From: Burkholderia sp. USMB20
GTDB taxonomy: Bacteria > Pseudomonadota > Gammaproteobacteria > Burkholderiales > Burkholderiaceae
Reading direction: 5' to 3'
Assembly: GCF_000949135.2 (NCBI RefSeq)
Contig: NZ_JTAN02000003.1
Coordinates: forward strand, 1 to 64,000
Length of the DNA stretch: 64,000 bases
The position numbers were made by a program, and so were the translations under genes. The notes beneath the pieces were generated by a model, which had not been told where the DNA came from, made no database searches, and was given only the letters and a program-made list of their open reading frames with translations. Of the stretch, positions 1 through 64,000 are shown piece by piece (the first letter of the stretch is position 1; every line of letters starts with the position of its first letter).

Positions 1-1
1 G

Positions 2-133
2 CTGTCGCAGCTGTCGGAAGCCGCGCAGCAGACGGCCGAATCGCTGCGCCAGTCGTCGCAGGCGATCGACGACCTCACGCTCGTCGCGAACCACCTGCGC
101 ACCGGCGTGTCGCGCTTCAAGATCGACGGCTGA
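2..133 (+). CDS. wspA: WspA-type methyl-accepting chemotaxis protein, C-terminal end only
   Basis: Only the last 43 codons are inside the window; the gene enters from the left edge. The residues are a Ser/Gln/Ala-rich helix (around SEAAQQTAESLRQSS) ending in FKIDG, as at the cytoplasmic tail of a chemoreceptor. The assignment to WspA, the membrane receptor of the surface-sensing Wsp system, rests on the next six genes, which are wspB to wspR in canonical order 28 bases downstream. The fragment alone would only support a generic chemoreceptor. Confidence 0.8.
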   Translation: MSQLSEAAQQTAESLRQSSQAIDDLTLVANHLRTGVSRFKIDG

Positions 134-161
134 CGCACGCGGCCTTCGTGCGGACGACACG

Positions 162-638
162 ATGCTCTTCCTACTTTTTGAACTCGACGGCGAACGCTAT
201 GCGCTCGATGCGACGCGGATCGTCGAGGTGCTGGCGCTCGCGCCCGTGAAGTCGATGCTGGGTACGCCGCCATGGCTCACCGGCGTGATCGATCACCGGG
301 GCAAGCTGGTGCCGGTGATTGACGTGCCGCGGCTCGCGCTCGGGCGCGCGGCGCACGCGCTGCGATCGACGCGGCTCGTCGTCGTGCGCTATGCGCAGCA
401 ACACGAGGCGGACGGCGTCGATCGATGGCTCGGGCTGATCGTCGAGCACGCGACGCAGGTGCGCGAGTTCGCGCCCGCGCAATTCGCCGACAGCGGGATC
501 GCGACGCCGCACGCGCGCTGGCTCGGGCCGGTCGCCGCCGACGCGACGGGATTCGTGCAGCGGATCGACGTAGAGCAGATGCTCGATGACGACGCGCGCG
601 CATTGCTGTTTCCGCCCGCGCAGGCGCTTGCCGGATGA
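162..638 (+). CDS. wspB: WspB, CheW-like coupling protein
   Basis: A 158-residue single-domain CheW homologue that should couple the WspA receptor to the WspE kinase at the inner face of the membrane. The CheW signature is seen in the N-terminal strand (LFLLFELDGERYALDA), the PPWLTGVIDHRGKLVPVIDV segment around residues 36-55 and the central LVVVRY strand. The start follows wspA by 28 bases and the stop overlaps the wspC start by four bases, so translation is probably coupled. The length is normal for the family. A role in flagellar chemotaxis is unlikely because the neighbours are all Wsp genes. Confidence 0.9.
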   Translation: MLFLLFELDGERYALDATRIVEVLALAPVKSMLGTPPWLTGVIDHRGKLVPVIDVPRLALGRAAHALRSTRLVVVRYAQQHEADGVDRWLGLIVEHATQVREFAPAQFADSGIATPHARWLGPVAADATGFVQRIDVEQMLDDDARALLFPPAQALAG

Positions 639-2119
639 TGGCCATGATGAACGCCAACGACCCTCGATTCGAAGCGTGGCTCGCGCGTGAAACCGGGATG
701 GATGCGGCGACGCTCGGCAATCGTGCGCTCGCGCGCGCGGTTGCCGAACGCGCACGCGTCACGCAGGCCGATGCACCGGACGCGCCCGACACACCGCGGC
801 CCGCCGGCGGCACGCCGGACGACGTCGCCGAGGCCGCCGGTGGCGCCGCGATCGATGCGTACTGGCAGCGGCTGAATGCGTCCGCGGACGAACGGCAGGC
901 GCTGATCGAAACGCTGGTCGTGCCGGAAACGTGGTTCTTCCGCGACCGCGAGGCATTCGTCGCGCTTGCGCGGATCGCCGACGTGCGGCTCGTGCGCGAG
1001 CCGGCGCGCACGCTGCGCGTGCTGAGCGTGCCGTGCTCGACCGGCGAGGAGCCGTATTCGATCTCGATGGCACTGCTCGACGCCGGCATCGGCCCGTCAC
1101 GCTTCGCGATCGACGCGATCGACATCAGCGCACGCGCGATCGAGCGGGCGCGGGCCGGCGTCTACGGACGCAACGCATTTCGTGGCCACCCGCTCGAATT
1201 CCGCGACCGCCATTTCAGCGAAACGGTCGGCGGCTGGCAGCTCGACCCGCGGGTGCGCGAACCGGTACGCTTCGTGCAGGCGAACCTGTTCGACCTGCCG
1301 CTCGACGCGGACACGCGCTACGACTTCATCTTCTGCCGCAACGTGCTGATCTATTTCGACCGACACGCTCAGGACCAGTCGATCCGGCTGCTCGAGCGGC
1401 AACTCGCGGACGGCGGCACGATCTTCGTCGGCCCGGCCGAGACGGGGCTGATGATGCGGCATGCGCTGGCGCCCGCGCGCATTCCGCTCGCGTTCGCGTT
1501 CCATCGCGCGGCGCAGGCTGATGCTCCGGCCACGGGCGCGAACGATGGCGAGCGGCCGCCCACTGTGTCTGTGGCATCTGCGAAGCCGGTGGCGCCGCAG
1601 ACGTTGCCGCTCCGGCACCCGGTGGCGGCGCCCTCCATGGCAAACCATTTCGCAACGGCAACCCTGCACCGCCCGCCGGCCGTGCCACAGCGGCCGCCGG
1701 CGACACGCATCGCGCACGCGGCGCCCGATGCCGCGGATGCCGCGCCGAGCGCACCCGCCGCCCCGGCGCCCATGCTCGCCGACGCCCGCCGGCTCGCCGA
1801 CACGGGCCGCCTCGACGACGCCGAGCGTGCCGCGCACGCATTCACGCTCGCGCACGGCCCCGACGCGGACGCGTTCTACCTGCTCGGCCTGATCGCCGAT
1901 GCGCGCGGCCTCGATGCGGACGCGCAGGATTTTTATCGCAAGACGCTGTATCTCGACCCGGCTCACTATGAGGCCCTGACCCATCTCGCCGCGCTGCGCG
2001 ACGCGGCAGGTGACGCGGCAGGTGCCCGGCAACTGATGCTGCGTGCGCAGCGGGCAAGCGCGCGGCGCGTCAGCCGTGCCGACGGCGGACCGGACCAGCG
2101 AACCGGGCGGAACCCATGA
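635..2119 (+). CDS. wspC: WspC, CheR-type receptor methyltransferase with TPR tail
   Basis: A 494-residue S-adenosylmethionine-dependent methyltransferase expected to methylate glutamates on WspA and raise signalling. The CheR catalytic domain covers about residues 1-280, with the SAM-binding stretch LSVPCSTGEEPYS near residue 128 and the CheR signature FIFCRNVLIYF near residue 231. A low-complexity Pro/Ala linker (about 290-380) leads to tetratricopeptide repeats (about 382-470), the layout that separates WspC from plain CheR. It overlaps wspB by four bases and wspD by four bases. The start is one of several nearby ATG codons (MMAMM), so the exact first residue is uncertain. Confidence 0.92.
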   Translation: MMAMMNANDPRFEAWLARETGMDAATLGNRALARAVAERARVTQADAPDAPDTPRPAGGTPDDVAEAAGGAAIDAYWQRLNASADERQALIETLVVPETWFFRDREAFVALARIADVRLVREPARTLRVLSVPCSTGEEPYSISMALLDAGIGPSRFAIDAIDISARAIERARAGVYGRNAFRGHPLEFRDRHFSETVGGWQLDPRVREPVRFVQANLFDLPLDADTRYDFIFCRNVLIYFDRHAQDQSIRLLERQLADGGTIFVGPAETGLMMRHALAPARIPLAFAFHRAAQADAPATGANDGERPPTVSVASAKPVAPQTLPLRHPVAAPSMANHFATATLHRPPAVPQRPPATRIAHAAPDAADAAPSAPAAPAPMLADARRLADTGRLDDAERAAHAFTLAHGPDADAFYLLGLIADARGLDADAQDFYRKTLYLDPAHYEALTHLAALRDAAGDAAGARQLMLRAQRASARRVSRADGGPDQRTGRNP

Positions 2120-2853
2120 CCCACGCCGCTCGTGACGATCGCGCTCCGGCCAGGGCCGTCGACGATTGCTGGAATCTCATCGGCACGCGAGGTGACGGCT
2201 CGTGCCCGCGGCTTGCCGTGCACACCCGCTGCCTGAACTGCCCGGTGTTCGAACACGCGGCCGGGAAGCTGCTCGACCGGCCGCTCACCGACGCGGACCT
2301 CGCCGAAACGGCGCGCGCCGCACGCAGCACGTCGCAGCCAGCCCCTGCGGACGCACGACTCACTGCATCCGCCGCATCTGCCGACGATGGGCAAGCGCAG
2401 CAGTCCGCGCTCGCGTTCCGCGTCGGCGACGAATGGCTCGGCCTGCCCGCCGCCGCGCTGCGGCAGGTCGACGGGCCGCGCCCGATCCATTCGCTGCCGC
2501 ACCGGCGCGACGGCGCCGTGCTCGGGCTCGTCAACGTGCGCGGCACGCTGACGATCGCAGCATCCCTCGGCGTACTGCTGAATCTGGAACGCAACGCAAC
2601 CGGACCGCACGAGTCGCGCAACGCGTATGCGCGGATGCTGGTCGTCGAGCATCGCGGCGACGCGGTCGCGCTGCCCGTCGACGAGGTCGAGGGCGTGCTG
2701 CGCTTCGCGGCGCATGCGCTGCTGCCGGTGCCGACGACGCTTACCCACGCGGCCGCGATGCACACGCGCGGCCTGCTCGCGTGGCGCGATACGACGATCG
2801 GCGTGCTGGACACCGATCGCGTGTTCGACTCGCTTGCGAGGAGCCTGCGATGA
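2116..2853 (+). CDS. wspD: WspD, second CheW-like coupling protein
   Basis: A 245-residue protein with a CheW domain in its C-terminal two thirds (from about residue 92, FRVGDEWLGLPAAALRQVD, through VLGLVNVRGTLTIAAS). The N-terminal 90 residues carry the WspD-type segment CLNCPVFEHAAGKLLDRPL near residue 38. Wsp systems use two CheW proteins, WspB and WspD, for receptor-kinase coupling. The gene overlaps both wspC and wspE by four bases (ATGA), so it sits inside one translationally coupled operon. Confidence 0.9.
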   Translation: MTHAARDDRAPARAVDDCWNLIGTRGDGSCPRLAVHTRCLNCPVFEHAAGKLLDRPLTDADLAETARAARSTSQPAPADARLTASAASADDGQAQQSALAFRVGDEWLGLPAAALRQVDGPRPIHSLPHRRDGAVLGLVNVRGTLTIAASLGVLLNLERNATGPHESRNAYARMLVVEHRGDAVALPVDEVEGVLRFAAHALLPVPTTLTHAAAMHTRGLLAWRDTTIGVLDTDRVFDSLARSLR

Positions 2854-5228
2854 GCACCGACGACGACCTGATGCGCCTGTCGCTGCTCGACCTGTTCCGC
2901 GACGAAGCACACACGCAGACGCAGGCGCTCGCGAGTGGCCTGCTGACGCTCGAACATTCGCCCGGCGACGCGCCCGCGCTGGAAGCGTGCATGCGCGCCG
3001 CGCATTCGCTGAAGGGCGCCGCGCGCATCGTCGACCTGCAGGACGGCGTCGACGTCGCGCACGCGATGGAGGAATGCTTCGTCGCCGCGCAGCGTGGCGA
3101 GCTGACGCTGACGACCGCGCACATCGACGCACTGCTGCATGGCGTGGACCTGCTGCTGCGCGTCGGCAACACCGATCCGGCGGCGGCGGTCTCGCGCGCG
3201 GACATCGACGCGCTGGCCGCACTGGGTCCGACCGACGCGTCGGACGAGCGCGCCGACCGCGCGGTGTCGCTCACACCGCTTACACTGCCCGTACCGCCCG
3301 CGCCGGAACCAGGCGCCGCAGCGCCGCACATCGGCTCCGCGCCCGACGATGCCGCCCTTGTCTCGATATCGCCGCGCACCGGCGACGGCCCGCCGCGCCA
3401 CCCGCCGGCCGATCCGTCGCCGGGCTTGCATGCCGTCGCGCCCGACGCCCCGCCTTTGCACACCCAACCGCCCCCCCGGCACGATCCGCAGCGGATGCTG
3501 CGCGTACGCGCCGAGCAGCTCGACCAGCTGTTGAGCCTGTCCAGCGAATCGCTCGTCGAATCGCACTGGCTGAAGCCGTTCACGGGCTCGATCCTGCGCA
3601 TCAAGCGGATGCAGCGCGACGTCGCGCGCTCGCTCGACGTGCTCGTCGAAACGTTCGCGGAGCGGCTCGACCCGGCCGCGCTCGCGTCGCTGAACGATGT
3701 GCGCCAGGGGCTCGGCAACCTGCAGCTGCAGCTCGGTGCGCGCCTGGACGAGCTCGACCGCTTCGACCGCCGCAGCACGCATCTCGCGCAGCAGCTTTAC
3801 GACGAAGCGTTGCGCTGCCGGATGCGACCGTTCGGCGACGCAACGCACGCGTATCCGCGCATCGTCCGCGATCTCGCACGTTCGCTCGGCAAGCGCGTGC
3901 GATTCGCGATCGTCGGCGAAACGACGCAGGTCGACCGCGACATCCTCGACATGCTCGACGCGCCGCTCGGCCACCTGCTGCGCAACGCGCTCGACCACGG
4001 CGTCGAGACGCCCGGCGAGCGCATCGCGCGCGGCAAGCCGGCCGAAGCGAGCGTGACGCTCGAAGCGCGCCACAGCGCGGGCCAGTTGCTGATCTCCGTC
4101 AGCGACGACGGCGCCGGCATCGATCTCGACGCGCTGCGTGCAGGCGTCGTGCGGCGCCGGCTCGCCGACGCGGACACGGCCGCGCGGTTGTCCGACCTCG
4201 AACTGCTCGACTTCCTGCTGCTCCCCGGCTTCTCGATGCGCGACCGCGTCACCGATGTGTCGGGCCGCGGCGTCGGCCTCGACGCGGTGCACGACATGGT
4301 CAAGGCCGTGCGCGGCACCGTGCGGATCTTCACCGAGCCGGGCCGCGGCGCGCGCTTCGTGCTGCAACTGCCGCTCACGCTGTCGATCGTGCGCAGCCTG
4401 CTCGTCGAGGTCGGCGGCGAAGCGTACGCGATCCCGCTTGCGCACGTGCGCCGCACGCTCGAACTCGCGCGCGCCGACATCGACACGCTCGAAGGCCAGC
4501 AGCATTTCCGCTTCGACGGCCGCCCGGTCGGGCTCGTCACCGCGCACCAGCTGCTCGGCGCACCGTCGCCGGAACAGGCGGGCGACAGCGTCGCGACCGT
4601 CGTGATCGGCGACGAATGGGAGTCGTACGGGATCGCCGTCGACCGGTTCCGCGGCGAATGCATGCTGGTGATCCAGCCGCTCGACCGCCGGCTCGGCAAG
4701 GTCAAGGACATCGCGGCGGCCGCGCTGATGGAGAATGGCGAACCGGTGCTGATCATCGACGTCGAGGACTTGCTGCGCTCGGTCGACAAGCTCGTGCGCG
4801 GCGGCCAGCTCGACAAGGTGCAGCGCGCGCAGCACACGGCCGTCGCACGGCGCCGGCACGTGCTGGTGGTCGACGATTCGCTGACGGTACGCGAACTGGA
4901 GCGCAAGCTCCTCGAAAAGCGCGGCTATGCCGTCACCGTCGCGGTCGACGGGATGGACGGCTGGAACGCGCTGCGCGGCGCCGATTTCGATCTCGTCGTG
5001 ACCGACATCGACATGCCGCGCATGGACGGCATCGAACTCGTCACGCTGATCAAGCGCGATGCCGCGCTGAAATCGCTGCCGGTGATGATCGTGTCGTACA
5101 AGGACCGCGAGGAGGACCGCCGCCGTGGACTCGACGCGGGCGCCGACTACTACCTGGCGAAGAGCAGCTTCCACGACGAAACCCTGCTCGACGCCGTACG
5201 CGACCTGATAGGAGAAGCCCGTCCGTGA
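2850..5228 (+). CDS. wspE: WspE, CheA-type hybrid histidine kinase with receiver domain
   Basis: A 792-residue kinase that phosphorylates WspR and WspF. In order it has an HPt domain with phospho-accepting His52 in AHSLKGAARI, a Pro-rich linker (about 120-215), dimerisation and ATPase domains (N-box LLRNALDHGVE, then VSDDGAGID and GRGVGLDAVHDMV), a CheW-like domain (about 505-640) and a C-terminal receiver (VLVVDDSLTVREL from about 670, acceptor Asp in VVTDIDMPRMDG near 718). The start was chosen at the ATG overlapping the wspD stop. The wspF start overlaps its stop by four bases. No damage is visible, unlike the next gene. Confidence 0.94.
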   Translation: MSTDDDLMRLSLLDLFRDEAHTQTQALASGLLTLEHSPGDAPALEACMRAAHSLKGAARIVDLQDGVDVAHAMEECFVAAQRGELTLTTAHIDALLHGVDLLLRVGNTDPAAAVSRADIDALAALGPTDASDERADRAVSLTPLTLPVPPAPEPGAAAPHIGSAPDDAALVSISPRTGDGPPRHPPADPSPGLHAVAPDAPPLHTQPPPRHDPQRMLRVRAEQLDQLLSLSSESLVESHWLKPFTGSILRIKRMQRDVARSLDVLVETFAERLDPAALASLNDVRQGLGNLQLQLGARLDELDRFDRRSTHLAQQLYDEALRCRMRPFGDATHAYPRIVRDLARSLGKRVRFAIVGETTQVDRDILDMLDAPLGHLLRNALDHGVETPGERIARGKPAEASVTLEARHSAGQLLISVSDDGAGIDLDALRAGVVRRRLADADTAARLSDLELLDFLLLPGFSMRDRVTDVSGRGVGLDAVHDMVKAVRGTVRIFTEPGRGARFVLQLPLTLSIVRSLLVEVGGEAYAIPLAHVRRTLELARADIDTLEGQQHFRFDGRPVGLVTAHQLLGAPSPEQAGDSVATVVIGDEWESYGIAVDRFRGECMLVIQPLDRRLGKVKDIAAAALMENGEPVLIIDVEDLLRSVDKLVRGGQLDKVQRAQHTAVARRRHVLVVDDSLTVRELERKLLEKRGYAVTVAVDGMDGWNALRGADFDLVVTDIDMPRMDGIELVTLIKRDAALKSLPVMIVSYKDREEDRRRGLDAGADYYLAKSSFHDETLLDAVRDLIGEARP

Positions 5229-6225
5229 ACATCGGCATCGTCAACGACCTTCCGCTCGCCGTCGAGGCGCTGCGCCGCGCGGTCGCGCGGCGGCCCGAGC
5301 ACCGCGTGCTGTGGGTCGCGACCGACGGCGCGCAGGCCGTCGAGTTCTGCGCCGCGCAACCGCCCGACGTCGTGCTGATGGACCTGATCATGCCGAAGTT
5401 CGACGGCGTCGAGGCGACGCGGCGGATCATGTCGTCGGGCAAGCCGTGCGCGATCCTGATCGTGACGAGCAGCATCGGCGCGAATGCGTGGCGCGTGTAC
5501 GAGGCGATGGGCGCGGGCGCGCTCGATGCAGTCGATACGCCGCGGCTCGGCGCAGGCGCGAACGGCGACACGCGCAGCTGTTGCTCGCGAAGATCGACCA
5601 GATCGCGGCTGCTCGACAAGCCGGCGGCCGCCGCCGCCCGCCGGCACGACGGCGCACGGCGACGGCGGGCGCTCGTCGCGATCGGCGCGTCGGCGGCGGC
5701 CCGACCGCGCTTGCGTCGATCCTCGGCGCGCTGCCCACCGATTTCGGCGCGCCGATCGTGATCGTGCAGCATGTCGACCAGGCGTTCGCGGACGGCATGG
5801 CGCAATGGCTCGACGGCCAGACGCCGCTCAACGTGCGCATCGCGCGCGAAGGCGACCGGCCGCAGCCGTCGTTCGTGCTGCTCGCCGCGACCAACGACCA
5901 CCTGCGGATCACGCGCGCCGGCACGCTCGAATACACGCGCGAGCCGGCCGAGACGCCGTACCGGCCGTCCGTCGACGTGTTCTTCAGCAGCGTGACCGAG
6001 CACTGGCCCGGCGACGTGATCGGCGTGCTGCTCACCGGGATGGGGCGCGACGGCGCGATCGGGCTGAAGGCGATGCGGATGAAGGGCTACCATACGATCG
6101 CGCAGGACCAGGCGACGAGCGCCGTCTACGGAATGCCGAAAGCCGCCGCGACGCTCGGCGCCGCGCGCGCGATCCTGCCGCTCGAGCGCATTGCGGGCGA
6201 ACTGGCGGCGCTCGTCGGGAACTGA
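5225..6225 (+). pseudogene. wspF: WspF, CheB-type methylesterase, reading frame broken between its two domains
   Basis: WspF is the response-regulator methylesterase that resets WspA. The receiver domain reads from the GTG at 5225 (NIGIVNDLPLAVEAL, acceptor Asp in VLMDLIMPKFDGVEATRR) to about 5575. The catalytic domain reads in a different frame from about 5698 to 6225 (GGPTALASILGALP, IVIVQHVDQAFADGMA, GVLLTGMGRDGA). In between, homologous pieces alternate frames: QLLLAKIDQI, then RLLDKPAAA and ALVAIGASA. At least three changes are needed, and each is explained by loss of one or two G from a short G run. As written, the receiver frame runs to a stop at 5761. Sequencing error and real mutation both remain possible. 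Confidence 0.8.
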
Positions 6226-7392
6226 ATGAAATGGACTTGCGTGACAGCAATGGCAACAACGGGTGTCGACATGACTAGTGACTCCACGCGACGCCCGGGC
6301 CACGATAACGGCACGTCCGCCGCGGACGGTGCGGGCGCGGCGCTCGAAGCCGCGCGCGCGACCCTGCAGGTGCCGCCGGCGACCGACGTGCCGGTGATGG
6401 TGCTACTGGTCGACGACCAGACGATCGTCGCCCAGGCCGTGCGGCGCGCGCTTGCCGACGAGGACCGCATCGACTTCCACTACTGCCCGCGCTCGGACGA
6501 CGCACTCGCCGCCGCAGTCGAAACGCGGCCGACCGTGATCCTGCAGGACCTCGTGATGCCCGGCACCGACGGATTGAGCCTCGTGAAGGCGTACCGCACG
6601 AATCCCGTGATCCGCGACGTGCCGATCATCGTGCTGTCGACCAAAGAGGAACCGGTAATCAAGAGCGCCGCGTTTGCGGCCGGCGCGAACGACTACCTCG
6701 TGAAGCTGCCGGACCGCATCGAGCTCGTCGCACGGATCCGCTACCACTCGCGCTCGTACGTCAACCTGCTGCAGCGCGACGAAGCCTACCGCGCACTGCG
6801 GCAATCGCAGCAGCAATTGCTCGAAGCGAACCTCGAACTGCGCCGCCTCACGCATTCCGACGGGCTCACCGGGCTGTCGAACCGGCGCTATCTCGACGAA
6901 TACCTGAACGCCGAATGGCGGCGCGGCGCGCGCGAACGCAACGAGCTGTCGCTGCTGATGATCGATGTCGACAACTTCAAGCTTTACAACGACACGTACG
7001 GCCACGTGTCGGGCGACGACGTGCTCAAGCGGGTCGCCTCGACCGTCGAAAGCTGCCTCGGCCGCCCGGGCGATCTCGCCGCACGCTTCGGCGGCGAGGA
7101 ATTCGCGGTGGTGCTGCCGGGCACGTCGCCGGGCGGCGTGCGCCTGCTCGCCGAGAAGATTCGCCTCGCGATCGAAGCGCTGCGGCTCGAGCACGTGCAT
7201 TCGTCGACCGGCCGTTACGTGACGATCAGCATCGGCGGCGCGAGCGTCGTGCCGGCGGCCGGCACGCCGATGACGTCGCTGATCGAAGCCGCCGACCGCG
7301 CGCTGTACCGCGCGAAGCGCGACGGCAAGAATCGCGTCGCGATCGATGCGGGGCCGGCAACGGCGAGCGACGGCGGCGGGCAACCGGCCTGA
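6226..7392 (+). CDS. wspR: WspR, diguanylate cyclase response regulator
   Basis: A 388-residue response regulator that makes cyclic-di-GMP when phosphorylated by WspE. The receiver starts near residue 62 (VLLVDDQTIVAQAV), with the acceptor Asp in VILQDLVMPGTDG near 108. The GGDEF domain (about 215-375) carries the active-site motif GGEEF near 288 and an RxxD inhibitory site (RPGD) just before it, so product inhibition should work. The ATG directly follows the wspF stop. Two later ATGs (6250, 6271) could also serve as start. The gene ends the Wsp operon. Confidence 0.93.
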   Translation: MKWTCVTAMATTGVDMTSDSTRRPGHDNGTSAADGAGAALEAARATLQVPPATDVPVMVLLVDDQTIVAQAVRRALADEDRIDFHYCPRSDDALAAAVETRPTVILQDLVMPGTDGLSLVKAYRTNPVIRDVPIIVLSTKEEPVIKSAAFAAGANDYLVKLPDRIELVARIRYHSRSYVNLLQRDEAYRALRQSQQQLLEANLELRRLTHSDGLTGLSNRRYLDEYLNAEWRRGARERNELSLLMIDVDNFKLYNDTYGHVSGDDVLKRVASTVESCLGRPGDLAARFGGEEFAVVLPGTSPGGVRLLAEKIRLAIEALRLEHVHSSTGRYVTISIGGASVVPAAGTPMTSLIEAADRALYRAKRDGKNRVAIDAGPATASDGGGQPA

Positions 7393-8148
7393 TCCGTACG
7401 CGGCAGCGTCTTGCGACGGCTATGTCAAGTTGACAAGCGCAGGCTACGTGCCTTCCTCAAGAGTAGTTATCCTTATCAGATTACTTCGTTGGCTGCGGGA
7501 GAGACAGTCCAACCATGCCATGTGGCGAGGCGTTCTTTGAGTATGGCGCGACGACATACCGCGTTCATCTGATGTCTCGGCAACGCGAAGTGCTGCCGGA
7601 TCGGGCCGACGCAAGAGAGAAATGCCAGTGTGCGTCGCGCATCGCGAAATCCGCGCAGCGCGCGCGTCCATCACACGATAGTCGGTCGCGATCTCTTTGC
7701 ACACTGATGCTTGAGGCAATGCCGGCCGGACGTCATCGCGCGCGGTGCCGCGCAGCCGATCTCGATCACGCACGGCAGCCGCGTCGAGCCGAAGTGACCC
7801 TGAACCAGCATGAATCCCGGTCGGAAGTGGAAATAGAAAAATCGAAACGACAATCACGCCCGCGCGATATGCGGTGTCGCACGCGACGAGCAGGCTGACG
7901 CAATTTGCGGCGCGATGGCCGAGGCCCATATGCAGGAATTCGAACAGGCCTAGTCCAAATTCGCATTCTGTTTGTGAAGGGAATTACGGCTGAATAAGTT
8001 CGCGACATACCGCGCTTTTCGCCACGATCGGCGAATCGCAATCAGGATGGGTGCGCTTGAATCCGCGCCCTGATCCTCCGGTACCGGTGGTCCCGATCGT
8101 CTCGCGATCGGGATGAATCCAATTACATCCGTGCACGAGGATACCGTC
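7393..8148. other. Long intergenic region between wspR and ansP, no convincing gene
   Basis: About 750 bases without a supportable gene. Base composition is visibly less GC-rich than the neighbours. Open frames exist on both strands (for example 7515-7898 plus and 7444-7929 minus), but their translations are Arg/Ser-rich with no recognisable domain. The minus-strand one has no ribosome binding site, and the plus-strand one has only a GGAG about twelve bases ahead of its ATG. A TTGACA hexamer lies at 7430-7435 without a matching -10 element. The ansP promoter should lie in the right-hand part, but I cannot place it. Confidence 0.5.
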
Positions 8149-9639
8149 ATGGCATCGATTCCCGAACCGTCGACAACCGGCGAAACCGATAAACGCAGCT
8201 GGCTCGAATCGCACGAAGCCGGCTATCACAAGACCCTCGGCAATCGACAGGTGCAGATGATCGCGATCGGCGGGGCGATCGGCACCGGTCTGTTCCTCGG
8301 CGCGGGCGGCCGTCTGCAGGCCGCCGGACCGTCGCTCGCGATCGTCTATCTGGTGTGCGGCGCGTTCTCGTTCCTGATCCTGCGCGCGCTCGGCGAACTC
8401 GTGATGCATCGCCCCAGCAGCGGCAGCTTCGTGTCGTACGCGCGCGAATTCCTCGGCGAGAAGGCGTCGTTCGTCGCGGGCTGGATGTACTTCCTGAACT
8501 GGGCGATGACCGGCATCGTCGACATCACCGCCGTCGCGCTGTACATGCATTACTGGGCGCCGTTCGCGGCCGTGCCGCAGTGGATCTTCGCGCTCGTCGC
8601 GCTCTGCATCGTCGCGACGATGAACCTGATCGGCGTGAAGTGGTTCGCCGAGATGGAGTTCTGGTTCGCGCTGATCAAGGTCGCCGCGATCGTGCTGTTT
8701 CTCATCATCGGCTCGGTGATCCTCGGCACGGGCGTGCAGGTCGCCGGCCGTGACACCGGCATGCATCTGATCACCGACAACGGCGGTTTCTTTCCGCACG
8801 GACTGATGCCGGCGCTGGTGCTGGTGCAGGGCGTGGTGTTCGCGTTCGCGGGCGTCGAGCTGGTCGGCACGGCCGCCGGCGAATGCAAGGACGCGCGCAA
8901 GGTGCTGCCGCGCGCGATCAACAACGTGATCTGGCGCATCGCGATCTTCTACGTCGCGTCGGTGGTGCTGCTGGTCTGCCTGCTGCCGTGGAGCGCGTAC
9001 AAGGCGGGCCAGAGCCCGTTCGTCACGTTCTTCGGTGCGCTCGGCGTGCCAGGCATCGGCTCGGTGATGAACCTGGTGGTACTGACGGCGGCGCTGTCGA
9101 GCCTCAACTCGGGCCTGTATTCGACCGGGCGCGTGTTGCGTTCGCTGTCGATGGGCGGCTCGGCCCCGGCGTTCCTCGGCCGAATGAGCGCGCAATCCGT
9201 GCCGTACGCGGGCATTCTGGTGACGGTCGCGATCTACGTGGTCGGCGTGCTGCTCAACTATCTCGTGCCGTCGAGCGTGTTCGAGATCGTACTGAACATC
9301 GCGTCGCTCGGCATCATCAGCACGTGGGGCTTCATCGTCGTGTGCCAGATGAAGTTCCGTGCCGCGGTCCGGCGCGGCGAAGTGGACGACGTGCCGTTCA
9401 GGATGCCGGGCGCGCCCGTCACATCGTGGCTCACGCTGCTGTTCCTGCTCGGCGTGCTGGTGCTGATGGCGTTCGACTACCCGAACGGGACGTGGACGAT
9501 CGCGTCGATCCCGCTGGTCGCACTGCTGCTCGTGGCCGGCTGGAAGTGGTTGAGTAGCCGCGCGCGCCGTGGGTTGCTCAAGCCGACGATTCCGTCGGTC
9601 ACGCTGACACGGCAAGTGCTCGAGAAGGGCGACAACTGA
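8149..9639 (+). CDS. ansP: AnsP, L-asparagine permease (amino acid/proton symporter, APC family)
   Basis: A 496-residue inner-membrane amino acid permease with about twelve hydrophobic segments. It is very close to enterobacterial AnsP along its whole length as I know that sequence: GNRQVQMIAIGGAIGTGLF, GELVMHRPSSGSFVSYAREF, NWAMTGIVDITAVALYMHYW and AGECKDARKVLPRAIN. That supports L-asparagine as substrate, imported with protons. I chose ATG 8149 because a GAGG element precedes it by about eight bases; an in-frame ATG at 8113 would add twelve residues. It is followed by a perfect hairpin and seems to be a single-gene unit. Substrate is inferred from similarity. Confidence 0.9.
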   Translation: MASIPEPSTTGETDKRSWLESHEAGYHKTLGNRQVQMIAIGGAIGTGLFLGAGGRLQAAGPSLAIVYLVCGAFSFLILRALGELVMHRPSSGSFVSYAREFLGEKASFVAGWMYFLNWAMTGIVDITAVALYMHYWAPFAAVPQWIFALVALCIVATMNLIGVKWFAEMEFWFALIKVAAIVLFLIIGSVILGTGVQVAGRDTGMHLITDNGGFFPHGLMPALVLVQGVVFAFAGVELVGTAAGECKDARKVLPRAINNVIWRIAIFYVASVVLLVCLLPWSAYKAGQSPFVTFFGALGVPGIGSVMNLVVLTAALSSLNSGLYSTGRVLRSLSMGGSAPAFLGRMSAQSVPYAGILVTVAIYVVGVLLNYLVPSSVFEIVLNIASLGIISTWGFIVVCQMKFRAAVRRGEVDDVPFRMPGAPVTSWLTLLFLLGVLVLMAFDYPNGTWTIASIPLVALLLVAGWKWLSSRARRGLLKPTIPSVTLTRQVLEKGDN

Positions 9640-9657
9640 GCCGACGCGCAATCGGGG

Positions 9658-9685
9658 GACGGCCTGCGGCCCGATGCAGGCCGTC
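9658..9685 (+). terminator. Perfect 10-bp hairpin after ansP
   Basis: The arms GACGGCCTGC and GCAGGCCGTC pair perfectly around an 8-base loop, 18 bases after the ansP stop. No U-run follows on the plus strand, so it is either a terminator that works without a good U-tract or an mRNA 3'-end stabilising structure. Confidence 0.5.
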
Positions 9686-9707
9686 TCGCAGAAAAAGAGA
9701 AAATTCA

Positions 9708-10061
9708 ATGGCACCGTTTGACGAAATGCTTGCAGGCGATCAGGTTCGCCCGCCCTACTCGCGAGTCAAGGCATGGCTCGACACGCAGAACCCTGCAAGC
9801 CTCGCCCAGAAGGCCCACGACGCGGAAGGCGTGTTCCGCAGGACCGGCATCACGTTCGCCGTGTACGGCGACGCGCAGGCCGCCGAGCGCCTGATTCCGT
9901 TCGGCACTCGAAGCACTCGAAGCACTCGAAGCACTCGAAGCACTCGAAGCACTCGAAGCACTCGAAGCACTCGAAGCACTCGAAGCACTCGAAGCGGCCG
10001 ATTGGCCGTCGCCTGCGCGCGGCGATTTTTCCCGACATTATCGATGGAGACATTGCGATGA
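9708..10061 (+). pseudogene. Truncated circularly permuted ATP-grasp protein, N-terminus only
   Basis: The first 66 codons (MAPFDEMLAGDQVRPPYSRV, then AWLDTQNP and FRRTGITFAVYGD up to ERLIPF) match the start of the circularly permuted ATP-grasp family (former DUF404/DUF407), which is normally about 470 residues and accompanied by an alpha-E protein. Here the frame runs straight into ten tandem 9-bp units that translate as Thr-Arg-Ser, then about 22 unrelated residues. It stops in a four-base overlap with the next gene's ATG. The catalytic body and usual partners are missing. I read it as a deletion remnant; whether a short peptide is still made is unknown. Confidence 0.75.
9904..9993 (+). repeat. 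Ten perfect tandem copies of the 9-mer GCACTCGAA
   Basis: Ten identical 9-base units run without a mismatch and sit exactly at the breakpoint of the truncated ATP-grasp frame. They encode Thr-Arg-Ser repeats in that frame. Perfect identity implies recent expansion, and copy number probably varies between isolates. Confidence 0.95.
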
Positions 10062-10675
10062 AGCTTTACGGATTCGCCGGCACGCGCTCGCAACGCGCGC
10101 TCTGGGGGCTCAAGGAACTGGACGCGGATTTCGAGTTCGTGTCGGTCAACCTGCTAAAAGGCGAGCACAAGCGGCCTGAATTCCTGCGCCTCAATCCGGC
10201 CGGCAAGGTGCCCGTGCTGGTGGACGGCGACCTCGTGATTCCCGAGTCGGCCGCGATCGTGCTGTATCTCGCGGACAAGTACCCGGAGAAGGCGCTGCTG
10301 CCCGTCGATCCCGCTTTGCGCGCGCAGGCCTATCGATGGGTCATGTTCGCGGTGACGGAGCTTGAACAGCCGCTGTGGCGGATTACGCGCCATTCGTTCC
10401 TCTATCCGCCGGAAAAGCGCTCGCCGGCCGATATCGAGCTGGCACGCGAGGATTTCGCGACGATGGCCGCGATCCTCGACAAGCATCTCGAAGGGCGCGA
10501 ATTCATCGTCGGCGACACGCTGACGGTGGCCGATTGCGTGACGGTCTACCTGATCGACTGGGCGAGCGAATGCCACCTGATCGAACCGTTCCCGCAATTG
10601 CGTGCGTACCTCGAGCGGCTTTATGCGCGGCCGAAGGCGCCGCAACGGATCGCGGACGCACGCAAGGCGGCGTGA
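10058..10675 (+). CDS. Glutathione S-transferase family protein
   Basis: A 205-residue cytosolic protein with the two-domain GST fold. The N-terminal thioredoxin-like part reads MKLYGFAGTRSQRALWGL, then FLRLNPAGKVPVLVDGD with the conserved cis-Pro VPVL and PESAAIVLYLADKYPE for the glutathione gamma-glutamyl site. The helical C-terminal domain includes FIVGDTLTVADCVTVYLIDWA. It probably conjugates glutathione to electrophiles, or acts as a peroxidase or isomerase; the substrate cannot be read. A GGAGA element lies about eight bases before the ATG, and the ATG overlaps the stop of the decayed upstream frame. It converges on the HAD gene. Confidence 0.85.
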   Translation: MKLYGFAGTRSQRALWGLKELDADFEFVSVNLLKGEHKRPEFLRLNPAGKVPVLVDGDLVIPESAAIVLYLADKYPEKALLPVDPALRAQAYRWVMFAVTELEQPLWRITRHSFLYPPEKRSPADIELAREDFATMAAILDKHLEGREFIVGDTLTVADCVTVYLIDWASECHLIEPFPQLRAYLERLYARPKAPQRIADARKAA

Positions 10676-10739
10676 AGCGGCGGTCGGTCATGCCGGCGGG
10701 CGTGATCGACCACGGCCGCGCGATCTTGCGGGCTTGCGG

Positions 10740-11462
10740 TTACGACATCGCGTCGGGCGCACCCAGCGCGCGACACAGCACCGACAAGTCGCGAACGGTC
10801 AGATGCGGCGACGGAGCAGGACGCGCAGCGTGCTCCGCTTGCGCCCCTGCGTGACGCACGACCCACGCTGCCTGAAGCCCCGCATTCAACGCGCCGACGA
10901 TATCGAGGTGAAAGTCGTCGCCGACGTGCAGCAGTTCCGCCGCCGGCACGCCGAGCGTCGCGGCGGCCGCATGGAAGATTTCCGGCTCGGGCTTCGCGAA
11001 CCCGAACGCACGCGCGCTGAGCGTTTCACGGAAGAACTCGCCGCCGCCGGTCAGTTGAAGATCCGCATTGCCGTTCGTCACCGCGATCAGCGGAAACCGC
11101 GCGCTCAGCCACGCGAGCGCCGGCAATGCATCGTCGAAGAACTCGACCTGGTTTCGCGCCGAATAGAACACGTCGTAGGCGCGGTCGGTCAGTGAGACGT
11201 CTTCGTTCGCGCGCTCCAGCGCCAGCCGGATCGATCCGATGCGCAACGCGCGATAGTCGCCGACGAGATCCGGCCGCGAGCATTCGTATTCATCACGCAG
11301 TTGAGCCAGCGTCTGCGACGTCGGCAGCACGCTCGCGGTATCGGGGGCGTGCGCGATCAGCCACGCATGCAGCGACGCCTCGGCCCGTGCGACGGAAGGG
11401 CCGAACGGCCATAGCGTGTCGTCGAGATCGAACGAGATGGCGGAAACTTTGGATAGACGCAT
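10740..11462 (-). CDS. HAD-superfamily hydrolase
   Basis: A 240-residue haloacid-dehalogenase-like phosphatase. All four HAD motifs are visible: DxD (Asp12 and Asp14 in SFDLDDTLW), VTNGN as motif II, the Lys of FGFAKPEPEIF as motif III and HVGDDFHLD as motif IV. Length and cap suit a small-molecule phosphatase. It is the last gene of a minus-strand set with an ornithine-cyclodeaminase-like gene 29 bases upstream, so it may dephosphorylate an intermediate of that pathway, but no substrate can be assigned. The start is the ATG that gives MRLSKVSAISFD; no longer start is needed for the fold. Confidence 0.82.
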   Translation of the reverse strand: MRLSKVSAISFDLDDTLWPFGPSVARAEASLHAWLIAHAPDTASVLPTSQTLAQLRDEYECSRPDLVGDYRALRIGSIRLALERANEDVSLTDRAYDVFYSARNQVEFFDDALPALAWLSARFPLIAVTNGNADLQLTGGGEFFRETLSARAFGFAKPEPEIFHAAAATLGVPAAELLHVGDDFHLDIVGALNAGLQAAWVVRHAGAQAEHAARPAPSPHLTVRDLSVLCRALGAPDAMS

Positions 11463-11491
11463 GGCGATGGAAGATATCACGCCGTTGCCGT

Positions 11492-12463
11492 TCACCACGG
11501 CCACGGGATCGAGCGTCCCGTGCCGCGCTCGACGGCCTGCCGATACAGGAAGCGCGCCACGGTCAGGTCCTGCAGCGCGAGCCCCGTCATGTCGAATACG
11601 GTGATCTCGCTCGGCGAGCGATCGACCGACACGGTCCCGGCGAGCACGTCGCCGATTTCGGTGCGCGGCAGATCGGGCGCCCATTGGCACTCGCCGATGC
11701 CGCGCGCCTGCTCGTGATCGTCCACGAAAATGCGCGCGCGCTGCAGCACGCCTTCGGGAAGCTCGCGCTTGCCCGCGGTGTCCGCGCCGACGCAGGTCAG
11801 GTGGGTGCCGGGCCGAACCGCGTCTGCATCGAACAGCGGGCCGCCGCCCGGCGTGGCCGTGATGACCACGTCGCTGTCGGCCACTGCATCGTTTCGGTCT
11901 CGTGCGACGCGGATGTCGCAGCGTTCGCGGAATGCCGATTCGAACACCGCGTCCGCTTCGCCGCGCGCGTTCACGTACTGCACCGCGCACCGTTGCGGCA
12001 GCAGCCTGAGCGCATGGTCGAGCTGGACGCGCGCCTGCACGCCGGTGCCGAACACGCAGAGGCGCGTACTGTCGCGGCGGGCCAGCGCCTGCAGGCCCAG
12101 GCCGCCGGCCGCGCCGGTCCGGGCGGTGGTGATCGCGTTGCCGTCCATGATGCAGAGCGGGCGGCCGGTGGCCGGATCGAACAGCGCGATCGTCGCCTGG
12201 TGCGGCTCGCCGCCCAGGCTGCGATTGCCGGGCCAGAATCCGGCCGCCTTGAAGCCGAGCAGATCCTGGCTCGCGACGTCGCCCGACTTGATGCCGAACA
12301 CGCCGCCGGTATGCAGCTTCTCGCGCACGACCGGGAACACGCGCCCCGCGCGTTGGCTGTGCAGCACGAAGGCTTCGCGGACCGCCGCCATCACGTGTTC
12401 GGCTTGAAGGGCCGGTTCGACGACATCCCGGTCGAGAAGAAGGAGGTGGGCGTCTGTCGGCAT
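11492..12463 (-). CDS. Ornithine cyclodeaminase/mu-crystallin family protein (iminosuccinate-reductase-like candidate)
   Basis: A 323-residue NAD(P)-binding protein of the OCD/mu-crystallin family. The Rossmann motif LCVFGTGVQARVQLDHAL is near the middle, with the upstream family block DGNAITTARTGAAGGLGL and the C-terminal TVFDMTGLALQDL. Members include ornithine cyclodeaminase, alanine dehydrogenase, ketimine reductases and BhcD iminosuccinate reductase. It follows a DSD1-type PLP enzyme, so a role in hydroxyaspartate or imino-acid chemistry is plausible but inferred. A separate true-looking OCD lies at 21716-22795, so this copy probably has another substrate. The 175-base gap upstream is AT-rich and may hold its own promoter. 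Confidence 0.8.
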   Translation of the reverse strand: MPTDAHLLLLDRDVVEPALQAEHVMAAVREAFVLHSQRAGRVFPVVREKLHTGGVFGIKSGDVASQDLLGFKAAGFWPGNRSLGGEPHQATIALFDPATGRPLCIMDGNAITTARTGAAGGLGLQALARRDSTRLCVFGTGVQARVQLDHALRLLPQRCAVQYVNARGEADAVFESAFRERCDIRVARDRNDAVADSDVVITATPGGGPLFDADAVRPGTHLTCVGADTAGKRELPEGVLQRARIFVDDHEQARGIGECQWAPDLPRTEIGDVLAGTVSVDRSPSEITVFDMTGLALQDLTVARFLYRQAVERGTGRSIPWPW

Positions 12464-12638
12464 GGTGGGGAGCCTGTGCAGGTGCAATGTGAATCGCGGC
12501 TTTATAGTTTGTATAGATTTGGACAAATAGTCAATTTCGGGAGGGCGGTCAGTCGGGCGCGCGCGGCGGCCGGTTGCGTCGCCGGACGTCGGCGTATCAC
12601 TTCGCCGCACCGGCGAACGCCACCGCGCCGCCTCGTGC

Positions 12639-13772
12639 TTACCACCCGTAGAAGCGCGGCCAGTTCCGCACGGTGCCGTCGTCGCCCAGCGCGTGGTATT
12701 CCGGATGTTGCGCGCCGGTCGCGCACGCGTGGTTCGGCAGAATCCGCAAACGGGTCCCGATCGGAAACCGCGTCGCGATATCCGTGTCCGGCGTCCCGAT
12801 GCGGGACACGATGCCGTGCTCCTGATTGGCCGCGCTCATCACGTACTCGCCGAGCACGTCGCCGTCTTCGCTACACACCTGCCCGTAGCCGAAATCCCGC
12901 GCCTGCCGCTGCGTGCCGCGATCGCGGCTCATCGCCATCCAGCCCGCGTCGACGATGACCCAGCCTTTTTCTTCCTGGTGCCCGATGACGGTGGTCAGCA
13001 CCGACAGCGCGATGTCGGACAGTGCGCACACGCCGACGTTGTGCATCACGAGGTCGAACAGCACGTACACGCCCGCGCGGACTTCGGTCACGCCGTCGAG
13101 GCGCTCCGCGGACAGCGCGGTCGGCGTCGAACCGATGCTGACGACCGGGCAGGGCAGCGCGGCGGCCCTGAGGCGCTCCGCGGCGTGCACGGTCCGGCTG
13201 CGCTCCTGTTCGGCAATCGCGACCAGCGCGTCGCGGGTGTCGTATTCGTAGCTGGAGCCGGCGTGCGCGAGCACGCCGCCGAGCGTCATGCCGCCGTCGA
13301 CCAGCGCGCGGCCGACGTCGATCAGCAGATCGTCGTCGGGGGCGATCCCCGAGCGATGGCCGTCGACGTCGACCTCGATCCAGACTTCGAAGCGCTCGCC
13401 GTGCGCGCGCCCGAATTCGGCGATCGCGTGAGCGGCCGGCTGGCTGTCGGCGACGATCTTCAGGTCGCAGCCCTGCCGGCGCAACGCGAGCGCCTGGCCG
13501 AGCTTCGCGGGAATCATGCCGACCGCGTAGACGATGTCGCGCACGCCGCCCGCGAAGAACTGCTCGGCTTCCTTCAGCGTCGATACCGTGATGCCTTGCG
13601 CGCCGGCCGCAACCTGCGCGTCGACGACGTGCTGGCACTTGGTGGTCTTCACGTGCGGTCGGAACCGGACGCCGAGCGCGTCCAGATGCGCCTGCATGCG
13701 CGCGATGTTGTCACGCATGCGGCCGACGTCGATCAATGCGGCGGGGGTGTTGAGAAGGATGGGAATGCCCAT
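12639..13772 (-). CDS. DSD1-type PLP enzyme (D-serine/D-3-hydroxyaspartate dehydratase-like)
   Basis: A 377-residue fold-type III PLP enzyme with an alanine-racemase-like barrel. The PLP lysine lies in RFRPHVKTTKC, with GITVSTLKEAEQFF and EVWIEVDVDGHRSG following. Near the C-terminus NHACAT offers a His-x-Cys metal site, typical of DSD1 D-serine dehydratase and D-threo-3-hydroxyaspartate dehydratase; D-threonine aldolases have His-x-Asp there, so a dehydratase is favoured. The start gives MGIPILLNTPAALIDVGRM and has an AGAGG element about nine bases upstream. It lies directly downstream of a LysR gene and a palindrome shared with that gene's promoter. Confidence 0.82.
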   Translation of the reverse strand: MGIPILLNTPAALIDVGRMRDNIARMQAHLDALGVRFRPHVKTTKCQHVVDAQVAAGAQGITVSTLKEAEQFFAGGVRDIVYAVGMIPAKLGQALALRRQGCDLKIVADSQPAAHAIAEFGRAHGERFEVWIEVDVDGHRSGIAPDDDLLIDVGRALVDGGMTLGGVLAHAGSSYEYDTRDALVAIAEQERSRTVHAAERLRAAALPCPVVSIGSTPTALSAERLDGVTEVRAGVYVLFDLVMHNVGVCALSDIALSVLTTVIGHQEEKGWVIVDAGWMAMSRDRGTQRQARDFGYGQVCSEDGDVLGEYVMSAANQEHGIVSRIGTPDTDIATRFPIGTRLRILPNHACATGAQHPEYHALGDDGTVRNWPRFYGW

Positions 13773-13833
13773 GATGCGTTGCCTCTGTGGATTGCCGACA
13801 GCGAACACAGTAGGGCGTTTGGCGCGCTGCGTG

Positions 13834-13861
13834 TTTAACGCGTGCCAAATCGAGCATTAAG
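13834..13861. promoter_or_regulatory. Palindromic operator in front of the DSD1/OCD/HAD operon
   Basis: TTTAACGC, 12 bases, then GCATTAAG form a 28-bp near-palindrome 62 bases before the DSD1-type start. The same layout and spacing recur before the adjacent LysR gene at 14822-14849, so this is probably the site through which that regulator controls the operon. Confidence 0.65.
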
Positions 13862-13885
13862 CCGCATTTAATCCCGGGACCGCGC

Positions 13886-14812
13886 TCATGCCTTGCCGCG
13901 CCACGGCGGCGGAGCGAGGAATTGCGTCGCGGCTTCGAGGAAAACCCGCTGCCGCGCGGAGCGGCCGGTGCGTGACGGCAGCAGCGCGGTCACCGGCGCG
14001 GGCGGCAGATGCCAGTCGGGCAGCAGCCTGACCAGCTTGCCGTTCGCCAGCAGCGGCGCGACGTCCCACTCGGAGCGCTCGACGATGCCGAGCCCGGCCA
14101 GCGCCCAGTCGGTGATGACGGTGCCGTCGTTCGACGACAGCGCGCCCGTGACGCGAATCACCGCCGATCGTCTGGATTCGCCCTTGCCGTCGCCGGCTTG
14201 CGAGAAGCGCCAGCGCGGCACGTCCTCGTCGTTCTCGCGCAGGCACAGGCAGTCGTAGCGCGCGAGGTCGGACGGATGGGCCAGTTGCTTGATGCGCCGC
14301 GCGTAACCGGGGCTCGCGCACAGGAAGCGCTCGTTGGGCGCGAGCGGATAGCCGATCCACGACGACGACTTCAGGCTGCCGACATGGATGACCACGTCGG
14401 CCCCCGACGTGCTGGTCAGCGGACTCTCCGACAGGTGCAGCGAGATTTCGAGCTTCGGATGCGCGCGTTGCACGTCGCGCACGATCCGCGCGACGTACTT
14501 GCGTCCGAAGCCGAACGGCGCGACGACGCGCAGCGTGCCCTGCACGTCGCCGTGATCGCCCGCGATGTTGTTCGGCAGCGCGTCCACGCGCTCGAGAATC
14601 TCCACGGCTTCCCGATAAAGCCGCTGACCTTCGTCGGTCAGCTCGATCCCCTTCGGCTGCCGCACGGCGAGCCGGACGTCCAGCCGCGCCTCCATCCGCT
14701 GCAGGCGGATCGTGACCGCGGGCGGGGTGAGGTCGAGCAGGCGCGCGGCGGATGCCAATGAACGCGACGCGCCGATCGCGCGCACGAGTCGAAGGTCGTC
14801 GAGGTCGAGCAT
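13886..14812 (-). CDS. LysR-family transcriptional regulator of the DSD1/OCD/HAD operon
   Basis: A 308-residue LysR regulator. The N-terminal winged helix-turn-helix reads LDDLRLVRAIGASRSLASAARLLDLTPPAVTIRLQRME, and a periplasmic-binding-like effector domain follows (ALSSNDGTVITDWALAGLGI near 230). The start was put at 14812 (MLDLDDLRL), which places the HTH normally; 14845 would add eleven residues and would lie inside the palindrome. It is transcribed in the same direction as the PLP enzyme that starts 113 bases after its stop, with matching palindromes before both, so autoregulation plus operon control is likely. The inducer is unknown, possibly a D- or hydroxy-amino acid. Confidence 0.85.
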   Translation of the reverse strand: MLDLDDLRLVRAIGASRSLASAARLLDLTPPAVTIRLQRMEARLDVRLAVRQPKGIELTDEGQRLYREAVEILERVDALPNNIAGDHGDVQGTLRVVAPFGFGRKYVARIVRDVQRAHPKLEISLHLSESPLTSTSGADVVIHVGSLKSSSWIGYPLAPNERFLCASPGYARRIKQLAHPSDLARYDCLCLRENDEDVPRWRFSQAGDGKGESRRSAVIRVTGALSSNDGTVITDWALAGLGIVERSEWDVAPLLANGKLVRLLPDWHLPPAPVTALLPSRTGRSARQRVFLEAATQFLAPPPWRGKA

Positions 14813-14821
14813 TGCGTGTCC

Positions 14822-14849
14822 TTTAATGCTGGCGTTGCCGGGCATTAAA
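14822..14849. promoter_or_regulatory. Perfect 28-bp palindrome in front of the LysR gene
   Basis: TTTAATGC, 12 bases, then GCATTAAA is a perfect inverted repeat ending ten bases before the chosen LysR start. It would overlap the promoter and leader, as expected for an autoregulatory LysR site, and matches the element at 13834-13861. Confidence 0.7.
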
Positions 14850-15248
14850 CATCACATTGCATCAAGCATGTAGCGCTACGCCGCCGCGGTCCCCATGCGG
14901 GGGCATGCGTTTCACGTCGCGCGCCCGAATTCGCGCGATTTTCGGGTGAAGGCGGCACGCCGCCGCAAGCCGCGCTGACGCGCCGCAACATCGCGGCCGA
15001 CGCCCGGCCGACCCCCGATAGCCGGCAGTCCGATGCAATCCGGCGCCGCGCAAAACCCGCGCGCCGTTGTGTTCTGTCCCCCAACTTCTGCCCGGTTCGC
15101 CCGCCACAGGGCAAAATACGGGTTTTCCGCACCCGAGAGGGCGCGCCCGAATCACGCGCCGGGCGGCGGCAGTGCGCAATCGCACGCCGCCGCCGGGCGC
15201 CCAGGCAAGCTGCTCGCCATGTCGCGAGCCCACAGGAGTCCAGACCCC
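14850..15248. other. Intergenic region upstream of the DUF2760/Hsp70 operon
   Basis: About 400 GC-rich bases between the divergent LysR gene and the DUF2760 gene, with no supportable gene. Several short hairpin-forming stretches are present. A fairly AT-rich spot, GGCAAAATACGGG near 15110, may be the -10 region of the downstream operon. An AGGAG element precedes the DUF2760 ATG by about ten bases. Confidence 0.4.
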
Positions 15249-15839
15249 ATGCCCGAAACCAACCTGTCCTTCTTCGGCCGGCTATCGCTGGCCGTCGGCA
15301 CGTTCTTCTCCGTGATCGGCAACCGCGAGTTCGCGGCCGGCGTGCTGCGCGTGCGCGACGGCGCCCCGGCACCGGTCGCGCCGGCGCCGGTTGCGCCGGC
15401 CCCCGCGGCGGCCCCGGCACCCGCGCCCGTGAAGGCGCCGGCCCCCGAGCTGCGCGAAGCGAGCCCGCAAGCCGCGCTGCAACTGCTCGGCCTGCTGCAG
15501 CGCGATGCGCGCTTCATCGATTTCGTCGAGGAAGACATCGCCGGCTACGCGGACGCCGACATCGGCGCCGCCGCACGCCTCGTGCACGACGGCTGCCGCG
15601 CCGCGCTGCGCGAGCATTTCACGATCGTGCCGGTGCGCGATGAAGCCGAAGGCAGCCGCGTGACGCTGCCGGCCGGCTTCGACGCGACGGCCGTGCGCGT
15701 GACGGGCAACGTGGTCGGCGCCGCGCCGTTCACGGGCACGGTCAGCCACCGCGGCTGGCGCGTGGCCGACGTGCGCCTGCCGAAGCTGACCGGCAGCCAC
15801 GACGCCTCGGTGGTCGCACCGGCGGAGGTGGAACTGTGA
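15249..15839 (+). CDS. DUF2760-domain protein
   Basis: A 196-residue protein of unknown function. It has a hydrophobic N-terminal stretch (LSFFGRLSLAVGTFFSVIG), then an Ala/Pro-rich low-complexity linker (about residues 37-65), then the conserved DUF2760 domain with ALQLLGLLQRDARFIDFVEEDI and a C-terminal RGWRVADVRLPKL. The family is known mainly from its position next to two atypical Hsp70 genes, as here: the Hsp70 GTG start overlaps this stop by four bases. It may be a membrane-linked adaptor or co-chaperone for those Hsp70s; that is inference from context. Confidence 0.82.
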   Translation: MPETNLSFFGRLSLAVGTFFSVIGNREFAAGVLRVRDGAPAPVAPAPVAPAPAAAPAPAPVKAPAPELREASPQAALQLLGLLQRDARFIDFVEEDIAGYADADIGAAARLVHDGCRAALREHFTIVPVRDEAEGSRVTLPAGFDATAVRVTGNVVGAAPFTGTVSHRGWRVADVRLPKLTGSHDASVVAPAEVEL

Positions 15840-17677
15840 ACGATCCGCGCTATTCGATCGGTATCGACCTCGGTACGACCCACTGCGCGCTGTCGTACGT
15901 CGACAGTGCCGCGAGTGACGGCGAAACGATCACGCAGCAGGTGCTGCCGATCGCGCAGCTGACCGCGCCCGGCGCGCTGGAGTCGCGCGACCTGCTGCCG
16001 TCGTTCCTCTATCTTCCGCATGAAAGCGAGCTGACGCAGGGCGACCTGACGCTGCCGTGGACGGCCTCGCGCGCGTTCGCGGTCGGCGAGATGGCGCGCA
16101 CGCGTGGCGCCGGCACGCCGATCCGCCTCGTGTCGAGCGCGAAGAGCTGGCTGTGCCACCCGGGCGTCGATCGCCGCGCGGCGATCCTGCCGAGCGATGC
16201 GCCGCCGGAAGTGGCGCGCGTGTCGCCGCTGGAAAGCTCGATCCGCTACCTGACGCACCTGCGCGAAGCGTGGGACCACGCGCATCCCGACGCGCCGTTC
16301 GCCGACCAGGACGTGACGGTCACGATCCCCGCGTCGTTCGACCCGGCTGCGCGCGAGCTGACGGCGGAAGCCGCGCGTGCCGCCGGCTATTCGCGCATGA
16401 CGCTGCTGGAAGAGCCGCAGGCGGCGCTCTACAGCTGGATCCAGAAGAGCGAAGGCGGCTGGCGCAAGCAGGTGCAGGTCGGCGACCTGATCCTGTGCGT
16501 GGACGTCGGCGGCGGCACGACCGACCTGTCGCTGATCGCGGTGGTCGAGCGCGACGGCAATCTCGAACTGCATCGCGTGGCGGTCGGCGAGCACATCCTG
16601 CTCGGCGGCGACAACATGGACCTCGCGCTCGCGCACGTGGTCGCGCGCAAGCTCGCGCAGCAGGGCACGCAGGCCGATCCGTGGCAATTGCGCGCGCTGA
16701 CCTACGCGTGCCGCTCGGCGAAGGAAACGCTGCTGTCCGACCCGACGACCGACGCGGTGCCGCTCGTCGTGCCGAGCCGCGGCTCGAAGCTGATCGGCGG
16801 CTCGATCCGCACGGAACTGACGCGCGCGGAACTCACGCAGACAATTCTCGAAGGTTTCTTCCCGCAAGTCGACGCGGCCGCGCGCCCGGTGAGCCGCGCG
16901 CGCGTCGGCCTGACGCAGCTCGGCCTGCCGTATGCGCAGGACGCGGGCATCACGCGCCATCTCGCGGCGTTCCTCGGCCGCCAGGTCGCGGCGCTCGACG
17001 CGCTCGAAGGCGTGCAGCGTACGCTGCCGCAAGGTGCGACGTTCCTGCATCCGACCGCGGTGCTGTTCAACGGCGGCGTGTTCAAGTCGCCGCTGCTCAC
17101 GCAGCGCGTGCTCGATACGCTCAATAGCTGGCTCGCCGCCGAAGGCGCGCCGGCCGCGCGCCTGCTCGAAGGCGCGGACCTCGATCTGGCGGTCGCGCGT
17201 GGCGCGGCGTATTACGGCTACGTGAAGCGCGGCCGCGGCGTGCGCATTCGCGGCGGCACGGCGCGTGCGTACTACGTCGCGATCGAGTCGGCGATGCCCG
17301 CGGTGCCGGGGCTGGAGCCGCCGGTGCAGGCGCTCTGCGTCGCGCCGTTCGGGATGGAGGAAGGCTCGGATGCGGCGTTGCCGCCGCAGGAGTTCGGCCT
17401 CGTCGTCGGCGAACCGGTGCAGTTCCGCTTCTTCGGGTCGTCGGTGCGTCGTCAGGACCAGGTCGGCACGCTGCTCGACTACTGGTCGCCGGAAGAGCTG
17501 CAGGAACTCGAGGAAATCCAGGCCACGCTGCCCGCCGAAGGGCGCACGGTCGGCGAGGTCGTGCCGGTGAAGCTGCATGCGCGCGTGACCGAAGCCGGCA
17601 CGCTCGAGCTCGAGGCGATTCCGAGCGGCACGAACGAGCGCTGGAAGGTCGAGTTCGACGTGCGCGGCGCCGCCTGA
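15836..17677 (+). CDS. Hsp70-family protein (atypical DnaK/HscC-like ATPase)
   Basis: A 613-residue actin-fold ATPase of the Hsp70 family. Phosphate-1 is GIDLGTTHCALSYVD at the N-terminus, the connect region holds ITIPASFDPAARELTAEAARAAG-type sequence near 165-185, phosphate-2 is CVDVGGGTTDLSLI near 225, and LFNGGVFKSPL near 410 is the adenosine-side motif. The substrate-binding part is short and unlike DnaK, and there is no EEVD or DnaK-like lid. It starts with GTG inside the DUF2760 stop and ends six bases before the next Hsp70, so the three are almost certainly co-transcribed. Client proteins are unknown. Confidence 0.88.
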   Translation: MNDPRYSIGIDLGTTHCALSYVDSAASDGETITQQVLPIAQLTAPGALESRDLLPSFLYLPHESELTQGDLTLPWTASRAFAVGEMARTRGAGTPIRLVSSAKSWLCHPGVDRRAAILPSDAPPEVARVSPLESSIRYLTHLREAWDHAHPDAPFADQDVTVTIPASFDPAARELTAEAARAAGYSRMTLLEEPQAALYSWIQKSEGGWRKQVQVGDLILCVDVGGGTTDLSLIAVVERDGNLELHRVAVGEHILLGGDNMDLALAHVVARKLAQQGTQADPWQLRALTYACRSAKETLLSDPTTDAVPLVVPSRGSKLIGGSIRTELTRAELTQTILEGFFPQVDAAARPVSRARVGLTQLGLPYAQDAGITRHLAAFLGRQVAALDALEGVQRTLPQGATFLHPTAVLFNGGVFKSPLLTQRVLDTLNSWLAAEGAPAARLLEGADLDLAVARGAAYYGYVKRGRGVRIRGGTARAYYVAIESAMPAVPGLEPPVQALCVAPFGMEEGSDAALPPQEFGLVVGEPVQFRFFGSSVRRQDQVGTLLDYWSPEELQELEEIQATLPAEGRTVGEVVPVKLHARVTEAGTLELEAIPSGTNERWKVEFDVRGAA

Positions 17678-17682
17678 GCGCG

Positions 17683-20457
17683 ATGAAGCGCTATACGGTC
17701 GGCATCGACCTCGGCACGAGCAATACGGTCGTCGCATACGTCGAGGCCGGCTCCGACGCGATCCGCGTGTTCGACGTCGAGCAGCTGGTCGGCCCCGGCG
17801 CGGTGGCCGCGCAGCCGCTGCTGCCGTCGGTGCGCTATCACCCGGCGGCGGGTGAACTGCCGCCGGACGCGCTGCGGTTGCCGTGGGCGGCCGATTCGAA
17901 GGCGGGTGCGAAGGCTGATCCGAAGGCCAACGCGAATGCGGCCGGTGCACCGCCGGCCGTGATCGGCCGCTATGCGCGCACGCTCGGCGCGCAGGTGCCG
18001 GGGCGGCTCGTCACCAGCGCGAAAAGCTGGCTGTCGCACGCATCGGTCGACCGGCTCGCGGCGATCCTGCCGTGGGGCGCGGCCGACGGCGTCGACAAGG
18101 TGTCGCCGGTCGACGCGAGCGCGAGCTATCTCGCGCACGTGCGGGCCGCGTGGGATGCGCGTTTTCCCGATGCACCGCTCGCGAAGCAGGACGTCATTCT
18201 GACGGTGCCGGCGTCGTTCGACGACGGCGCCCGCGCGTTGACGGTCGAGGCGGCCAAACGCGCGAAACTGCCGGCGCTGCGCTTGCTGGAAGAACCGCAG
18301 GCCGCGTTCTACGACTGGTTGTACGGCCAGCGCGCGACGTTGCGCGACACGTTCGCCGCGGCACGGCGCGTGCTGATCTGCGACGTCGGCGGCGGCACGA
18401 CCGACCTCACGCTGGTCGACGTCGCGCCGGGCGGCGACGGCGAACCGGCCTTCACGCGCGTCGGCGTCGGCAATCACCTGATGCTCGGCGGCGACAACAT
18501 GGACCTCGCGCTCGCGCGCCTGGTCGAGACGCGGCTGACCGAGCCCGGCACGCGGCTGTCGGCCGCGAGCCTGTCGCAGCTCGTCGAGCGCTGCCGCGCG
18601 GCGAAGGAGCGGCTGCTCGGCGACGACGCGCCGGCCTCCGTCACCGTGACGCTGCTCGGCGCGGGCAGCAAGCTCGTCGGCGGCGCACGCTCGGCCGAGC
18701 TGACGCGTCAGGAAGTCGAGCAGATCGTCGTCGACGGCTTCTTTCCGCAGGTCGAGGCCGGCGAGCTGCCGCGCCGCGCGCGGGCCGCGATCGTCGAATT
18801 CGGCTTGCCGTATGCGAGCGACCCGGCCGTCACGCGCCACGTCGCCGCGTTCCTGAATCGTCATGCGGAAGGCCCGCTGCCCGACACGCTGCTGCTCAAC
18901 GGCGGCGTGTTCCGCGCGGGGGCGCTGGCCGGCCGTCTCGCGCAGACGCTCGGCGCGTGGCGCGGCGCGCCGCTCGACGTGCTGCACAACGCGCATCCGG
19001 ACGTGGCGGTCGCGCGCGGCGCGGTCGCCTATGGCCTGGCGCGGGCGGGGCATGCGCCGCGCATCGGCGGCGGTTCCGCGCGCAGTTATTTCCTCGTGCT
19101 CGACGATGGCGAGGGCGCCACGGCGGCGCGCGGTGTCTGCCTGCTGCCGCGCGGTGCCGAGGAAGGCCGCGAGATCCGGCTCGAGGAACGCACGTTCGCG
19201 CTGCAGCTCGGGCAGCCGGTGCGTTTCCACCTCGTGTCGACGGTCGCCGACACCGCGTACCAGCCGGGCGATCTGGTCGAGCTGGACGGCGGCGACTTCG
19301 TGCGGCTGCCGCCGATCGCGACGGTCGTCGACGCGAAGGCCGGTAGCGATGCGCGCGAAACGCCGGTGAAACTCACCGCGTCGCTGACCGAGGTCGGCAC
19401 GCTCGAAATGCACTGCATCGCGACCGACGATGCAGCGCGCCGCTGGCGGCTCGAATTCCAGTTGCGCGGCGATGCGCCCGCGCAAGGCGACGATGCCGCG
19501 TTCGCGCGCCATCCGCGCGTCGATCACGCGATCGAGCTGATCGACCGCTCGTTCGGCAGCAAGGCCGCGGACATCACGCCGAAGGACACGCGACGGTTGC
19601 GCGCGCAACTTGAACAGGTGCTCGGCCCGCGCGACGAGTGGGACGTCGCGCTCGCGCGCGAGCTGTTCGACGCGTTGCTTGCGCGCGCGCGTCGCCGGCG
19701 GCGCTCGGCCGATCACGAACGCGCGTGGCTGAACCTCGCCGGCTATTGCCTGCGCCCGGGCTTCGGCCATCCGCTCGATGCGTGGCGCATCGAGCAGCTG
19801 TGGCCGCTGTTCGACGACGGGATCCAGTACGTGAACGACGCGCAGGTGTGGTCCGAGTGGTGGACGTTGTGGCGGCGCGTGGCCGGCGGCCTCGACGACG
19901 ACGCGCAGACGCAGGTGCGCGATGCGATCGCGTTCCTCGAACCGTCCGACGACAAGCGCCGCAAGCTGCCGTTCGACCCGGCCAAGGTCGGCCCGGCCGA
20001 CATGACGCGCTTGTCGGCATCGCTCGAACGATTGCCGGTCGAGCGCAAGGTGGAACTGGCCGAGCGGTTGATCGCGCAATTGCAGAAGCCGGCCGAGCGC
20101 ACGCTGTGCGCGTGGGCGCTCGGGCGCATCGGTGCGCGCCGGCCGTTCTACGGCAGCGCGCACAGTGTCGTGCCGGCCGACGTCGCGAACCGCTGGCTCG
20201 ACGCGCTGTTCGCGCTGGACTGGAAGCAGGTCGAACCCGCGGCGTTCGCGGTCGCGCAGATCGCGCGGATGACGGGCGACCGCGAACGCGATTTGCCGGA
20301 CGAAACGCGCGACGCGGTGATCAAGCGCCTGTCTTCCGCGAATGTGTCGGCCGCGTGGATCGACATGGTGCGCGAGGCGATTGCGTTCGACGAAGCCGAC
20401 ACCGCACGTGTGTTCGGCGAAACGCTGCCGGCCGGGTTGAAGCTGCTGGGCGGTTGA
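17683..20457 (+). CDS. Large Hsp70-family protein with long C-terminal extension (DUF3731 type)
   Basis: A 924-residue Hsp70 relative. The ATPase part carries GIDLGTSNTVVAYVE (phosphate 1), LICDVGGGTTDLTLVD (phosphate 2, near 225) and LLNGGVFRAGAL. After a beta-rich region ending near 600, an extra helical domain of about 300 residues replaces the usual lid (for example RRSADHERAWLNLAGYCLRPG and RKVELAERLIAQLQKP), matching the uncharacterised Hsp70 C-terminal family DUF3731. It starts five bases after the previous Hsp70 gene. Having two sequence-diverged Hsp70s in one operon suggests a heteromeric or sequential machine, but no biochemical role is established that I know of. Confidence 0.87.
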   Translation: MKRYTVGIDLGTSNTVVAYVEAGSDAIRVFDVEQLVGPGAVAAQPLLPSVRYHPAAGELPPDALRLPWAADSKAGAKADPKANANAAGAPPAVIGRYARTLGAQVPGRLVTSAKSWLSHASVDRLAAILPWGAADGVDKVSPVDASASYLAHVRAAWDARFPDAPLAKQDVILTVPASFDDGARALTVEAAKRAKLPALRLLEEPQAAFYDWLYGQRATLRDTFAAARRVLICDVGGGTTDLTLVDVAPGGDGEPAFTRVGVGNHLMLGGDNMDLALARLVETRLTEPGTRLSAASLSQLVERCRAAKERLLGDDAPASVTVTLLGAGSKLVGGARSAELTRQEVEQIVVDGFFPQVEAGELPRRARAAIVEFGLPYASDPAVTRHVAAFLNRHAEGPLPDTLLLNGGVFRAGALAGRLAQTLGAWRGAPLDVLHNAHPDVAVARGAVAYGLARAGHAPRIGGGSARSYFLVLDDGEGATAARGVCLLPRGAEEGREIRLEERTFALQLGQPVRFHLVSTVADTAYQPGDLVELDGGDFVRLPPIATVVDAKAGSDARETPVKLTASLTEVGTLEMHCIATDDAARRWRLEFQLRGDAPAQGDDAAFARHPRVDHAIELIDRSFGSKAADITPKDTRRLRAQLEQVLGPRDEWDVALARELFDALLARARRRRRSADHERAWLNLAGYCLRPGFGHPLDAWRIEQLWPLFDDGIQYVNDAQVWSEWWTLWRRVAGGLDDDAQTQVRDAIAFLEPSDDKRRKLPFDPAKVGPADMTRLSASLERLPVERKVELAERLIAQLQKPAERTLCAWALGRIGARRPFYGSAHSVVPADVANRWLDALFALDWKQVEPAAFAVAQIARMTGDRERDLPDETRDAVIKRLSSANVSAAWIDMVREAIAFDEADTARVFGETLPAGLKLLGG

Positions 20458-20499
20458 TGAACGGGCCGGACGATGTTTCGAACTGATTCGTAGATCGAA

Positions 20500-20661
20500 G
20501 CATCGTCCCGCTGCGCCATCGGGCTATCCACGCAGGATGTCCGCTCAGGCTGACGCATCGTCCGGCGGCGCCATCGGGCTATCCGCGCAGGATGTCCGTT
20601 CAGGCCGAAGCGTCGTCCGGCGGCGCCATCGGGCTATCCGCCGCAGGATGTCCGCTCAGGC
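20500..20661. repeat. Three tandem copies of a 55-bp unit between converging genes
   Basis: Units begin at 20500, 20555 and 20610, each containing GCGCCATCGGGCTATCC and GCAGGATGTCCGYTCAGG. The third has one extra base. They fill the space between the large Hsp70 gene and ctlX, which converge. Function is unknown: possibly a transcription-end structure or a simple expansion. Confidence 0.9.
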
Positions 20662-20679
20662 GTGCGGCACCGATTCGCG

Positions 20680-21657
20680 TTACCGCGCCGCCGATTCCAT
20701 TTCCTTCACGTCATGTGCTGCGGCCCGCCGCGCGAGATGAATCCCCGCGAGCATGCAGCGCACCGAGCCGCCGGCCAGTTCGATCGTCGGCACGTCGAGC
20801 GGCAGCAGCCGCGCGGAGCGTTCGATCGTCGCGCGCTGGCCGCCGGTGAGGCAGTCGAACGCGCGCCGCGACAGCGCGAGCACGCGCCCGTCCTTGCCCG
20901 ACAGCTCCAGCGTATTGCCCGCGAAATTCGCGATCTGCGCATGATCGAGCGCGATCACGGTGCGGCCCGTTTCGGTCAGGCGTTGAGCGATTTCGTCGCG
21001 GCGCCGGCGCTCGGCGATCAGGTCGAGGCCGATCATCGCGAACTCGGTGGCGACGCTCATCATCACGTTCGTGTGATAGATCGGGTTGCCGTTCGCATCG
21101 GCCGTATCGAAGCAGATCGGCTCGAAGTTGAAGTTCGTGCAGAAACGCTCGAGCGCGACCGGATCGGCGCGGCGCGAACGCGCGGTGTACGCGATCCGGG
21201 CGACGTGGTCGAGCACCATCGCGCCGGTGCCTTCCAGGAACACGTCGTCGTATTCGAGCCCCGAGTAGTCGATCACGTCCTGCACGCGGTATTCCGCTTT
21301 TAGCATCTCGACGATGTCCGCGCGTCGCTCGCGGCGGCGGTTCGGGCTATGCATCGGAAACAGCGCGATATGCCCGCCCGGATGGGTCGAGAACCAGTTG
21401 TTCGGGAACACGGAGTCGGGCGTGTCGCGCTCGCCGTGATCGTCGAACACGTGCACGCGCACGCCTGCATCGGCGAGTGTGCGCGCGGCGGCCGTGACTT
21501 CGTCGCGCGCGGCGGCCGACACCGACAGCGTGTCGTGCGCGCCGCCGACGGCCGTGCGCTGGAACGCGTTGTCGGCCGCGGTCTGCGGATTCGGCAGGAA
21601 GCGGTGCGGCCGGATCATCACGACGGCGGCCGGCGCCTGGATCGATACGAGATTCAT
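20680..21657 (-). CDS. ctlX: CtlX, citrulline-utilization hydrolase (amidinotransferase fold)
   Basis: A 325-residue pentein-fold hydrolase of the arginine deiminase/dimethylargininase superfamily. Features are PDSVFPNNWFSTHPGG (the conserved D/N-N-W block), LEGTGAMVLDHVARIAY, YHTNVMMSVATEFAMI with the catalytic His, and the C-terminal active-site Cys in GGSVRCMLAGIHL. CtlX proteins are associated with citrulline or arginine breakdown to ornithine. The partner gene 58 bases upstream on the same strand is an ornithine cyclodeaminase, so the pair would pass ornithine on to proline. Exact substrate is inferred from family and context. Confidence 0.85.
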   Translation of the reverse strand: MNLVSIQAPAAVVMIRPHRFLPNPQTAADNAFQRTAVGGAHDTLSVSAAARDEVTAAARTLADAGVRVHVFDDHGERDTPDSVFPNNWFSTHPGGHIALFPMHSPNRRRERRADIVEMLKAEYRVQDVIDYSGLEYDDVFLEGTGAMVLDHVARIAYTARSRRADPVALERFCTNFNFEPICFDTADANGNPIYHTNVMMSVATEFAMIGLDLIAERRRRDEIAQRLTETGRTVIALDHAQIANFAGNTLELSGKDGRVLALSRRAFDCLTGGQRATIERSARLLPLDVPTIELAGGSVRCMLAGIHLARRAAAHDVKEMESAAR

Positions 21658-21715
21658 GAACGTTTGAAGAGATAGGCGGAGAATCGGGCGGCGCGCCGGC
21701 CGCCCGGGATGACGA

Positions 21716-22795
21716 TCAGCGTGCGAACGCGGCGACGGCTTCGGTCACGAATGCCGCATGACCCTGCGCGATCGCGGCCGGATCGTCGATCAGCGCGAAC
21801 AGGTTCTTCGGATCGACGGCCGGCGGAATCAGTGCGATCTCGACGCCCGCGTTGTGCTGCTGCGCGAGCGCATACAGGTAGCGCAGCGCCGAGTAGTCCT
21901 CGAGCGCGAAGCCGACCGAGTCGAACACCGTGACTTCATCTGCGCGCTCGCGGCCGGTCGTCTCGCCCTGCAGCACGCGCCACAGTTCGGTCACCGGGAA
22001 GTCGGCCGGCATCTGCTGGATCTCGCCCTCGATGCGCGACTGCGGCTCGAATTCGACGAATACGCGGCCCGCCTGCAGCACGCCCGCGTCGAGCTCAGTC
22101 TTGCCCGGGCAATCGCCGCCGACCGCGTTCAGGTGCATGCCGGGCTCGATCATGTCGGCCGTGACGATCGTCGCATACGCCTTGTCGGCGGTGACGGTCG
22201 TCACGATGTCGGCGCCACGCACGGCGTCGGCGGTCGACGCGGCGCGCACGACGCGCAATTCAGGGTAAGCGGCGAGGTTCTTCACGAGCTTGTCGGTCGC
22301 GAGCGGATCGACGTCGAACACGCGGATCTCGTCGATGCCGAGCAGCGTATGGAATGCGATCGCCTGGAATTCGCTCTGCGCGCCGTTGCCGATCAGCGCC
22401 ATCGTGCGCGCGTCGGGGCGCGCGAGCGCCTGCGCGGCCAGCACCGACGTCGCGGCGGTGCGCAACGCGGTGGTCAGCGTGAGTTCGGCGAGCAGCAGCG
22501 GGTAGCCGGTGTCGACTTCGGCGAGCGCGCCGAACGCCATCACGGTGTGCATCCCGCGCGCGGCGTTGACGGGGTGGCCGTTCACGTACTTGAACGCGAA
22601 CAGCGACGCGTTCGCGACGGGCATCAGCTCGATCACGCCGTCGCGCGAGTGGCAGGCGACGCGCGGCGACTTGTCGAAGTCGGCCCAGTGCAGGTAATCG
22701 GCGCGCAGCGTGTCGACGAGCGCGCGCAGGAACGGCGTGACGCCGGTCTGGGCGATCAGTCGGGCGGTGGCGGGAACGTCGAGGAAGCGGGTCAT
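21716..22795 (-). CDS. Ornithine cyclodeaminase
   Basis: A 359-residue OCD/mu-crystallin family enzyme predicted to convert L-ornithine to L-proline and ammonia with NAD+. It has FAFKYVNGHPVNAARGMHTVMAFGAL-type substrate residues near 70-95, TALRTAATSVLAAQAL, the Rossmann motif MALIGNGAQSEFQAIAFH near 140 and EVTVFDSVGFALEDYSALR near the C-terminus. The start at 22795 has GGAG eight bases upstream. It is co-directional with ctlX and divergent from an Lrp-type regulator, giving a citrulline/arginine to ornithine to proline module. It is distinct from the OCD-like gene at 11492-12463. Confidence 0.87.
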   Translation of the reverse strand: MTRFLDVPATARLIAQTGVTPFLRALVDTLRADYLHWADFDKSPRVACHSRDGVIELMPVANASLFAFKYVNGHPVNAARGMHTVMAFGALAEVDTGYPLLLAELTLTTALRTAATSVLAAQALARPDARTMALIGNGAQSEFQAIAFHTLLGIDEIRVFDVDPLATDKLVKNLAAYPELRVVRAASTADAVRGADIVTTVTADKAYATIVTADMIEPGMHLNAVGGDCPGKTELDAGVLQAGRVFVEFEPQSRIEGEIQQMPADFPVTELWRVLQGETTGRERADEVTVFDSVGFALEDYSALRYLYALAQQHNAGVEIALIPPAVDPKNLFALIDDPAAIAQGHAAFVTEAVAAFAR

Positions 22796-22963
22796 CGGTC
22801 TGTCTCCATTTTGTTGCCCGGACGGGTGTCCAGGCGTTCTGGTCGACCGGGGCGGGCGTGTCGGCCCGGGCCCCGGCTCCATCAAAAGCGGCGTCGCGGC
22901 CCATGCGGCCGGTCGATGGAGTCATTATTTCCGTGAGTCGAGCCAACAAAAAGACGGCAAAAA

Positions 22964-23014
22964 TGGCAGATTTCTCGATAGACTTGGCAGATTGCTGGCC
23001 GAATATGGCAGTTT
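22964..23014. promoter_or_regulatory. Three TGGCAG-type direct repeats phased at 21 bp, probable Lrp-type operator
   Basis: TGGCAGATTT at 22964, TGGCAGATTG at 22985 and TGGCAGTTTG at 23006 are spaced exactly 21 bp, two helical turns, in an AT-rich stretch between the divergent ornithine cyclodeaminase and Lrp/AsnC genes. Lrp-like octamers often bind helically phased sites, so this is probably the control region of both genes. Confidence 0.65.
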
Positions 23015-23091
23015 GTTCAAATCACGCTGGTCGAAATGCGTGCCGTCCGGCACGCTGGCGGCCGTGTCACGTTCAACAGGAAGGTCCGTTC

Positions 23092-23523
23092 ATGATTACG
23101 CTCGACGACGTCGACCGGCAGCTCATCGCGCTGCTGCGCGACAACGCGCGGATGCCCGTCGTCGCCCTTGCGAAGGCGTTGCGCGTCGCGCGCGCGACCG
23201 TGCAGAACCGGCTGACGCGGCTGGAGAAGAACGGCGTGATCGTCGGCTATACGGTGCGGCTCAAGCCGGCCGCCGAGCGGCACCGGATCCGCGCGCTGAT
23301 GTCGATCGCGGTGCAGGGCAATCGCGGCGCGGAAGTGGTGAAGGTGCTGCGCGGGCATCCGAACGTCGCGTCGATCCACAGCACCAACGGGCGCTGGGAT
23401 CTGGTCGCCGAGCTGCACGCCGATTCGCTCGAGCATTTCGATCGCGTGCTCGGCGCGATCCGGTTGATCGACGGGATCGCGAATACGGAGACGAGCATTC
23501 TGTTGTCGACGCACAAGGCGTGA
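23092..23523 (+). CDS. Lrp/AsnC-family transcriptional regulator
   Basis: A 143-residue regulator with an N-terminal helix-turn-helix (LDDVDRQLIALLRDNARMPV, then RVARATVQNRLTRLEKNGVI) and a C-terminal RAM/AsnC ligand-sensing domain (RALMSIAVQGNRGAEVVKVL to STNGRWDLVAELHAD). The start at 23092 has an AGGAAGG element about eight bases upstream. It is divergent from ornithine cyclodeaminase with phased repeats between them. It likely senses ornithine, arginine or proline and controls ctlX/ocd and itself; the ligand is inference. Confidence 0.87.
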   Translation: MITLDDVDRQLIALLRDNARMPVVALAKALRVARATVQNRLTRLEKNGVIVGYTVRLKPAAERHRIRALMSIAVQGNRGAEVVKVLRGHPNVASIHSTNGRWDLVAELHADSLEHFDRVLGAIRLIDGIANTETSILLSTHKA

Positions 23524-23583
23524 CGCGCGGCAGCGCGCGTCGGCCGGTGTGGTCGCCTGCGCCCGCGCCGGCGCGGCGGCGTG

Positions 23584-24177
23584 TCAGTTGCCCGCTGCGG
23601 GTTCGGGAAACACCGGTTCGCCCAGCGTCAGCATCAGCCGGTTCGCCCACGCGAAGATCGCGACGGCGTGCGACAGGTCGAGAATTTCTTCGTGGGTGAG
23701 CCCTTCGGCTTCGAGCGCGGCGATGTCGCGTTCGTCCACCGTGTCGGGCCGCTCGGTCAGCGCGACCGCATAGCGGATGATCGCGCGTTCGCGCGCGGTG
23801 GTGCCGGCTGTCGACGGATCGTCGAACACCTGGTCGATCGCATCGGTGCGTTTCGCGAGTTGCGTGAAGCGCTGCGCATGCACCGATGCGCAATACACGC
23901 AGCCGTTCACGCGCGACACGGCCGTGCTTGCCAGCTCGCGTTCCGCGCGCGACAGTCCGCCCGGACCATACATGATCGCGTTGAACACGCCGGAACGCTG
24001 CCGCAGGATGTCGGGCAGGTGGACGAGCAGCAGGTAGTAGTCCGACGTTTTCGCTTGCGGATGGCTCGCTTCGAGCACCGCGAGCTGGTCGGCCGTGGCG
24101 CGTTCGAGCGGCACCGTGTCGAGCCATGCACGCCAGCCGAGCGTGGCGGACGTGAAACCGTGCGTGGCCATCGTCAT
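23584..24177 (-). CDS. AhpD-like alkylhydroperoxidase-domain protein (CMD family, with CxxC)
   Basis: A 197-residue carboxymuconolactone decarboxylase/AhpD-like protein, resembling the Avi_7169-type peroxidase-domain family. The AhpD active-site pattern is present as NGCVYCASVHAQRF (two Cys and a nearby His, around residues 91-98), so thiol peroxidase chemistry is plausible. Its ATG overlaps the stop of the upstream CMD gene by four bases, implying a coupled pair, perhaps a hetero-oligomer. Downstream there is no further gene before the Lrp stop. Neighbours suggest a role in oxidising or detoxifying the substrate handled by the flavin monooxygenase. Confidence 0.82.
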   Translation of the reverse strand: MTMATHGFTSATLGWRAWLDTVPLERATADQLAVLEASHPQAKTSDYYLLLVHLPDILRQRSGVFNAIMYGPGGLSRAERELASTAVSRVNGCVYCASVHAQRFTQLAKRTDAIDQVFDDPSTAGTTARERAIIRYAVALTERPDTVDERDIAALEAEGLTHEEILDLSHAVAIFAWANRLMLTLGEPVFPEPAAGN

Positions 24178-24704
24178 GCGGCCTCCCGGGCGGCACGCGC
24201 CTGCAACGCTTGCACCGCTGCCGCGACACGCAGCTGATACGAGACGAAGGCGACGAGCTGCGACAGCGCGACGATCGCGGGTGTCGTGAACCCGGCCGAC
24301 TTCAGTGCGTCGAGATCGGACGGGCGTGCGTCGGCGGGCGAGCGCGTCAGGCGCCGCGCATGCGCGAGGAGCGCGCCGAGGCGCGTGGGCAGTGCGTCGA
24401 ACGCATCGGCGTCCGCGCGGGCGATGTCGTCGGGCGTGCCGCCCGCGTCGATCAGCCGTGTTTGGTAGACCGCGGCCAGCGCGTGCGCATTCGAGCGCTG
24501 CGCGACGTACCGCGCCGCATGCAATCGTTCGATTACCGAAAGATCGGGCAGCGCGGTGTCGAACAGCGCGGCTTCGCTGAGCCGCGTATGGAGCAGCACC
24601 TTGTCGCGTGCGCGACGCAGCGTGGCCACGGCATCGCCTTCGCGCAGGCCGGCGACGGCGTCGATCGTATCCGGCGCGGCGGCCGGCGGGATGGGTTCGG
24701 TCAT
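24174..24704 (-). CDS. CMD-domain protein without the CxxC motif
   Basis: A 176-residue relative of the carboxymuconolactone decarboxylase fold, resembling the Avi_7170-type CMD family. The helical core is recognisable (LPDLSVIERLHAARYVAQRS, then LDALKSAGFTTPAIVALSQLVAFVSYQLRV), but the translation contains no cysteine at all, so it cannot do AhpD thiol chemistry. It is translationally coupled to the CxxC-bearing partner. I infer a structural or regulatory subunit. The start is the ATG giving MTEPIPPAAAPDTIDAV; a longer start is not supported. Confidence 0.78.
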   Translation of the reverse strand: MTEPIPPAAAPDTIDAVAGLREGDAVATLRRARDKVLLHTRLSEAALFDTALPDLSVIERLHAARYVAQRSNAHALAAVYQTRLIDAGGTPDDIARADADAFDALPTRLGALLAHARRLTRSPADARPSDLDALKSAGFTTPAIVALSQLVAFVSYQLRVAAAVQALQARAAREAA

Positions 24705-24750
24705 CGTGATGGATTCCAGTCGTCGTGAGTAGCGTGGATCGCGGCGGCGC

Positions 24751-26283
24751 TCATGCGTCGGCGTCGCGCCATTCGTCGCCCTGCAGCTCCGCGGTCGCGA
24801 ACGCGACGAGCGCGTCGTAGTGGCGGTCGCGATCGGCGTCGAACAGCCGGCTCGCGATGCCGCGTGCGAGCCGCTCGGCGCCCGCGCTGATCGCGGGGAT
24901 GTCGCCCGACAGCTTGCCGTGGCTAAGGCTCGCCGCATGGTTGAAGCAATGGATGCGCGTGACGGCCGGGCAGGCGCCGCGCTCGCGTTCCTGGAACGCG
25001 AACGCGGGGCCGAGGTCGGGCGACTCGGCGAGCTCGTCGAGCCATGTGCCCGGTTCCGGTTGATAGCGATCCTTCCAGCGCCGCACATGCGGCCCGAACG
25101 ACGCGAATTCTGCGCGTGTCGTCCAGTCGGAATGAAAGCCCGTCGCGAAGATCAGGAAGTCGACCGTGTAGCGGCCGCGCGGCGTGACGACGTCGAGGCC
25201 GTCCGCGTGTTCCACCAGCGTTTCGATCGGGCTGGCTGCATGGAAGTGTGCGTGAGCATGCCGCGACACGCGCAGCACGCTGTCGCGCGGCGGCGGTGTC
25301 TGCGACGTCAGCGCGTAGTGCATGAAGCGCCACTTCGTCGCATCGTCGAGATCGGCATAACCGTGCACGAGGCCCGGGCTGCCGATGCCCGTCAGCTTGT
25401 TGATGCGCGGAATGTCCGCGCGACGGAAGAACAGGTCGACGCGCGCGGCGCCCGCTTCGAGCGCGGTGCCCGCATTGTCGAACGCGGACGCGCCCGCGCC
25501 GACCACGCCGATGCGCTTGCCGGCGAGCGAAGCGAAATCGATCGGATCGGACGAATGGGCCCAACGCGAGCGCGGCGCGCGTTGCGCGACGGGCGGCACG
25601 TACGGGCCGCCGAGCCCGTCGCGGCCGGTCGCCAGCACGACGTGTCGCGCGAGCACGGTCTGCGCGTGGCCGTTCGCGCGCAGGTCGAGCGCGAGCAGGC
25701 CGTCGTCGCGCGGACGCAGTGCCACGAGCGCGGTGCCGTTGCGCACCGGCAGGTCGAGCACGCGGCGATACCAGCGCAGGTATTCCATCCATTGCGTGCG
25801 CGGAATCTTGTAGAGCGCATCCCACGCGTCGCGGCCGTATCGTGCTTCGAACCACGCGCGGAACGTCAGCGCGGGCAGGCCGAGCGCGGGGCCGGTGAGC
25901 TGCTTCGGCGAGCGCAGCGTCTCCATCCGCGCGAACGTGATCCACGGGCCTTCGTAGCCGGCCGGTGCGCGGTCGATCACGCACTGGTTGTCGATGCCGA
26001 GCAGGCGCAGTTCGGCGGATGCCGCGAGCCCCGCCATTCCGCCGCCGACGATCGCGACGTCGAGCACGCGCGTGCCGTCGACGTCGCGCGGCGGCACCCA
26101 CGACGGCGCGGGCAGGTCGAGCCAGCGCAGGTCCTGGGCGAGGCGGGCTTCGAGTGCGTCGAGCGTGTCGGGTGCGTCGGGTGCGTCGGGTGCGTCGGGT
26201 GCGTCGGGTGCGTCGGGTGCGTCGGGTGCGTCGGGTGTGTCGGGTGTGTCGGGTGTGTCGGGTGTGTCGGGCGTCGCCGTCAT
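24751..26283 (-). CDS. FAD-dependent monooxygenase-like flavoprotein with TPD/APD-repeat N-terminus
   Basis: A 510-residue NAD(P)/FAD flavoprotein of the flavin monooxygenase type. The FAD Rossmann motif VAIVGGGMAGLAAS lies near residues 77-90 and the NADPH-side motif IGVVGAGASAFDNAG near 260. The later FLIFATGFHSDW resembles the ATG-containing motif of these enzymes. Residues 3-40 are Thr/Ala-Pro-Asp repeats encoded by a 9-bp tandem repeat and unlikely to be catalytic. The ATG overlaps the LysR stop by four bases, so regulator and enzyme are coupled. It probably oxidises the compound imported by the divergent ABC system; the reaction type is not readable. Confidence 0.8.
   Translation of the reverse strand: MTATPDTPDTPDTPDTPDAPDAPDAPDAPDAPDAPDAPDTLDALEARLAQDLRWLDLPAPSWVPPRDVDGTRVLDVAIVGGGMAGLAASAELRLLGIDNQCVIDRAPAGYEGPWITFARMETLRSPKQLTGPALGLPALTFRAWFEARYGRDAWDALYKIPRTQWMEYLRWYRRVLDLPVRNGTALVALRPRDDGLLALDLRANGHAQTVLARHVVLATGRDGLGGPYVPPVAQRAPRSRWAHSSDPIDFASLAGKRIGVVGAGASAFDNAGTALEAGAARVDLFFRRADIPRINKLTGIGSPGLVHGYADLDDATKWRFMHYALTSQTPPPRDSVLRVSRHAHAHFHAASPIETLVEHADGLDVVTPRGRYTVDFLIFATGFHSDWTTRAEFASFGPHVRRWKDRYQPEPGTWLDELAESPDLGPAFAFQERERGACPAVTRIHCFNHAASLSHGKLSGDIPAISAGAERLARGIASRLFDADRDRHYDALVAFATAELQGDEWRDADA
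26165..26272. repeat. Twelve 9-bp tandem units encoding (T/A)PD in the monooxygenase N-terminus
   Basis: Units GTGTCGGGT and GCGTCGGGT alternate in blocks over 108 bases, on the plus strand as shown. On the coding (minus) strand they give Thr-Pro-Asp then Ala-Pro-Asp repeats in frame. Any change in copy number keeps the frame, so length variation would be tolerated. Confidence 0.95.
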
Positions 26284-27302
26284 GCGGCCTCCGGGCGGGT
26301 ACCGCGTGTGCGTGCGGTTCGTGTGGCGCGCGTCGCACGAGGCGGGCGATCGATGCGCAACCGGTCGCCTCGCAGCAGCGCGTCGTGCACGGATGCATCG
26401 TGAAAGGTCACGTCGTCGAGCAGCGCGCGCGTCGTGTGCTGCAGCGCGTCGAGCAGCGCCTCGACGGCGGCCGTGCGCGTCTTGCCGGCGGGCGTCGCGA
26501 CACCGAACGCGAACGGGATGTCGACATCGAGCGGTCGTGCGACGACGCCGTCCACCGGCAGTGCCACGCCGGTCGCCGGGTCGACGATGCCGATCCCGAC
26601 GCCCGCGCGCGCGGCCATCACCGCGTTCAGCGATGCATTGGTTTCGATGAACACGTGCGCGTCGACGCGTGCGGCCGCGAATGCCGCATCGATCCGCTGG
26701 CGCAGCCGGTGCCGGTTCGCGACCGTCACGATGCGGCGGCCCGCGAGATCGCGCAGCGCGATGCGCGGCTTGCCCGCGAGCGGATCGTCGGCCGGCAGCA
26801 CGGCGACGCAGGGCGTTTGCGCGATCCAGTGCACGTCGAGCCCCGCATGCGCCATCGGCAGCGTGACGACGCCGATATCGGCCGTGCCGGCGAGCACTTC
26901 GTGCACGACGTGTTCGGCCGACTCGCTGCGCAACTGGTAGTGCGGCGCGTGCGCGCCGTCGGGCAGTGCGGCGAGCGCGGCCGGCACGAGCGTGGCCGCG
27001 AGTGAAGGCGTGGCCGCGATGCGCACGGGTTCGGCGGTTTCTTCGCCGAGTGCGCGCGCCCGCGCTTCGATCGCGCGCAGGCCGACAAGCGAGCGTTCGA
27101 CTTCCTCGTAGAGCAGGAATGCACGGCGCGTCGGCGTGACGCGCGGGCCGTGCCGGTCGAACAGCGCATAGCCGAGATCGGCTTCGAGCTCCTGGATCTG
27201 CCGCGTGACGGCCGGCTGCGAGCGGCCGAGCAGTTCGCCCGCGCCGGTCACGCTGCCGGCCGACATGACCGCGGAAAAGGCTTCGAGTTGATGCAACTCC
27301 AT
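26280..27302 (-). CDS. LysR-family transcriptional regulator
   Basis: A 340-residue LysR protein. The HTH reads MELHQLEAFSAVMSAGSVTG, then GELLGRSQPAVTRQIQELEADLG. The effector domain includes TADIGVVTLPMAHAGLDVHW and AARAGVGIGIVDPATG. The C-terminus is longer than usual, with an Arg/Thr-rich tail. The start at 27302 gives the canonical N-terminus. It is divergent from the ABC binding protein at 27658 and coupled to the monooxygenase gene, so it probably controls both sides of this putative uptake/oxidation system. Confidence 0.85.
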   Translation of the reverse strand: MELHQLEAFSAVMSAGSVTGAGELLGRSQPAVTRQIQELEADLGYALFDRHGPRVTPTRRAFLLYEEVERSLVGLRAIEARARALGEETAEPVRIAATPSLAATLVPAALAALPDGAHAPHYQLRSESAEHVVHEVLAGTADIGVVTLPMAHAGLDVHWIAQTPCVAVLPADDPLAGKPRIALRDLAGRRIVTVANRHRLRQRIDAAFAAARVDAHVFIETNASLNAVMAARAGVGIGIVDPATGVALPVDGVVARPLDVDIPFAFGVATPAGKTRTAAVEALLDALQHTTRALLDDVTFHDASVHDALLRGDRLRIDRPPRATRATRTARTRGTRPEAA

Positions 27303-27657
27303 GACGCGTTCCGATGATGCGATTTGCGCATTGTAGGAGTGCGAGCATGCACGATTCATATAATGATTTTTGCTATCGACAGTGCCAAACATGCGAAGCG
27401 CACGCGCGCCGGGACGACGCGCCGTGCATGCATGCGCGTCGGCCGGCAGCGCTGCACGACGGCAAACGTCAATCGAATCAATGCGCTGCAGCGCATGCCG
27501 ATGCGTCGCGCGAGGCGCGCCGTGCAGGAGGCCGTGGCAGTGACGTTGCGCTTCGCGTCGCGCACGATATCGATATGCGCAAAACTTCGTTGGAACGCCC
27601 TGAACCGGATGGTTACATGCCCTCACTCTTTTCGACTGACTGAAGCTGGGGGGACGC
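27303..27657. other. Divergent promoter region between LysR gene and ABC operon
   Basis: About 355 bases without a supportable gene. A consensus TATAAT lies at 27359-27364 on the plus strand in an AT-rich patch, a good candidate -10 element, but no convincing -35 is at the right distance. Open frames crossing the region have no domain or ribosome binding site. A LysR site is expected here; I could not fix one confidently. Confidence 0.45.
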
Positions 27658-28851
27658 ATGAACGTTTCGGGGAACGACGCACGCGGCGCATGGCGGCGCG
27701 TGCTGGGCACGGTGGCGGCACTGGCTGCCGCATGGGGCTTGTCGACGGGCGGCGCGCTCGCGGCGGGCGTGTCCGGCGAGCCGGTGGTGATCGGCGTGAG
27801 CGGGCCGCTCACCGGGCAGGACGCGCAATACGGCGAACAATGGAAGCGTGGCTTCGATCTCGCGCTCGACGAGATCAACGGCGGCGGCGGCATCCACGGC
27901 CGGCCGCTCGCGGTCGACTTCCAGGACAGCCGCAGCGATCCGCGTCAGGCGGTGGCGATCGCGCAGAAATTCGTCGCGGACCCACGCATCGTGATCGAGC
28001 TCGGCGACTTTTCCAGCGCGACGTCGATGGCCGCGTCGCCGATCTACCAGCGCGGGCAGCTGATCCAGTTCGGCTTCACGAATTCCCATCCAGATTTCAC
28101 GAAGGGCGGCGACTACCTGTGGAGCACCGCGCTGAGCCAGGCCGAGGAGCAGCCGCTGCTCGCGCGCTACGCGGTGAAGGAACTCGGCTTCAAGCGGATC
28201 GCGGTGCTGTACCTGAACACCGACTGGGGCCGCACCAGCAAGGACATCTTCGCGAAGGCGGTGACGGGGCTCGGCGCGCAGGTCGTCGCGGCCGAAGGCT
28301 ACCAGCCGGCGGAGAAGGATTTCCGCTCGACGCTCGTGCGGATCGGTGCGTCGAAGCCCGATTCCATCGTGCTGATTTCCTACTACGCGGACGGCGCGCA
28401 GATCGTGCGGCAGGCGCGCACGTCGGGGCTCACGCTGCCGATCGCGGCGGTGGGCTCGGTGTATTCGCCGAAGTTCCTCGAACTCGGCGGCACGGCCGTC
28501 GAAGGCGTCTATACGGAATCGAACTTCTTCCCGGCCGAACCGCGCCCGGAGGTGCAGGCGTTCGTGCAGCGCTATCGCGCGAAATTCCATGCCGATCCCG
28601 ATTCGTTCGTCGCGCGTGCATACGATGCGCTGATCCTGTCGGCCGAGGTGCTGCGCCGCTACGGCGTGACGCGCCAGGCCGCGCACGACGGCTTCGAGAA
28701 AGTGAGCGACGTGCCGAGCGTGATCTTCGGCAAGGTGCGTTTCGATCCGCAGACGCGCCGCGTCGCGGGCGCACGCACCGTGTATCTCGTCGTGAAGCAG
28801 GGGCAGTGGGCGCTATGGGACGGCGCGAAGCCGCAGCTCGCGGCGCGCTGA
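27658..28851 (+). CDS. ABC transporter periplasmic binding protein, LivK type
   Basis: A 397-residue type I periplasmic binding protein. An N-terminal signal peptide is visible (basic start, hydrophobic [15 protein letters not shown], Ala-rich cleavage region near residue 37). The Leu/Ile/Val-binding fold follows: [60 protein letters not shown] and [16 protein letters not shown]. Branched-chain amino acids are only one option; many such proteins bind aromatic or other organic acids, and the oxygenase neighbours favour a catabolic substrate. It leads a four-gene import operon. A GGGGGG-rich element precedes the ATG. Confidence 0.87.
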
Positions 28852-28891
28852 CCCCGACCCGGAACCGCATGCAAATGACGGACGCATCGTG

Positions 28892-30703
28892 ATGGCTTCC
28901 TGGCTCGACTACACGCTCAACGGCCTCATCGTCGGCAACATCTACGCGCTGCTCGCGGTGGGGCTCGCGCTGATCTTCGGCGTGTCGCACCTGATCAACT
29001 TCGCGCACGGCTCGGTCTACATGGTCGGCGCCTTCATCGGCTGGCTGTGCCTGACGCGCTTCGGCTTGCCGCTGCCGGCCGCGCTCGCGGCGGTCGTCGT
29101 CGGCTGCGGCGCGCTCGGCATCGCGATCGAGCGGATCGGGCTGCGGCCGTTGCGCCACGCCGCGCGCATCGCGCCGCTGCTCGCGACGATCGGCATCAGC
29201 TTCATCCTCGACCAGCTCGCGCAACTCGCGTTCGGCGCGGACCCGCGTGCGGTGCCGACGCCGCTGCCCGACTGGCACCTGCGGATCGCCGGCGCGACGC
29301 TCGGTGCGCTCGACCTGCTGATCGCCGGCATCGGCCTCGCGGCGGCCGCGCTGCTGTACGGCTTCCTGCGCTTCACGCGGCTCGGCTGGGCCGTGCGCGC
29401 GACCGCGCAGGATCGCGATGCGGCGCTGCAGATGGGCGTCGACGTCGATCGCGTGAACCAGACGGTGTTCGCGATCGCGTGCGCGCTCGGCGGTGTCAGC
29501 GGACTGCTGGTCGGCATGTACTACAACAGCATCGATCCGGCGATGGGCTTCCAGGCGACGCTGAAGGGCGTGGTCGCGCTGCTGATCGGCGGGCTCGGCA
29601 ACGTGCCCGGCGCGATCGCCGGCAGCCTGCTGCTCGGCCTCGTCGAAAGCTACGGCGTCGCGCTGTTCGGCACCAGCTATCGCGACCTGTTCGCGTTCGG
29701 ACTGCTGATCGTGTTCCTCGTGTGGCGGCCGAACGGCCTGTTCAGCGGGAAGCGCGCGCTGCCGCCGGAGCCGATGACGGGCACCTTCCTCGCGGCCGCG
29801 AAAGCCGTGCGCGTGCCGCGCCCGGTGCTCGTCGTGCTGATCGTGGCGGCGGCCGTGCTGCCGTGGTTCGGTGCATCGCCTTATGTGCTGCAGACGCTGA
29901 CCAACGCGTGGCTGTACGGGCTGCTCGCGCTGAGCCTCACGCTCGTCGCGGGCACGGTCGGGCAGATCTCGCTCGGCCACGCCGCGCTGCTCGTGATCGG
30001 TGCGTATGCGTCGGCGCTGCTGTCGTCGGATCTCGGCTGGTCGCCGGCCGTGACGATTCCGTGCGCGGGCGCGATCACCGCGGTGCTCGGCACGTTGCTC
30101 GTCTATCCGGCGTTCCGGCTGCGCGGGCACTACGTATCGATCGCGACACTCGGGATCGGCGAAGTGGTGAGCCTCGTGATCCTGAACTGGGACGGCCTCA
30201 CGCGCGGCCCGCTCGGCATCACCGGCATCGCGCCGCTGCCGTGGGCGACGACCGCGCGCGCCGCGTACTGGTTCACGCTCGCGGTGCTCGTCGCGTTCGC
30301 GCTCGTGCAGGTGCGGCTGCTGCGCTCGCATCTCGGCCGCACGCTGCGCGCGGTGCGCGAGGACGACGTCGCCGCGCGCGCGCACGGCATCGCGCCGAAC
30401 CGCTACAAGGCGATCGCGTTCGCGGTCGGCGGCGTCGCGGCCGGCGTGAGCGGCGGCATCGCCGCGCACCTGTACAGCTACATCAATCACCAGACCTTCG
30501 ATTCGCAGGTGTCGATCCTCGCGCTGACGATGGTGATCCTCGGCGGGCTCGGCAACGTGCTCGGCGGCGTCGTCGGCGCGATCGCGCTGATCGGGCTGCC
30601 CGAGCTGTTCCGCTGGGCGGCCGACTACCGGATGCTGATCTACGGCCTCGTGCTGCTGCTGCTCGTCCGGTTCCGGCCGCAGGGCCTGCTCGGCACGGTA
30701 TGA
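28892..30703 (+). CDS. Fused LivH-LivM ABC permease
   Basis: A 603-residue inner-membrane protein that joins the two permeases normally encoded as livH and livM. The LivH half (about 1-290) shows [34 protein letters not shown] and [23 protein letters not shown]. The LivM half (about 320-600) shows [30 protein letters not shown] and [22 protein letters not shown] immediately before the ATG could also be used. A seven-codon frame (28869-28892) ends in a TGATG overlap with the start and may couple translation. It pairs with the two ATPases downstream. Confidence 0.88.
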
Positions 30704-30714
30704 GGAGGATTGCG

Positions 30715-31572
30715 ATGACCACCACTCGACCCTTGCTCGACGTACGGGGTTTGACGCGCCGCTTCGACGGCGTGACCGCGCTCGACGCGGCAAGCCTGAC
30801 GCTCGCCGACGGCGAGCTGCTGAGCGTGATCGGCCCGAACGGCGCGGGCAAGTCGACGCTGTTCAACCTGATCGCGGGCGCGGACCGCCCCGATGCCGGC
30901 CGCGTGACGTTCGACGGCCGCGACATCACCGGCACGCCGCCGGAACGGCTCGCGGCGCTCGGCATCGCGCGCACGTTCCAGCACGGCCGCGTGTTCGGCA
31001 ACCTGAGCGTGCTCGACAACGTGCTGATCGGCGCGCACGCGCGGTTGCGCGCGGCGCGGCCGGGCTGGCCGGCGCTCGGCGCGGCGGCCGAGGTGTGGCG
31101 CGCGCTCGTGCGGCCCGCGTCGGTGCGGCGCGAGGAAGCGGCGCTACGCGACGAGGCGCGCGACATCATCGCCGGGTTCGGCGAGCGGCTCACGCCGCGC
31201 ATCGATCATCCGGCGCACAGCCTGTCGTATGCGAACCGGCGGCGCGTGGAGATCGGCCGCGCGCTCGCGCTGCATCCGCGCCTGCTGCTGCTCGACGAGC
31301 CGACCGCCGGGATGAACGAGACCGAGACCGCCGAGATGCTGCAACTGATCCAGTCGCTGAAGACGCGCGGCCTGACGATCCTGCTGATCGAGCACAAGCT
31401 CGAACTCGTGATGCGCGTGTCCGACCGCGTGATGGTGCTCGACAACGGCGTGAAGATCGCCGAAGGCGCGCCACGCGACGTGCGGCACGATCCGCGCGTG
31501 ATCGAGGCTTATCTCGGCCGCCGTCATGCAGGCGGCACGACGGCCGAGCGCACCGTGCAGGCGGCCGCATGA
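30715..31572 (+). CDS. ABC transporter ATP-binding protein, LivG type
   Basis: A 285-residue ATPase. Walker A is VIGPNGAGKSTLFN near residues 38-51, the signature is the atypical HSLSYANRRRVEIGRAL, and Walker B is LLLLDEPTAGMNETE near 187; IEHKLELVMRVSDRVMVLDNG holds the switch His. The LivG-specific block RTFQHGRVFGNLSVLDNVLIGAH is present. It starts eleven bases after the permease gene with GAGG about seven bases before the ATG and overlaps livF by four bases. Confidence 0.9.
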   Translation: MTTTRPLLDVRGLTRRFDGVTALDAASLTLADGELLSVIGPNGAGKSTLFNLIAGADRPDAGRVTFDGRDITGTPPERLAALGIARTFQHGRVFGNLSVLDNVLIGAHARLRAARPGWPALGAAAEVWRALVRPASVRREEAALRDEARDIIAGFGERLTPRIDHPAHSLSYANRRRVEIGRALALHPRLLLLDEPTAGMNETETAEMLQLIQSLKTRGLTILLIEHKLELVMRVSDRVMVLDNGVKIAEGAPRDVRHDPRVIEAYLGRRHAGGTTAERTVQAAA

Positions 31573-32333
31573 GCGCACCTTCTTCCGGACCCGACACGAC
31601 CATGACCGACGCGCTGCTGAAACTCGAACACCTCGACACGTTCTACGGCCCGGTGCAGGTGCATTTCGACGTGAACGTCGAAGTCGGCCGCGGGCAGATC
31701 GTCAGCCTGCTCGGCGGCAACGCGAGCGGCAAGTCCACGACGATGAAGCTGATTCTCGGGCTGATGCGGCCGCGTCGCGGCGTCGTGCGTTTCGACGGCG
31801 ACGACGTGACCGCGCTCGCGACGCCGCAGCGCGTGCGGCGCGGGATCGCGGCCGTGCCCGAGGCGCGGCGGCTGTTCGGCGACATGAGCGTGCGCGAGAA
31901 CCTGCTGATGGGCGCCTATACGCGCGGCGATCGTACGGCGGTGGCCGACGACTACGCGCGCGTGCTCGAACTGTTTCCGCGCGTGCGCGAGCGGCTCGCG
32001 CAGCGCGCGGGCACGCTGTCGGGCGGCGAGCAGCAGATGCTCGCGATGGCGCGCGCGCTGATGGCGCGGCCGAAGCTGATCTGCATGGACGAGCCGACGA
32101 TGGGGTTGTCGCCGCTCTACGTCGACAAGGTGCTGGAACTGATCGACACGATCAACCGGCAGGGCGTGACGGTGTTCATGGTCGAGCAGAACGCGAGCCT
32201 CGCGCTGGAGATCGCGCATTACGGATACGTACTGCAGACGGGGCGCGTCGTGCTCGAAGGGCCCGCGAAAACGCTGCTCGACGACGAACGCGTGCGCGAT
32301 GCGTATCTCGGCGGGGAGGCGGTCGCGGCGTAG
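31569..32333 (+). CDS. ABC transporter ATP-binding protein, LivF type
   Basis: A 254-residue ATPase, second of the pair. Walker A is SLLGGNASGKSTTMKL, the signature is GTLSGGEQQMLAMARALM, and Walker B is LICMDEPTMGLSP; VFMVEQNASLALEIAHYGYVL is the LivF-type switch region. Asn-Ala-Ser in Walker A replaces the more common Asn-Gly-Ala, an allowed variation. The start was set at the ATG that overlaps the livG stop; an internal ATG (MTDALLKLE, 31602) would remove eleven residues that carry no domain. It closes the import operon. Confidence 0.9.
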   Translation: MSAPSSGPDTTMTDALLKLEHLDTFYGPVQVHFDVNVEVGRGQIVSLLGGNASGKSTTMKLILGLMRPRRGVVRFDGDDVTALATPQRVRRGIAAVPEARRLFGDMSVRENLLMGAYTRGDRTAVADDYARVLELFPRVRERLAQRAGTLSGGEQQMLAMARALMARPKLICMDEPTMGLSPLYVDKVLELIDTINRQGVTVFMVEQNASLALEIAHYGYVLQTGRVVLEGPAKTLLDDERVRDAYLGGEAVAA

Positions 32334-32363
32334 TCGACGGAAGGGGCGCCGCATCCCGCCGAT

Positions 32364-33785
32364 TCATGCGTGACCGGCGTGCGCCGTTGCCGGCCGCGGA
32401 AACGTCAGCACTACCGCGAACCCGCCCGCATCGGGAAACGCGAACCCGACGCGCCCGCCGTGCGCCTTCATCACTTCCTGCACGATCGCGAGCCCGAGCC
32501 CCGACCCGGTGCGGCGTTCGCTGCCGTCCGGCGCGATCCGCACGAACGGCTGCAATGCCGCGTCCCAATGCTCGCGCGGAATGCCGCGCCCGTTGTCGGT
32601 GACGGTCAGCGTCACCGACCGATCCGCGTTGCCCGCGGTGGCGACCGACACGACGATATCGTCCGCATGCCCGTGCAGCAGCGCGTTGTGCAGCACGTTC
32701 GACAATGCCTCCTGCAGACTGATTGCATCGCCGTCGATCCACGCATGCGGCGCGTCGCTCGCGAACGCGACGGCCACGTCGCGCGCGTCCGCGAGCGGAA
32801 TCGTGCGGCCGAGCACGTCCTTCGCGAGCGCGACGAGATCGACGGGCTGCAGCGGCACGACCTCGGTGCGATGAATCACCATCGCATGATTGAGCAACTG
32901 CCCGGTGAGCCGCCCGACGTCCGAGCAGGTCGCGCGCAACGCATCGAGCCGCGCCGCATGACGCGCGGGATCGGCTTCGCCGTCGAGCAGTTCGATCTGC
33001 GCGTCGAGCCGCGCGAGCGGCGTGCGCATCTGGTGCGCGGCGTCGGCGATGAAACGCTGCATCGCGTTGATCCGCTCGGCAAGCCGCCGCATCAGCCCGT
33101 TGATCGACCCGATGATCGCGTCGATCTCGCTCGGCGTGTCGACGGCCACCGGCCGCAGGTCGGCCGGGTCGCGCGCGGCGATGATCGTGCCGATCTGCGC
33201 GAGCGGGCGCAGCCCGCGCCGGATCGCGAGGCCGCTCGCGCCGATCGCGAGCACGCTCATCAGCAGGATCAGCGTCCACACCTTGATGCTCATGTCGTTC
33301 GTCAGCTGTTGCCGCGCATTGGTTGTCTGCGCAACCGTCACGAGCGCCCAGCCCGGCGTGCTTTCCTCCGGCATGTAGCGCGCGATGGTCGCGGTGCGGA
33401 TCCGGTGACCCTGGTAGACGGCGTTCGCGAACGACGGGCCCTGTTTCGCGGCCGCGAGCGTCGCGGGGCTCGCGAGATCGTTGTAGCCGGCCACGACGAC
33501 GCCGCGCGAATCGACCACCTTGTAGTAGACGAGGTCGTAGCGCGACAGCGTCGACAGCGCGGCGACCGGCGGGTTCAGCGCGAGCACGCCGCCTTGCACG
33601 TACAGGTTCTCCGCGACCTGGATCGACGCGCCGGCGAGCAGCTGGTCGTACGCGCGCTCGGCCGCGACGCCCGCGTAATAGCGCGCGATCGCGGCCAGCG
33701 CGAGCGCGCCGGTCGCGACCACGAGCGCGATGAACAGCAGCGTGCGCCCGAACAGCGTCTTCGGGAACCAGTCAGTGCGCGGCAA
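32364..33785 (-). CDS. TctE-like sensor histidine kinase
   Basis: A 473-residue membrane kinase. It has a transmembrane helix near residues 12-34, a periplasmic sensor region (about 35-165), a second helix near 170-190, a HAMP-like linker, HisKA with the phospho-His in DAAHQMRTPLARL (near 250), and an ATPase domain with ALSNVLHNALLHG, VTDNGRGIP and GSGLGLAIVQEVMKAHGG. Periplasmic layout and sequence resemble TctE-family kinases that sense carboxylic acids. The regulator gene overlaps its start by fourteen bases. The divergent binding-protein gene at 34674 is a plausible target. Confidence 0.85.
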   Translation of the reverse strand: MPRTDWFPKTLFGRTLLFIALVVATGALALAAIARYYAGVAAERAYDQLLAGASIQVAENLYVQGGVLALNPPVAALSTLSRYDLVYYKVVDSRGVVVAGYNDLASPATLAAAKQGPSFANAVYQGHRIRTATIARYMPEESTPGWALVTVAQTTNARQQLTNDMSIKVWTLILLMSVLAIGASGLAIRRGLRPLAQIGTIIAARDPADLRPVAVDTPSEIDAIIGSINGLMRRLAERINAMQRFIADAAHQMRTPLARLDAQIELLDGEADPARHAARLDALRATCSDVGRLTGQLLNHAMVIHRTEVVPLQPVDLVALAKDVLGRTIPLADARDVAVAFASDAPHAWIDGDAISLQEALSNVLHNALLHGHADDIVVSVATAGNADRSVTLTVTDNGRGIPREHWDAALQPFVRIAPDGSERRTGSGLGLAIVQEVMKAHGGRVGFAFPDAGGFAVVLTFPRPATAHAGHA

Positions 33786-34437
33786 TCTGATACCCCATCC
33801 CGCGCGCGGTGCGAATCTCGACCGAGCTGCCCTGCAGCTTCCTGCGCACGCGCGTCACGTATTGCTCGACCGCGTTCGCGGTCGGCTCGTTGCCGAAGCT
33901 GAACAGCTGGTTCAGCAGTTCGTCCTTCGAGAAGATCCGCTGCGGACGGCTCGCGAGGATCTCCAGCAGCGCGAATTCCTGGCGCGACAGCGACAGCGGC
34001 CGGCCGTCGAGTTCGGCAAGCCGGCTGCTGCGGTCGATCACGAGGCCGCCGAGCGTCAGCACGTCGTTCGCATGGCCGCTGTTGCGGCGCAGCAGCGCCT
34101 GGACGCGCGCATCGAGCTCGCGGTAGTCGAACGGCTTCACGAGATAGTCGTCGGCGCCGAGGCCGAGGCCGCTCACGCGGTCGTCGATCGCCGAGCGCGC
34201 GGTGACGAGCAGCACCGGCGTCGTGCTGCCCGACGCGCGCAGGTTGCGCAGCACCGCGAAGCCGTCGAGGCCGGGCAGGTTCGCATCGAGCACGACGAGG
34301 TCGAAGCGCTCGACGCGCAGCAGGCCGTTCGCGGTCGAGCCGTCGGTTTCGAGATCGACGGCATGGCCGAGCCGCGCGAGGCGGCTGCGGATCGCCGCGC
34401 CGATTTCGGCATCGTCCTCCACGACGAGAATGCGCAT
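33772..34437 (-). CDS. TctD-like OmpR-family response regulator
   Basis: A 221-residue response regulator. The receiver reads MRILVVEDDAEIGAAIRSRL with the acceptor Asp in FDLVVLDANLPGLDGF near 51 and the conserved Lys in DDYLVKPFDYREL. The winged-helix OmpR/PhoB DNA-binding domain (about 125-220) includes LSRQEFALLEILASRPQRIF and VEQYVTRVRRKLQG. It lies directly upstream of and overlaps its kinase gene. It probably acts on the divergent promoter region before 34570. Confidence 0.88.
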   Translation of the reverse strand: MRILVVEDDAEIGAAIRSRLARLGHAVDLETDGSTANGLLRVERFDLVVLDANLPGLDGFAVLRNLRASGSTTPVLLVTARSAIDDRVSGLGLGADDYLVKPFDYRELDARVQALLRRNSGHANDVLTLGGLVIDRSSRLAELDGRPLSLSRQEFALLEILASRPQRIFSKDELLNQLFSFGNEPTANAVEQYVTRVRRKLQGSSVEIRTARGMGYQIAAH

Positions 34438-34569
34438 GGTGCCGTTTGCAGGGTGAGGGGTTAGGGGTTTTCCCGGGGGCGGGATGTCAGTATTTTCTCA
34501 GACTCGCTCGATAACCTGTGTTCAGCCGGAGCAAGCGACGACGGCATTAATACCAGAGGAGACGGCAAC

Positions 34570-34677
34570 ATGCAGCATGTCACGGGCACGACGAAGGCGC
34601 GGCCGGATGCACGGCGTAGCCTGACGCCGGCTGCCGCGTTGCCGCTGGTCGCGCGCCGCATGGAGGCATGCGCATGA
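34570..34677 (+). CDS. Candidate 35-residue leader peptide coupled to the binding-protein gene
   Basis: A short frame beginning MQHVTGTTKARPDARRSL and ending VARRMEACA. A strong AGGAG lies eight bases before its ATG, a better signal than many genes here have. Its stop overlaps the downstream binding-protein ATG by four bases (ATGA), the usual sign of translational coupling. No family is recognised and composition is Ala/Arg-rich, so it may be a real leader peptide or an accidental frame. It lies between the divergent regulator gene and the binding protein. Confidence 0.4.
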   Translation: MQHVTGTTKARPDARRSLTPAAALPLVARRMEACA

Positions 34678-35690
34678 AGACGTCGCCGCGCCGCCGCGCG
34701 TTGCTCGCCGCCGGCCTCGGCATGCTTGCCGCACCGTCGCTGGTGCGCGCGAAGCCACGCACGGTGCGGATCTCGAAAGGCTATGGCGTGTTGTACCTGC
34801 CGCTGCTCGTGATGGAGAAGCAGCGCCTGTTCGAGCGGCATGCGGCGCGGCACGGCCTGCGCGACGTCGCGGTCGACTGGGTGCTGCTCGACGGCGGCAA
34901 TTCCGTCAACGACGCGATGATGGCCGGCACGCTCGATTTCGCGGGTGCCGGCGCGCCGGGCTTCATCGAGCTGTGGGCGCGGGCGCGCGGGATTCCGAAC
35001 GTCGAGGTGATCGGCATCAGCGGATTGTCCACGACCTCGCTGTCGCTCAATGCAAACCGTCCGGGCTTGACGTCGCTGCGCGACTTCACGCCGTCCGACC
35101 GGATCGCGGTGCCGGGCATCCGCACGTCGCTGTCGGCGGTCGTGCTGCAGATGGTCGCGAGCCGGCAGCTCGGCGCGCGGCATTTCGCGCAGCTCGACTC
35201 GATCACCGTGAACCTGCCGCATCCGCAGGCGATGCAGGCGCTGATCCGCCGCGAGAACGGCGTCACCGCGCACTTCACGTCGCCGCCGTTCTCGACCCTC
35301 GAATTGCGGCAGCCGGGCATTCATCGCGTCGTGAATTCGGTCGACGTGCTCGGCCCGCTGACGCTCGACGTCGTGTTCGCGCCGAAGCGGCTCGTCGATA
35401 CGGAGCCCGCGCTGGCCGCGGCGTTTCTCGGTGCGCTCGACGAAGCGAACCGCCTGATCGCGCAGGACCCGCGCGCGGCGGCCGCGCTGTATGCGGCGTC
35501 GTCGGGCGTCGCCGTGTCGCACGACGATGTGATGCAGATGCTCGCCGCGCCTGACACGCGTTTCTCGGTGCGGCCGAACCAGCTGATGGACTACGTCGAA
35601 TTCCTGTATCTCGCCGGCACGATCAAGGCGAAGCCGCGCGCGTGGCACGAGATGTTCGCGCCGATGCTCGACGACTACCGGACCGGCTGA
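34674..35690 (+). CDS. Orphan ABC-type substrate-binding protein (NMT1/SsuA-like)
   Basis: A 338-residue periplasmic binding protein of the NMT1/SsuA-like type. The N-terminus SPRRRALLAAGLGMLAAPSLVRA looks like a signal peptide with consecutive arginines, possibly Tat. The mature part shows SKGYGVLYLPLLVMEKQRLFE, DFAGAGAPGFIELWARARG and a C-terminal helical TIKAKPRAWHEMF. I chose ATG 34674 because GGAGG (34662-34666) is seven bases away; the ATG at 34668 is too close. No permease or ATPase is adjacent. It sits between a TctDE-like pair and an MFS transporter, so it may feed signalling or a distant transporter. Confidence 0.82.
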   Translation: MKTSPRRRALLAAGLGMLAAPSLVRAKPRTVRISKGYGVLYLPLLVMEKQRLFERHAARHGLRDVAVDWVLLDGGNSVNDAMMAGTLDFAGAGAPGFIELWARARGIPNVEVIGISGLSTTSLSLNANRPGLTSLRDFTPSDRIAVPGIRTSLSAVVLQMVASRQLGARHFAQLDSITVNLPHPQAMQALIRRENGVTAHFTSPPFSTLELRQPGIHRVVNSVDVLGPLTLDVVFAPKRLVDTEPALAAAFLGALDEANRLIAQDPRAAAALYAASSGVAVSHDDVMQMLAAPDTRFSVRPNQLMDYVEFLYLAGTIKAKPRAWHEMFAPMLDDYRTG

Positions 35691-35806
35691 CGACGGCGGC
35701 CATCCGTTTCCGGATCCCGATTTCATCGAACCCCACCGCGCCCGCGCATGCATCGCGCGCGGCGCCGATTCAACCGACAAGCAACCGCTTCACGGAGGAG
35801 CCCGCA

Positions 35807-37117
35807 GTGAATGCCACCGAAACCCTGGACCCCGCGTCCGCCGAAGAGCAGCGCATCATGTCGAAGATGGCGCGGCGCCTGATGCCCATCCTCGTCGTGA
35901 TGTTCCTGATCGCGTTCATCGACCGGCAGAACGTCGGCTTCGCGAAACTGCAGATGGTGCACAGCCTCGGGATGACCGAGGCCGCGTTCGGTCTCGCGTC
36001 GTCGCTGTTCTTCATCGGCTACCTGCTGTTCGAGGTGCCGAGCACGCTCGCGCTGCATCGCTACGGCGCACGCGTGTGGCTCGCGCGGATCATGCTGACG
36101 TGGGGCCTCATCACCGTGCTGATGGGCTTCACGACGTCGATGCCCGCGTTCTGTTCGCTGCGCTTCCTGCTCGGGATCGCCGAGGCCGGCTTCTATCCGG
36201 GCGTGATCTATTACCTGACGCTGTGGTTCCCGCAGAGCTATCGCGCGAAGGTGCTCGGCATCTTCACGCTCGGCAGCGCGCTCGCGAACATGCTCGGCTC
36301 GCTGGTCGGCGGTGTGCTGCTGAGCCTGAACGGCGTGTGGGGGCTCGCGGGCTGGCAGTGGGTGTTCGTGGCGACGGGCATCCCGGCCGTGATCGTCGCG
36401 ATCGTCGTGTTCCGCGTGCTGCCGGCGTCGTTCCGCGAGGCGCCGTTCCTCGACGAACGCGAGAAGCAGATCGTCGCGGCCGCGCTGGAGCGCGAGAAGC
36501 CGGCGCAGGCCGAGCATGCGCAGCCGTGGAAGGCGCTGCTCGATCCGCGCGTGATGCTGTTCGCGGCGACCTACATGCTGATGTCGACGTCGCTGTACGG
36601 CGTCACGTACTGGCTGCCGACGCTCGTGAAATCGTTCGGTGTGTCGAGCAGTACGAACGGTTTGCTGAGCATGCTGCCGTGGGCGCTCGCGGTGGTGCTG
36701 CTGGTGTGGCTGCCGTCGAAGCTGCGCCGCGCGAAGAGCATCCTGCGCACGATCGCGATCGTCGCGGCGCTCGGCGCGCTCGGCTTCCTGCTGAGCCTCG
36801 TGCTGCCGTCGACGCCGCTGCGCTTCGTCGCGCTCGTGCTGGGCGGGGCGTGCATCCCGCTGCTGTATCCGTGCTTCTGGTCGATGCCGCCGCGTTACTT
36901 CACCGGCGCGCGTGCGGCGGCGAGCGTCGCGGCGATCAACTCGATCGGCAACCTCGGCGGCTTCTTCAGCCAGAACCTGATGCCGTTCGCGGGCAAGGTG
37001 ACGGGCACGGCGTTCGGGCCGATGATCGTGCCGATCGTGTGCCTCGCGCTGCTCGGGATCGGCGCGCTCGTCGCGTGGACGCGCTCGGAGCGGGGGATGG
37101 TGGCGGCGCGGGTGTGA
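35807..37117 (+). CDS. MFS transporter, anion:cation symporter (ACS) type
   Basis: A 436-residue inner-membrane transporter with about twelve hydrophobic segments. The ACS hallmarks are PILVVMFLIAFIDRQNVGFA (helix 1), GYLLFEVPSTLALHRYGARVWLARIM-type sequence in helix 2-3 and GIAEAGFYPGVIYYLTLWFP (helix 4). The family takes up organic anions such as aromatic acids, phthalates and sugar acids. The start is GTG 35807: GGAGGAG ends six bases before it, and the next in-frame ATG would cut the N-terminal tail. It follows the orphan binding protein by 116 bases and converges on a histidine kinase gene. Confidence 0.86.
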   Translation: MNATETLDPASAEEQRIMSKMARRLMPILVVMFLIAFIDRQNVGFAKLQMVHSLGMTEAAFGLASSLFFIGYLLFEVPSTLALHRYGARVWLARIMLTWGLITVLMGFTTSMPAFCSLRFLLGIAEAGFYPGVIYYLTLWFPQSYRAKVLGIFTLGSALANMLGSLVGGVLLSLNGVWGLAGWQWVFVATGIPAVIVAIVVFRVLPASFREAPFLDEREKQIVAAALEREKPAQAEHAQPWKALLDPRVMLFAATYMLMSTSLYGVTYWLPTLVKSFGVSSSTNGLLSMLPWALAVVLLVWLPSKLRRAKSILRTIAIVAALGALGFLLSLVLPSTPLRFVALVLGGACIPLLYPCFWSMPPRYFTGARAAASVAAINSIGNLGGFFSQNLMPFAGKVTGTAFGPMIVPIVCLALLGIGALVAWTRSERGMVAARV

Positions 37118-37255
37118 TGGACGGCGGCGGCCGGGGGCTGCGGTATCGCACAGTCCCTGCTGCCGATTGGGCCAACGGTCGAACAAGTCACGATCCTCAC
37201 CGTTCGGCATCAGTGGGAAGAAGACTACCACTGCCCCCGCAGCAGCACACCGCCG

Positions 37256-39067
37256 CTACTGCTTCGCCTTTACCTCTTCCGCCCGCGACGTCCCCCGTCC
37301 GTCATGCGCGATCGCCACATGCGCCGACGCCACCGGAATATCCACCTCCACCGTCGTTCCTTCGCCGAGCGTCGTATCGATCCGCAGCGTGCCGCCGACG
37401 AGATACGCGCGCTCGCGCAGGCCGACCAGCCCGAACGATCCCGACTTGCGCGGCGCACCGGGATCGAAGCCCGCACCGTCGTCGCGAATCGTCAGCGCGA
37501 TCGTCTCGTCACGGTAGACGAGCGCCACGGTCGCGCTCGACGCGGCCGCGTGCCGCGCGACGTTCGCGAGCGCTTCCTGCGCGATACGGAACACGGCCGT
37601 CGCATACGGTTCGTCGAGCAGCAATTCGCCCGGCTCGACGTGCAGCGCGCACGCGATGCCGTGACGGCGCTGGAAATCCTCCACGAGCCATTGCATCGCG
37701 GCCGCGAACCCGAGGTCGTCGAGCATCAGCGGACGCAGGTCGGACGCGATGCGCCGCGTGGCCGTCACCGCGCCGCGCGCGAGCGCATGCATCGCCGCGA
37801 TCTTGCGCGCCAGCGGCGCATCGTCCTGTGGCACGCGGTCGAGCAGCCATTCGAGATCGTTCTTCAGCGCCGCGAGCGTCTGCGCGAGTTCGTCGTGCAG
37901 TTCGCGCGCGATGCGGCGCTGTTCGGCCTCGCGTGCGCTCGCGCTGATCGCCGCAATCTCGCGCAGTTCCTCGCGCGACACCTGCAGCGCCCGCTCCGCG
38001 CGCACGCGCTCCTCGACTTCGCGCCGCAGGTCGCGGTTCGACGCGCTCAACTGCGCGGTGCGCGCCGCGACGCGCTGCTCGAGCCGTTCGTTCGCCTCGT
38101 TGAGCTGCGCGCTCTTCTGCACGACGAGCAGGTGCTGATAGCGCGCGCCGGCCAGCGCGCGCACCGTCTGCGCATGCAGCCGGCCGTTCTCGAACAGCAG
38201 CGCGAACAGCACGACGCACGATGCGACGAGGCCGTAGGTCCGCCCGGCGTAGAAGCCCAGGTCGAAGCGACCGTGGTTCAGCATCGCCGACAGCGCGATG
38301 TCGAACAGCCAGGCGACGAGCACGATCATCACCCACAGATCGAGCACCGAATGACGACGCCGCAGCCGCCACATCAACACGAGCGCGGCGAGGTTCAGTG
38401 CCCAGACGATCGTGATCGCGTGCGTCATCGTCGACGCCATCCGGTTGCCTTGCATGATGCGCGGCAGCAGGTCGTGGCCGGCGGTCGCGAGCAGCGCGAG
38501 CGCGACGGTCGCGCCCGCGGCCGACGCGATGCAAAGCAGGATCGGGATCGCCGCACGGCGCTGCTCGAGCGACGGCGGACGCGCGCACGCCGCCGCGCGC
38601 AGCAGCACGTACGCGGCGACCGTCAGCGGAAAGCCGCCGTGCCAGAACAGATAAAGCCACGCGGTGGTCTGTTCGCCCGCGCCGAGCAGGCCCGTCGGCG
38701 AGAACAGCCCCGGAAAGGTCAGCATGTGCGTGCCGGCCATGAAGCCCGTGAACAGGTAGCCGCCCGCGAGCGCGAGCAGCGATTTCTCGCGCAGGATCGC
38801 GTACTGGCCGAGCAGCAGGCCGGCCGTCACCATGTCGTTGATCACGATCGCCGACTGGTACACGGGAATGAAGCCCAACACGCGCGCGAGCGGCACGCCC
38901 GCGAATGGCGCGAGGGTGGCGAAGATCACGGCCGACACGATCACCGTCGCGATCGCGAGCCGCCGCTCGCGCCGGTCGGGCGGCAGCGACGACATGAACA
39001 GGCGCGACGGATCCGACGCGTCGTCGTCGTCGGGGGCGGCTGAGCGGACGCGGAACGCGGGCATCAT
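37256..39067 (-). CDS. MASE4-domain sensor histidine kinase (NarX-like)
   Basis: A 603-residue membrane kinase. The N-terminal 260 residues hold about seven hydrophobic segments that match the MASE4 sensory domain (LGFIPVYQSAIVINDMVTAGLLLGQY). A coiled coil (about 300-375, QKSAQLNEANERLEQRVAAR) leads to a HisKA_3 dimerisation domain with phospho-His in RRIARELHDELAQTLAAL near 390, then an ATPase domain with FRIAQEALANVARHA, IRDDGAGFDPG and GSFGLVGLRERA. It overlaps its LuxR-type regulator by four bases. The ligand is unknown; MASE4 domains are not well characterised. Confidence 0.86.
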   Translation of the reverse strand: MMPAFRVRSAAPDDDDASDPSRLFMSSLPPDRRERRLAIATVIVSAVIFATLAPFAGVPLARVLGFIPVYQSAIVINDMVTAGLLLGQYAILREKSLLALAGGYLFTGFMAGTHMLTFPGLFSPTGLLGAGEQTTAWLYLFWHGGFPLTVAAYVLLRAAACARPPSLEQRRAAIPILLCIASAAGATVALALLATAGHDLLPRIMQGNRMASTMTHAITIVWALNLAALVLMWRLRRRHSVLDLWVMIVLVAWLFDIALSAMLNHGRFDLGFYAGRTYGLVASCVVLFALLFENGRLHAQTVRALAGARYQHLLVVQKSAQLNEANERLEQRVAARTAQLSASNRDLRREVEERVRAERALQVSREELREIAAISASAREAEQRRIARELHDELAQTLAALKNDLEWLLDRVPQDDAPLARKIAAMHALARGAVTATRRIASDLRPLMLDDLGFAAAMQWLVEDFQRRHGIACALHVEPGELLLDEPYATAVFRIAQEALANVARHAAASSATVALVYRDETIALTIRDDGAGFDPGAPRKSGSFGLVGLRERAYLVGGTLRIDTTLGEGTTVEVDIPVASAHVAIAHDGRGTSRAEEVKAKQ

Positions 39068-39711
39068 GCGTCGTCGACGCCGAGGTCGAGATCGTGGCGC
39101 ATCGCGTAGCGCACCAGCGCGGCTTCGTGCGGCAGTTCCATCTTCTCGAGGATGCGGGTCTTGTAGGTGCTGACCGTCTTCGCGCTCAGCGTGAGTTCCG
39201 CTGCGATCCGCGTGACCGTCTGGCCCGCGACGATGCGGCGCATCACGTCGAGTTCGCGCGCGGACAGCCGCTCGTGCGGCAGCATGTCGGCCGGCGTGCG
39301 CAGCGTGCGCGCGAGGCTCTCGGCCGCCGACCGGCTCACGTACACGCCGCCCGCCGCGACCTTGGTGACGGCCTCGACGAGTTCGGCGGTCGCGCTGTCC
39401 TTCGTCAGGTAGCCGGTTGCGCCGGCCTTGAACGTGCGCGCCGCGTACTGCGCCTCCGCATGCATCGTCAGCACCAGCATGCGCAGCGACGGCGCATGCG
39501 TCCTGACCAGCCGGATCAGCTCGATACCGGTCGGCGCGGGCATCGACAGGTCGAGCAGCAGCACGTCGGCGGCGCGACGCTCGGCCAGCGCGAGCGTGGC
39601 CGCGCCGTCGCTCGCCTCGCCGACGATTTCGAAACCGCCGGCCGTTTCCAGGATGTGACGCAGTCCGTCCCGCATGACTGCGTGATCGTCAGCCAGCATT
39701 ACCCTGATCAT
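39064..39711 (-). CDS. NarL/LuxR-type response regulator
   Basis: A 215-residue regulator. The receiver begins MIRVMLADDHAVMRDGLRHI, with the acceptor Asp in VLLLDLSMPAPTGIELI near 54 and Lys in GYLTKDS. The LuxR helix-turn-helix (about 148-205) reads LSARELDVMRRIVAGQTVTR, then SAKTVSTYKTRIL. It is upstream of and overlaps the MASE4 kinase gene, so the two form one unit. Targets are unknown. Confidence 0.9.
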   Translation of the reverse strand: MIRVMLADDHAVMRDGLRHILETAGGFEIVGEASDGAATLALAERRAADVLLLDLSMPAPTGIELIRLVRTHAPSLRMLVLTMHAEAQYAARTFKAGATGYLTKDSATAELVEAVTKVAAGGVYVSRSAAESLARTLRTPADMLPHERLSARELDVMRRIVAGQTVTRIAAELTLSAKTVSTYKTRILEKMELPHEAALVRYAMRHDLDLGVDDA

Positions 39712-40018
39712 CTAGCGGTCCTCTTCGGGATGATGCCGCGGGCTGCTCCGCCGGTAGCCGCCGCGGCCGTTCTTCTGACCAATATATTCCGCCGAAACCA
39801 AAAATGGTGCACCTGCGGGAAATTTTTGAGATACGAGAGTGTCGAATCTGTCTCGAAGCGAAATAATCGGCGTGAAATGGTACAGGCGATAGGGCCAGAT
39901 GGGGCGGGTATTCCCGAGGAATGGTCGCCGTCGGGCGGGCGGCATGCGTCGCGGACCGCCCTAATTCAGAGATAAACTGGTGCCCGATTGCACCGTCCCG
40001 ACCCGAGGAGCCGCCACG
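39712..40018. other. Intergenic region between the NarL-type operon and the zincin gene
   Basis: About 307 bases between divergent genes, with an AT-rich middle (about 39775-39870) that should hold the promoter of the regulator/kinase operon. No gene is supportable. A GAGGAG element precedes the 40019 ATG by eight bases. Confidence 0.45.
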
Positions 40019-40471
40019 ATGATCGATCTCGCCGACATCCTGCCGTCCGCGTTGCCCGACGCCGTCGCGTGGGCTGACGCGCAGGCGGCCCACGGGCTCG
40101 CGCAGGGCGTGCCGCTGACGCCCGCGCAGGCCGACGACGCGCGCACGGTGGGCGTCGCCCGGCCGGAGCGGATCCGCGTCGTGGTCGCCGACCGGCTGCC
40201 GTTCCCGGACACGCCGGCGCTGGGCGCGATCGCGCGCGACACCGGCCTGCTGTCGCCGGGGACGATCGGCCTCACGCTCGGCCATGCGGTGTTCGTGCTG
40301 CGCGGCCACGACACGCGACGCCTGCTCACGCACGAATTCCGCCATGTGCATCAGTACGAGGAAGCCGGGTCGATCGGCGCGTTTCTCGCGCGCTACCTGC
40401 ACGAGATCGCGACCGTCGGCTACCACGACGCGCCGCTCGAGGCCGACGCGCGCCAGCACGAGTTCGACTGA
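40019..40471 (+). CDS. Small zincin-like protein with HExxH motif
   Basis: A 150-residue protein I cannot assign to a named family. It has a clear metallopeptidase-type motif, LLTHEFRHVHQYEEAGS near residues 102-118, where HEFRH is HExxH. Glutamates downstream (for example in DAPLEADARQHE) could supply the third zinc ligand. The upstream half contains PERIRVVVADRLPFP and TPGTIGLTLGHAVFV-like strands. It resembles minimal DUF4157-type zincins. No signal peptide is evident. GAGGAG eight bases upstream supports this start over an ATG at 39980. The next gene begins 103 bases later. Peptidase activity is inference from the motif. Confidence 0.7.
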   Translation: MIDLADILPSALPDAVAWADAQAAHGLAQGVPLTPAQADDARTVGVARPERIRVVVADRLPFPDTPALGAIARDTGLLSPGTIGLTLGHAVFVLRGHDTRRLLTHEFRHVHQYEEAGSIGAFLARYLHEIATVGYHDAPLEADARQHEFD

Positions 40472-40573
40472 CACCGCCCGCCGGCGCGACCGCGCGCACA
40501 CGCCGATGAACCTTCCCCACGCCACCGCCGGCCCGGTGCAGACACGCCGCGCCGCCACGCCGCGCGGCCTGCG

Positions 40574-42592
40574 ATGAGCGACACCATCCACGCATGGCTC
40601 GGGGCGATCGGCGCGCATCCGGCGCTCGTGCTGGCGATCGTGTTCGCCGCCGCCTGTGCCGAGGCGATTGCGCTGATCGGCACCGTCGTGCCGGCCGGTG
40701 CCGTGCTGTTCGCGGCCGGCACGCTGATCGGCGCGGGCGCGCTCGACGGCTGGACGACGATCGGCGTCGCGGCCGCCGGCGCGATTCTCGGCGACGGGAT
40801 CAGTTACGAGCTCGGACGCCGCTACCGCGGCGCGATTCGAAACGGGTGGGTCCGGCTGGGCTACGCGGATGCCTATGCGCGCGGCGAGCAGTTCGTGCTG
40901 CGCCACGGGACGAAGAGCATCGTGCTCGCGCGTTTCCTGGCGCCGGTGCGCGCGGTCGTGCCGGTCGTGGTCGGCTGCGCGACGCTGCCGCGCCGGTCGT
41001 TCTACCCGGTCAACGTCGTGTCGGCGCTGATCTGGGCGCCCGTGCACGTCGTGCCGGGCATCCTGTTCGGCGCGTCGGCGGTGCTGGCCGCCGCGATCAG
41101 CGTGCGGGTCGCCGCGATCCTGCTGGTGATCGCCGCGCTGGTCGCGCTCGTGTGGATCGGCGTGCGCGTCGCGCTGCGGCGCGGCTGGCCGTTGCTGCGC
41201 CGCGCGGCCGGCGCGGCCGTGCATGCATGCGCGCGCCGCTGGCCACGCGTCGGCGGCTGGCTGCACGACGCGATCGAGAAGGGGCGCCGCCTGCCAGGCG
41301 TGGTGCCCGTCTTCGCGCTGCTGTTCGTCGGCTGCGTGTGGCTGCTTGCCGGCATCGTGCGGGAGGTCGTCGCGAACGATTCGCTGATGCACGCCGACAT
41401 CATGGTGTATGCGTTCCTGCAGGACCTGCGCACGCCGCCGGTGGATGCCGCGATGCGCGCGCTCGCGGTGCTGCACGGACACGATACGGGGCTGATCGTC
41501 GCGGCCGCGTTCCTGGTCTGGCTGATGATTCATCGCTGCTGGGTGACGTCCGCGTGGTGGCTCGCGACGGTCGGCATCGCGGTCGTGCTCGTGCCGGCGT
41601 TCGGCACCGGCGTGCCCGGCATGACGCCCGCGAGCTTGCCGCCCGGCGCGCCGCACGTGCCGCTGCCCGACGCCGACGCGGCGTTCGCGATGCTCGCGAG
41701 CAGCGGCATCGGCTGGGTGATCACACGCGACCGGCCGGCGCTGTGGCGCATTCCGGTCGTGACCGCGGTCGTGTTGTGGATCGTGCTCGGCGGCTTCGCG
41801 CGGCTTTACGTCGGCGATACGTGGCTGTCGGGTCTGCTCGGCGGCTGGAGCCTCGGGCTCGCGTGGTTCGCGGTGCTGGCGGGCGCCTATGCGTACTGGC
41901 AGGTGCGCGAGCATGTGCAGCCGCGGGGCGCGCTCGTCGCGGTGCTCGTCGTGCTCGCGACGGCCGGCGTCTGGACCGTGCCCGCGCAATGGCAGCTCGA
42001 TCGCGCGGCGCGTCCGCACGTGGGCGACGTCGTCGCGATGACCGTCGATCAATGGATGCGCGGCGGGTGGCAGCGCGTGCCGACGCGGCGCACCGAGATC
42101 GGCGGCGATCGCGAGGAATATCTGCCGTTGCAATGGTGCGCGACGTCGGACACGCTCGATCGCCATCTTTCGCTGGCCGGCTGGCAGCGCGCGACGTCGT
42201 GGTCGGCAGGCACCGCGCTGCGGTGGCTGCTGCCGCAGGGGCCGGCCGATGCGCTGCCCGTGCTGCCGCGCTATACGCATGGCGAAAGTACGCGCCGCGT
42301 GTTCGTGCGTGTCGATCCGGCCCGTCCGGACAGCCGCCTCGTGCTGCGGCTGTGGCGTTATCCGTACGCGCTGCAGGATGCGCTCGGCACGCGGCCGCTG
42401 TGGTACGGCGCGCTGTATCGCGAGACGCTGCATCGGCCCGCACGGCTGATGACGGTCGTGCGCACGACGACGATCGACGATGCGGCGACGATCGCGCAGG
42501 CGCTGCAGGTCGAGCCGACGCTCGCGCGGCCGCCGGCGGGGACGAGTGGGGCGCCGGCCGCGGTGCTGCTCGTGTGGATGGTGCAGCCTTGA
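40574..42592 (+). CDS. DedA-PAP2-LssY three-part membrane fusion protein with degenerate phosphatase motifs
   Basis: A 672-residue membrane protein. Residues 1-200 are a DedA/SNARE-associated domain (EAIALIGTVVPAGAVLFAAG, GDGISYELGRRYRG, RFLAPVRAVVPVVVG). Residues about 235-450 are a PAP2-like phosphatase region. Residues about 480-670 match the LssY C-terminal domain (LPLQWCATSDTLDRHLSLAGWQ). The PAP2 catalytic motifs look lost: where PSGH is expected there is PDADAAF, and the SR-xxxxx-H-xxx-D motif reads ARLYVGDTWLSG, without the His and Asp. It may be a lipid transport or regulatory protein instead of a phosphatase. The start follows the small zincin gene. Confidence 0.82.
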   Translation: MSDTIHAWLGAIGAHPALVLAIVFAAACAEAIALIGTVVPAGAVLFAAGTLIGAGALDGWTTIGVAAAGAILGDGISYELGRRYRGAIRNGWVRLGYADAYARGEQFVLRHGTKSIVLARFLAPVRAVVPVVVGCATLPRRSFYPVNVVSALIWAPVHVVPGILFGASAVLAAAISVRVAAILLVIAALVALVWIGVRVALRRGWPLLRRAAGAAVHACARRWPRVGGWLHDAIEKGRRLPGVVPVFALLFVGCVWLLAGIVREVVANDSLMHADIMVYAFLQDLRTPPVDAAMRALAVLHGHDTGLIVAAAFLVWLMIHRCWVTSAWWLATVGIAVVLVPAFGTGVPGMTPASLPPGAPHVPLPDADAAFAMLASSGIGWVITRDRPALWRIPVVTAVVLWIVLGGFARLYVGDTWLSGLLGGWSLGLAWFAVLAGAYAYWQVREHVQPRGALVAVLVVLATAGVWTVPAQWQLDRAARPHVGDVVAMTVDQWMRGGWQRVPTRRTEIGGDREEYLPLQWCATSDTLDRHLSLAGWQRATSWSAGTALRWLLPQGPADALPVLPRYTHGESTRRVFVRVDPARPDSRLVLRLWRYPYALQDALGTRPLWYGALYRETLHRPARLMTVVRTTTIDDAATIAQALQVEPTLARPPAGTSGAPAAVLLVWMVQP

Positions 42593-42607
42593 AGCGCGTG
42601 CGCCGCG

Positions 42608-42937
42608 TTATGCGTGCGACGGTTGCGCGGGGACGACGGACAGGCGCAGGCCGACCGTCTTGAGCACCGCGAGCAGGGTTTTCAGCGTCGGGTTGCCGTT
42701 GGGCGACAGCGTGCGATACAGCGATTCGCGGCTGATGCCGGCGTCGGCCGCGACCGCGCCGAGCCCGCCATACGCTTCCGCGACCGTGCGCAGCGCGAGC
42801 AGCGCGGCCGCGCGGTTGTCGGGGTCGTCGAGCGATTCCATCGCGACGCGCAAATAGGCCACCGCGAGCTCGCGGTCCGCGCCGAGTTCGGCGACTTCCG
42901 CGTCGTGGTGCGATACCGCGCCTTTGAGCTTGTTCAT
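42608..42937 (-). CDS. HigA-like antitoxin (Xre-type DNA-binding)
   Basis: A 109-residue antitoxin of the addiction-module antidote family. The helix-turn-helix lies in the C-terminal half (VAADAGISRESLYRTLSPNGNPTLKTLLAVLKTVGLRLSV region). The N-terminal part contains DRELAVAYLRVAMESLDD. Its ATG overlaps the toxin stop by four bases, with the toxin first, the order typical of HigBA. It should neutralise the toxin by binding and repress the operon at the palindrome ahead of the toxin gene. Confidence 0.85.
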   Translation of the reverse strand: MNKLKGAVSHHDAEVAELGADRELAVAYLRVAMESLDDPDNRAAALLALRTVAEAYGGLGAVAADAGISRESLYRTLSPNGNPTLKTLLAVLKTVGLRLSVVPAQPSHA

Positions 42938-43266
42938 GCTTGCCTCCGTTTCCAGTCCAACCAGTGTTCCTTCGCATGCCTGATGTCGTCGGACTGGCTG
43001 TGCTTGTCGCCGCCGTACAACAGCAGCACCAGCGCACTGCCGTACCGGCCGAAGTACACGCGATAGCCGGCACCGACGTGGATGCGCAGCTCGATCACAC
43101 CTTCACCGACGGGCTCGCAATCGCCGAAGTTTCCGGTCTGCACGCGACGCAGCCGCTCGCGAATCCGCGCCTGGGCGACTTTGTCGCGCACGGCGTTCAA
43201 CCATTCGGTGAAAGGCTCGCGACCGTCGGCGCGCTGATAGCGAAGCAGTTCGAACTTGGAGAGCAT
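42934..43266 (-). CDS. RelE/HigB-like toxin (phage Gp49 type)
   Basis: A 110-residue protein of the RelE/ParE superfamily, the type that cleaves ribosome-bound mRNA. Features are REPFTEWLNAVRDKVAQARI, IRERLRRVQTGNFGDCEPVG, ELRIHVGAGYRVYFGRYGSA and LLLYGGDKHSQSDDI, which is the Gp49/HigB pattern. The antitoxin gene follows on the same strand with a four-base overlap. An 18-bp palindrome directly abuts the start codon. Confidence 0.87.
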   Translation of the reverse strand: MLSKFELLRYQRADGREPFTEWLNAVRDKVAQARIRERLRRVQTGNFGDCEPVGEGVIELRIHVGAGYRVYFGRYGSALVLLLYGGDKHSQSDDIRHAKEHWLDWKRRQA

Positions 43267-43284
43267 TGTAGCTTATAAGTTACA
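43267..43284 (-). promoter_or_regulatory. 18-bp palindromic operator/-10 region abutting the toxin start codon
   Basis: On the minus strand the sequence is TGTAACTTATAAGCTACA, palindromic except for one base pair, ending next to the toxin ATG. Its centre TATAAG would be a -10 box placing the transcription start at or beside the ATG, which would give a leaderless message. An antitoxin bound here would block the promoter. Confidence 0.55.
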
Positions 43285-43574
43285 TAAAGGCATGGATATC
43301 GACGTGATTGCGTTCTGGGCCCGATGAGGCGGATGACGTGAAACGCACGCGGGCCGACTGCCGAATCGAGACGAAGCACGACGCGAAGACGCTGCGCGGG
43401 AATGCCTGCAGTGCCTTCGTGGCTCGGGGTGTCAGGCGGCGAGACCGGTTACCCGAACGAAAATCATTCTTTCATTCGGGGCGTGGGATGACGATTCGGC
43501 CGAACGGCCGATCTCGTCGGCGCGTACGGGAAACGCGCCGTGCGGGGGAGGGACTGCGCGTTTCCCGGCCGGCC

Positions 43575-43745
43575 GCTGCCGCACTCAACCCGCTGATGGT
43601 TTCGATGTGCGAGCAGATGTGCAGCCCGCTGGTCGACGCGCGGCGCGCGCGGGTCGGCACGTCGGAGAGGGTCCGGTAATATCTGACGGCGACGCCCGGC
43701 AACGTGCCGTTCTCGCTCGAGGACATGGCGCGGCTGATCAGCTGA
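43575..43745 (+). pseudogene. Fragment of an AraC-family regulator
   Basis: The plus-strand reading ALNPLMVSMCEQMCSPLVDA, then RVGTSERVR, an in-frame stop (TAA, 43677-43679), then YLTATPGNVPFSLEDMARLIS resembles the boundary between the ligand domain and the first DNA-binding helix of AraC-type regulators (cf. arms such as RVR-LL-PG-FP-LE-MA). After a second stop the rest of the DNA-binding domain is missing. I read it as a decayed gene remnant. The match is by pattern only and short, so confidence is limited. Confidence 0.4.
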
Positions 43746-43803
43746 CCCTGACGCAGTGTCGCGCCACGCGCGCATTCCCCAACCCCTTCACGAGAGTACC
43801 CGC

Positions 43804-44313
43804 ATGATCACGCTTCGCCCGATGACCGAAGACGACTTCCCCCGCTTCTGGCCCACGTACCACGCGATCGTCGCCGCGCAGGAGACCTACGCATTCGATC
43901 CGGCGCCCACACGTGAAGCCGCCCGCGCGCTGTGGCTCGATGCGCCGCTTTGCACGTGGGTTGCCGAAGAGGATGGCGTGCTGCTCGGCTCGTACTTCCT
44001 GAAGGCGAACGCGGCCGGGCCCGGCAATCACGTGTGCAACTGCGGTTACATGGTCAGCGAGGCCGCGCGCGGCAAGGGCGTCGCGCGCCTGATGTGCGAG
44101 CACTCGCAGCAGGTGGCGCGCGAACGCGGCTTCCTCGCGATGCAGTTCAATTCGGTGGTGGCGACGAACGAGGTGGCGGTCGCGCTGTGGCAGAAGCTCG
44201 GCTTCGAGATCGTCGGCCGCCTGCCGCGCGCGTATCGTCACGCGCGGCTCGGCTTCGTCGACTGCTTCGTGATGTTCAAGTGGCTCGGCGACGCGGCGGC
44301 CGCCGACGCCTGA
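43804..44313 (+). CDS. GNAT-family N-acetyltransferase
   Basis: A 169-residue acetyl-CoA-dependent acetyltransferase. It starts MITLRPMTEDDFPRFWPTYH, has the acetyl-CoA loop as YMVSEAARGKGVARLMCEHS near residues 83-102 (pattern R/Q-x-x-G-x-G/A), and ends with the typical VALWQKLGFEIVGRLPRAYR. The start is the ATG at 43804; an upstream frame from 43756 adds residues with no homology. It converges on the M29-like gene with only eight bases between stops. It may modify the product of that locus or be unrelated; substrate is unknown. Confidence 0.85.
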   Translation: MITLRPMTEDDFPRFWPTYHAIVAAQETYAFDPAPTREAARALWLDAPLCTWVAEEDGVLLGSYFLKANAAGPGNHVCNCGYMVSEAARGKGVARLMCEHSQQVARERGFLAMQFNSVVATNEVAVALWQKLGFEIVGRLPRAYRHARLGFVDCFVMFKWLGDAAAADA

Positions 44314-44321
44314 TGCCCAGG

Positions 44322-45275
44322 TCAGACGGCGAACGCGCCGTCGAACACGATCCGCTCGTCGAACGCGAGCGTGCCGCGCGCGAAGATCAGGTCGAGGTGG
44401 TGGCTGCCGTTCGCGCCGCCGCCGAGGCCGAGATGCAGGCCCGGATGGCGTTCCTCGAAGCCGGCGTTGCGGCCGTATAGCCCGCGGATGCCCAGGTTCG
44501 TGCCGATGCCGAATTCCTCGATGCGCCGGTGATTGTCGTGCCGGTCGAGGTACGACGCGAAGTCGCGCCGGAAGCCCGCGTCGTCGCAGTCGAAATCGAC
44601 GATCAGGCTGTCTTCGACATGCAGCGTCGCGAGCCGCTCCGTCACGCGGTACTTGATCGCGAACGGCACGGTGCCGAGGAACGTGCCGCTGAACACGATC
44701 GAGCCGTGCAGGTCGGTGACGTGCGTCGCGATCTCGCCGGGCACGACGTCGAGATTGCCCATCCCGTCCACGCTCGTCCATTTCTGGTCCGGCGCAAGCG
44801 AGCCGGTCAGCGTGTTGCCGGCTTCGTCGATGAAATGGATCTGCGATGCGCGCGCGGCCGCTTCGATCAGCCGGCCGTTGCGCGCGGCGATGTCGTCGAG
44901 CGATTCGGCGAACGCCTCGTCGAGATGCGGGCCGTAATCCTTGAACAGCACCGACTTGCTCCAGTGCCTGACGATCGCGGGACGGATCGCGGCCAGGAAC
45001 GGCGGGCCGCTCGGCGACGGCGTCGGCAGGCACGACGAGTCGTACAGCAGCACGAACAGGTCCGCATGCGTGAGCGCGGCGGCGATGTCGGCGGGCGGGG
45101 TGGTGTCGAGGCAGAGGATCGTCGCGTCGAGCGAGTCGGGCAGGGCGGAAAACGCGCGCAACGCGGTGTCGCGGTTGCGGCTGTCGTAGCCGACCAGCAG
45201 TTTGCCCGTCTCGCCGCGTGCGAGCTTGTCGCGCAGCGCCGGGTGATACCCCAGCGCGCGGTGCAGGTTCAGCAT
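44322..45275 (-). CDS. M29-fold metalloprotein (aminopeptidase/dioxygenase-like) next to a small peptide gene
   Basis: A 317-residue protein whose C-terminal half resembles M29 metallopeptidases and related NicX-type enzymes. Candidate metal ligands are kept: Glu in VVPGEIATHV, Glu in RRIEEFGIGTN, His in GLHLGLGGG, and His/Asp in SHHLDLIF near residues 293-297. The N-terminal part (LARGETGKLLVGYDSRNRDT) looks like the divergent first domain of that fold. A GGAG element lies seven bases before the ATG. Fifty-eight bases upstream on the same strand is a 40-residue peptide gene. I suggest it processes or binds that peptide; a free aminopeptidase or ring-cleaving enzyme is the alternative. Confidence 0.7.
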   Translation of the reverse strand: MLNLHRALGYHPALRDKLARGETGKLLVGYDSRNRDTALRAFSALPDSLDATILCLDTTPPADIAAALTHADLFVLLYDSSCLPTPSPSGPPFLAAIRPAIVRHWSKSVLFKDYGPHLDEAFAESLDDIAARNGRLIEAAARASQIHFIDEAGNTLTGSLAPDQKWTSVDGMGNLDVVPGEIATHVTDLHGSIVFSGTFLGTVPFAIKYRVTERLATLHVEDSLIVDFDCDDAGFRRDFASYLDRHDNHRRIEEFGIGTNLGIRGLYGRNAGFEERHPGLHLGLGGGANGSHHLDLIFARGTLAFDERIVFDGAFAV

Positions 45276-45333
45276 GCGTGTCTCCGGAAGCGGCGGAAGG
45301 GCAGCGGCCCTTCCGCGGGAACGGGCTGGCCGC

Positions 45334-45456
45334 TCAGACCGGCCAGAGCGCGGTGCCGAACGGCACCACGGCATCCTCGACCATCATGTCGACGGCCTCG
45401 GGGTGCGTGTCTTCCTGCATCCAGTCAAGCAATTCGATCTGCCGGGTTTCCTGCAT
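45334..45456 (-). CDS. 40-residue peptide, candidate RiPP precursor or signal peptide
   Basis: A short gene with a near-ideal ribosome binding site: AGGAG seven bases before the ATG. The peptide begins MQETRQIELLDWMQED, is strongly acidic in the first 29 residues (nine Asp/Glu against one Arg), and ends in the uncharged, hydrophobic VVPFGTALWPV. An acidic helical leader with a short hydrophobic, Trp/Pro-containing tail is the usual shape of precursors of ribosomally made, modified peptides. It has no Cys and no double-Gly. The M29-fold gene follows 58 bases downstream on the same strand, and an MFS transporter diverges upstream. I know no named family for it. Confidence 0.65.
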   Translation of the reverse strand: MQETRQIELLDWMQEDTHPEAVDMMVEDAVVPFGTALWPV

Positions 45457-45926
45457 GTCAATTCTCCTGTGGTGAACATGAGCGATTCAACATGAAAGCG
45501 CGGTAACGGGATTACCGCGGCTCATCCGATGTTTTTTGAATACCGGACGAGTGGCGTCGATATTAGTCTGATGATTTGATGAATGCAATGCATGGCGAGG
45601 TTTTTAGCCGCGGCGTGCTAAACATGCGGGTTCGCCGCATTTCGCGCGGTGAAGGCGTATGAATCCAATCGCAAAACCCGAGGATTTTTTCGAATATCGG
45701 GGCCGCAATCGATTGATTGATTCATTCAAGCGATTTTTTGAATCGCGAGTTCAATCGCGTCGATCATTTCGATTTCCGCCATTAACGAACAATGCGCGCG
45801 GTTATCGTGGACGCGAACCGGCTCCAGCGGTTTTCTGGCACCATCTGACGACCTCGCGCGCGGGCCGCAGCCGCGCGCCTGCCGCCGTCCCGGCGGCACG
45901 ATGCGAACCACGATGGAGACACCGCG
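45457..45926. other. AT-richer regulatory region between the peptide gene and the divergent MFS gene
   Basis: About 470 bases with clearly lower GC than the surroundings and no supportable gene. A perfect inverted repeat, CGCGGTAA-5-TTACCGCG, lies at 45499-45519, 43 bases before the peptide start, and is a good candidate operator or attenuator. Further right are runs such as GATTGATTGATTCATTC. A plus-strand frame from 45659 exists but lacks a ribosome binding site and turns into a shadow of the MFS gene. The MFS start has GGAG about eight bases upstream. Confidence 0.5.
45499..45519. promoter_or_regulatory. Perfect inverted repeat upstream of the 40-residue peptide gene
   Basis: Arms CGCGGTAA and TTACCGCG flank five bases. 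Placement 43 bases before the peptide ATG, inside an AT-rich divergent region, suits a repressor site for the peptide/M29 operon. The regulator is not identified; no regulator gene is adjacent. Confidence 0.55.
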
Positions 45927-47177
45927 ATGCGCGCAGCGCCGCAACCGGAGCACGCCGGGCCAGCACGACAGGACGCCGGTGCCACCGAACCCGACCGCAT
46001 GACCGCGTGGCGGCTCGCGATCTGCCTGTCGCTCGGCAGCGCGATCGCGCTCGGTCTCGCGCGCTTCTCGTTCGCACTGCTGCTGCCGCCGATGAAGGCC
46101 GATCTCGGCTGGACCTTCGCGCAGGCAGGCGCCTTGAACACGGCCAACGCGGCCGGCTACCTGATCGGTGCGCTCGTCTTTCCGTTGCTGTCCCGCCGCT
46201 GGCGCACCGGCACGCTGCTGGCGGCCGGCTGCGCGCTGACCGCGGTGCTGATGGCCGCATGCGGGCTCACGTCCGGCATGAACGCGCTGCTCGTCGAGCG
46301 GCTCGCGACGGGCGTCGGCAGCGCGCTGATCTTCATCAGCGGCGGCGTGCTGGCCGCGCGGCTCGCGTCCGCAGCGCCGCGCGACGCGGGGCTCCTGCTC
46401 GGGCTCTATTACGGCGGCACCGGGTGGGGCATCGTCGCGTCGTCGCTGCTCGTGCCCGCGACGCTCGTGCAGCGCGCGCACGGCTGGCAACCGGCATGGT
46501 TCGCGCTCGCGTTCGCATGCGTGCTGTTCTCGGCGATCGCCGTGTCGGCGGCGCGTCGCATCGAGCATGCGCATGCGGCACCGGCCGCGCGGCGTGACGC
46601 TGCCGCCTCGGCGGCGACCGCGAGCCCCGCGCGTTTCGCACTCGCGCTCGCCGGCTACGGCCTGTTCGGCGTCGGCTACATCGGCTACATGACGTTCATC
46701 GTCGCGCTGCTGCGCGGCGCGGGAATGAGCGGGACGGTCGTGTCCGCGTTTTACGTGATGCTCGGCGTCGCGACCGTCGTGTCGGCGCGGCTGTGGTCGG
46801 GGCTGCTCGACCGGATGCGTGGCGGCCAGGCGCTGGCCGTGCTCAACGCATTGCTCGGCGTGGCGACGCTGATGCCGGCGCTGTTCGTGCATCCGGCGGC
46901 CGCGTTCGCGTCGGGCGTGCTGTTCGGCGCGACGTTCCTGTCGGCGGTCGCGTCGACGACCGCGTTCGTGCGCCACAACCTGCCGCCGGAAGGCTGGGCG
47001 AAGGGCATCAGCGCGTTCACGACGATCTTCGCGTTCGGGCAGATCGCCGGGCCGGTCGCGATCGGCTGGGTGTCCGACAGCGCGGGCCTTGCGCGCGGGC
47101 TCGTCTATTCGGCGCTGACGCTGTTCGCAGGCGCGGCCCTCGCGGCCGGACAGCGTGCATTAAGGGCGTCGGCGTAG
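45927..47177 (+). CDS. YbfB/YjiJ-family MFS transporter
   Basis: A 416-residue major facilitator protein with about twelve hydrophobic segments. It matches the YbfB/YjiJ type: SLGSAIALGLARFSFALLLPPMKADLGWT-like helix 1, NTANAAGYLIGALVFPLL (helix 2), ERLATGVGSALIFISGGVL (helix 4) and EGWAKGISAFTTIFAFGQIAGP (helix 10-11). The substrate of this family is generally unknown and export is common in such MFS groups. It is divergent from the peptide/M29 genes and co-directional with none. GGAG eight bases before the ATG supports the start. It converges on iacG. Confidence 0.85.
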   Translation: MRAAPQPEHAGPARQDAGATEPDRMTAWRLAICLSLGSAIALGLARFSFALLLPPMKADLGWTFAQAGALNTANAAGYLIGALVFPLLSRRWRTGTLLAAGCALTAVLMAACGLTSGMNALLVERLATGVGSALIFISGGVLAARLASAAPRDAGLLLGLYYGGTGWGIVASSLLVPATLVQRAHGWQPAWFALAFACVLFSAIAVSAARRIEHAHAAPAARRDAAASAATASPARFALALAGYGLFGVGYIGYMTFIVALLRGAGMSGTVVSAFYVMLGVATVVSARLWSGLLDRMRGGQALAVLNALLGVATLMPALFVHPAAAFASGVLFGATFLSAVASTTAFVRHNLPPEGWAKGISAFTTIFAFGQIAGPVAIGWVSDSAGLARGLVYSALTLFAGAALAAGQRALRASA

Positions 47178-47244
47178 CCGATCGGGTCTGCAACGACCGG
47201 CGAGCGCGACAACGTGAGCGCGACCGTTACCGTTCCCGTTACCG

Positions 47245-47790
47245 TTACCGCACGCAGGCCGTGCGCGACACGCGATGAAACGCGCGGCTGAAGTAGATGA
47301 GGCTGTCGCCGTCGTTGCGCACGCGAATCGACGTCGCCTCGATGAACATCACCGAATGCGAGCCGACTTCCTTCATCTCGGCGATCCTGCCCTGCAGGCT
47401 CGCGAGCGCATCGCGCAGCACGGGGACGTCCTGCTCGCCGCGATCCCACACCGGCAATTCGAAGCGGCGTTCCATCGGCAGCTCGGTCATCCCCGCGAAA
47501 TGGCGCGCGAGCAGTTCATGCTCGGCCGGCAGCACGTTGATGCACACGTGACGATTGCGCTCGAAGATCGCATGCATCGCGCTCGACCGGTTCAGGCACA
47601 CGAGCAGCGTCGGCGGCGCGTCGGTGACGGAGCAGACGGCGCTCGCGGTGATGCCGCAGCGGCCGTGCGGCCCCGCGGTGGTGATCACGTTGACGGCCGC
47701 GCCGAGGTGGGCCATCGCTTGCCGGAAGGCCTGTTGCGCGTCGGTGGGGGCGGCGCGTGCCGGTTGCGGGGTATCGGTCGTTGCGGACAT
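47245..47790 (-). CDS. iacG: IacG, flavin reductase of the indole-3-acetate monooxygenase system
   Basis: A 181-residue flavin reductase of the HpaC/FMN-binding split-barrel type. It shows FRQAMAHLGAAVNVITTAGP, RCGITASAVCSVTDAPPTLLVCLNRSS-type FMN-binding sequence and a C-terminal IYFSRAFHRV. It should deliver reduced flavin to IacA. The start at 47790 has AGGAG seven bases upstream. It diverges from the FixJ-type regulator, with a perfect palindrome between them. The iacG assignment depends on the rest of the iac set being downstream; by itself it is a general flavin reductase. Confidence 0.85.
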   Translation of the reverse strand: MSATTDTPQPARAAPTDAQQAFRQAMAHLGAAVNVITTAGPHGRCGITASAVCSVTDAPPTLLVCLNRSSAMHAIFERNRHVCINVLPAEHELLARHFAGMTELPMERRFELPVWDRGEQDVPVLRDALASLQGRIAEMKEVGSHSVMFIEATSIRVRNDGDSLIYFSRAFHRVSRTACVR

Positions 47791-47930
47791 GGGCGCTCCT
47801 GGGTGAATGAGGGCGGCGATCGTGCGCGTTGTCGAAGCGGCAGCGGATCGTCGACGATGAACCAAGCGTACGTCGCGAAAAAGCCGGCGAACATTCGCAC
47901 GATTGACGATGAAGATGGCGTTCCCGCCAA

Positions 47931-47957
47931 CGCATCTAAAGGTTCTACCTAGATGCG
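47931..47957. promoter_or_regulatory. Palindromic operator between iacG and the FixJ-type regulator gene
   Basis: CGCATCTA-11-TAGATGCG is a perfect inverted repeat with an inner AGGT-TCT-ACCT dyad. It lies 141 bases before iacG and 173 bases before the regulator start, in the 339-base divergent gap (47791-48129), which holds no gene. It is a likely site for the FixJ-type or LysR regulator of the cluster. Confidence 0.6.
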
Positions 47958-48129
47958 CGGCACGACGCGCGAAAAAAAGTGCGATCGGGCGTTCGAGCGG
48001 TACGTAAAGGGGTATTCAGCGCATTTCCGGCTCGTTATGATGTGCCGCACACCCCCGACGAACGACGCTTGCCTCACCCGCGGCGCGTGCGATACCGATA
48101 CCGATACCGATATCTTGCGAGACAACCCG

Positions 48130-48762
48130 ATGACGTCACCCGCTCCGATCGTATACATCGTCGACGACGACAGCGGCATGCGGACCTCGCTCGCGTGGTT
48201 GCTCGAATCGGTCGGCATCGCGTCCGAGGGATTCGCGAATGCCGCCGATTTTCTCGCGCGCTTCGACGTGAACCTGCCCGCGTGCCTGGTGCTCGACGTG
48301 CGAATGCCGGAGAAAAGCGGATTCGACGTGCAGGCGGAACTGAACGCGCGCGGCGCGACGCTGCCGGTGATCTTCGTCAGCGGACACGGCGATATTCCGA
48401 TGTCGGTGCGCGCGCTGCAGAACGGCGCGATCGACTTCGTCGAGAAGCCGTACAACTCGCAGCAGATGCTCGAGCGCGTGCAACGCGCGCTGCGGCTCGC
48501 GCAGCAGCGGCACGCGGTCGGCCAGCGTCACCGCGAGCTGCGCCAGCGGCTCGATGCGCTGACCGCGCGCGAGAAGGAGGTGCTGCGCGGCGTCGTCGAC
48601 GGCAAGGGCAGCAAGCAGATCGCGTCGGACCTGTCGATCAGCGTGAAGACCGTCGACGTGCATCGCGCGAGCATCAAGGAGAAGCTCGGCGCAACGTCGA
48701 TCGCCGCGCTGGTGCGCGACGTGATGGTCGTGTGGGGCGACGACGGGGAGTCGTCGCGCTAG
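48130..48762 (+). CDS. FixJ/NarL-type response regulator of the iac cluster
   Basis: A 210-residue response regulator. The receiver starts VYIVDDDSGMRTSLAWLLES; the acceptor Asp is in CLVLDVRMPEKSGFDV near 57 and FVEKPYNSQQML carries the Lys. The LuxR-type helix-turn-helix (about 138-200) contains LTAREKEVLRGVVDGKGSKQ and SVKTVDVHRASIKEKLG. FixJ-type regulators usually pair with PAS histidine kinases; one lies at 53356 inside the same cluster. I recall two-component control of iac genes in Paraburkholderia, which fits, but no gene symbol is claimed. Direct ATACCG repeats occur just before the start. Confidence 0.87.
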   Translation: MTSPAPIVYIVDDDSGMRTSLAWLLESVGIASEGFANAADFLARFDVNLPACLVLDVRMPEKSGFDVQAELNARGATLPVIFVSGHGDIPMSVRALQNGAIDFVEKPYNSQQMLERVQRALRLAQQRHAVGQRHRELRQRLDALTAREKEVLRGVVDGKGSKQIASDLSISVKTVDVHRASIKEKLGATSIAALVRDVMVVWGDDGESSR

Positions 48763-48811
48763 CGCAGGGTGGTTCGCACGCGAATCGGGCCGTGCGTGTA
48801 AGCGTAGTGCC

Positions 48812-48910
48812 CGCACGCACCGCACGCACCGCACGCACCGCACGCACCGCACGCACCGCACGCACCGCACGCACCGCGCACACCGCATACACCGCATACA
48901 CCGCGCGCGG
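48812..48910. repeat. Tandem 9-bp repeat CGCACGCAC, about eleven units
   Basis: Eight near-identical units followed by three or more degenerate ones (CGCGCACAC, CGCATACAC) fill the gap between the converging regulator gene and iacE. No coding role is visible. It is another 9-bp array like those at 9904 and 26165. Confidence 0.9.
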
Positions 48911-48967
48911 TACCGGCCAGCACCGGCCGGCATCAGTCTGCACCGCACGCTCGACGCATGCCGCCGC

Positions 48968-49711
48968 TCAACGCATGTACAACCCGCCGTTGATGTCCCA
49001 GCACGCGCCGTTCGCGAAATGCGCGTCGCCCGATGCGAGCAGCACGGCCGCATCGGCGACGAAACCGGCCGACCCGAGCTTGCCGCCCGGCAGGTTCGCG
49101 AGCACCTGCCGCAGCTTGTCCGGCGCGACGCTTTCGTACACGATCGGCAGATCGAGCGGCCCCGGCGAGATCGCGTTGACGGTCACGCCCTGCGCGGCGA
49201 GGTCGCGCGCGAACACCTTGGTCAGTGTCAGCGTGCCGCCTTTCGCGGCCGCGTAGTGCGCGCCCGTCGCCGAGCCGCCGTTCTGCCCGGCGAGCGACGC
49301 GATGTTGACGATGCGGCCCGCGCCGCGCGTCGCGAAGTACTGGCCGAACACCTGGCAGCCGAACAGCACGCTGCGCAGGTTCACGTCGATCACCTGGTCG
49401 AACTGCTCGGCCGTGATCTCCATCGCGGGCACGACCTTCGATGCGCCGGCATTGTTGACGAGCACGTCGATCGCGCCCCAGCGCGCGACGAGCGCATCGC
49501 GCGCGGCTTCGAAATCGCGTTTCGACGTGACGTCGAGCGGTAGCGCGACCGCGCGTGCGCCGCTCGGGTCGAGGTCGCGCGCATGCGCGTGAATGGCGTC
49601 GACGGCGATGTCGGCCAGCGCGACGCGATAGCCGGCCGCATGAAAGCGTTCGGCGATGACGGTGCCAAGCCCGCGCGCGGCGCCGGTGACGAGGACGACT
49701 CGGTCTGACAT
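48968..49711 (-). CDS. iacE: IacE, short-chain dehydrogenase
   Basis: A 247-residue SDR. The NAD(P) motif TGAARGLG is at residues 9-16, NNAG near 90, the catalytic Ser in VNIASLAG near 141 and YxxxK in HYAAAKGG near 155. In the indole-3-acetate pathway IacE acts on an early oxidised oxindole-acetate intermediate. The start at 49711 gives MSDRVVLVTG; a longer frame to 49810 is not needed. Next upstream on the same strand is iacH, 56 bases away. Confidence 0.85.
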   Translation of the reverse strand: MSDRVVLVTGAARGLGTVIAERFHAAGYRVALADIAVDAIHAHARDLDPSGARAVALPLDVTSKRDFEAARDALVARWGAIDVLVNNAGASKVVPAMEITAEQFDQVIDVNLRSVLFGCQVFGQYFATRGAGRIVNIASLAGQNGGSATGAHYAAAKGGTLTLTKVFARDLAAQGVTVNAISPGPLDLPIVYESVAPDKLRQVLANLPGGKLGSAGFVADAAVLLASGDAHFANGACWDINGGLYMR

Positions 49712-49767
49712 GGTGCGTGATTCCGTTGGTTCGCGGAACGTGGCCACAGCCGCGCCCGCATCGTGGT

Positions 49768-50892
49768 TCATGCGGCGAGCGCCGCTTCGAAGTGCGCGGC
49801 GACCGCGCACACCTGTTCGTCCGCGCCCTTGCGTCCGACGATCTGCAGCCCGGCCTTCAGCGGCGTTTCCGCGAGCGGCAGCGGCAGGCTGAGCGCCGGA
49901 TGGCCGCTCAGGTTGAACGGCCGGATCAGCGACGACATCGCGATGACCGATACGCCGTCGCGTGCCTGCCGAAGCGTGATCGGCAGCGCGGGCAAGGTCG
50001 GCAGCACCAGCACCTCCGCGCGCTCGAGCGCGGCATCGACCTGCGCCGCGAAGCGCGCGCGCACGGCTTCGGCTTGCGCGAGCGCGGCCGGTGTCGTCGT
50101 CGCGGCCGTGCGCAGCCGCGCTTCGAGATCCGCGCCGAGCTTGCCGGTTTCGACGAGACGACCGAATGCACGCGACGTTTCCGCATTGATGACGGCAAGC
50201 CCTGCGGTGAACGCATCCTGCATCGCATCGAGCACGACGTCGTGCGTACGCAGGCCCGACGCGCCAATCGCCGCGTCGAGCGCGGCCGCGATGGCCGGCT
50301 CGGCCTCGACGATCACGCGTGCGATCGTGCAGCCGGCCACGGGTGCCGCCGCACGCGCCCGGTCGAAGCCCGGCGCGATGGCGGCCATCACGGCTGCGAG
50401 CGTGCGGACGTCGCGCGCGAGCGGCCCGACGCAGTCGAGCGTGGTGTCGGCCGGCGCGACGCCGCGTCGCGACACGCGGCCGAACGTCGGCTTGAGCCCG
50501 GCCACGCCGCAGCAGGCGGCCGGCCCGCGGATCGAGCCGCCGGTATCGGTGCCGAGCGCGGCGTCGACGGCGCCGAGCCCGACGAGCGATGCCGACCCGC
50601 TCGACGAGCCGCCCGGGATGCGCGTCGGGTCCTGCGGATTGACCGGCGTGCCCGTGTAGTCGTTGATGCCGGTCATGCCGAACGCGAGCTCGTGCATGTT
50701 CGCCTTGCCGGCGATCTGCCAGCCGGCGTCGAGCAGCAGGCGGACCACGTCCGCGTGCTGCGCGGCGGGCGCTGCGTCGGCAAGCGCGCGGCTGGCCGCG
50801 CGGGTCGGATGGCCGGCGATGTCGATCGTGTCCTTGATCGCGATCGTCGGGCCCGGGCCGCCCAGCGTGAAGGTGTCGATGAAGCCTGTCAT
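49768..50892 (-). CDS. iacH: IacH, amidase-signature hydrolase
   Basis: A 374-residue amidase-signature enzyme. The catalytic triad is visible: Lys20 in TIAIKDTID, the cis-Ser in IPGGSSSGSAS near 96-98 and the nucleophile Ser120 in GTDTGGSIRGPA. In iac clusters IacH belongs to the set required for indole-3-acetate breakdown, although its exact step is not settled. It lies 31 bases from iacI. The protein is shorter than GatA, in keeping with IacH and AtzF-like amidases. Confidence 0.85.
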   Translation of the reverse strand: MTGFIDTFTLGGPGPTIAIKDTIDIAGHPTRAASRALADAAPAAQHADVVRLLLDAGWQIAGKANMHELAFGMTGINDYTGTPVNPQDPTRIPGGSSSGSASLVGLGAVDAALGTDTGGSIRGPAACCGVAGLKPTFGRVSRRGVAPADTTLDCVGPLARDVRTLAAVMAAIAPGFDRARAAAPVAGCTIARVIVEAEPAIAAALDAAIGASGLRTHDVVLDAMQDAFTAGLAVINAETSRAFGRLVETGKLGADLEARLRTAATTTPAALAQAEAVRARFAAQVDAALERAEVLVLPTLPALPITLRQARDGVSVIAMSSLIRPFNLSGHPALSLPLPLAETPLKAGLQIVGRKGADEQVCAVAAHFEAALAA

Positions 50893-50923
50893 GGTCGATG
50901 GCGTGCGAGTGCGGTGAAGGGGT

Positions 50924-51520
50924 TCACGCGTGCGGCGCGGCGGCGAGCGGCCACGGGCCGTCGAGCACGCGCTCGGTGCGGAAATGGCGGATCAGCCAGG
51001 TCGCGCCGTCGGCGGCCGGCGCGAAATCGATGGTCAGCCGCGCCGCGATCAGCTCGGCCGTGCCGTCCGCGTAGCGCGATGCCTGCAGCATGATCCAGCG
51101 GCCGCGCGCGCTTGCATGGTCGGCGCCGACGTCGATCGACTCCGACGTCAGGAAGTGCAGGTTCGCCGAGAAATGCGGTTCGGGCGGCAGGTAGCGGCGC
51201 AGCATCGCGACGATCGCGTCCGTGCCTTCGAGGCGGCCGAACTTGCGCGCGTACTGCGGGCCGATGCCTTCCCACACCGCGTCGGCCGTGAACAGCGCGG
51301 CGAGCGCCGGGCCGTCGCCGGCATCCTCCGGCACGTCGCACAGCGCCATGTAGCGCGCGATCGTCGCGCGCACCGCGCGTTCGGCGTCGAGCGTGGCCAC
51401 GCGCCGCGCGAGCGCGTCGAGCGCTTTGACGGCTTCGCGTGCGTCGGGCGCTTCGCTTGCGTCGCTTGTATCGGGCGCGTCGCGCGCTTCGAGCGCGCGC
51501 GTCGAATCGGGTCCGGTCAT
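50924..51520 (-). CDS. iacI: IacI, SnoaL/NTF2-like protein
   Basis: A 198-residue protein with an NTF2/SnoaL-like domain from about residue 45 (AERAVRATIARYMALCDVPEDAG, LFTADAVWEGIGPQYARKFG, WLIRHFRTERVLDG in separate strands). The first 40 residues are an Asp/Ala/Ser-rich tract (ARDAPDTSDASEAPD) encoded by imperfect 9-bp units and are probably an added extension. IacI is a conserved non-enzymatic-looking member of iac clusters. It is nine bases from iacB. The start at 51520 is uncertain because an internal start would give a compact SnoaL domain. Confidence 0.78.
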   Translation of the reverse strand: MTGPDSTRALEARDAPDTSDASEAPDAREAVKALDALARRVATLDAERAVRATIARYMALCDVPEDAGDGPALAALFTADAVWEGIGPQYARKFGRLEGTDAIVAMLRRYLPPEPHFSANLHFLTSESIDVGADHASARGRWIMLQASRYADGTAELIAARLTIDFAPAADGATWLIRHFRTERVLDGPWPLAAAPHA

Positions 51521-51528
51521 CGCGCGCC

Positions 51529-51906
51529 TCACGCCGCGGGCTTCGCGGCCGGCGGCACGGTCAGCGCACGGCCGACCCGCGCCTCGATCTTGCCGTAGCG
51601 CCACAGGTTGTATTCGCCGACGGGCGTCGTGCGATACAGGTTGCATACCGCGACCGTCGTGTCGAAGTCGGCGACGTCGGCCATGATGTAGAACGTCCAC
51701 GGCGCGCCGTCGGCCTGGCCGACGACGAGGCGGTCGTCGTCCATCACGCCGAGCACGCGCACGCCGGGCATCGCCTCGACGGCGGCGAGCATCGCGCCGT
51801 ACGCTTGCCACACTTCGCCGATCTTCTCGCGCGGCAGGTCGAAGAAGTTTTGCGACACGCCGCAGCAGAACAGCACGCGCAGCGGCAGCGGATTCGAATC
51901 GGACAT
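51529..51906 (-). CDS. iacB: IacB, conserved indole-3-acetate pathway protein
   Basis: A 125-residue protein of unknown structure-function, matching the small iacB product by size and by position next to iacA and iacI. Visible blocks are LRVLFCCGVSQNFFDLPREK, MPGVRVLGVMDDDRLVVGQA and PVGEYNLWRYGKIEARVGR. It looks like an alpha-beta barrel dimer of the EthD/NIPSNAP kind. The start is supported by an AGGAG-like element about seven bases upstream (GGAGAACC before the ATG). Function in the pathway is inferred from context. Confidence 0.78.
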   Translation of the reverse strand: MSDSNPLPLRVLFCCGVSQNFFDLPREKIGEVWQAYGAMLAAVEAMPGVRVLGVMDDDRLVVGQADGAPWTFYIMADVADFDTTVAVCNLYRTTPVGEYNLWRYGKIEARVGRALTVPPAAKPAA

Positions 51907-51959
51907 GAAAGGTTCTCCTGAAGAATGCGTTGTGCGGCATCGAAGCGAATCGACGCGGA

Positions 51960-53153
51960 TTACAGATAGCCGGGAAACGGCGTGACGCCGGTGAACACCG
52001 CACCCGCGCCGTCGAAGTTGCCTTCGCCGAGAAACGCGTGCTGCGTGACGACCATCGCGTCGCGCAGCAGGCGCTGCAGCGGATGCGTGCGATAGATCGC
52101 GGCCGTGCCGCCGAGGCGGTACGCGCGCTCGACGACGCTCGCGCCTTCGCGGGCGATATGCGTGGCCGCGAGCCGCAGCAGGCTGACCTGCTCGGGCGTG
52201 ACCAGGTTGCCGGCCAGGATCGATTGCCAGACCGAGTCGGTCGCGTCGTAGAAGAACGCGCGCGCCGAGCGCAGCTGCGCTTCGGCCTTCGCGAGCTCGA
52301 TGCGGAAATACGCGCGATCGGCGAGGCGCGGGGCGCCGGTGGTCGTCTGGCGGCCGCCCGACATCCGGTTCGCGACGTCGAGCGCCGCGCGGGCCAGCCC
52401 GAGGTTGACCACGGCGAGCACCTGCGCCGCATACGCGACGGTCGGATAGCGGTACAGCGGCTCGTCGACGGTCGGCTCGCCGCCGCGCACGAAGGTCCAC
52501 GCGTCGGGCACGAAGCGGTCGTCGACGCGCAGGTCGTGGCTGCCGGTGCCCTGCATGCCGACCACGCTCCAGTTCTCGACGATCTCGACGTCGGCGGCAC
52601 GGAACACGGCCGTGCGCGGCTTGTTCGGTGCGGCGTCCTGCGCGCCGGGCACCGCGATGCCGACGCCGAGCCAGTCGGCGCCCTTGCAGCCGCTCGCGAA
52701 TTTCCACGTGCCGTTCACGCGCCAGCCGCCGGGTGCCGCCTGCGCCGGCTGGACCGGGAACAGCCCGCCCGCGAATACCTGGTCGGGGCCGCCCGCGTAC
52801 AGCTCGGCCTGCGTGGCGAGCGGCAGCGCGGCGAGATAGACGTTGGCCGAGCCGAAGCTCGCGACCCATGCGGCCGACCCGTCGGCGGTCGCGATCCGCT
52901 CGATCATGTCGAGGAACGCGGTGGGCGCGAGCGCATCGCCGCCGAAGCGGCGCGGCGTGCCCGCGCGATAGATGCCGGCCTCCTTGAACAGCGCGATCAC
53001 GTCGCGCGGCACGTGCGACAGGCGGTCGAATTCGTCGCGGCGCGCGGCGACGGTCTCGATCACCGCGTCGAGCGGCGACACCCGCGCGGCCGCTTCGCGG
53101 ACCGCATGCTGCGAGGGGGACGCGGCGTCGATGGCGAGGGCGGCGTTGGGCAT
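51960..53153 (-). CDS. iacA: IacA, flavin-dependent indole-3-acetate monooxygenase
   Basis: A 397-residue acyl-CoA-dehydrogenase-fold flavin monooxygenase (HsaA/IacA type) that hydroxylates indole-3-acetate, using reduced flavin from IacG. It shows FKEAGIYRAGTPRRFGGDAL, DGSAAWVASFGSANVYLAAL, WRVNGTWKFASGCKGADWLG and the C-terminal AYRLGGTAAIYRTHPLQRLLRDAM, the last being typical of this hydroxylase subfamily. The start at 53153 gives MPNAALAIDA. It heads the iacA-B-I-H-E string and is divergent from the histidine kinase gene. Confidence 0.88.
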   Translation of the reverse strand: MPNAALAIDAASPSQHAVREAAARVSPLDAVIETVAARRDEFDRLSHVPRDVIALFKEAGIYRAGTPRRFGGDALAPTAFLDMIERIATADGSAAWVASFGSANVYLAALPLATQAELYAGGPDQVFAGGLFPVQPAQAAPGGWRVNGTWKFASGCKGADWLGVGIAVPGAQDAAPNKPRTAVFRAADVEIVENWSVVGMQGTGSHDLRVDDRFVPDAWTFVRGGEPTVDEPLYRYPTVAYAAQVLAVVNLGLARAALDVANRMSGGRQTTTGAPRLADRAYFRIELAKAEAQLRSARAFFYDATDSVWQSILAGNLVTPEQVSLLRLAATHIAREGASVVERAYRLGGTAAIYRTHPLQRLLRDAMVVTQHAFLGEGNFDGAGAVFTGVTPFPGYL

Positions 53154-53355
53154 GAGTGGCTCCTGGGAATGGGGTTCGAAAGACGATGCAATCAGTCTAG
53201 AAACGCCGAAAACACGCAGCAATTGGTGCGTAAGGCCGCGCGACTGGTGTGGCTCCGTGCCGGACTAAAGAAATCTTCAGATGCGGGCCGTGCACGCCGG
53301 TGCTATGTTGGACATCCGGCCGCGCGACGCCGCGCGCCTTCAACCGAATCCGCTC

Positions 53356-54837
53356 ATGAGCTTCCCCGACGAAGACGATTTCCACCGGCTGCTCGACGCA
53401 TTGACGACCTGCGTGCTGCTGCACGACGCGCAGACCAAGGCGATCGTGTGGGCGAACCGCGCCGCGTGCATCGCGCTCGGCTTTTCCGTCGAGGAGCTGC
53501 TGCCGCTGAAGGCGCCGGACATGACGCGTCCAGAACCGAAATACCGGCGCGAGATCGGCGTGGGCGCGATGGATCGCGCGATCGCCGAAGGGCGGCCGCA
53601 GGTGTACGAGTGGTGCTATCGGTCGCGCACCGGCGTCGACATGCTGTCGGAGGCGATCGCGACACACGTGCCGCTGCGCGGGCGCGACGTCGTGATGGTG
53701 CAGTTCCGCGACATCAGCGCGGAGGAGGCGATCCGTCAGCAGTTGCGCCGCTACGAGGCGCGGCTGCGCGAATTCATGCAGGACCTCGACGAAGGCATCG
53801 CGGTCGTGACGCCGAACGGCGGCGCGCAGTTCATCAGCGAGTCGGGGCGCCGCGTGCTCGGGCTCGCGCCCGACGATGCGCTCGGCGGCGTGCTCGACTA
53901 CTGCACCCCGGCCGATCGCGACCGGCTCGTCGCGCAGCTGCGCGATGCGCCGTCGACGTGCCCGTCCGAGCCGCAGCGCTACCGCTTCGTGCGGCGCGAC
54001 GGCTCGGCGTGCTGGCTGCGCATCACGTGCCGGCAAGTCGAGATCGAAGGCGACCTCGACGGTTTGCTCGTGCATTTCCGCGACGTCAGCGACGAAGTCG
54101 CGATCGAGGACGCACGCCGCGCCGAAGCGCGCATGCTCGAATACGCGGGCCGCTACAACGCGATGGGCGAGATGGCGACGGTGATCGCGCACGAGCTGAG
54201 CCAGCCGCTCGCGGCCGTGCGCAACTTCATCGAGGGTGCGGTGCAGCGGCTGAACACGCGCGGCGCCGTCGACGATGCGATCTGGGGGCTGCGCAGCGCG
54301 GACCGGCAGGCCGAGCATGCGGCGCTGATCATCAAGAGCGTGCGCGAGTTCATCGTGAAGCGCGAGCCGGTCGTCGCGCTCGCCGACCTGCGCGAGATCC
54401 TCGCCGACGTCGCGTATTTCATCGAGCTGCGTGCGAAGGAAGCGGGCGTGACGGTCGCGATCGTGCAGGCCGACAAGCCGCTGCCGATTCGCTGCGAGCG
54501 TGTGCTGATCGGGCAGGTGATCCTGAATCTGGCCTTCAACGCGATCGAGGCGTTCGCCGGCTGCGCGCGCGCGCCGTGCACGCTGACGCTCGGCACCGCC
54601 GACGTCGGCGGCCACGCGGAGCTGCGGGCGATCGACAACGGGCCCGGTATCGCCGAAGGGGCGCACGACCGGCTGTTCGACGGTTTCTCGTCGTCGAAGG
54701 CCGGCGGCAACGGGATCGGGCTGTCGCTGTGCAAGAGCATCGTCACGCGTCATGGCGGGCGCATCGGCGCGAGCCCGGCCGAAGGCGGCGGGCTCGACTG
54801 TCGCGTGACGCTGCCGCTTGTCGGTACGCAGGCGTAA
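53356..54837 (+). CDS. PAS-domain sensor histidine kinase of the iac cluster
   Basis: A roughly 493-residue soluble kinase. PAS 1 covers about residues 10-120 (VLLHDAQTKAIVWANRAAC) and PAS 2 about 128-240 (LDEGIAVVTPNGGAQFISES). HisKA has the phospho-His in TVIAHELSQPLAAVRNF near 279. The ATPase domain shows ILNLAFNAIEAF, AIDNGPGIAEGA and GGNGIGLSLCKSIVTRHGG. No membrane segment is visible, so it senses a cytoplasmic ligand, perhaps indole-3-acetate. No good ribosome binding site decides the start; 53281 (adding 25 residues) is possible. The likely partner is the FixJ-type regulator at 48130. Confidence 0.84.
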   Translation: MSFPDEDDFHRLLDALTTCVLLHDAQTKAIVWANRAACIALGFSVEELLPLKAPDMTRPEPKYRREIGVGAMDRAIAEGRPQVYEWCYRSRTGVDMLSEAIATHVPLRGRDVVMVQFRDISAEEAIRQQLRRYEARLREFMQDLDEGIAVVTPNGGAQFISESGRRVLGLAPDDALGGVLDYCTPADRDRLVAQLRDAPSTCPSEPQRYRFVRRDGSACWLRITCRQVEIEGDLDGLLVHFRDVSDEVAIEDARRAEARMLEYAGRYNAMGEMATVIAHELSQPLAAVRNFIEGAVQRLNTRGAVDDAIWGLRSADRQAEHAALIIKSVREFIVKREPVVALADLREILADVAYFIELRAKEAGVTVAIVQADKPLPIRCERVLIGQVILNLAFNAIEAFAGCARAPCTLTLGTADVGGHAELRAIDNGPGIAEGAHDRLFDGFSSSKAGGNGIGLSLCKSIVTRHGGRIGASPAEGGGLDCRVTLPLVGTQA

Positions 54838-54935
54838 CCGGTGCGTCGCGGCGCAAGCGTAACGGGCGCCATGCACGTCGCGCGCATCACGCACGTCACG
54901 CACATCGCAGCCAGGCAGCGACGCGCGGCACACGA

Positions 54936-55322
54936 TCAGCGCCCCAGTGCCCGCGCGGTCTGGCCGCCGATCCCGAAGTCGGTGTTCGGGATGTCCTTGA
55001 TGATCACGCGCGTCGCCTGCAACGGGGCATCGAGCACGTTCGCGCCGGCGTCCGACAGCGCCGCTATCAACGCGCGTTTCTGCTCGTCGGTGCGGCCGGC
55101 GATCAGGATCGCGACGATCACCGGCAGCGACGGCGGTGCGCCATCGGCGGCCGTGCGGCCGCCAAGGCCGATGTGCGTGGCGGGCAATTCGGTGAGCAGT
55201 ACGCGCACCGATTCGAGCGGTGCGCCGATCGCGTCGACGGTCGCGCCGCTGAGCCGCGCGATCAGCTCGGCCTTGCGCGCGTCGTCGTGGCCGGCCGGCA
55301 GGAAAACTTCGAGTGTGGGCAT
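54936..55322 (-). CDS. Fused double-domain 4-oxalocrotonate tautomerase-like protein
   Basis: A 128-residue protein made of two tandem tautomerase domains. Domain 1 begins MPTLEVFLPAGHDDARKA, so Pro would be the N-terminal catalytic residue after Met removal. Domain 2 begins near residue 64 with PSLPVIVAILIAGRTDEQK, where the Pro is internal and cannot serve as Pro1. Conserved ends (ATHIGLGGRTA and NTDFGIGGQTA) mark the two copies. It lies between the kinase and iacD on the iac strand and is not a standard iac gene, so it may handle a downstream keto-enol intermediate. Confidence 0.8.
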   Translation of the reverse strand: MPTLEVFLPAGHDDARKAELIARLSGATVDAIGAPLESVRVLLTELPATHIGLGGRTAADGAPPSLPVIVAILIAGRTDEQKRALIAALSDAGANVLDAPLQATRVIIKDIPNTDFGIGGQTARALGR

Positions 55323-55324
55323 GG

Positions 55325-55640
55325 TCGTCCGGAAAGGTGAAGGTGGCCGGCTCACCGTTGCGCTGGCGATGGCGAACCGGTGGCCGCTTGCAGCAGGAAG
55401 CCGATCTCGCTGCGCGCATCGGTCGAGCCGATCAGACGGACGACCGTTTCCGCATTCGAGTGTGGGCTGGGTCGTCCGGAAAGGTGAAGGTGGCCGCCTC
55501 ACCGTTCCGCTCGCGCCGAGTGATTCGGCCGAACCGATCGGACGGACGACCGTTTCCGCATTCGCGTGTGAGCATGATCGTCCGGAAAGGTGAAGGTGGC
55601 CGGTTCACCGTTGCGCTGGCGACAGCGAACCGGCGGCCGC
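55325..55640. repeat. Triplicated 3' flank of iacD
   Basis: The stretch TCGTCCGGAAAGGTGAAGG begins at 55325, 55472 and 55578, each followed by TGGCCG(G/C) and related sequence. The first copy continues into a decayed duplicate of the iacD 3' end (GAAGCCGATCTCGCTGCGCG against GAAGCCGATCGCGCTGAGTG in the gene). A GACGGACGACCGTTTCCGC segment occurs twice between copies. No gene is in this 318-base gap. Confidence 0.85.
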
Positions 55641-56141
55641 TTACAGAAGGAAGCCGATCGCGCTGAGTGCATCGGTCGAGTCGATCAGCCGCACGACCTT
55701 CTCCGCGATCCGCATTTCGCCGTCCGCGTCGATGTGCAGCTTGTGCGTGACGTCCGCCGCGAACAGCGTCGCGACGCCGCGCTTGTACGCGACGACGACC
55801 TGCGCGGATTTCAGCTCGACCATGCCGGCGCTGCTGCTCTCCAGCGTGAAGCGCGACACGGTACGCACCGTGCGCGCCGCGTCGGTCGCCGACGCCGAGT
55901 AACCGGACAGCATCCGCTGCACGCGCTTCTCGCGCATGTCCTGGTCGTCGAACACGTAGTTGAGCGTCGCCGCGAAGTCGGTGGTGTCGGGATCGATCGG
56001 CACCACGTAGTGACCGGCCGGATCCCACAGGTCGAGCCATGCGCGATAGTCGCGGCGGTCGAGCAGCTCGGCTTCGCGCCACACGAATTCGACCGCGCGG
56101 GCGAAGGTCTGCTCGGAAAAGAGGGCGTTGCGGTCGTCCAT
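55641..56141 (-). CDS. iacD: IacD, small subunit of Rieske dioxygenase
   Basis: A 166-residue beta subunit of an aromatic-ring-hydroxylating dioxygenase (cone-shaped SnoaL-like fold). Typical segments are FVWREAELLDRRDYRAWLDL, WDPAGHYVVPIDPD and MREKRVQRMLSGYSASATD. Its ATG shares one base with the iacC stop, so the two subunits are made together. It should form the oxygenase with IacC that acts late in indole-3-acetate breakdown toward catechol. Its 3' flank is triplicated. Confidence 0.87.
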   Translation of the reverse strand: MDDRNALFSEQTFARAVEFVWREAELLDRRDYRAWLDLWDPAGHYVVPIDPDTTDFAATLNYVFDDQDMREKRVQRMLSGYSASATDAARTVRTVSRFTLESSSAGMVELKSAQVVVAYKRGVATLFAADVTHKLHIDADGEMRIAEKVVRLIDSTDALSAIGFLL

Positions 56142-57424
56142 TACTGTTGCTCCATCATCTTGCGCCATTGCTGGTAGGCCTCGCGCATGCCCGTCTCGTC
56201 GGTCGCATGCGCGGTCTTTTCGCCGTTCGCGGCGGTCGTCTCGCGGTTCAGCCCGCGGTTCACGAGGATCGGCACGTCCGGCCCCGCATGCGCGCCGCGC
56301 TGCACGCGCTCCCATGCTTCCGCGTCATCGGGGCTGCCGAAGCCGAACGGGCCCTGGAAATGCTCGTGAATCCGCAGCCGCTCGCGATTCGCTTCGTCCG
56401 GGCCGCCATCCATCGCGAGCGCGACGTGACGAATCTCGGTTTCGTTCGCGGAGATCGGCCGCAGCACGCGGAAGAACGCCATCGACAGCGCGAGGTTCGG
56501 AAACAGGTTCAGGTTGAAGCCGACCCCCATCAGCGAGCGCACGATGCGGCGCACTTCGTCCGGCGTATGGCGCTCGGCGAGCTTCGCCGCGAGCGGCGCG
56601 AAGCGTTCGGGCAGCGGCGCGCCGTCGTCCTGGTCGAGATCGATCAACTCGGGCATCAGCACCGCGAGGCTGTGACCGTTGCCGAGCCCGCGACAGAAGG
56701 CGTCCTCGCTCGTCATGAAGCTCGTGATCGCGGCCGCCGTTTCGTCGTCGATCGACTTCATCCACGACTTGTGCACGACGGGGAAGTGATAGAGGTCGGT
56801 CGTGTTCTCGAGCTGGATCTTCCAGTTTCCCTTGAACTTGAACTTGTGCTCGCCGTTCGCCTTGATCGGGTAGCCGGCACCCTGCTTCATGAACAGGTCG
56901 ATCCACGGCTTCGCGCCGCCGAGGAAATCCTCGAGCGGTTCGATCGCGTCGTTGAAGCTCGCGAAGATCAACCCCTGGTACACGCCCACGCGCAGCTTCA
57001 CGAGCGGCAGGTCGCCTTTCTCGCACACGCCTTCGTAGCCGTCGCCATACGGCAGCGCGCGCAGCGTGCCGTCGAGCGCGTACGACCAGCTGTGATACGG
57101 GCACGTGAAGCCCTTCGCGTTGCCCTTGTGCGATTCGCACACGGTCGCGCCGCGGTGGCGACAGCGGTTCTGCAGCACGTTGATCTCGCCGGTCCTGTCG
57201 CGCACGACGATCACCGGCTGGCGGCCGATCGTCGTCGTGACGAAGTCGCCCGGGTTCGGCAGCTCGCTCTCGTGCGCGACCCAGATCCAGGTGCGGTAGA
57301 AGATGCGGTCGAGTTCGGCCTCGAACAGCGCGGGGTCGTGATACATCGCGGGCGCGATGCGGTCGGGCTGCGCGAAGCCGTGCAACGCGCGGGTGTCGAT
57401 CGTCTGGGTGGGAATGTCGCTCAT
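56141..57424 (-). CDS. iacC: IacC, Rieske dioxygenase large subunit
   Basis: A 427-residue alpha subunit. The Rieske [2Fe-2S] ligands are Cys88, His90, Cys108 and His111 (NRCRHRGATV, then GFTCPYHSWSYALDG). The mononuclear-iron site lies around ENTTDLYHFPVVHKSW near 210-222, with two His and an acidic residue later. It is expected to take electrons from IacF. The start gives MSDIPTQTIDTRALHGF. It is divergent from a LysR gene, with a TTGAT/ATCAA palindrome in the shared 139-base gap. Confidence 0.9.
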   Translation of the reverse strand: MSDIPTQTIDTRALHGFAQPDRIAPAMYHDPALFEAELDRIFYRTWIWVAHESELPNPGDFVTTTIGRQPVIVVRDRTGEINVLQNRCRHRGATVCESHKGNAKGFTCPYHSWSYALDGTLRALPYGDGYEGVCEKGDLPLVKLRVGVYQGLIFASFNDAIEPLEDFLGGAKPWIDLFMKQGAGYPIKANGEHKFKFKGNWKIQLENTTDLYHFPVVHKSWMKSIDDETAAAITSFMTSEDAFCRGLGNGHSLAVLMPELIDLDQDDGAPLPERFAPLAAKLAERHTPDEVRRIVRSLMGVGFNLNLFPNLALSMAFFRVLRPISANETEIRHVALAMDGGPDEANRERLRIHEHFQGPFGFGSPDDAEAWERVQRGAHAGPDVPILVNRGLNRETTAANGEKTAHATDETGMREAYQQWRKMMEQQ

Positions 57425-57513
57425 CGTCGTCGTGGGGAAAGAGTCGCGAAATCGGGCCGCGTTGCACGCGGCATCGGGTACCCAGTCTCGTCTTCCGCTA
57501 CATATCCGTCAAA

Positions 57514-57535
57514 TTGATCTAAAATTGCCAATCAA
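57514..57535. promoter_or_regulatory. Probable LysR site in the iacC/LysR divergent promoter
   Basis: TTGAT (57514-57518), 12 bases, ATCAA (57531-57535) form a dyad in the most AT-rich part of the 139-base divergent gap, 29 bases before the LysR start. Spacing and position fit a LysR recognition site that would control both iacCD and the regulator. Confidence 0.55.
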
Positions 57536-57563
57536 ATAAATGCGGCAAATGATGGAGGTCACG

Positions 57564-58481
57564 ATGACATCGGTCGATCATCTCGATCTGAACCTGTTGC
57601 GGGTGTTCCAGGCGATCGTCGAGGAGCGCAGCCTGACCAAGGCCGGCGAGCGGCTTGCGCTGTCGCAGCCGGCCGTCAGCTATTCGCTCGGGCGGCTGCG
57701 CACGCTGTTCGACGATCCGCTGTTCGTGCGCACGCGCGCGGGGATGCAGCCGACGCCGGTCGCGCTCGAACTCGCGGGGATCGTCGGCAAGGCGCTCGAC
57801 ATGGTGCGCGTCGCGCTGCGCTATGCGGAGCGTTTCGATCCGGCGTCGAGTACGCGCACGTTCCGGCTGTCGCTGTCGGATGCGGGCGAGATGGCATACC
57901 TGCCGCCGATCTGCCAGGCGCTGCGCGAGCGCGCGCCGCGCGTGACGCTCAGCGTGCAGCCGCTGCCGGTGGAGGAGATCGAGGAGGCGCTACGCGCGAG
58001 CCGGCTGGACTTCGCGATCGGCAACCTGCCGGAGCTGATGCCGCGCACGCGCCACCAGCTGCTGTTCGAGGAAACCTACGTGTGCATGACGGCGCGCCGG
58101 CGCGGGCTGCCGGCCGGTGCGGCGCTGAGCCTCGAGCAGTTCGTGCGCGCCGCGCACGTCAACGTGAAATCGGTCGAGCACAGCCACCACGCGCTCGACG
58201 ACGCGTTGCGCGCGCAGGGCGTGGGCCGCAACATCGCGCTCGAAGTGCCGCACTTCGTCGCGCTGCCGAGCGTGCTGTCGGTCACCGATCTCTATGCGAC
58301 GCTGCCGAAGCGGCTCGCGCGGATCCTGAACCGCGACAACGCGTTCCGGCTCTACGAGCTGCCGGTCACGCTGCCGCCCGCGCCGGTCACGATGCACTGG
58401 CACGAGCATTTTCACGAGGACGAGGGGATCGCGTGGATGCGCGCGCTGCTCGCTGAGATCGTCGAGCGGTTCGACGCGTGA
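57564..58481 (+). CDS. LysR-family regulator adjacent to iacCD
   Basis: A 305-residue LysR regulator. The HTH reads LDLNLLRVFQAIVEERSLTK, then RLALSQPAVSYSLGRLRTLF, and DPLFVRTRAGMQPTP follows; this is the NodD/NahR-like subgroup. The effector domain includes ASRLDFAIGNLPELMPRTRH. I chose ATG 57564 because GGAGG (57554-57558) is five bases away; the frame can extend to 57540. It is divergent from iacC and likely its activator. A LysR-type regulator of iac genes is known in Paraburkholderia as far as I recall; no symbol is assigned here. Confidence 0.86.
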   Translation: MTSVDHLDLNLLRVFQAIVEERSLTKAGERLALSQPAVSYSLGRLRTLFDDPLFVRTRAGMQPTPVALELAGIVGKALDMVRVALRYAERFDPASSTRTFRLSLSDAGEMAYLPPICQALRERAPRVTLSVQPLPVEEIEEALRASRLDFAIGNLPELMPRTRHQLLFEETYVCMTARRRGLPAGAALSLEQFVRAAHVNVKSVEHSHHALDDALRAQGVGRNIALEVPHFVALPSVLSVTDLYATLPKRLARILNRDNAFRLYELPVTLPPAPVTMHWHEHFHEDEGIAWMRALLAEIVERFDA

Positions 58482-58590
58482 CGGCGGGGCGGCGTGCTGG
58501 GGCGGCTCTGCGAGTCGCCAGCGCAACGGCACATTGGTCGATCAGTCGATCAGCGCCGCAGCACGTCAGCGCCCGCCGCGCCGCAGCACG

Positions 58591-58702
58591 TCAGCACCTC
58601 AGCACGTCAGCACCTCAGCACCTCAGCACCTCAGCACCTCAGCACGTCAGCACGTCAGCACGTCAGCACCTCAGCACCTCAGCACCTCAGCGCCTCAGCG
58701 CC
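58591..58702. repeat. Fourteen tandem copies of the 8-mer TCAGCACS
   Basis: Units TCAGCACC and TCAGCACG (last two TCAGCGCC) run for 112 bases between the converging LysR gene and iacF. The array is flanked on both sides by copies of CAGCGCCCGCCGCGC. An 8-bp unit cannot keep a reading frame, so this is a non-coding array. Confidence 0.92.
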
Positions 58703-58711
58703 CGCCGCGCA

Positions 58712-59692
58712 TCACAGATCGAGAACGAGCACCGCCGAGCGCGCCCGCGACACGCAGCAGCAGATCACCGTGTTGCTCGCGCGCTCGGCCTTGCTGAGGC
58801 AGTGGTCGCGATGATCGGGCTCGCCGTCGAGCACCGGCACCATGCAGGTGCCGCACACGCCTTCGCCGCATGACGTATCGACCTCGATGCCGATGCGTGC
58901 GAGCGCGTCGACGATCGACGTGCCGGGCGCGACGCGCACCGCTTGGCCGCTGCGCTGCAGGCGCACTTCGAAGCCTTCCGCCGGGGCGGCGTCGACAGCG
59001 GCGTCGGCCGCGACGGATTCCGCCGCGAAGCGTTCGAGATGAATCGCGTCTTCCGGAAGCCGCGTGGCCGCCGCCGCGACGACGGCATCCATGAACGGCC
59101 CCGGCCCGCACGTATAGACGTGCGCTTTCGCGTCGATCGACTCGACGCAGCGGCCCAGTTCGGCCGCGAGCGCATCGGGCCCGATCCCGTAATGGAAGGT
59201 CACGCGCGACGCGAACGGTTCGGCCGACAGTTCGTCGACGAAGGCCGCGTGTTCACGGCTGCGCGCGAAGTAGTGCAACCGGTAACGCGCGCCGCTCTGC
59301 GCGAGCGCGTACGCCATCGACAGCAGCGGCGTGATGCCGATCCCGGCCGCGACCAGCACATGCTCGCTCGCGTCGTCCGCCAGACGAAACAGGTTGCGCG
59401 GCGCGCCGATCGACAGCTCGGCACCGACGCGCACGTCGTCGTGCAGCGAGCGCGAGCCGCCGCGCGACTGCGCTTCCTTCTTCACCGCGAACAGATAGCT
59501 GCCGCGTTCGTCGGGGCGCCCGCACAGCGAGTATTGCCGCGTGACGCCGGACGGCGCGGTGACGTCGATATGGGCGCCCGGTTCGTACGCGTCGAACGGC
59601 TGGCCGTCGACGCGCGAGACCCGGAAACAGCGGATGTCCTGCGCCGCGTCGATCAGCGCGTCGATCCGGACCTGGTGGCGGTTCGCTTGCAT
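58712..59692 (-). CDS. iacF: IacF, ferredoxin-NAD(P)H reductase of the Rieske dioxygenase
   Basis: A 326-residue phthalate-dioxygenase-reductase/VanB-type electron carrier. The FMN/FAD domain holds RQYSLCGRPDERGSYLFAVK, the NAD domain VLVAAGIGITPLLSMAYAL and YTCGPGPFMDAVVAAA, and the C-terminal plant-type [2Fe-2S] domain DTSCGEGVCGTCMVPVLDG with the fourth Cys after it. It passes electrons from NAD(P)H to IacC/IacD. It is separated from iacC by the convergent LysR gene and starts its own transcript. Confidence 0.87.
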   Translation of the reverse strand: MQANRHQVRIDALIDAAQDIRCFRVSRVDGQPFDAYEPGAHIDVTAPSGVTRQYSLCGRPDERGSYLFAVKKEAQSRGGSRSLHDDVRVGAELSIGAPRNLFRLADDASEHVLVAAGIGITPLLSMAYALAQSGARYRLHYFARSREHAAFVDELSAEPFASRVTFHYGIGPDALAAELGRCVESIDAKAHVYTCGPGPFMDAVVAAAATRLPEDAIHLERFAAESVAADAAVDAAPAEGFEVRLQRSGQAVRVAPGTSIVDALARIGIEVDTSCGEGVCGTCMVPVLDGEPDHRDHCLSKAERASNTVICCCVSRARSAVLVLDL

Positions 59693-60022
59693 GGGGTGTT
59701 CCGTGGGGTAGGAGAAACCGGCGCGGCGGATACCGCGCCGTCATGCAACCGAGAATAAGGACGGGCATCGCATAAATCAAATCGATAAAAAAGCGATGCC
59801 GGAATCAGTGAGGTGGATGATGGTCGGCGCTCAGCGTGGCGGCCGCGGCGTCGACGATCGCGCAGGCGGTGCGCCGAATACGCGATCGCTGACCAGTGCG
59901 ACTTCAGCGTGCGGCAGCGGCGCTGCCGCCGTCGACGGCCGCCTCAGCCGAAGCCGAAGCCGAAGCCGACGCCGAAGCCGACGCCGAAGCCGAAGCCGAC
60001 GCCGACGCCGACCAGCGCGACT
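59693..60022. other. Repeat-rich gap between iacF and the MFS gene
   Basis: No gene is present in these 330 bases. The left end, near 59765-59790, is AT-rich and should hold the iacF promoter. The right part is repeat: GCCGAA/GCCGAC hexamers, eleven units at 59947-60012, and a 70-base segment at 59891 that recurs at 60010. A stretch at 59867-59902 resembles internal MFS sequence at 60206-60241 (GCGCCGAAYACGCGATCG), suggesting pieces of the MFS 3' end were copied into the gap. Confidence 0.6.
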
Positions 60023-60084
60023 TCAGCGTGCGGCAACAGCGCTGCCGCCGTCGACGGCCGCGTCAGCCGAAGCCGACGCCGACG
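59891..60084. repeat. Duplicated 3' end of the MFS gene, 119-bp period
   Basis: A segment of about 70 bases containing GCGACTTCAGCGTGCGGCA and CGCTGCCGCCGTCGACGGCC occurs at 59891 and again at 60010, with hexamer repeats between. The second copy overlaps the C-terminus and stop of the MFS gene, so the first is a non-coding duplicate. Confidence 0.8.
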
Positions 60085-61426
60085 CATGGCCGCGTTCGCG
60101 CTCGAGGCTGCGTCGATACTGCCGGCAGCCGACGGCCAGCAACAACGCGGCGAGCGTGGCCGCCACGACGTTCACGATCGACATCGAATGGCCGACCGCC
60201 GCCGGCGCGCCGAACACGCGATCGGTGAACAGCGCGACGACGGTCGTGCCGATCCCGAGCGCGATCAGGTTCGACACGAGCAGGAACAGCGCGGAGATCT
60301 GCGCGCGCATCTGGTTCGGCGCGAGCGTCTGCATCGCGGCGGTCGACGTCGGCATCGGGAACGACGCGAAGAACATCGCGACGACGAGCATCGCGAGCGA
60401 TGCCGGCAGGCTGTCGAGCTGCGTGAACAGCGTCGCGGGGATTACCATGCACGCGGCGCCGATCGCGCCGGCGCGCATCGGCGCATCGCTGCGGCCGCGG
60501 CGCAGCAGCCAGTCGTTGAGCCAGCCGCCGCAGAACACGCCGGCGGTATTCGCGACGAGCAGCACGATGCCGAGCGTGTAGCCGGCTTCGACGGCCGTCA
60601 TCCCGAAGCGGCGGATATAGAACGCGGGCGTCCAGCTCAGCAGGCAGTACAGCGTCATCGCGTAGAACGAGAAGCCGAGATAGTGGCACGCGAAGGTCGC
60701 GCGATGCGTGCCGACGAAGCGCAGCGAATCGCGCATCGACACGCGCCGCACGGCGCCCGAGCGGTCCTGCGCGAGCCCCTTGCGCTGCGGGTCGCGCACG
60801 GTCGCGGCGAACAGCAGCGCGACGAGGATCCCCGGCAGCCCGACGATCAGGAACGTGACCTGCCACGCATGCACCTGCCCGACGACCGGCAGCGTGAACG
60901 CGCTCGCATGCTTGAGCAGCGCGATCACGTAGCCGCCGATAAGGAACGCGACGCCGCCGCCGATGAACGAGCCGAGCGAATACACGGCGATCGCGCGGCC
61001 GAGCTTCTCCTTCGGGAAGTAGTCGGCGAGCATCGAATACGCGCCGGGCGACAGCGCGGCCTCGCCGACGCCGACCCCCATGCGCGCGACGAACATCTGC
61101 ACGAACTGCTGGCTGAGCCCGCACGCGGCGGTCGCGACGCTCCACAGCGCGATGCCGAGCGCGATGATGCGCGGGCGCGCGTAGCGGTCGGCGAGATACG
61201 CGACGGGCAGGCCCATCACCGCGTAGAACAGCGAGAACGCGAAGCCGTTCAGCAGGCTGAACTGCGTGTCGGTCAGGTGCAGGTCGCGCTTGATCGGTTC
61301 GATCATCAGGACGAGCACCTGGCGATCGACGAACGAAAAGACATACGCGAGCATGCAGATGACGACGACATACCATTCGTACGTATAGCGCTTGCCGTCG
61401 GCAGCGCGGGCCGTGGGTGCGGACAT
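60023..61426 (-). CDS. MFS transporter, probable aromatic-acid uptake for the iac cluster
   Basis: A 467-residue major facilitator with about twelve hydrophobic segments. It shows WYVVVICMLAYVFSFVDRQV (helix 1), NGFAFSLFYAVMGLPVAYLA (helix 2), VARMGVGVGEAALSPGAYSM (helix 4) and GVFCGGWLNDWLLRRGR in the second half. These are features of spinster-like and organic-acid MFS groups. The C-terminal tail (ERERGHASASASADAA) is low-complexity and coded by repeat-like DNA. Position next to iacF and a porin suggests indole-3-acetate or related uptake; that is inference. Confidence 0.82.
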   Translation of the reverse strand: MSAPTARAADGKRYTYEWYVVVICMLAYVFSFVDRQVLVLMIEPIKRDLHLTDTQFSLLNGFAFSLFYAVMGLPVAYLADRYARPRIIALGIALWSVATAACGLSQQFVQMFVARMGVGVGEAALSPGAYSMLADYFPKEKLGRAIAVYSLGSFIGGGVAFLIGGYVIALLKHASAFTLPVVGQVHAWQVTFLIVGLPGILVALLFAATVRDPQRKGLAQDRSGAVRRVSMRDSLRFVGTHRATFACHYLGFSFYAMTLYCLLSWTPAFYIRRFGMTAVEAGYTLGIVLLVANTAGVFCGGWLNDWLLRRGRSDAPMRAGAIGAACMVIPATLFTQLDSLPASLAMLVVAMFFASFPMPTSTAAMQTLAPNQMRAQISALFLLVSNLIALGIGTTVVALFTDRVFGAPAAVGHSMSIVNVVAATLAALLLAVGCRQYRRSLERERGHASASASADAAVDGGSAVAAR

Positions 61427-61678
61427 GCGGATTCTCCAGGAGCGGGCGGTGGGGAAGCGCGGCGCGGGCCTCGCGGGCCGGGCGCCGTCGCGGTGCGAAA
61501 GCGTGCGGGTGACACGATCGGAGACGCAGCGTAGTCGGCCAAATTCGGCCGCCATAGCCGGAGTGACAGCCGCGCCACACGGACATTTACCGACGCGGAT
61601 AAAGAAAACACCGAGGCCGTGCGCGCGGGCCGCCGCGCGGCGCACGTGCGGCGGCGCGTGCGCGCATCATGCGGCGCG

Positions 61679-61695
61679 TCTATAAGCGTTATAGA
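61679..61695. promoter_or_regulatory. Perfect inverted repeat TCTATAA-3-TTATAGA
   Basis: A 17-bp palindrome that contains TATAAGCGTTATA, a classic LysR T-N11-A half-palindrome. It is placed between divergent MFS and porin genes; the LysR gene at 63000 or the one at 57564 are candidate binders. Confidence 0.6.
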
Positions 61696-61756
61696 GCGCA
61701 TTGCGTCGACGTCCGAAATTGTTGTTCCTAGACTCGGCCCGTTTTTGATCGGCAGC

Positions 61757-61776
61757 GTTCGCATCCGAATGCGAAC
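61757..61776. promoter_or_regulatory. Perfect inverted repeat GTTCGCAT-4-ATGCGAAC before the porin gene
   Basis: Eight-base arms with a four-base centre, 60 bases before the porin ATG. It may be a repressor site or a leader hairpin. The cognate protein is unknown. Confidence 0.5.
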
Positions 61777-61836
61777 GCGCTTCATGTCAAACGGCGCGTT
61801 GCCGACACGCGCCGGCATTTCCACGGGACGACCAAG

Positions 61837-62967
61837 ATGAACCATTCGAACGGGCGGGCCGACCGGCTTGCCGTACCGCTTGCCACGCTGGCGGCCGCGC
61901 TCCTTGCGTGCGCATCGCTGCCGGCTGTCGCGCAATCGAGCGTGACGCTCTACGGCCGCATCGACACCGCGATCGAATATGCGAACGCCGGGCCGAACCA
62001 CGTGACGCGCATGGGCAGCGGCAACCTGTGGGCGTCGCAGTGGGGGCTGAAGGGTGTCGAGGATCTCGGCGGCGGCTACGCGACGATCTTCAAGCTCGAG
62101 GACGGCTTCAACGCGGCGAGCGGCGCGCTGTCGAACGGCAGCGCGCTGTTCGGCCGCGAGGCGTGGGTCGGCATCACCGGGCCGTTCGGCGGCGTGCAGT
62201 TCGGCGAGCTCTACACGATCGTGCACACGACGCTCGTCACGTACAGCCTGCCCGGGCTCGGCGCGGGCCTCGCATGGGGCAACGCGACGAACAACTTCGT
62301 CGGCCCCGCGTTCCTGCGCGTGCGCAACTCGCTGCGCTACACGTCGCCGCGTTACGCGGGCTTCATGCTGCGCGCGATGGCCGCGCGCGGCACCAACGGC
62401 GCGGCCGGCCAGCCGGCGACGCTCGGCGACACGTACGGCGCGGGCCTCAACTACGTGCGCGGCGGGTTGTCGGTCGACGTCGACTACATGCAGCAGAAGT
62501 TCAGCCCGGTGGCGGCATCCGCGCTCGGCGTCACCAGTTCGGCCGCGAACGGCAACTACACGGTCGGCGCGATTTCGTACGACTTCAACATCGTGAAGGT
62601 CGCCGCGCTGTACATGCGGCATCGCGGCGGCCCCGACGTCGCGGCCGCGATCGACAGCCAGAGCGCGTATCCGCACAGCGACACGATGGAACTCAGCGCG
62701 ACGGTGCCGATCGGGCGCGCGTCGCTGCTGCTGAGCATCGGCCACTACCGGAAGGTCGCCGACAGCGACGGCAACGCCGATTCGTACGGTATCCGCTTCG
62801 ACTATCCGCTGTCGAAGCGCACGGTGCTGTACACGGGCGCCGCGATGGTGCGCAACGGTGCGCACGCGCGCTTCGTCGTCAATGGCGCGGCGGGCGGCGG
62901 CGTCGCGGTCGCGAAACCCGGCGCGACCGCCAGCTCGATCGTCGCGGGCATCCTCACGGCGTTCTGA
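61837..62967 (+). CDS. Outer-membrane porin (Gram-negative porin family, Porin_4)
   Basis: A 376-residue outer-membrane beta-barrel. A signal peptide is visible (LATLAAALLACASLPAVAQ, cleavage after AVAQ near residue 33), and the mature protein starts SSVTLYGRIDTAIEYANAG, the standard Burkholderiales porin opening. GSGNLWASQWGLKGVEDLGG and AWVGITGPFGGVQFGELYT are further hallmarks, with aromatic-rich beta strands to the end. The last residue is Phe, as required for barrel insertion. It probably admits the substrate of the adjacent catabolic cluster. It converges on a LysR gene 32 bases downstream. Confidence 0.9.
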   Translation: MNHSNGRADRLAVPLATLAAALLACASLPAVAQSSVTLYGRIDTAIEYANAGPNHVTRMGSGNLWASQWGLKGVEDLGGGYATIFKLEDGFNAASGALSNGSALFGREAWVGITGPFGGVQFGELYTIVHTTLVTYSLPGLGAGLAWGNATNNFVGPAFLRVRNSLRYTSPRYAGFMLRAMAARGTNGAAGQPATLGDTYGAGLNYVRGGLSVDVDYMQQKFSPVAASALGVTSSAANGNYTVGAISYDFNIVKVAALYMRHRGGPDVAAAIDSQSAYPHSDTMELSATVPIGRASLLLSIGHYRKVADSDGNADSYGIRFDYPLSKRTVLYTGAAMVRNGAHARFVVNGAAGGGVAVAKPGATASSIVAGILTAF

Positions 62968-62999
62968 TCGCCGAGGTCGGCCTGCGCCCACCCGCGTCG

Positions 63000-63950
63000 C
63001 TATGCGCAGGCGGGCGGCTGCGGCGCGAGCCATGCGTCGAACGGCGCCTGCCGGCCGATGTCGAACAGCTCCAGCAGCAGCGCGCGCAGCCACCGATGGC
63101 CCGGGTCCGCATCGAAGCGCCGGTGCCAGTACGCGTTGACGGCCCATTCGCCCGCGCCCGCGATCTCGTAGAGCGTGCACGGCTGGCGCGCCGCGAACGT
63201 GAGCGCGACGGTCTCCGGCAGGATCAGCGCGTAATCGCCGTGTTCGAGCAGCGCCGGCACCACCAGGAAGTCGGGCAGCGCCGCCCGCACGCGCGGCATC
63301 AGGCCGTGCCGCTCCAGCAGCTGCATCGATTGCGGATGCGCGGTCACCGCGACGAAGCGCAGCGCGTCCGGCGCGTCGCCGTCGAGCACGAAACCGCCGG
63401 GTAGCGCGAGGCGCTGCGCGGTGCGGCGCGGCATCAGCAGCACGCAGCGTTCGTGCAGCAGCGCGGTCCGCTGGAAATGGCTCGATGCATCCGCGAAATG
63501 ACCGAGCGCGAAGTCGATGCGGCCCGATTCGAGCGCGACGTTGAGCTGGCATTCGTCGACATGCAGCGTCTCGATCACCGCGCCCGGCGCGCGTCGGTCG
63601 AATGCCGCGAGCAGCGTCGGCAGGAACGCGCTCGCCGCGAAGTCGCTCATGTGCAGCCGGAACACGCGCTGGGTGCTGTCCGGCGCGAAGCGCGAGCCTT
63701 CGTCGAGCACGTCCTGCAGGATCGCGAGCGCCTTGTCGACCGATAGTGCGAGCCGTTGCGCGCGCGGCGTCGGCTCGACGCCGGTGCCGGTGCGCACGAA
63801 CAGCGCGTCGCGAAACATCAGGCGCAGCCGGCCGAGCGCGTAGCTCACCGACGGCTGCGTGACGCCCAGCCGCAACCCTGCGCGGCCGACGTGCCGTTCT
63901 TCGTACACCGCGCGAAACGTCTTCAACAGGTTCAGGTCGAGGTCCTGCAC
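63000..63950 (-). CDS. LysR-family transcriptional regulator at the window edge
   Basis: At least 316 residues of a LysR regulator. The HTH reads LDLNLLKTFRAVYEERHVGR, then LGVTQPSVSYALGRLRLMF, with ALFVRTGTGVEPTP after it, the NodD/NahR-like subgroup also seen at 57564. The effector domain contains ESGRIDFALGHFADASSHFQ. The start shown is a GTG; the frame stays open to the window end, so the true start may lie outside. It may control the porin and MFS genes through the palindrome at 61679. Confidence 0.83.
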   Translation of the reverse strand: MQDLDLNLLKTFRAVYEERHVGRAGLRLGVTQPSVSYALGRLRLMFRDALFVRTGTGVEPTPRAQRLALSVDKALAILQDVLDEGSRFAPDSTQRVFRLHMSDFAASAFLPTLLAAFDRRAPGAVIETLHVDECQLNVALESGRIDFALGHFADASSHFQRTALLHERCVLLMPRRTAQRLALPGGFVLDGDAPDALRFVAVTAHPQSMQLLERHGLMPRVRAALPDFLVVPALLEHGDYALILPETVALTFAARQPCTLYEIAGAGEWAVNAYWHRRFDADPGHRWLRALLLELFDIGRQAPFDAWLAPQPPACA

Positions 63951-64000
63951 GCGCAGGCCGTCGGGCGCGTCCGCGTCGTGCGCCGCGGGTTCGGGGCGGG

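What the first reader, a model, noticed from the sequence alone, without database searches (positions are those of the whole stretch)
45334..45456. Unannotated 40-residue peptide gene paired with an M29-fold enzyme: candidate new RiPP-like locus
Seen: a frame of 40 codons with AGGAG seven bases before ATG, an acidic N-terminal part (MQETRQIELLDWMQED) and a hydrophobic Trp/Pro tail (VVPFGTALWPV). An M29-fold gene with its candidate metal ligands kept follows 58 bases downstream; an MFS transporter diverges and a GNAT gene converges. Known: RiPP precursors have this leader-plus-core shape and are often missed because they are short; from memory, M29-like folds appear in the crocagin RiPP pathway. 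Inference: precursor, maturation enzyme, exporter and possibly an acetyltransferase.
Basis: partly seen in the sequence, partly recalled or inferred. Interest (0 to 1): 0.87.

Follow-up and report, generated by a model that had tools for sequence, protein, structure and literature searches.

The report
Conserved mini-peptide plus crocagin-type enzyme
A tiny 40-residue gene, unknown to the protein-family libraries, is real, travels with one metal enzyme through Burkholderia, Photorhabdus and some other bacteria, and looks like the raw material of a small, still unknown peptide product.

Summary
Observation confirmed. The frame is a real gene: pN/pS 0.14 over 30 Burkholderia copies. Of 65 Burkholderia genomes, 51 carry the enzyme; 50 of these and none of the other 14 carry the peptide. 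The pair recurs, patchily, in Paraburkholderia, Photorhabdus, a Klebsiella and other Gammaproteobacteria, in unrelated contexts. Homologues of the neighbouring MFS and GNAT genes were found only beside Burkholderia type I pairs. The enzyme fold matches NicX, M29 aminopeptidases and crocagin CgnB/CgnE and keeps a CgnB-like ligand set. One branch adds a TPR/glycosyltransferase-like gene. Best reading: a precursor plus one CgnB-like maturation enzyme making one conserved product. The crocagin authors already reported CgnB/CgnE homologues in about 100 genomes, Beta- and Gammaproteobacteria included, hence 'new variant of a known kind'. Modification and product are not shown; an arrest peptide or a lasting protein partner is not excluded.

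The parts
45334..45456 (-). 40-aa peptide gene, candidate precursor (type I; tail VVPFGTALWPV)
44322..45275 (-). M29-fold, CgnB-like metal enzyme, 317 aa; candidate ligands E181, E254, E274 or E275, H281, H293, D295, all invariant in the 23 aligned members
45293..45316 (-). perfect 10-bp hairpin between peptide and enzyme genes; the stem differs in sequence between lineages
45464..45468 (-). ribosome-binding site AGGAG, the same in 28 of 29 type I Burkholderia loci (GGGAG in L105)
45560..45588 (-). promoter-like pair TTGCAT-17-TAATAT, similar in most of 14 aligned Burkholderia loci (my reading)
   Evidence: the consensus scan found no sigma-70 site
45600..45624 (-). dyad TGTTTAGC-N8-GCTAAAAAC upstream of the promoter-like site, operator-like (inference); imperfect in L099, L100, L102
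45499..45519 (-). hairpin in the presumed 5' leader of the peptide mRNA; meaning unknown and not general
   Evidence: p <= 0.05 in 3 of 17 upstream stretches tested

Best explanation
The two genes are a minimal RiPP-type unit. The small gene makes a precursor: residues 1-28 are an acidic, helix-prone leader with fixed Trp12, His18 and Met24-Met25; residues 29-40 hold the core (AVVPFGTALWPV). The downstream protein is a CgnB-like, dinuclear-metal, M29-fold enzyme that binds the precursor and changes its C-terminal part, probably around the invariant Pro-Phe-Gly/Ala-Thr...Trp stretch. The hairpin between the genes would keep peptide mRNA in excess over enzyme mRNA. In most lineages I saw no other shared gene, so release and export would use general cell proteins. 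In a second branch a TPR/glycosyltransferase-like protein, and once a 2OG-Fe(II) oxygenase, follow as tailoring genes. Shown: gene reality, pairing, fold, conserved ligand residues, hairpin, second branch. Inferred: peptide binding, modification, excess of precursor, product.
Against: The tail is the most conserved part, unlike most RiPP families. I saw no protease or exporter shared by the lineages. The fold is nearer by Z to NicX (21.6), a small-molecule dioxygenase, and to aminopeptidases (17.6, 16.6) than to CgnB/CgnE. Sequence searches did not reach CgnB in the PDB. A model of the peptide tethered to the enzyme left the tail at pLDDT about 38, so no docking was seen. The enzyme in L131 (G692) has no recognisable peptide, in the locus or by profile in that genome. 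The strict hairpin is present in only 9 of 22 loci of the second set. The family is rare overall: enzyme in 8 of 398 genomes of a phylum sample, a strong peptide hit in 2 of 369 of a class sample.
Confidence: 0.6

Rival explanations
1. The peptide is a nascent-chain sensor or leader peptide: its C-terminal sequence stalls the ribosome in response to a metabolite, and the hairpin region that follows controls the enzyme gene. The enzyme then acts on that metabolite.
For: The most conserved residues lie next to the stop codon. All invariant residues other than M1 lie within 29 residues of the end, which would fit the ribosome tunnel. A hairpin follows the stop in most loci; some stems are followed by T-rich stretches (L119, L124, L126; L167, L172). 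The fold is nearest by Z to NicX, which acts on a small aromatic. Resemblance to TnaC/SecM-type arrest ends (Trp, Pro) is recalled, not tested.
Against: In Burkholderia type I and Photorhabdus the hairpin has no T run after it on the coding strand. Trp12 and His18 are invariant 22-28 residues from the end, more than most arrest peptides need (recalled). The fold group includes the peptide-binding CgnB/CgnE. Type II carries tailoring-like genes.
Confidence: 0.13
2. The peptide is a lasting protein partner (subunit, inhibitor or pro-peptide) of the enzyme and is never a product.
For: Strict pairing and fixed sequence; helix-prone middle part; no shared protease or exporter seen.
Against: The tethered model shows no confident placement of the tail; the hairpin suggests excess of peptide over enzyme mRNA (inference); conservation peaks in a short hydrophobic tail without predicted fold.
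Confidence: 0.17
3. The enzyme is an ordinary M29-type aminopeptidase or NicX-like catabolic enzyme, and the small gene is an unrelated small protein kept by operon structure.
Against: Pairing persists across genera in different contexts. In the alignment, read through, NicX has His, Phe and Leu where this family has E254, E181 and H281, so the metal site is not NicX-like (weak alignments).
Confidence: 0.07

Closest known systems
Crocagin biosynthesis, CgnA/CgnB/CgnE (Chondromyces crocatus; PMC10070186)
   Same: Short precursor beside an M29-fold protein without Pfam family; same fold; CgnB-type ligand set kept; a glycosyltransferase-like gene in one branch, as in crocagin-like clusters; Trp near the C-terminus of the precursor.
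   Different: One enzyme copy per locus, no CgnE-type copy with broken metal site seen; no CgnC-like oxygenase recognised beside type I pairs; leader acidic here, positively charged in CgnA; core VPFGTALWPV instead of Ile-Tyr-Trp. I recognised no CgnD- or carbamoyltransferase-like gene in the flanks, but did not search for them by homology.
Single-copy CgnB/CgnE homologues and RiPPER-predicted precursors in PMC10070186
   Same: That paper reports homologues in about 100 genomes of five groups, Beta- and Gammaproteobacteria among them, mostly single copies with an intact metal site, and putative precursors (section 9).
   Different: Whether this very family is in their supplement is unknown: supplements could not be opened. 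The main text names neither Burkholderia nor Photorhabdus.
NicX, 2,5-dihydroxypyridine 5,6-dioxygenase (7cn3)
   Same: Best fold match by Z (21.6, 281 residues aligned, rmsd 5.1).
   Different: Mononuclear iron with a His-His-Asp set (recalled); Glu ligands not shared; acts on a small molecule; no peptide partner known to me.
M29 aminopeptidases AmpT, PepS, AmpS (2ayi, 4ics, 1zjc)
   Same: Fold and probable dinuclear site.
   Different: 80-96 residues shorter here; 12-14% identity; CgnB and CgnE, of this fold, showed no aminopeptidase activity (PMC10070186, passage).
PQQ (PqqA) and mycofactocin (MftA) type RiPPs
   Same: Conserved precursor with a fixed C-terminal core (recalled comparison).
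   Different: I recognised no radical SAM enzyme beside the pair; not searched by homology.

Membership tests
RiPP-type precursor and maturation enzyme | Short gene under protein-level selection next to a candidate modifying enzyme | tested here: met
   pN/pS 0.14; pairing. Translation itself not measured.
RiPP-type precursor and maturation enzyme | Precursor is enzymatically modified and a product released | not testable with these tools
   Needs mass spectrometry.
CgnB/CgnE family | M29-like fold over the whole length, without extra domains | tested here: met
CgnB/CgnE family | Sequence similarity to CgnB or CgnE | tested here: inconclusive
   No PDB sequence hit to CgnB/CgnE at E <= 10 with profile A1 or at E <= 1 with P0001; structural alignment identity 13-14%
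CgnB/CgnE family | Single-copy members keep the dinuclear metal site | tested here: met
   E181, E254, E274, E275, H281, H293, D295 invariant in 23 members; spacing compared with the numbers in PMC10070186. Metal content not measured.
CgnB/CgnE family | Binds a precursor peptide | tested here: inconclusive
   Tethered model gave no confident tail placement
Crocagin-like clusters | Two CgnB/CgnE copies within 2.1 kb, with a CgnC homologue | tested here: not met
   Of 51 Burkholderia genomes with the enzyme 4 have two copies, each pair on different contigs or more than 200 kb apart; one enzyme hit in each of 15 neighbourhoods; 2OG-Fe(II) oxygenase beside the pair only in L119 among the loci tested. 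Very divergent second copies could be missed.
Crocagin-like clusters | Conserved Tyr and Trp in the core | tested here: not met
   Trp38 invariant, no Tyr in the tail of the 14 aligned peptides
M29 aminopeptidase | Match to the Pfam Peptidase_M29 profile | tested here: not met
   No Pfam family at E <= 1; fold similar; activity not testable here

The most novel reading that the evidence does not exclude
A two-gene RiPP system, spread patchily over Burkholderia, Photorhabdus and other Gammaproteobacteria, in which one stand-alone CgnB-like metalloenzyme, with no oxygenase, protease or exporter of its own, converts a nearly invariant Pro-Phe-Gly-Thr-Ala-Leu-Trp core into a single conserved small molecule with a cofactor-like or signal-like role.
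Probability: 0.35. Interest if true: 0.85.

Novelty: new variant of a known kind. Interest (0 to 1): 0.62.

Why it matters
In crocagin formation CgnB appears to be catalytic, but it was studied together with CgnC and CgnE and its chemistry is not settled in PMC10070186 (passages). A natural system with one enzyme and one fixed peptide would isolate that chemistry. The nearly unchanging core hints at one conserved product shared by several genera, which would be worth finding. The family had no Pfam or NCBIfam match here, so mining tools that rest on such models may miss it (inference).

Tried and rejected
MFS and GNAT of the window as parts: rejected on synteny. The 229-aa neighbour of the P. 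rhizosphaerae pair as a general partner: 0 of 65 Burkholderia genomes (no positive control in that search). The 2OG-Fe(II) oxygenase as a general partner in trans: 4 of 65 Burkholderia genomes, 3 of them among the 5 with type II pairs (p 0.0009, relatedness ignored), so not general. G288 (L073), the weakest peptide hit: no enzyme hit in its contig, treated as chance. Eight of ten hits have E 0.01-0.1; I did not examine them and count them as no evidence. L136 (G788), a partial enzyme match, showed neither the GIGTN nor the peptide motif. Peptide docking by a tethered model: inconclusive. Plasmid carriage: three Burkholderia replicons of over 3 Mb filed as plasmids, nothing else. E. coli: no DNA-level match to the Klebsiella locus. 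Literature: the searches listed no paper that I recognised as describing this pair, and one search found none with these core letters; supplements and most subscription papers are not covered. A 5' leader hairpin as a general feature: p <= 0.05 in 3 of 17 stretches, the window, L120 and L122, so not general. TPR protein against the PDB at E <= 0.1: designed or consensus TPR proteins and one YfrE-like chain, so the glycosyltransferase assignment rests on weak GT9 hits (E 0.04-0.1) and my recall of its DWRW end.

Full report
WHAT IS THERE. The frame, its AGGAG site, the 58-nt gap and the M29-like gene are exactly as described. Short frames are common in this GC-rich DNA, so the frame alone proves nothing. 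Over 30 Burkholderia copies of the same length, changes are mostly synonymous (pN 0.028, pS 0.194); 11 Photorhabdus copies show the same (pN 0.021, pS 0.265).

PAIRING. Protein search of 65 genomes of the genus found the enzyme in 51. Searches place the peptide in 50 of these (48 and 2); the exception, G058, is an 82%-complete draft with an 84-residue enzyme match. None of the 14 genomes without enzyme has the peptide at E <= 0.1. A scan of named genomes gave 54 loci; three (L128-L130) are remote M29 relatives in which I found no such peptide. Of the other 51, 50 have the peptide upstream; L117 starts 184 nt before the match. They cover Burkholderia, Paraburkholderia, Candidatus Burkholderia humilis, Photorhabdus, Klebsiella sp. 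BIGb0407 and Enterobacterales bacterium CwR94. A peptide-profile search found 44 of 119 genomes in one unnamed gammaproteobacterial genus. I read flanks of 21 of these and of G1094, another family: 22 of 22 have the enzyme downstream. One enzyme, L131 (G692), has no recognisable peptide. Overall the family is rare: enzyme in 8 of 398 genomes of a phylum sample, a strong peptide hit in 2 of 369 of a class sample.

CONTEXT. A homologue of the window's MFS lies in the flank in 23 of 29 type I Burkholderia loci and of its GNAT in 26 of 29, but in 0 of 22 other loci (L106-L127) for either (tblastn E <= 1e-8, flanks up to 6 kb and in a few loci shorter). In Photorhabdus the pair sits between a riboflavin-synthase-like gene and one that I read as cyclopropane fatty acid synthase; in the unnamed genus between an amino acid permease and an RluB-like gene. 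These names are my reading of the sequences. Other transporter-like frames (MFS type, MATE type) lie a few kb away in both, and a GNAT-like frame near L119 (my reading). They are not the window's neighbours, but a role for them is not excluded.

TWO BRANCHES. Type I tails read VPFGTA[LMF]W, mostly followed by P; type II tails read IPFAT[AS]LWA. All seven type II loci tested (L119, L121-L124, L126, L127) have a TPR protein of about 470 aa next, with weak GT9 matches in the three scanned. L119 adds a 2OG-Fe(II) oxygenase (PF13640, 5e-5, below Pfam's cut-off). P. rhizosphaerae (type I) adds a 229-aa protein with a weak CADD match (TIGR04305, E 0.048). Some Burkholderia, such as B. puraquae, carry both branches (L091, L126).

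THE PEPTIDE. In 14 diverse copies M1, W12, H18, M24, M25, P32, F33, T35 and W38 are invariant. Majority fraction is 0.87 in residues 29-38 and 0.60 in residues 2-28. Total length is 37 to 56 residues. In the tethered model residues 9-12 and 18-27 are helical (ten-residue pLDDT means 64-71), the tail is not placed (38).

RNA. Between the two genes a perfect stem of at least 8 bp occurs in 47 of 51 stretches (window and 50 loci), each of the 47 at p <= 0.05 against 300 dinucleotide shuffles; the misses are L119, L120, L121 and L124. Many Burkholderia stretches are near-identical, so these are not 47 independent cases. But the stems differ by lineage (GCGGAAGGGC in Burkholderia, AAGTAAGGGG in Photorhabdus, AAATGGCGGG in Klebsiella), so the structure outlasts the sequence. 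In the unnamed genus and G1094 the strict stem occurs in 9 of 22. Some stems, several of type II among them, are followed by T-rich stretches; those of Burkholderia type I and Photorhabdus are not.

HOW IT PROBABLY WORKS. Excess precursor is made, the enzyme recognises the leader and acts on the fixed tail, general proteases release the product. Each of these steps is inference. What is shown is a strictly paired, selected peptide and an enzyme of a fold that includes peptide-binding proteins. CgnB and CgnE bind their precursor and CgnB appears catalytic (PMC10070186; abstract, passages and section 9 seen).

NOVELTY. PMC10070186 reports CgnB/CgnE homologues in about 100 genomes of five groups, Beta- and Gammaproteobacteria among them; where only one copy occurs the metal site is intact, and predicted precursors are in a supplement (section 9) that I could not open. 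This pair may be among them. What I add is the strict co-occurrence, the fixed core, the two branches, the hairpin and the range of hosts. Hence 'new variant of a known kind'.

Noticed in passing
window 42608-43266: Small addiction-module-like pair (PF21716 antidote 4e-14; Gp49-like 6e-4); a homologue of the antidote lies near the GNAT gene in 7 of 29 type I Burkholderia loci, within the flanks held.
   Followed up: partly
window 45600-45624: Dyad TGTTTAGC-N8-GCTAAAAAC upstream of the peptide, partly kept in L099 and L100 where no MFS homologue was found; possible operator.
   Followed up: partly
L125 6001-6750: In Photorhabdus akhurstii the enzyme match ends at residue 250 while the peptide is intact; the enzyme may be truncated or frameshifted.
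   Followed up: no
L119 5763-9392: Enterobacterales bacterium CwR94 has the fullest set seen: peptide, enzyme, TPR/GT-like protein and a 2OG-Fe(II) oxygenase in a row.
   Followed up: partly
L131 (G692:C244): Enzyme homologue at a contig edge without a recognisable peptide upstream; preceded by a frame that I read as LysR-like.
   Followed up: partly
window 40574-42592: 672-aa protein with VTT and LssY_C domains and a weak PAP2 match.
   Followed up: no
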